NCBI GenBank assembly: GCA_029210545.1
Contig: JARGFV010000085.1
Location: 1 to 11,437 of the forward strand
Reading direction: 5' to 3'
From: a bacterium
Lineage (GTDB): Bacteria; BMS3Abin14
DNA: 11,437 nt
The translations under genes were made by a program, and so were the position numbers. The notes under the pieces were generated by a model, which saw only the letters and a list, made by a program, of their open reading frames with translations, had not been told where the DNA came from and made no database searches. Each line of letters opens with the position of its first letter. The stretch's first letter is position 1. Shown piece by piece: positions 1 through 11,437 of the stretch.

Positions 1-97
1 TTAGTATTCCGCACAAGCGAACGACTCAGCAACGCCGCCGGAACGGAAAAGAACCTCGTGAATAGTCCGGGCTAGAAGAGCGACGGTCGATGGCCTT

Positions 98-130
98 ACC
101 CTCACCTGACCTCTCCTATGGAGAGGAATT
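98..130. repeat. Short palindromic repeat
   Basis: Positions 110-116 (CCTCTCC) and 120-126 (GGAGAGG) form a perfect 7-bp stem with a TAT loop, preceded by CCTCACCTGA. This resembles the dispersed intergenic palindromes of the CCCTCACC...CCCTCTCC...GGGAGAGG type seen in many bacterial genomes (recalled, not searched). It lies about 30 bases past the stop codon of the minus-strand membrane protein. It lacks a T-tract on that strand, so a classical terminator is not supported. The rest of 1-155 shows no convincing gene. Confidence 0.5.
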
Positions 131-155
131 TCTCCGAAATCGACAGATGTCGGCC

Positions 156-782
156 TCAGATCCCCAGCACAGACCTTTCGAATCGTCTCCATGTTGTGTA
201 CAGGTCGGCTGCGATCCCCAGAGAGGCCAGCAGCGTCAGGATGAACAGCCCGCCCATGGCCAGGAGGATGCCCTGAAGGCGGTCACCTTTTTCGGTGCCG
301 GCCTGCCGGATCCTGGCAAGCTCACGATCCAGGGAGGCGACGGCGCGATCCGCTGTGCGGTCTGCATCCCGCAGGACGATCTGAAGGTCCTCCCATCGCT
401 GGCGGTCCATGTCGGATCGTGCCATGTGGGCCAGCTGCTCCAGGCGCGCCATCTCTTTCGCGATCAACTCTCTTTCAACGGGCGACAAAAGTCCGGCTCC
501 CGGCACACCGGCTGCGAAGTGCCTGGCCAGGAGGGGCGCGGGCTCCACAGCAGATGAGTCGCCTACCAGTCGATGGATCGCCGACACGGCGGCAGTGACG
601 TCCAGCTTCATCTCTTCGATCCTGGCCGGACCGGATGCGCGGCTGCTCGACAGCTCCTGAAGGCTGTGGCTCACCCTGAGAAGGGAAGCGAGGGAGATGA
701 TGCAGACGGCTACGGTGACGGCGATCAGGCCGATGTAAAGGCGCTGCAGTTTGACCGGCGCTGGAATGCTGGTTTTCGCCAT
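156..782 (-). CDS. Two-TM membrane protein with sensor-like periplasmic helical domain
   Basis: A 208-residue protein that I do not recognise as a named family. Residues about 15-36 and 169-192 are hydrophobic membrane segments. The stretch between them is charged, helix-rich and probably periplasmic, with heptad-like leucines and alanines around 105-160. This topology resembles the input half of a chemoreceptor or histidine kinase (four-helix-bundle type), but the protein ends about 16 residues after TM2 and has no HAMP, kinase or methyl-accepting region. It starts 4 bases after engB stops. A GGAGG sequence inside the last engB codons can serve as its ribosome site, so the two genes are probably cotranscribed. 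It could be a stand-alone sensor half or a truncated receptor. I saw no downstream frame that continues as HAMP. The gene call is fairly safe; function is unknown. Confidence 0.75.
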   Translation of the reverse strand: MAKTSIPAPVKLQRLYIGLIAVTVAVCIISLASLLRVSHSLQELSSSRASGPARIEEMKLDVTAAVSAIHRLVGDSSAVEPAPLLARHFAAGVPGAGLLSPVERELIAKEMARLEQLAHMARSDMDRQRWEDLQIVLRDADRTADRAVASLDRELARIRQAGTEKGDRLQGILLAMGGLFILTLLASLGIAADLYTTWRRFERSVLGI

Positions 783-786
783 AGTT

Positions 787-1389
787 CTAACTACCCTCCT
801 TCAGCCTGCCGGTGATGGCCTCCCAGAGGGGAGCCGGAGACAGGGTGCTGTCCTTGGCGGACACAGGGATGACCGAACTTTTTCCGACATCCATGTCCCC
901 GGAGATGACCGACAGGGAACGCAGGCGCTGGGACTTCGACAGCTTGTCCGCCTTGGTGGCCACCACCAGGATCGGGATCCCGCGGCTGGTCAGTATCCGG
1001 CTCACATCGAGGTCGTCCCTTGTGGGGGGGTGGCGGATGTCGATGAGGTGCAGCGCAAGGGCCGGGCCCGGGTCGCTGTCCAGATAAGCTTCCACCAGGG
1101 TTGCCCACTGGTCAGCCATCACCTTGGGAGCCTTGGAAAAGCCGTACCCGGGCAGGTCCACCAGCAGCAGCTGGTCGTTGACGCGGTAAAAAAATATCCC
1201 CCTGGTCTTGCCCGGTTTGGAGCTCACCTTGACGAGCCTTTTCCTCTGCATCATGCTGGCGAGCAGGGACGATTTCCCGACGTTTGAGCGTCCGAACACG
1301 GCGACCTGGGCAAGGTCCAGGGAAGAGGGGATCTGGGCAGGGGTGAATGCCTGGTCGTGCAGTTCGGCGCTAAGGATCTTCATGGGCAT
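787..1389 (-). CDS. engB: Ribosome biogenesis GTP-binding protein EngB (YsxC/YihA)
   Basis: TRAFAC-class GTPase needed in this family for late assembly of the 50S ribosomal subunit in the cytoplasm. All G motifs are visible: G1 GRSNVGKS at residues 33-40, the G2 region PGKTRG at 59-64 with conserved Thr62, G3 DLPGYG at 78-83, G4 TKAD at 145-148 and G5 SAK at 177-179. At 200 residues it has the normal family length and appears complete. Two in-frame ATGs lie six bases apart (1389 and 1383), giving MPMK or MK starts; I keep the longer one. Neither has a well-spaced Shine-Dalgarno: GGGAG lies about 14 bases upstream, beside a strong hairpin (1407-1428). A run of seven G (1024-1030 on the plus strand) lies in the codons for RHPPTR. 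It is the first gene of a two-gene minus-strand unit and is divergent from the DUF4388 operon. Confidence 0.95.
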   Translation of the reverse strand: MPMKILSAELHDQAFTPAQIPSSLDLAQVAVFGRSNVGKSSLLASMMQRKRLVKVSSKPGKTRGIFFYRVNDQLLLVDLPGYGFSKAPKVMADQWATLVEAYLDSDPGPALALHLIDIRHPPTRDDLDVSRILTSRGIPILVVATKADKLSKSQRLRSLSVISGDMDVGKSSVIPVSAKDSTLSPAPLWEAITGRLKEGS

Positions 1390-1406
1390 GAATTACCATG
1401 AGTCTC

Positions 1407-1428
1407 CCGGGGCCGTCAACGACCCCGG
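1407..1428 (-). promoter_or_regulatory. Leader hairpin upstream of engB
   Basis: CCGGGGCCGT (1407-1416) and ACGACCCCGG (1419-1428) pair along ten positions with one mismatch and a very short loop. In the engB transcript this structure lies about 20 bases before the start codon and touches the only purine-rich stretch (GGGAG) that could act as ribosome-binding site. A role in damping engB translation is possible but is inference. Confidence 0.4.
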
Positions 1429-1486
1429 ATTCGCTACGGATCTTTTTTCCACGATTCCGGGAATAAAAAACTCGATGGTATGGTAG

Positions 1487-1515
1487 GTTGTATTTCAGGC
1501 TTGGTGGACTGGCAA
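1487..1515 (-). promoter_or_regulatory. Putative sigma-70 promoter for engB
   Basis: Read on the minus strand, a -35 box TTGCCA (1515-1510) is followed after exactly 17 bases by a -10 box TACAAC (1492-1487). These match the consensus at 5 of 6 and 4 of 6 positions. Transcription would start near 1480, giving a leader of about 90 bases before engB. It is back to back with the plus-strand promoter; the two -35 boxes are 14 bases apart. Confidence 0.4.
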
Positions 1516-1529
1516 AAAGTCACTCAAGC

Positions 1530-1558
1530 TTGACGCTTCAAGGCCCTGCGGATATAGA
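1530..1558 (+). promoter_or_regulatory. Putative sigma-70 promoter of the DUF4388-nfn-amrA operon
   Basis: A -35 box TTGACG (1530-1535) and a -10 box TATAGA (1553-1558) are separated by exactly 17 bases, matching the consensus at 5 of 6 and 4 of 6 positions. The predicted start near 1565 gives a leader of about 75 bases before the first gene. No other promoter-like site was noticed inside the six-gene cluster. Confidence 0.45.
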
Positions 1559-1604
1559 GTAAGGGTTGGGAGAAGCCGATGTGGCGTTTATCCCGACCGG
1601 GCGC

Positions 1605-1639
1605 GGAAACCATGCTCCTCAGCTACCAGGGAGGTTTCC
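1605..1639 (+). promoter_or_regulatory. Ribosome-binding site partly enclosed in a leader hairpin
   Basis: The strong Shine-Dalgarno AGGGAGG (1628-1634) lies 5 bases before the ATG at 1640. GGAAACC (1605-1611) can pair perfectly with GGTTTCC (1633-1639), which covers the end of the Shine-Dalgarno and the bases up to the start codon. TCCT (1616-1619) could also pair with AGGG. This suggests possible translational control of the first operon gene, unproven. Confidence 0.35.
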
Positions 1640-2239
1640 ATGGGTTCGATCAACAGCCTTAAAGGCAGCCTCGGGGAGTTTTCCCTCGCGGATATCGTCC
1701 AGCTTGTGAGCATGGGTGCCAAGAGCGGCTGCCTGTCCCTTGGCAACGGCGGTTCCGGCGAGAAGGGCTGCCTGTACTTCGAGTACGGCTACGTGATCCA
1801 TGCCTGCATCAACGGGACCGAAGGGGAACGTGCCGCCCGTGAGCTCCTCAACCTTTCCGACTGTACTTTCGAGTTCGTACCTGATCGGCAGCCGGACAAG
1901 AAAACGGTCATGGTGAGCGGTTGTGAACTGCTCATGAAGGTGGCGCAGATGGCCGACGAGGAGGCTTTCCAGGAGCAGGGGGGGCAGCTCGTCCTGGAGA
2001 TCGAGGGAAGCTTCGAGCCCGATATGGAGGGCGTGAGGGAGGAACTGGTGTCCCTGGTCAGGAACTGCCTTGGCCGGAGAGCAGGGCCGCCCGTCGAGGC
2101 GCTGGAGGTTGCCGATCCCACCATGGAGGGTTTCCTCGAAGTCTGCGACCGTATCCGGAGTTACGTGGCCCTGTTCGTGGGCAAGGAGGTCTCGGTGACC
2201 CTGGACCGGCGGATGCGTGCCGTCGTGGTGGACCTGTGA
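1640..2239 (+). CDS. DUF4388 (PatA N-terminal-like) domain protein
   Basis: A 199-residue soluble protein. Residues about 5-85 have the pattern of DUF4388, the domain related to the N terminus of the cyanobacterial regulator PatA: GSLGEFSLADIVQL at 9-22, a short beta segment GCLSL at 30-34, YFEYGYVIHA at 46-55, then a helix with RAARELL and the closing CTFEF. DUF4388 proteins are common in deltaproteobacteria and usually occur with response regulators, GTPase-signalling or motility proteins; their biochemistry is poorly defined. The C-terminal half (about 95-199) is acidic and helical and I do not recognise it; no receiver or output domain is present. It is the first gene of the plus-strand operon and its stop codon overlaps the next start by one base (TGATG). 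A regulatory or scaffold role for the operon is inference. Confidence 0.85.
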   Translation: MGSINSLKGSLGEFSLADIVQLVSMGAKSGCLSLGNGGSGEKGCLYFEYGYVIHACINGTEGERAARELLNLSDCTFEFVPDRQPDKKTVMVSGCELLMKVAQMADEEAFQEQGGQLVLEIEGSFEPDMEGVREELVSLVRNCLGRRAGPPVEALEVADPTMEGFLEVCDRIRSYVALFVGKEVSVTLDRRMRAVVVDL

Positions 2240-3735
2240 TGACACGCCTTCCGGCGTTCCTGTTCACGGTTGTCCTCGCCGCCCTTCTCCTTGCCGCCGC
2301 GCCTTCTGACGCCGGGGCTGACAGACTCCGACTTCCCAACGACCAGCTGTATGCCCTGGCCTCCTTCAGCCAAGAGCAGCGGGCCACCCTCCTCGACGGA
2401 CTGAGAAAGGAAAACCCCGACCTCATCCTCACGGACCTGACCCGGGAAGACACGGCGGTGAGGATCCATTTCGGGTCCCGGGGGTTTGTCGAGTTCCTCG
2501 GGAACGAACTATACTCCCTGGCCGTTTACGTCCCGGCTGGTATCGAATCGGCCATCTCACGACGTTCCTCGGCCCAGCTCCGGGTGGGGCTGATCACCAG
2601 AGACGCCGAAGGTGTGAACATTTTCCTCGGGAACTCATCCGGAGCCCGACAGCAGGATCTCGAACTTATCCTCACCGCTGGAACAACCGATCTGTCCCAA
2701 CCGGCCCGGTCGACGGCTCCGAAACAGGAGACCGTGGAAAGGGAGACGGCCGGCAAGGTTGTCGAACTTCCCACAAAGACGCCAACCAGAGTGCTGGAAA
2801 CGATGGAGGAGTCGTCTGTTGCCGCGGCGCCCCCCCGCCCCCCCGCCCCTGCTCCTTCCCGACCGAAACGCAAGGCCGCGGCACCGGCGGTCAAATCGCT
2901 TCGGGTGCCTGTGCCCAGGGTACCCCTCGCCCCGTTGGTCTCCGAGGCCAACACCCTCGCAGTGGTCGGGCTTGACGGTCCCCCGCCCGTGCTGGACGGG
3001 AAGGCCGGCGACGGTGCGTGGGCATCGGCGGCGAAGTCGAGGATCAAGGTCGGTCCAGGTGCCAACCAGGTGGAGGCGGCCGCCGTATCCACCTCCGATC
3101 GCATCTACTTTCTCTTTTCCTGGCCTGACAACGACCCTGCTTCCGATCACCAGCCATGGCTCTGGAACGAAGAGGAGGGGAAGTACGACAGTTCCGCCTT
3201 CCTGGACGACGGCATTGCCGTGTGGTGGGGAAGGGCCGGTAAGCCGCTGGTCCCGAGCGCCGCCGCGGAGATATGGGACCTCTGGATGTGGAGGGCCGGC
3301 AGGGAGGGACTCGGGCAGCATGCGTCCGACGCGAGGCTGTCGGTGAGCCGCCAACCGCTGCATATGGCCACCTACGAGGACTCCAGATACTCAAATGCCA
3401 CCTGGACCCGACTGGAATTTGATAGGGGTCGCCTTCCCTATGAAATCGTGATACCTTTGCACTTCTCCGGCCCGAAAGTCGCCTCCTATGCGGCTGAAAG
3501 GCCGGATAACAGCGCTTCCGACGTGCTGGCGGCCGGTACCTGGTCTGACGGAAAATGGGTCGTGGAACTGTCACGTTCCCTGCTCACCGGCCAGGATGAC
3601 GATCTCCCCTTTGAAAGGGGGGAAAACCGGTCTTTCGTCCTGAGCCTGCTCGGCGATGAGGCGTTGGCAACATCACCGGCCTCCGGGGTCCTGACTGTCC
3701 GTTGGGACGATTCCAAGTCGAAAGAGGGGGAATAA
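2239..3735 (+). CDS. Exported ethylbenzene-dehydrogenase-like haem-binding domain protein
   Basis: A 498-residue exported protein. Residues 1-27 form a signal peptide (hydrophobic core VVLAALLLAA, cleavage near DAGA). Residues about 28-150 are a compact N-terminal domain I do not recognise. Residues about 155-235 are a low-complexity Pro/Ala/Arg/Lys linker. Residues about 245-495 resemble the EB_dh family, the haem b-binding gamma subunit of ethylbenzene and DMS dehydrogenases: PPVLDGKAGDGAW at the start, IYFLFSWPD, LDDGIAVWW, IWDLWMWRAGR and finally DGKWVVELSRSLLTG. The family binds haem through Met and Lys side chains; candidates here include Met350, Met376 and Lys439, but I cannot assign them. 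There is no cysteine at all, so no c-type haem site. ATG 2239 overlaps the upstream stop; a GTG at 2236 is an alternative. It probably acts in the periplasm as a b-type cytochrome. No molybdoenzyme partner lies in the window. Confidence 0.8.
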   Translation: MTRLPAFLFTVVLAALLLAAAPSDAGADRLRLPNDQLYALASFSQEQRATLLDGLRKENPDLILTDLTREDTAVRIHFGSRGFVEFLGNELYSLAVYVPAGIESAISRRSSAQLRVGLITRDAEGVNIFLGNSSGARQQDLELILTAGTTDLSQPARSTAPKQETVERETAGKVVELPTKTPTRVLETMEESSVAAAPPRPPAPAPSRPKRKAAAPAVKSLRVPVPRVPLAPLVSEANTLAVVGLDGPPPVLDGKAGDGAWASAAKSRIKVGPGANQVEAAAVSTSDRIYFLFSWPDNDPASDHQPWLWNEEEGKYDSSAFLDDGIAVWWGRAGKPLVPSAAAEIWDLWMWRAGREGLGQHASDARLSVSRQPLHMATYEDSRYSNATWTRLEFDRGRLPYEIVIPLHFSGPKVASYAAERPDNSASDVLAAGTWSDGKWVVELSRSLLTGQDDDLPFERGENRSFVLSLLGDEALATSPASGVLTVRWDDSKSKEGE

Positions 3736-3742
3736 GGAGGAG

Positions 3743-4582
3743 ATGGAGAAAGTGTTTACTATCAAAGAGAAGATAAACCTGTCGCACGATGTCCACTCCA
3801 TGGTCGTTGATGCGCCTTACATCGCCCGGAAGGCCAAGCCAGGCCAGTTCGTTATTCTCCGGGTCGGAAAGCTTGGAGAAAGGATCCCGCTGACCATCGC
3901 TGACAGCGACAGGGATGCCGGAACCATCACCCTCGTTTTCCAGGAAGTGGGCAAGAGCACCATGGTCATGGGCGGTCTTTCCAAGGGAGATCAGATCGAC
4001 GATCTCGTGGGTCCGTTGGGCATCCCCACTCACCTGGACAAACTCGGCCTCGTCGTCTGCGTTGGAGGAGGGATCGGCATCGCGCCCATCCACCCCATCG
4101 CGCGCGGGTTCAGGGATGCCGGCAGCAAGGTGGTCTCCATTCTCGGAGCCCGATCCAGGGATCTCCTCATCATGGAGGAGGATCTGAAGGCGGCCAGCAC
4201 CGAGGTCAGGGTCTGCACCGACGACGGAAGTTATGGCCAGAAGGGTTTCGTGACCAACGTGCTGGAGGAGATGATCAAGAACGGTCAGCCCATCGACATG
4301 GTCATCGCCATCGGCCCCGTTCCCATGATGGAAGCTGTGTGCAGGCTCACCAAGCCCTATGGTGTCAAGACAATGGTGAGTCTTAACCCCATCATGGTCG
4401 ACGGCACCGGGATGTGCGGAGCCTGTCGTGTCACCGTCGGCGGCAAGATCAGGTTCGTGTGCGTCGACGGTCCCGATTTCGACGGGCACGAGGTGGACTT
4501 CGGCGAACTGAGACTCCGCCAGAGGATGTACCTGTCCGAGGAGCGCGATGCCATCGAAACCTTAACCTATGTGAGCGAGTGA
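3743..4582 (+). CDS. nfnA: NfnA: NADH-dependent ferredoxin:NADP+ oxidoreductase, small subunit (SudB-like)
   Basis: Small subunit of the cytoplasmic NfnAB complex, which couples reversible NADPH oxidation to reduction of NAD+ and ferredoxin by flavin-based electron bifurcation. It is also known as sulfide dehydrogenase/ferredoxin-NADP reductase subunit. The 279-residue protein has the ferredoxin-reductase fold: the FAD-binding segment ERIPLTIADSD (46-56), the nucleotide-binding loop GGGIGIAP (108-115), and a C-terminal [2Fe-2S] motif Asp220-x4-Cys225-x2-Cys228-x11-Cys240. Three cysteines plus an aspartate match the unusual cluster ligation described for Thermotoga NfnA. GGAGGAG lies immediately before the ATG, with unusually short spacing. 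The start is 7 bases after the EB_dh gene, and the large subunit follows after 10 bases. Confidence 0.95.
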   Translation: MEKVFTIKEKINLSHDVHSMVVDAPYIARKAKPGQFVILRVGKLGERIPLTIADSDRDAGTITLVFQEVGKSTMVMGGLSKGDQIDDLVGPLGIPTHLDKLGLVVCVGGGIGIAPIHPIARGFRDAGSKVVSILGARSRDLLIMEEDLKAASTEVRVCTDDGSYGQKGFVTNVLEEMIKNGQPIDMVIAIGPVPMMEAVCRLTKPYGVKTMVSLNPIMVDGTGMCGACRVTVGGKIRFVCVDGPDFDGHEVDFGELRLRQRMYLSEERDAIETLTYVSE

Positions 4583-4592
4583 GATCTGAGCC

Positions 4593-6044
4593 ATGACTGA
4601 TAATAAAGAGAGAGCATCCAAAAAGGAGAAGATCCCGCGGCAGCCCATGCCGGAGCAGCCTGCGGATGAAAGACGGAAAAACTTTAAAGAGGTCCCCTAT
4701 GGCTACTCCCCCGAGACCGCCATGCTCGAGGCCAGCCGCTGCATCCAGTGCAAAAAACCGAGGTGTATCGCAGGCTGCCCGGTTGGTATCGACATCCCCG
4801 GTTTCATCAAGGCTATCGAGGTCGGTGATTTCGCGGAATCCATCCGTATCCTGAAGGATAGCAATGCCCTTCCCGCGGTGTGCGGCCGGGTCTGCCCCCA
4901 GGAGGACCAGTGCGAGGTCCTGTGCGTCATCGGTGTCAAGCAGGAGCCGGTGGCTATCGGCCGGCTCGAGCGGTTTGCCGCCGATTGGGAGCGGGAGCAC
5001 GGCGAAGTCAAGCTTCCCAGGCTGGCCCCCTCGACGGGCAAAAAGGTCGCCGTTGTCGGCGCGGGCCCAGCCGGTCTGACCGTTGCCGGCGACCTCATCG
5101 TCAAGGGCCACGACGTCACCATCTTCGAGGCCCTGCACAAGCCCGGAGGCGTGCTGGTGTACGGCATCCCTGAGTTCAGGCTTCCCAACGAGATCGTGGA
5201 GTTCGAGATCAACAACCTCGAAAAGATCGGCGTCAAGGTCATCAACAACGTGGTTGTCGGCAAGACCTTTACCATCGAAGACCTCATGACCGAAGAGGGT
5301 TTCGAAGCCGTTTTCCTCGGTGTGGGCGCGGGACTCCCGATGTTCATGGGGATTCCCGGTGAGAACCTCAACGGGGTCTACTCGGCCAACGAGTACCTGA
5401 CCCGTTCCAACCTCATGGGCGGTTACGACTTCCCCCGGCGGGACACACCTCTCAAGAAGGGCAAGAGGGTGGCGACCATCGGAGGCGGTAACGTGGCCAT
5501 GGACTCGGCCCGGACAGCCAAGCGCCTGGGAGCGGAGAGCATCGTGGTCTACAGGCGCTCCCGGAAGGAGATGCCCGCCAGGGTCGAGGAGGTCCACCAC
5601 GCTGAGGAAGAGGGGATCGAATTCCACTTCCTTACCAACCCGACCCGCATCCTCGGCAACGACGAAGGCGCGGTCACGGGTATGGAATGTGTCCGGATGG
5701 AGCTTGGCGAGCCCGACGATTCCGGACGCCGCCGCCCGGTCCCCGTCAAGGGGTCCGAGTATATCGTCGATTGCGACGTGGTCATCGTTTCGGTGGGAAC
5801 GGGCTCGAACCCCCTGCTCACCAAGTCCACTCCCGGTCTCGAACTCAACAGGTGGGATTACATCGTCGTCAATGAGAAGACCGGCGCCACCAGCATCCCC
5901 GGTGTTTACGCCGGCGGCGACATCGTTCGGGGATCCGCCACGGTCATCCTCGCCATGGGTGACGGACGGATGGCTTCCGGGGCCATGCACAGGTATCTGA
6001 TGGGTGAACCGGAGCCCGAGGAGCCCGCCAACGAGGAGGATTAA
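4593..6044 (+). CDS. nfnB: NfnB: NADPH-binding large subunit of NfnAB (SudA/GltD-like)
   Basis: Large subunit of NfnAB and the site of NADPH binding and flavin-based bifurcation. It is homologous to the glutamate synthase small subunit, but no gltB lies nearby, and the adjacent nfnA makes Nfn the better call. The 483-residue protein has an N-terminal cluster domain with Cys50, Cys53, Cys58 and Cys62, and Cys97, Cys101, Cys107 and Cys111. Glu118 in KQEPVAIG sits where the family can supply a glutamate ligand to one [4Fe-4S] cluster. Then come the FAD loop GAGPAGL (156-162), the NADPH loop GGGNVAMDSA in the second Rossmann unit, and the C-terminal GVYAGGDIVRG FAD motif. An acidic tail (EPEPEEPANEED) ends the protein. 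The upstream ribosome site is weak, consistent with coupling to nfnA. The stop overlaps the next start by one base (TAATG). Confidence 0.95.
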   Translation: MTDNKERASKKEKIPRQPMPEQPADERRKNFKEVPYGYSPETAMLEASRCIQCKKPRCIAGCPVGIDIPGFIKAIEVGDFAESIRILKDSNALPAVCGRVCPQEDQCEVLCVIGVKQEPVAIGRLERFAADWEREHGEVKLPRLAPSTGKKVAVVGAGPAGLTVAGDLIVKGHDVTIFEALHKPGGVLVYGIPEFRLPNEIVEFEINNLEKIGVKVINNVVVGKTFTIEDLMTEEGFEAVFLGVGAGLPMFMGIPGENLNGVYSANEYLTRSNLMGGYDFPRRDTPLKKGKRVATIGGGNVAMDSARTAKRLGAESIVVYRRSRKEMPARVEEVHHAEEEGIEFHFLTNPTRILGNDEGAVTGMECVRMELGEPDDSGRRRPVPVKGSEYIVDCDVVIVSVGTGSNPLLTKSTPGLELNRWDYIVVNEKTGATSIPGVYAGGDIVRGSATVILAMGDGRMASGAMHRYLMGEPEPEEPANEED

Positions 6045-7042
6045 TGTCTGCAGGGAGTCCCCCAAGCAGACTGGATTCCATCCGGGAGCCGGTCAGGCAG
6101 GAATGCGAAGCCCTCGAGAACTACTTTAAAACGTACCTGCGGACCGACGTTTCCCTCATCGACCGCGTTTTTGAACACCTCATTGACGGGGGGGGGAAAA
6201 GGTTCCGTCCCCTCCTCGTCCTTCTGGTTTCCTCATGTTCCCCCAACAGGCTCCAGGAGAGCGTCTACAAGCTCGCGGTGGCGGTAGAGTTTATCCATAC
6301 TGCCACCCTGCTTCACGATGACGTCGTCGACCAGTCCGACGTCCGTCGGGGCAACCGGGTCGCCTACCGTATCTGGGGCGCCGAACCAAGCGTCCTGTCG
6401 GGCGATTACCTCTACTCCCGGGCCTTCAACCTCCTGGTGGAGATCGGTCACCTCGGGATACTGGATTCCCTTTCCGACGCTACGACGCAGATGGCCAGGG
6501 GAGAGGTGCTGCAGCTTCTCAGGTCCTACAGCCCCTCGACGACCCGGGAGGAGTACATCGAGGTCATCAGGGGAAAGACGGCGAGCCTCATCTCCGCGTC
6601 GTGCATTTCAGCCGGTTACCTGGCCGGTTTCGAGGGTGAGGATCTTCAGGCTGTGGGAGGGTACGGCCTGAACCTGGGTCTGGCGTTTCAGATCGTGGAC
6701 GACATCCTCGATTACACAGCGGAACGGGGGATGCTGGGCAAGGCCATCGGCAAGGATTTCATGGAGGGGAAAGTCACCCTGCCCGTGATCGTCCTCATGG
6801 AGGCGCTGGATCCGGAAAGCAGGACCCGGTTGGCGGAGATATTTTTAAAGGATGGGCCCGAGCCTGAGGATTTCGAGACGGTCCTGGCTCTCCTGGTTAA
6901 GCATGGGACCCTCGAGACCACCCTCGGGATCGCTGCGGGATATCGGGACCTGGCCCTCCATTCCCTCGCGGCCGCCCCTGCCGGGCCGTGCCGGGACAGC
7001 CTCCAGGTCCTGGCGAACTACGTTCTGGAGAGATCACTATGA
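6044..7042 (+). CDS. ispB: Long-chain trans-polyprenyl diphosphate synthase (IspB/HepT type)
   Basis: A 332-residue cytoplasmic isoprenyl transferase that elongates allylic diphosphates with IPP to make the side chain of menaquinone or ubiquinone. Visible motifs: GGGKRFRP (49-56) for IPP binding, first Asp-rich motif DDVVD (92-96) in HTATLLHDDVVDQSDVRRG, Lys178 and Thr179 in GKTA, second Asp-rich motif DDILD (219-223) in FQIVDDILDYT, and GKDFMEGKVTLPV near 237. The residues four and five before the first motif are small (Thr88 and Ala87), as in long-chain rather than farnesyl or geranylgeranyl enzymes, so an octaprenyl- or heptaprenyl-type product is likely; exact length cannot be read. A G9 run (6188-6196) encodes the glycines of GGGKRFRP. 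A strong GAGGAGG within the end of nfnB serves as ribosome site. The stop overlaps amrA by four bases (ATGA). Confidence 0.92.
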   Translation: MSAGSPPSRLDSIREPVRQECEALENYFKTYLRTDVSLIDRVFEHLIDGGGKRFRPLLVLLVSSCSPNRLQESVYKLAVAVEFIHTATLLHDDVVDQSDVRRGNRVAYRIWGAEPSVLSGDYLYSRAFNLLVEIGHLGILDSLSDATTQMARGEVLQLLRSYSPSTTREEYIEVIRGKTASLISASCISAGYLAGFEGEDLQAVGGYGLNLGLAFQIVDDILDYTAERGMLGKAIGKDFMEGKVTLPVIVLMEALDPESRTRLAEIFLKDGPEPEDFETVLALLVKHGTLETTLGIAAGYRDLALHSLAAAPAGPCRDSLQVLANYVLERSL

Positions 7043-7569
7043 CCGTCAGCTCTTCTTCTCATCCCCCTTCACATCCAATCGTCCGCCTGGCAAGGCTGGC
7101 CATCGAGAACCATCTGACCGGTGAACCGGCTCCGACAGCGGAGGCGGACCTCTTTTCAACGGAACCGTCCGGCGCCTTTGTCAGTCTCAAGAAAGGCGGA
7201 CAGCTCAGAGGCTGCATCGGGACTATTCTTCCGGTCACCGGGACCCTGGGCGACGAGGTGGCCCGGAACGCCGTATCAGCCGCCACCCGCGATCCCAGGT
7301 TCGCCCCCGTGGCGCCGGAGGAACTGGACCAGATCACTGTCTCCGTGGACGTCCTCACCGCACCCCAACCGGTGTCATCTCCCGACGATCTCGACCCGTC
7401 ACGCTACGGTGTCATCGTCCAGTCCGGTTACCGGAAGGGAGTACTGCTGCCGGACCTTCCGGGTATCGATACGGTGGAAAAACAGCTTGCCATAGCCAGG
7501 CAGAAAGCGGGGATCGGTCCGACGGAAAAGTGTGAGCTGTTGAGGTTTGAGGTGAAGCGATATTTTTAG
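7039..7569 (+). CDS. amrA: AMMECR1-family protein (AmmeMemoRadiSam system protein A)
   Basis: A 176-residue soluble protein of the AMMECR1 family, whose biochemical function is unknown. The hallmark LRGCIG is at residues 56-61, followed by NAVSAATRDPRF and, near the C terminus, GVLLPDLPGIDTVEKQLAIARQKAGI. All are typical of bacterial and archaeal members. In many genomes it is encoded with a MEMO1-like protein and a radical SAM enzyme; neither is in this window. I chose the ATG at 7039 rather than an upstream in-frame start at 6988, because it overlaps the preceding stop as ATGA and has TGGAGAG six bases before it. It is the last gene of the plus-strand operon. Its stop codon (7567-7569) is entered by a heptanucleotide repeat array that fills the gap to the convergent NYN gene. 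Confidence 0.92.
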   Translation: MTVSSSSHPPSHPIVRLARLAIENHLTGEPAPTAEADLFSTEPSGAFVSLKKGGQLRGCIGTILPVTGTLGDEVARNAVSAATRDPRFAPVAPEELDQITVSVDVLTAPQPVSSPDDLDPSRYGVIVQSGYRKGVLLPDLPGIDTVEKQLAIARQKAGIGPTEKCELLRFEVKRYF

Positions 7570-7616
7570 TAGCCAGTAGCCAGTAGTCTGATATCTGACT
7601 ACTGAAATCTGGTGTC
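7568..7616. repeat. Degenerate heptanucleotide array filling the amrA/NYN convergent gap
   Basis: Seven consecutive 7-bp units run without interruption: two AGTAGCC, one AGTAGTC, then diverged units such as TGATATC and TGAAATC. Each has G at position 2 and C at position 7. The array begins inside the amrA stop codon and its last base is the first base of the NYN gene's stop codon (minus strand), so it exactly fills the gap. Its centre (7581-7604) is also a near-perfect palindrome: CAGTAGTC pairs with GACTACTG around GATATC, with one T-T mismatch pair. It could fold as a bidirectional hairpin, but no T-tract supports a classical terminator. Confidence 0.65.
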
Positions 7617-8116
7617 TATAAATTCTCGATCCTCCCCCGATCCCTCCTCTGCGCCTTGGAGAGTTTTCTTCCCCTTTCCCCCTTCCCCCTTCCCCTTTCC
7701 ACTTCATTTTCTTCACCCTTAAACCGCCGATACATCTCCTCTGAGACCTTGTCCCAGAAAAGGTCGGGCGATATGGAGGTGACCCCGCTGCGGTCGGCGG
7801 CGTCGGTGATCTCGCGGTCGGCGGTGACGAGAAGATCGGCCTGCCCGGTGCGGCACGCCTCCATGATCTCCTGATCAGCGTTCCTGCCCCTGGCTGAATA
7901 ACGGACCGATATACCTCCAACCTTCTCTGACCCTCCACCCAGGTGAATGGCATCGGCCCCGTCGAAGATCACCGTGATCCGGTGCTGTTTTCCCGCACGG
8001 TATTGGGAGAGCTGTTCGAGCAGACTCTCCCTGCCCTGGGCGAGGTCGCGGCGATCCGCTTCCCTCAACTCAGGGATGCGGCGAATGAGGTTGTATCCGT
8101 CAATGAGAATGCGCAT
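7616..8116 (-). CDS. YacP-like NYN domain protein (putative RNase)
   Basis: A 166-residue protein of the NYN/YacP (Rae1-like) PIN-fold family; characterised members are metal-dependent ribonucleases, Bacillus Rae1 acting on ribosome-bound mRNA. The start MRILIDGYNLI carries conserved Asp6 and Asn9; FDGAD has Asp52 and Asp55; RGRNADQEI has Asp81; LLVTADREI has Asp100. These are the expected acidic-site residues. The start is firm because the motif begins at residue 2, yet the bases just upstream are heptanucleotide repeats and no Shine-Dalgarno is visible. Residues about 137-166 form a basic low-complexity tail (RGRGKGERGR then KAQRRDRG) encoded by another 7-bp repeat (7664-7705) plus GC-rich repeat-like DNA, so the tail probably arose by repeat invasion. 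It is convergent to amrA and divergent from the TPR gene. Confidence 0.85.
   Translation of the reverse strand: MRILIDGYNLIRRIPELREADRRDLAQGRESLLEQLSQYRAGKQHRITVIFDGADAIHLGGGSEKVGGISVRYSARGRNADQEIMEACRTGQADLLVTADREITDAADRSGVTSISPDLFWDKVSEEMYRRFKGEENEVERGRGKGERGRKLSKAQRRDRGRIENL
7664..7705. repeat. Polypyrimidine heptanucleotide array inside the NYN gene 3' end
   Basis: Six 7-bp units in register: TTTTCTT, CCCCTTT, CCCCCTT twice, CCCCTTT again, then the diverged CCACTTC. It is coding on the minus strand, where every third unit returns to frame, and specifies the ERGRGKGERGRK tail. The minus strand has four G-runs of four or five bases spaced by AA or AAA, so it has G-quadruplex potential. Same period as the arrays on either side of this gene but different base composition. 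Confidence 0.65.
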
Positions 8117-8136
8117 GGGATCAGTAATCAGTAATC
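8116..8136. repeat. Heptanucleotide array abutting the NYN start codon
   Basis: Two exact AGTAATC units (8123-8136) and one related TGGGATC unit (8116-8122). Base 8116 is the complement of the A of the NYN gene's ATG, so the array occupies the place where a Shine-Dalgarno should be. The units fit the same pattern (G second, C last) as the array at the other end of the gene. Confidence 0.6.
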
Positions 8137-8306
8137 AGAAAGAAAACTTGCGCCTGGGTTCCTGGAAATATGCCAGGGATGGAACGAAAGCTTTTATGAA
8201 TCGCTACCCTTTAACAGGTTTTAACTCTGACGGCAATGGAAGGAGCTGTTTTACGTTTTGGGTAACTTCATTTAAATTTCGCGAATTTTGCGGTAAGTTG
8301 TCTTTT

Positions 8307-8369
8307 GTCCCTGCTTTTTCGCAGTCACGACGATGGCGAAATCACGTCGGTGGCGTGACTGAAAGGGAC
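8307..8369. repeat. Imperfect long inverted repeat
   Basis: CAGTCACG (8322-8329) pairs perfectly with CGTGACTG (8354-8361). Outside it, TTT pairs with AAA and GTCCC (8307-8311) pairs with GGGAC (8365-8369), with bulges on the left arm. The loop of about 24 bases contains further short complementary pieces. It is likely a dispersed palindromic element; no coding or terminator features were seen. Confidence 0.5.
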
Positions 8370-8387
8370 GGGTAACGTTCTCCTGAG

Positions 8388-8406
8388 CCTGCCTGCCGCA
8401 GGCAGG
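8388..8406. repeat. CCTGCCTG/CAGGCAGG palindrome
   Basis: CCTGCCTG (8388-8395) and CAGGCAGG (8399-8406) form a perfect 8-bp stem with a CCG loop. Similar CCTGCC-based palindromes are frequent in intergenic DNA of several uncultured lineages (recalled, not searched). Confidence 0.55.
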
Positions 8407-8414
8407 GGGAAACC

Positions 8415-8459
8415 ATACCCGAAATCCGCCGGCCAAAACCATTTGCGGATTTCGGGTGT
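8415..8459. repeat. Strong stem-loop with 13-bp perfect stem
   Basis: ACCCGAAATCCGC (8417-8429) pairs perfectly with GCGGATTTCGGGT (8445-8457). The stem is extended by a T-G wobble and an A-T pair to 8415/8459; the loop is 15 bases. No T-tract follows. The right arm runs directly into a heptanucleotide array, the same arrangement as at 11199-11277. Confidence 0.6.
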
Positions 8460-8484
8460 ACACCGCAAACCGTAAACTGGTATG
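8457..8484. repeat. Heptanucleotide array (CGTAAAC type)
   Basis: Four 7-bp units in register: TGTACAC, CGCAAAC, CGTAAAC and the diverged TGGTATG. The middle units share G at position 2 and AAAC at the end with the array at 11257-11277. Confidence 0.5.
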
Positions 8485-8487
8485 CTA

Positions 8488-8518
8488 ACAACGTTTCGGA
8501 GTACTCCGAAACGCTGCG
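8488..8518 (+). repeat. 31-bp stem-loop family, copy B
   Basis: It contains a perfect 22-bp palindrome (8492-8513: CGTTTCGGAGT and its complement). It aligns base for base over 31 bp with the copy at 11025-11055 (shared CGT-TCGGA and ACGCTGCG blocks). Similarity continues downstream through AAAGT and TGGAAGA. One stem pair differs between copies by a compensatory change. It lies about 70 bases before the TPR gene start. Confidence 0.55.
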
Positions 8519-8589
8519 AAAGTATTCTGGAAGAGGCTTTTTGTGAGGTCGTCTAATTTAAACCTGGAGTAATCAACCTGGGAAATATT

Positions 8590-9873
8590 GTGGTGAGTTA
8601 TTCTGCCGGCCTTTTCAGATTGATGGTGGTTTCCATCGCGATACTCGCGTCGAGCGTTCTTTTTCCCGCCATGGCCGCGGGCGAGAACAGCTTCCCCTTG
8701 AGCCCCGGCAGCTCCTGGACTTACCGTGACCTTGATGGAAAGGAAGAGGTCCTGTTCATCAAGGGAACCACCAATAGACAGGGTGTGCTCCTGGTCGAAG
8801 CCTCCTACACGGGGCGAAAACCCTTCTACTACGTGATCACAGCCGAGGGCATCGGCCGCCTGGAACCAACGTCCCCTCCCGATTCCGCGGAGCTTTACGG
8901 TCAGCTGAGCTTTCTCATTAACTGGCCCCTGGAGCCGGGGAGAACGTGGAACTCCCCCTGGTCCGACCCTCCCCTCATCTTCACTGTGCTCGAACGGGGA
9001 CCGGTCACCGTCGCGGCCGGGACTTTCCGCAACGCCATCCGTATCGGTTATCGGTCCGCCACAGATCCCATTTACCTGGGATACATGTGGTTTGCGCCCG
9101 GTGTCGGTTTGCTTGTCCAGGCGGAGAGCGGATCCAGGGTGGAGCTCGTGAACTACGCCCTCACCGACCTTTTGCCGCCTCCCGCGTCGGGAGACGGGAT
9201 GAGCGACCTGGCCGTCTTGTTCCGTCCTCCACAGGGTGCCAGCGGTGGGCATGTCGTTGCCAGGAAAGGCGTCGCGTCATCTGCCCGCCTCACGTCCGTT
9301 GTGGGTGCCGGGGTCCTTTTTATGATGGTTCTGGCTTTTGCCGCCTACCTGCGTTCTGTAAGGGTCGATGTGGAACTGGAGAGCGATTCCCAGGTCCGGG
9401 AAGGCGAGGTGGCCCTGGCCTCGGCCATGGTCAGGGAAGGGCTTTACGGGGAGGCGGCCGAGATCCTCCAGCGTCTCACCGCCCGGCATCCCCAGTGGCC
9501 GGATATCGCCGCCCTCCTGGGGAGCGCCTACAGGGAGAGCCGCCAGTATGAGGAAGCGTGCCTGGAGCTCAAACGGGCACTGACCCTGAACCCCGACATG
9601 GCGGCAGCCCGTCTGGAGCTGGCCCGGACTTACCTTGACCTCGATGACCCGGTGCGCGCCATGGAAGAGGTGGAAGCCGTCCTGGGGGCCCATGGTGAAT
9701 TCGCGGACGCCTATTATCTGAAAGGGGAGGCTTTTGCATGTATGGGGCAGGATGAGGAGGCTCTCGAAGCTTTCCGGAAGGCCCTGTCCATCAACCCGTC
9801 TTTCGAAGAGGCTCAAGAGGCCCTGGAACTCTTCCTGGCGTCCCGGTCAGGCGATCAGGTCTTGACCCCTTAA
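8590..9873 (+). CDS. Exported single-pass membrane protein with cytoplasmic TPR domain
   Basis: A 427-residue protein of unknown specific function. Residues about 10-30 are a signal peptide or first membrane helix (LMVVSIAILASSVLF, then AMAAGENS). Residues about 33-190 resemble the extracytoplasmic beta-rich domain of many deltaproteobacterial lipoprotein-like proteins: YPL-type FPLSPGSSWTY at the start, VAAGTFRNAIRI, and YMWFAPGVGLLVQAESG near the end. A second membrane helix spans 236-254. Residues about 270-420 hold at least three TPR units: YGEAAEILQRLTARHPQW, YEEACLELKRALTLNPDM and DEEALEAFRKALSINPSF. The TPRs would face the cytoplasm. The GTG start at 8590 is provisional; GTG 8593 or ATG 8623 would also keep a signal sequence, and no clear Shine-Dalgarno decides. 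It stands alone between repeat-rich regions and is convergent with the hydrolase gene. Confidence 0.82.
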   Translation: MVSYSAGLFRLMVVSIAILASSVLFPAMAAGENSFPLSPGSSWTYRDLDGKEEVLFIKGTTNRQGVLLVEASYTGRKPFYYVITAEGIGRLEPTSPPDSAELYGQLSFLINWPLEPGRTWNSPWSDPPLIFTVLERGPVTVAAGTFRNAIRIGYRSATDPIYLGYMWFAPGVGLLVQAESGSRVELVNYALTDLLPPPASGDGMSDLAVLFRPPQGASGGHVVARKGVASSARLTSVVGAGVLFMMVLAFAAYLRSVRVDVELESDSQVREGEVALASAMVREGLYGEAAEILQRLTARHPQWPDIAALLGSAYRESRQYEEACLELKRALTLNPDMAAARLELARTYLDLDDPVRAMEEVEAVLGAHGEFADAYYLKGEAFACMGQDEEALEAFRKALSINPSFEEAQEALELFLASRSGDQVLTP

Positions 9874-9882
9874 ACTTTGTTA

Positions 9883-10128
9883 ATCGCCAAAGTCCATGCG
9901 GGACTTTGGCTCAACGGAAAGGAAAAAGCGGGGTTTTTCCTTTCCTCACGGAGACTGCTGATAGATCGCCAAAGTCTGTGCGGGACTTTGGCTCAACGGA
10001 AAGGGAAAAGCGGGGTTTTTCCTTTCCTCACGGAGACTGCTGATAGATCGCCAAAGTCCGTGCGGGACTTTGGCTCGACGGAAGGCGAAAAGCGTCGTTT
10101 CCGCCTTCCTCACGGACCAGTGACATGT
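9883..10128. repeat. Three tandem copies of an 82-bp two-hairpin element
   Basis: Units start at 9883, 9965 and 10047, so the period is exactly 82 bp. Each holds hairpin A (GCCAAAGTCC pairing with GGACTTTGGC, loop NTGCG; first copy 9886-9910) and hairpin B (in copy 1, GGAAAGGAAAAA at 9916-9927 pairing with TTTTTCCTTTCC at 9934-9945, loop GCGGGG). A conserved CACGGAGACTGCTGATAG linker follows in copies 1 and 2. Copies 1 and 2 are nearly identical. Copy 3 keeps the structure but differs in hairpin B at paired positions (GGAAGGC with GCCTTCC) and loses the linker after 10116. Since 82 is not a multiple of three, frames change with each unit and coding is unlikely. Confidence 0.85.
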
Positions 10129-10145
10129 TTTCCGGTCACTGATCC
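10114..10145. repeat. Hairpin at the end of the tandem array
   Basis: CAGTGAC (10118-10124) pairs with GTCACTG (10135-10141). GGA (10114-10116) and TCC (10143-10145) extend the stem past one C-A mismatch. The loop is 10 bases (ATGTTTTCCG). It may be a diverged end of the array or a separate element; it lies about 40 bases past the hydrolase stop codon. Confidence 0.5.
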
Positions 10146-10183
10146 GGGCGCCATTCCCAGGCGCAATTCGCTCAAGTTGCCGG

Positions 10184-10972
10184 TCATTTGAACAGATCGG
10201 TACGGGCGGACTCGAGAACCGGGAATTTTTCGCGCAGCTTCCGGACCTGGTCCATATCCACAGGCACTGAAAGCACCCCCTCCCCGTCACCCAGGGATCC
10301 CAGAACTTCACCCCAGGGGTTCACAACCATGCTGTTTCCCCCCATGACAAGCCCTTTGCCGTTGTCGCCAAAGGAATTGCAGGCAGCCACAAACATCTGG
10401 TTCTCGAGAGCCCTGACCCGGACCAGGTCGCGGAAGTGGTCGATCCTCGCTTCGGGCCACTGGGCGGAAACGATGGTCAACCGGGCCCCGTCCCGGCAAA
10501 GGCGCCTGGTGAGTTCCGGATACCTCAGGTCGAAACAGATGGCCATGCCGGCGGGGAACCCGCCCAGGTCCGCGATCACCGTCTTTCCCCCCGCCAGGAA
10601 GTGGAGATGCTCGCCTGTCATGGGGAAAAGGTGGATCTTGTCGTAGGTAGCCACCGTCTGGCCACCCGGACCAACCAGGATCAGGCTGTTTGCGATGCCG
10701 CTTTCCCTGTGAACGGGCAGGGAGCCGGCGAGGTGGACCCCGGAACTCGCAGCCGTCCGGGCCATCCATTCGAGGACCCGGCCGGACCCGGAGGCCATTT
10801 GATCCAGGTCCTTGTAATAGAACCCTGACGGGAACATCTCAGGCAGAAGAACCACGTCACCGTTCCCGGGACCGGCTTTGGCGAGGAGGCCCTCCGCTTT
10901 TTTGAGGTTCTCCTCGATGTCCCCGGGTACGACTCTCCACTGAAGGAGGTGGATGGTAAAGGTGCTATCCAT
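10184..10972 (-). CDS. Carbon-nitrogen hydrolase (nitrilase superfamily, omega-amidase-like)
   Basis: A 262-residue cytoplasmic amidohydrolase of the nitrilase superfamily, of typical length. The catalytic Glu-Lys-Cys triad is visible: Glu45 in LLPEMFPSGF, Lys112 in YDKIHLFP and Cys146 in AICFDLRYPEL. The second conserved glutamate is expected near Glu121 in GEHLHF. The EMFPSGF and CFDLRYPE motifs resemble the YafV/Nit2 omega-amidase branch, which hydrolyses alpha-ketoglutaramate and similar amides, but the substrate cannot be assigned from sequence alone. The ATG at 10972 has AGGAG (10983-10979 on the minus strand) six bases upstream, so the start is well supported. It is transcribed alone, convergent with the TPR gene. 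A 31-bp stem-loop repeat lies in its leader region. Confidence 0.9.
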   Translation of the reverse strand: MDSTFTIHLLQWRVVPGDIEENLKKAEGLLAKAGPGNGDVVLLPEMFPSGFYYKDLDQMASGSGRVLEWMARTAASSGVHLAGSLPVHRESGIANSLILVGPGGQTVATYDKIHLFPMTGEHLHFLAGGKTVIADLGGFPAGMAICFDLRYPELTRRLCRDGARLTIVSAQWPEARIDHFRDLVRVRALENQMFVAACNSFGDNGKGLVMGGNSMVVNPWGEVLGSLGDGEGVLSVPVDMDQVRKLREKFPVLESARTDLFK

Positions 10973-11024
10973 GGTAAACTCCTGTCGGGTGCATGGGTGC
11001 AGGAAGATCCTTTTCCACTGTCTA

Positions 11025-11055
11025 GCAGCGTGTCGGAAAACCCTGACACGCTGCG
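11025..11055 (+). repeat. 31-bp stem-loop family, copy A
   Basis: GCAGCGTGTC (11025-11034) pairs perfectly with GACACGCTGC (11045-11054) around loop GGAAAACCCT. TGTCGGAAGA follows soon after, so the GTCGGAA word occurs twice. It matches the copy at 8488-8518 over its whole length with substitutions. It lies about 55 bases upstream of the minus-strand hydrolase start. Confidence 0.6.
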
Positions 11056-11198
11056 TAAAAGTTTGTCGGAAGAACGCTTATAAAATTTTTTCTTCATATC
11101 AACCGATGATAAAGTGGTCGGTGAAGATGGTAAGTCACAGTTAACACAATGTATTATATAAAATACTGGACCAGGATCACATCTTCCAACAAACTCTA

Positions 11199-11257
11199 CC
11201 TAGGAGCCTGTGCCCTCCCTGTTAAAAAACAGGGAGGTTCTCGGACAGGCTCCTAGG
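11199..11257. repeat. Large composite stem-loop (GGAGCCTGT type)
   Basis: The outer stem is 13 bp and perfect: CCTAGGAGCCTGT (11199-11211) with ACAGGCTCCTAGG (11245-11257). An inner 10-bp perfect stem follows: CCTCCCTGTT (11214-11223) with AACAGGGAGG (11228-11237), closed by an AAAA loop. The two are separated by an asymmetric internal loop (GC against TTCTCGG). The size and the CCTGTCCGAGAA-like right arm (complement) suggest a dispersed REP-type element. Confidence 0.7.
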
Positions 11258-11277
11258 GTAAACAGTAAACCGTTTCC
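11257..11277. repeat. Heptanucleotide units after the large stem-loop
   Basis: GGTAAAC, AGTAAAC and CGTTTCC follow each other in 7-bp register directly from the end of the stem-loop. The GTAAAC core matches the array at 8464-8477, which also follows a long hairpin directly. Confidence 0.45.
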
Positions 11278-11300
11278 TGTCCATCCAGATGAACCATAAC

Positions 11301-11330
11301 TTGAAAACATCCTCTCCGGATGAGTATAAT
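11301..11330 (+). promoter_or_regulatory. Strong putative sigma-70 promoter
   Basis: A -35 box TTGAAA (11301-11306) and a perfect -10 box TATAAT (11325-11330) are separated by 18 bases. Transcription would begin near 11337, a few bases before the solo two-hairpin element. It could drive a gene beyond the window edge with that element as its leader, or a short structured RNA. Confidence 0.55.
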
Positions 11331-11345
11331 CAACATTGATAGGGT

Positions 11346-11408
11346 CGCAAAAAGTCCAGGCGGGACTTTTCGCTCCACGGAAAGGGAAAAGCGTCGTTTT
11401 CCCTTTCC
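11346..11408. repeat. Solo fourth copy of the two-hairpin element
   Basis: Hairpin A is present as GCAAAAAGTCC pairing with GGACTTTTCGC with one mismatch. Hairpin B is GGAAAGGGAAAA (11379-11390) pairing perfectly with TTTTCCCTTTCC (11397-11408), loop GCGTCG. The linker after hairpin B is altered: an extra stretch precedes TTACGGAGTGAGTC at the window edge. It lies about 1.3 kb from the tandem array. Confidence 0.75.
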
Positions 11409-11437
11409 TTACAAATCAATGACTTACGGAGTGAGTC

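Follow-up and report, generated by a model that had tools for sequence, protein, structure and literature searches.

We found that the 82-bp tandem array in the window (the whole 11,437-nucleotide stretch of DNA analysed, which is all of contig C85) is very probably a truncated MITE-type element, non-autonomous, modular and expanded in tandem, of a kind presumably moved in trans by an IS1182-like transposase. The element is assigned to the MITEs because it has terminal inverted repeats (TIRs), 6-bp target duplications (TSDs) in 17/36 complete copies and a near-clean empty site. Several features that mark membership of this class are present in it, namely TIRs, TSDs of constant length, a short sequence, high copy number and no ORF or transposase of its own (in the 1.1 Mb examined, no ORF of the element lay inside a TIR pair whose flanks match). 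Its anatomy is modular, its stems covary and it is present in some related genomes and absent from others. We propose that a solo element, made of two ~20-bp TIRs around hairpins B, C and E, would insert at AT-rich intergenic sites, often AANNTT, and duplicate 6 bp in doing so. Composites would arise when an 82-bp A'B' unit, and C/D likewise, is duplicated inside the element in the manner of a minisatellite, and the window array would be such a composite after the loss of both ends. The transposase of an IS1182-like subgroup, whose insertion sequence (IS) has nearly the same ends, would mobilise the element in trans.

Within the window, a repeat comparison placed the unit starts at 9883, 9965 and 10047, spaced 82 and 82 bp, with copy 2 being 96% and copy 3 being 74% identical to copy 1 (Table 1). 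The three copies at an exact 82-bp period described in an earlier note on this DNA are thus there, except that the third is incomplete and lacks the linker. The homology of copy 3 ends at ~10115, and its final ~13 bases are the beginning of hairpin C, the module that comes after the last unit in composite elements. Hairpin A' of these units is formed by GCCAAAGTC...GACTTTGGC, and hairpin B' is 30 bp long. Hairpin D is the final module of the array, beyond which the right terminal repeat and hairpin E are absent. Because neither terminal repeat nor hairpin E is present, the array is a remnant, a composite copy truncated at both ends, and it is probably immobile. It lies between convergent genes, as the earlier note had stated, with a TPR protein gene (+) ending at 9873 and a CN_hydrolase (nitrilase-type) gene (-) ending at 10184. 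The solo copy that the same note placed at 11379-11408 is hairpin B of a second element starting at 11338, whose left end is complete and which the end of the contig interrupts. A different repeat family, CTAGCAGCGTGTCGGAAAACCCTGACACGCTGC...CTAGGAGCCTGTGCCCTCCCTGTTAAAAAACAGGGAGGTTCTCGGACAGGCTCCTAG, occupies 11021-11258 of the window; its end sequences recur in L034 and beside a DUF772-like transposase fragment in L031, and it is probably a second MITE.

Table 1. Modules of the array and of the second element in the window
Feature	Position	Strand	Content	Evidence or remark
Unit 1, 82 bp	9883..9964	+	hairpin A' 9886-9910, hairpin B' 9916-9945, linker	matches covariance model R1
Unit 2, 82 bp	9965..10046	+	hairpin A' 9968-9992, hairpin B' 9998-10027, linker	matches R1
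Unit 3, without linker	10047..10113	+	A' 10050-10074, B' 10080-10109, variant stem GGAAGGC/GCCTTCC	matches R1
Hairpin C	10114..10145	+	CAGTGAC...GTCACTG, flanks GGA/TCC	present in composite copies; paired in fold
Hairpin D	10148..10164	+	GCGCC ATTCCCA GGCGC	module known from composite copies; paired in fold
Left flank of second element	11332..11337	+	AACATT	place expected for the 6-bp target duplication; right flank lies past the end of the contig
Second element, solo form, left part	11338..11437	+	left terminal repeat GATAGGGTCGCAAAAAGTCC, hairpin A, hairpin B 11379-11408, hairpin C start	covariance-model match C85:11343-11414, 95.9 bits

The family is abundant in the genome from which the window comes, an assembly of 2.72 Mb in 241 contigs. 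The array used as a query gave at least 40 matches and covariance models gave at least 150, while the 15-nt end RGTCGCAAAAAGTCC occurred exactly 186 times compared with zero occurrences of the reversed control pattern; 108 element places were found in 1.1 Mb sampled from the genome. Copies are therefore many, and the scarcity that the earlier note had named as telling against it was not seen. Model R1 is a sequence profile only, its structure being misregistered; it was replaced by model R2, with which the family-wide result was confirmed. Complete copies start with GATAGRGTCGCAAAAAGTCC and end with GGACTTTTTGCGARTCCATC, their TIRs, and most of them are solo forms of 154-155 bp, which make the length peak. 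In the alifold consensus of solo copies, the ends pair mutually and enclose hairpins B, C and E; alternatively, the left end of the solo element forms hairpin A, and each TIR spans ~20 bp. Folded as single-stranded DNA, the solo sequence reached z = -9.4. Composite forms extend up to 564 bp: after the left AB module and before the right end they hold further 82-bp A'B' units and C/D hairpins. The L006 copy holds three near-identical 82-bp units consecutively, with identical A'B' parts, and such a row indicates growth of the array through tandem duplication. A tiny form of ~46 bp (L051) consists of the two ends alone. Whole-element tandem repeats occur too, as in L052-L054 (G000:C6:3907-4240), where three solo-like elements stand head to tail ~160 bp apart with an N-run assembly gap inside. 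Of 41 contig starts, 21 have a copy no more than 200 bp away, compared with 2.7% of random positions, and the repeat is therefore a main cause of broken assembly. Two places with TIR pairs around long DNA (L082 4403-8164 and L153/L154) were set aside as separate elements whose flanks match by chance. At L061, L044 and L155, other miniature elements have the same ends and different insides (e.g., TCGTAAAAAGTCTCCTCGAGCCATTTTACGAGG...), which suggests that several MITE families may use one common mobiliser. No curated Rfam family matched the element at the gathering score, the below-threshold matches being chance miRNA models, and a search of the open-access literature for the end sequence returned papers on unrelated subjects only.

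The flanks of the copies record insertion. With element boundaries set as GATAG...CATC, the 17 perfect duplications compare with a mean of 1.2 and a maximum of 7 after shuffling of flanks among copies (5000 trials). AANNTT-like hexamers are common among the duplications, and the target sites are AT-rich and intergenic; composite copies often have no clear TSD. Duplications of 6 bp were also found in relatives (L110, AACATT; L156, AATGTT; L157, AATAAT) and in Desulfurivibrio sp. AMeS2 (L162, ATAATT; L179, ATATAT). For L157, a copy in G009, the orthologous site of G004 has no element and a single copy of the target region, and we call this empty site only near-clean because a few bases differ. 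The L156 pair also has a G009 site without the element, but unrelated DNA is found there and the site is not clean. The TIRs, the 6-bp TSDs and the empty site show that, of the three functions considered in the earlier note, a mobile palindromic element was the right choice. The element was detected in 11/12 genomes of the host's phylum, all 12 from one family, with up to at least 150 matches each; the contrast case is G001, a complete genome of the host's family with zero copies. When R1 was used as a sequence profile with strict filters, 0/86 genomes of other families matched, in what is a small sample. In the GTDB species set, scanning with exact patterns identified the element in the relatives SZUA-204, ZodW_Metabat.265, bin582 and PFL40 and, outside the relatives, in Desulfurivibrio sp. 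AMeS2, where the hairpin order is the same and the stems have diverged. Plasmids, phages and viral contigs had no match to the element.

The paired changes that the earlier note saw in hairpin B (GGAAAGG/CCTTTCC versus GGAAGGC/GCCTTCC) are correct, as is the series A-T, G-T and G-C at stem position 8. The same wobble route is visible genome-wide, position 8 of the GGAAAGG stem being A-T in 14, G-T in 4 and G-C in 108 unit sequences (a slightly redundant list). Among 21 diverse AB modules, 96.1% of cells were paired compared with 91.7 +/- 0.6% in shuffles (0/500), six pairs had changed on both sides compared with 2.3 (1/500), and the covariation score was 0.149 compared with 0.072 in shuffles and at most 0.060 in slid structures. 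For 18 distinct eight-pair B stems, 94.4% were paired and the maximum in 10,000 shuffles was 91.0%; these controls ignore the kinship of copies, yet the stem kinds are very different (GGAAAGGG, GGGAACCG, GGAAGGCG, GGAAAGCG and GGAAAACG, with their complements). Compensatory changes thus exceed chance over many copies and genomes, as a statistical check proposed in the earlier note was meant to establish. Its wider claim, that the folded form is what is kept, holds as far as this excess goes, but covariation by itself does not tell selection on a folded strand apart from palindrome-correcting mutation or module exchange. The pairing of the three internal hairpins may be kept across genera and in another phylum by folded-DNA selection, palindrome-correcting copying or module exchange, and the present data separate none of the three. 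We infer that the stems are kept because a fold or cruciform in the DNA, or palindrome-correcting copying, is important for the element, and not for a host RNA function.

It is possible, if somewhat less probable than its opposite, that the stems covary mainly by mutation (template switching in quasi-palindromes) together with whole-module exchange, with no selection on the folded form. This explanation addresses the cause of covariation and is compatible with the element being a MITE. It accords with changes that come in blocks (GGAAAGGG/CCCTTTCC to GGGAACCG/CGGTTCCC), with few intermediates and with strand-symmetric mispairs; however, the hairpin order persists with diverged stems in other genera and in Desulfurivibrio, where drift alone would be expected to erode it. 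The conservation of internal hairpins across genera also exceeds the needs of a plain MITE and counts against our own best explanation. There is also a scheme that we consider unlikely, in which the internal hairpins are working parts, a transposase or host factor recognises extruded multi-hairpin DNA, the stems are selected as folded DNA in a non-coding element found in more than one phylum, and tandem 82-bp units alter activity.

A further possibility, which we regard as improbable, is an RNA element kept by the host, whose hairpins would terminate the transcripts of the two convergent genes or protect their 3' ends. The RNA folding of the window array is strong (z = -6.7), the stems covary and the window copy lies between convergent stop codons, all of which would suit such a role. 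However, intrinsic terminators (a stem then a T run) were searched for at 9800-10250 on both strands and gave 0 sites, and the TSDs show insertion. The neighbours of the copies were 54 tandem, 13 divergent and 9 convergent, similar in make-up to all gaps of at least 60 bp (379/72/82), and in tandem settings 31 elements were opposite to the genes and 23 in the same orientation (copies at stretch edges excluded; genes from our own simple caller). One of 77 assessable copies was inside a gene (a 39-bp match), with predicted genes making up 84% of the DNA. Selection on an RNA strand should give an excess of G-T mispairs, whereas G-T was found 9 times and A-C 15 times (p = 0.31, low power), which indicates no strand preference. 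Since G-T mispairs do not exceed A-C and neither convergent genes nor one orientation is favoured, nothing points to a role as a strand-specific RNA or as a terminator. The termination or transcript-end protection of both neighbours raised in the earlier note is accordingly not borne out, there being no terminator, no convergent or orientation enrichment and no G-U bias on either strand.

Returning to a MITE moved in trans, we identified a candidate mobiliser in the window's genome, an intact 520-aa transposase ORF with DUF772 and DDE_Tnp_1 (G000:C1:15775-17337), whose nearest NCBIfam is IS1182 (116 bits, below the family cut-off of 270). The IS that carries it has the ends GACGGCATCGCAAAAAGTA / GATGGACCCGCAATTAGTC, which match the MITE ends at 16/19 bases. 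G009 and G007 contain fragments of the IS with this left end, which there matches the MITE at 17-18/19. The matches between IS and MITE ends range over 14-18/19, and such scores are scarce outside elements in 1.1 Mb. A Microvirga plasmid carries a distant transposase homologue (36% identity) with an 18-bp perfect inverted repeat, GACGGGGCGGTAAAAAGT, and 15/19 of the first 19 bases of this IS end are like those of the MITE. A 6-bp TSD was found on none of the IS copies, including the intact IS (flanks AATATT/AAGGTT) and the Microvirga copy, and IS and MITE are linked by the similarity of their ends. The IS is missing or fragmentary in most element-bearing genomes, with none in Desulfurivibrio. 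Judged from its ends, the IS1182-like transposase is likely to move the element in trans. Among other candidates, DruA/PF14236 gave no match (in a search without a positive control), and no similar end was seen at the IS1634-type transposase of L226. That IS1634-family gene (L226 1291-2205, G000:C154) has its start truncated by an element copy and reads partly out of the element. That the element is of REP/BIME type, with a RAYT (Y1 tyrosine transposase) as mobiliser, is mostly refuted and very improbable: the repeats are palindromic and intergenic and two Y1_Tnp proteins are encoded in the genome, of which one is RAYT-like (229 aa), but the gene for the latter, of the kind that the earlier note proposed to look for, sits among different repeats of the CTGACACMGGGGTTAC type, and the element's TIRs are long and its TSDs 6 bp, neither of which is known as a product of REP/RAYT insertion. 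The RAYT-like gene (L032 1429-2118), flanked by short palindromic repeats, likely belongs to a separate REP/RAYT system in the window's genome.

In a little-studied bacterial lineage, these findings explain a conspicuous and abundant repeat of the non-coding DNA at which assemblies break. Stem covariation across genera and phyla also makes folded-DNA selection on the internal hairpins of bacterial MITEs testable. Short, non-coding, palindromic elements with TIRs, for which an IS with similar ends has been proposed as the mobiliser in trans, include the Nezha, RUP, ERIC and Correia types. They consist of a single hairpin or are otherwise simple, whereas the window's element contains three or more hairpins internally, and modules that can expand. 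REP/BIME sequences with RAYT are likewise mosaics of intergenic palindromes; in contrast, the element described here has long TIRs and TSDs, and the resident RAYT-like gene has other flanking repeats. BOX of Streptococcus pneumoniae (PMC3049150, where the Nezha, RUP, ERIC and Correia-type MITEs are also named) is a modular, interspersed, MITE-like repeat that has modules for its ends and an inner module in tandem arrays of variable length, and it too is intergenic with a highly paired predicted structure. Its length is 67-637 bp (PMC3049150), compared with ~150-560 bp for the window's element. The hosts differ, no sequence relation is evident and the likeness is one of architecture only; the window's family is distinguished by demonstrable 6-bp TSDs, stem covariation across genera and ends resembling those of an IS1182-like element. 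BrickBuilt and MITE464/PgRS of Porphyromonas gingivalis (PMC4596501) are intergenic MITEs with an internal minisatellite and ends like those of a resident IS. Their units are 23 or 41 nt, their TSDs are inconsistent (2-5 bp) and their TIRs resemble IS5-family elements (PMC4596501), whereas the window's element has 82-nt two-hairpin units and its family consistent 6-bp TSDs. The family is new and its kind is already known, a MITE with BOX-like modular growth and a BrickBuilt-like internal minisatellite. It adds a second, independent modular MITE of the BOX kind, whose inner unit can expand, which shows TSDs and for which there is a plausible IS mobiliser.
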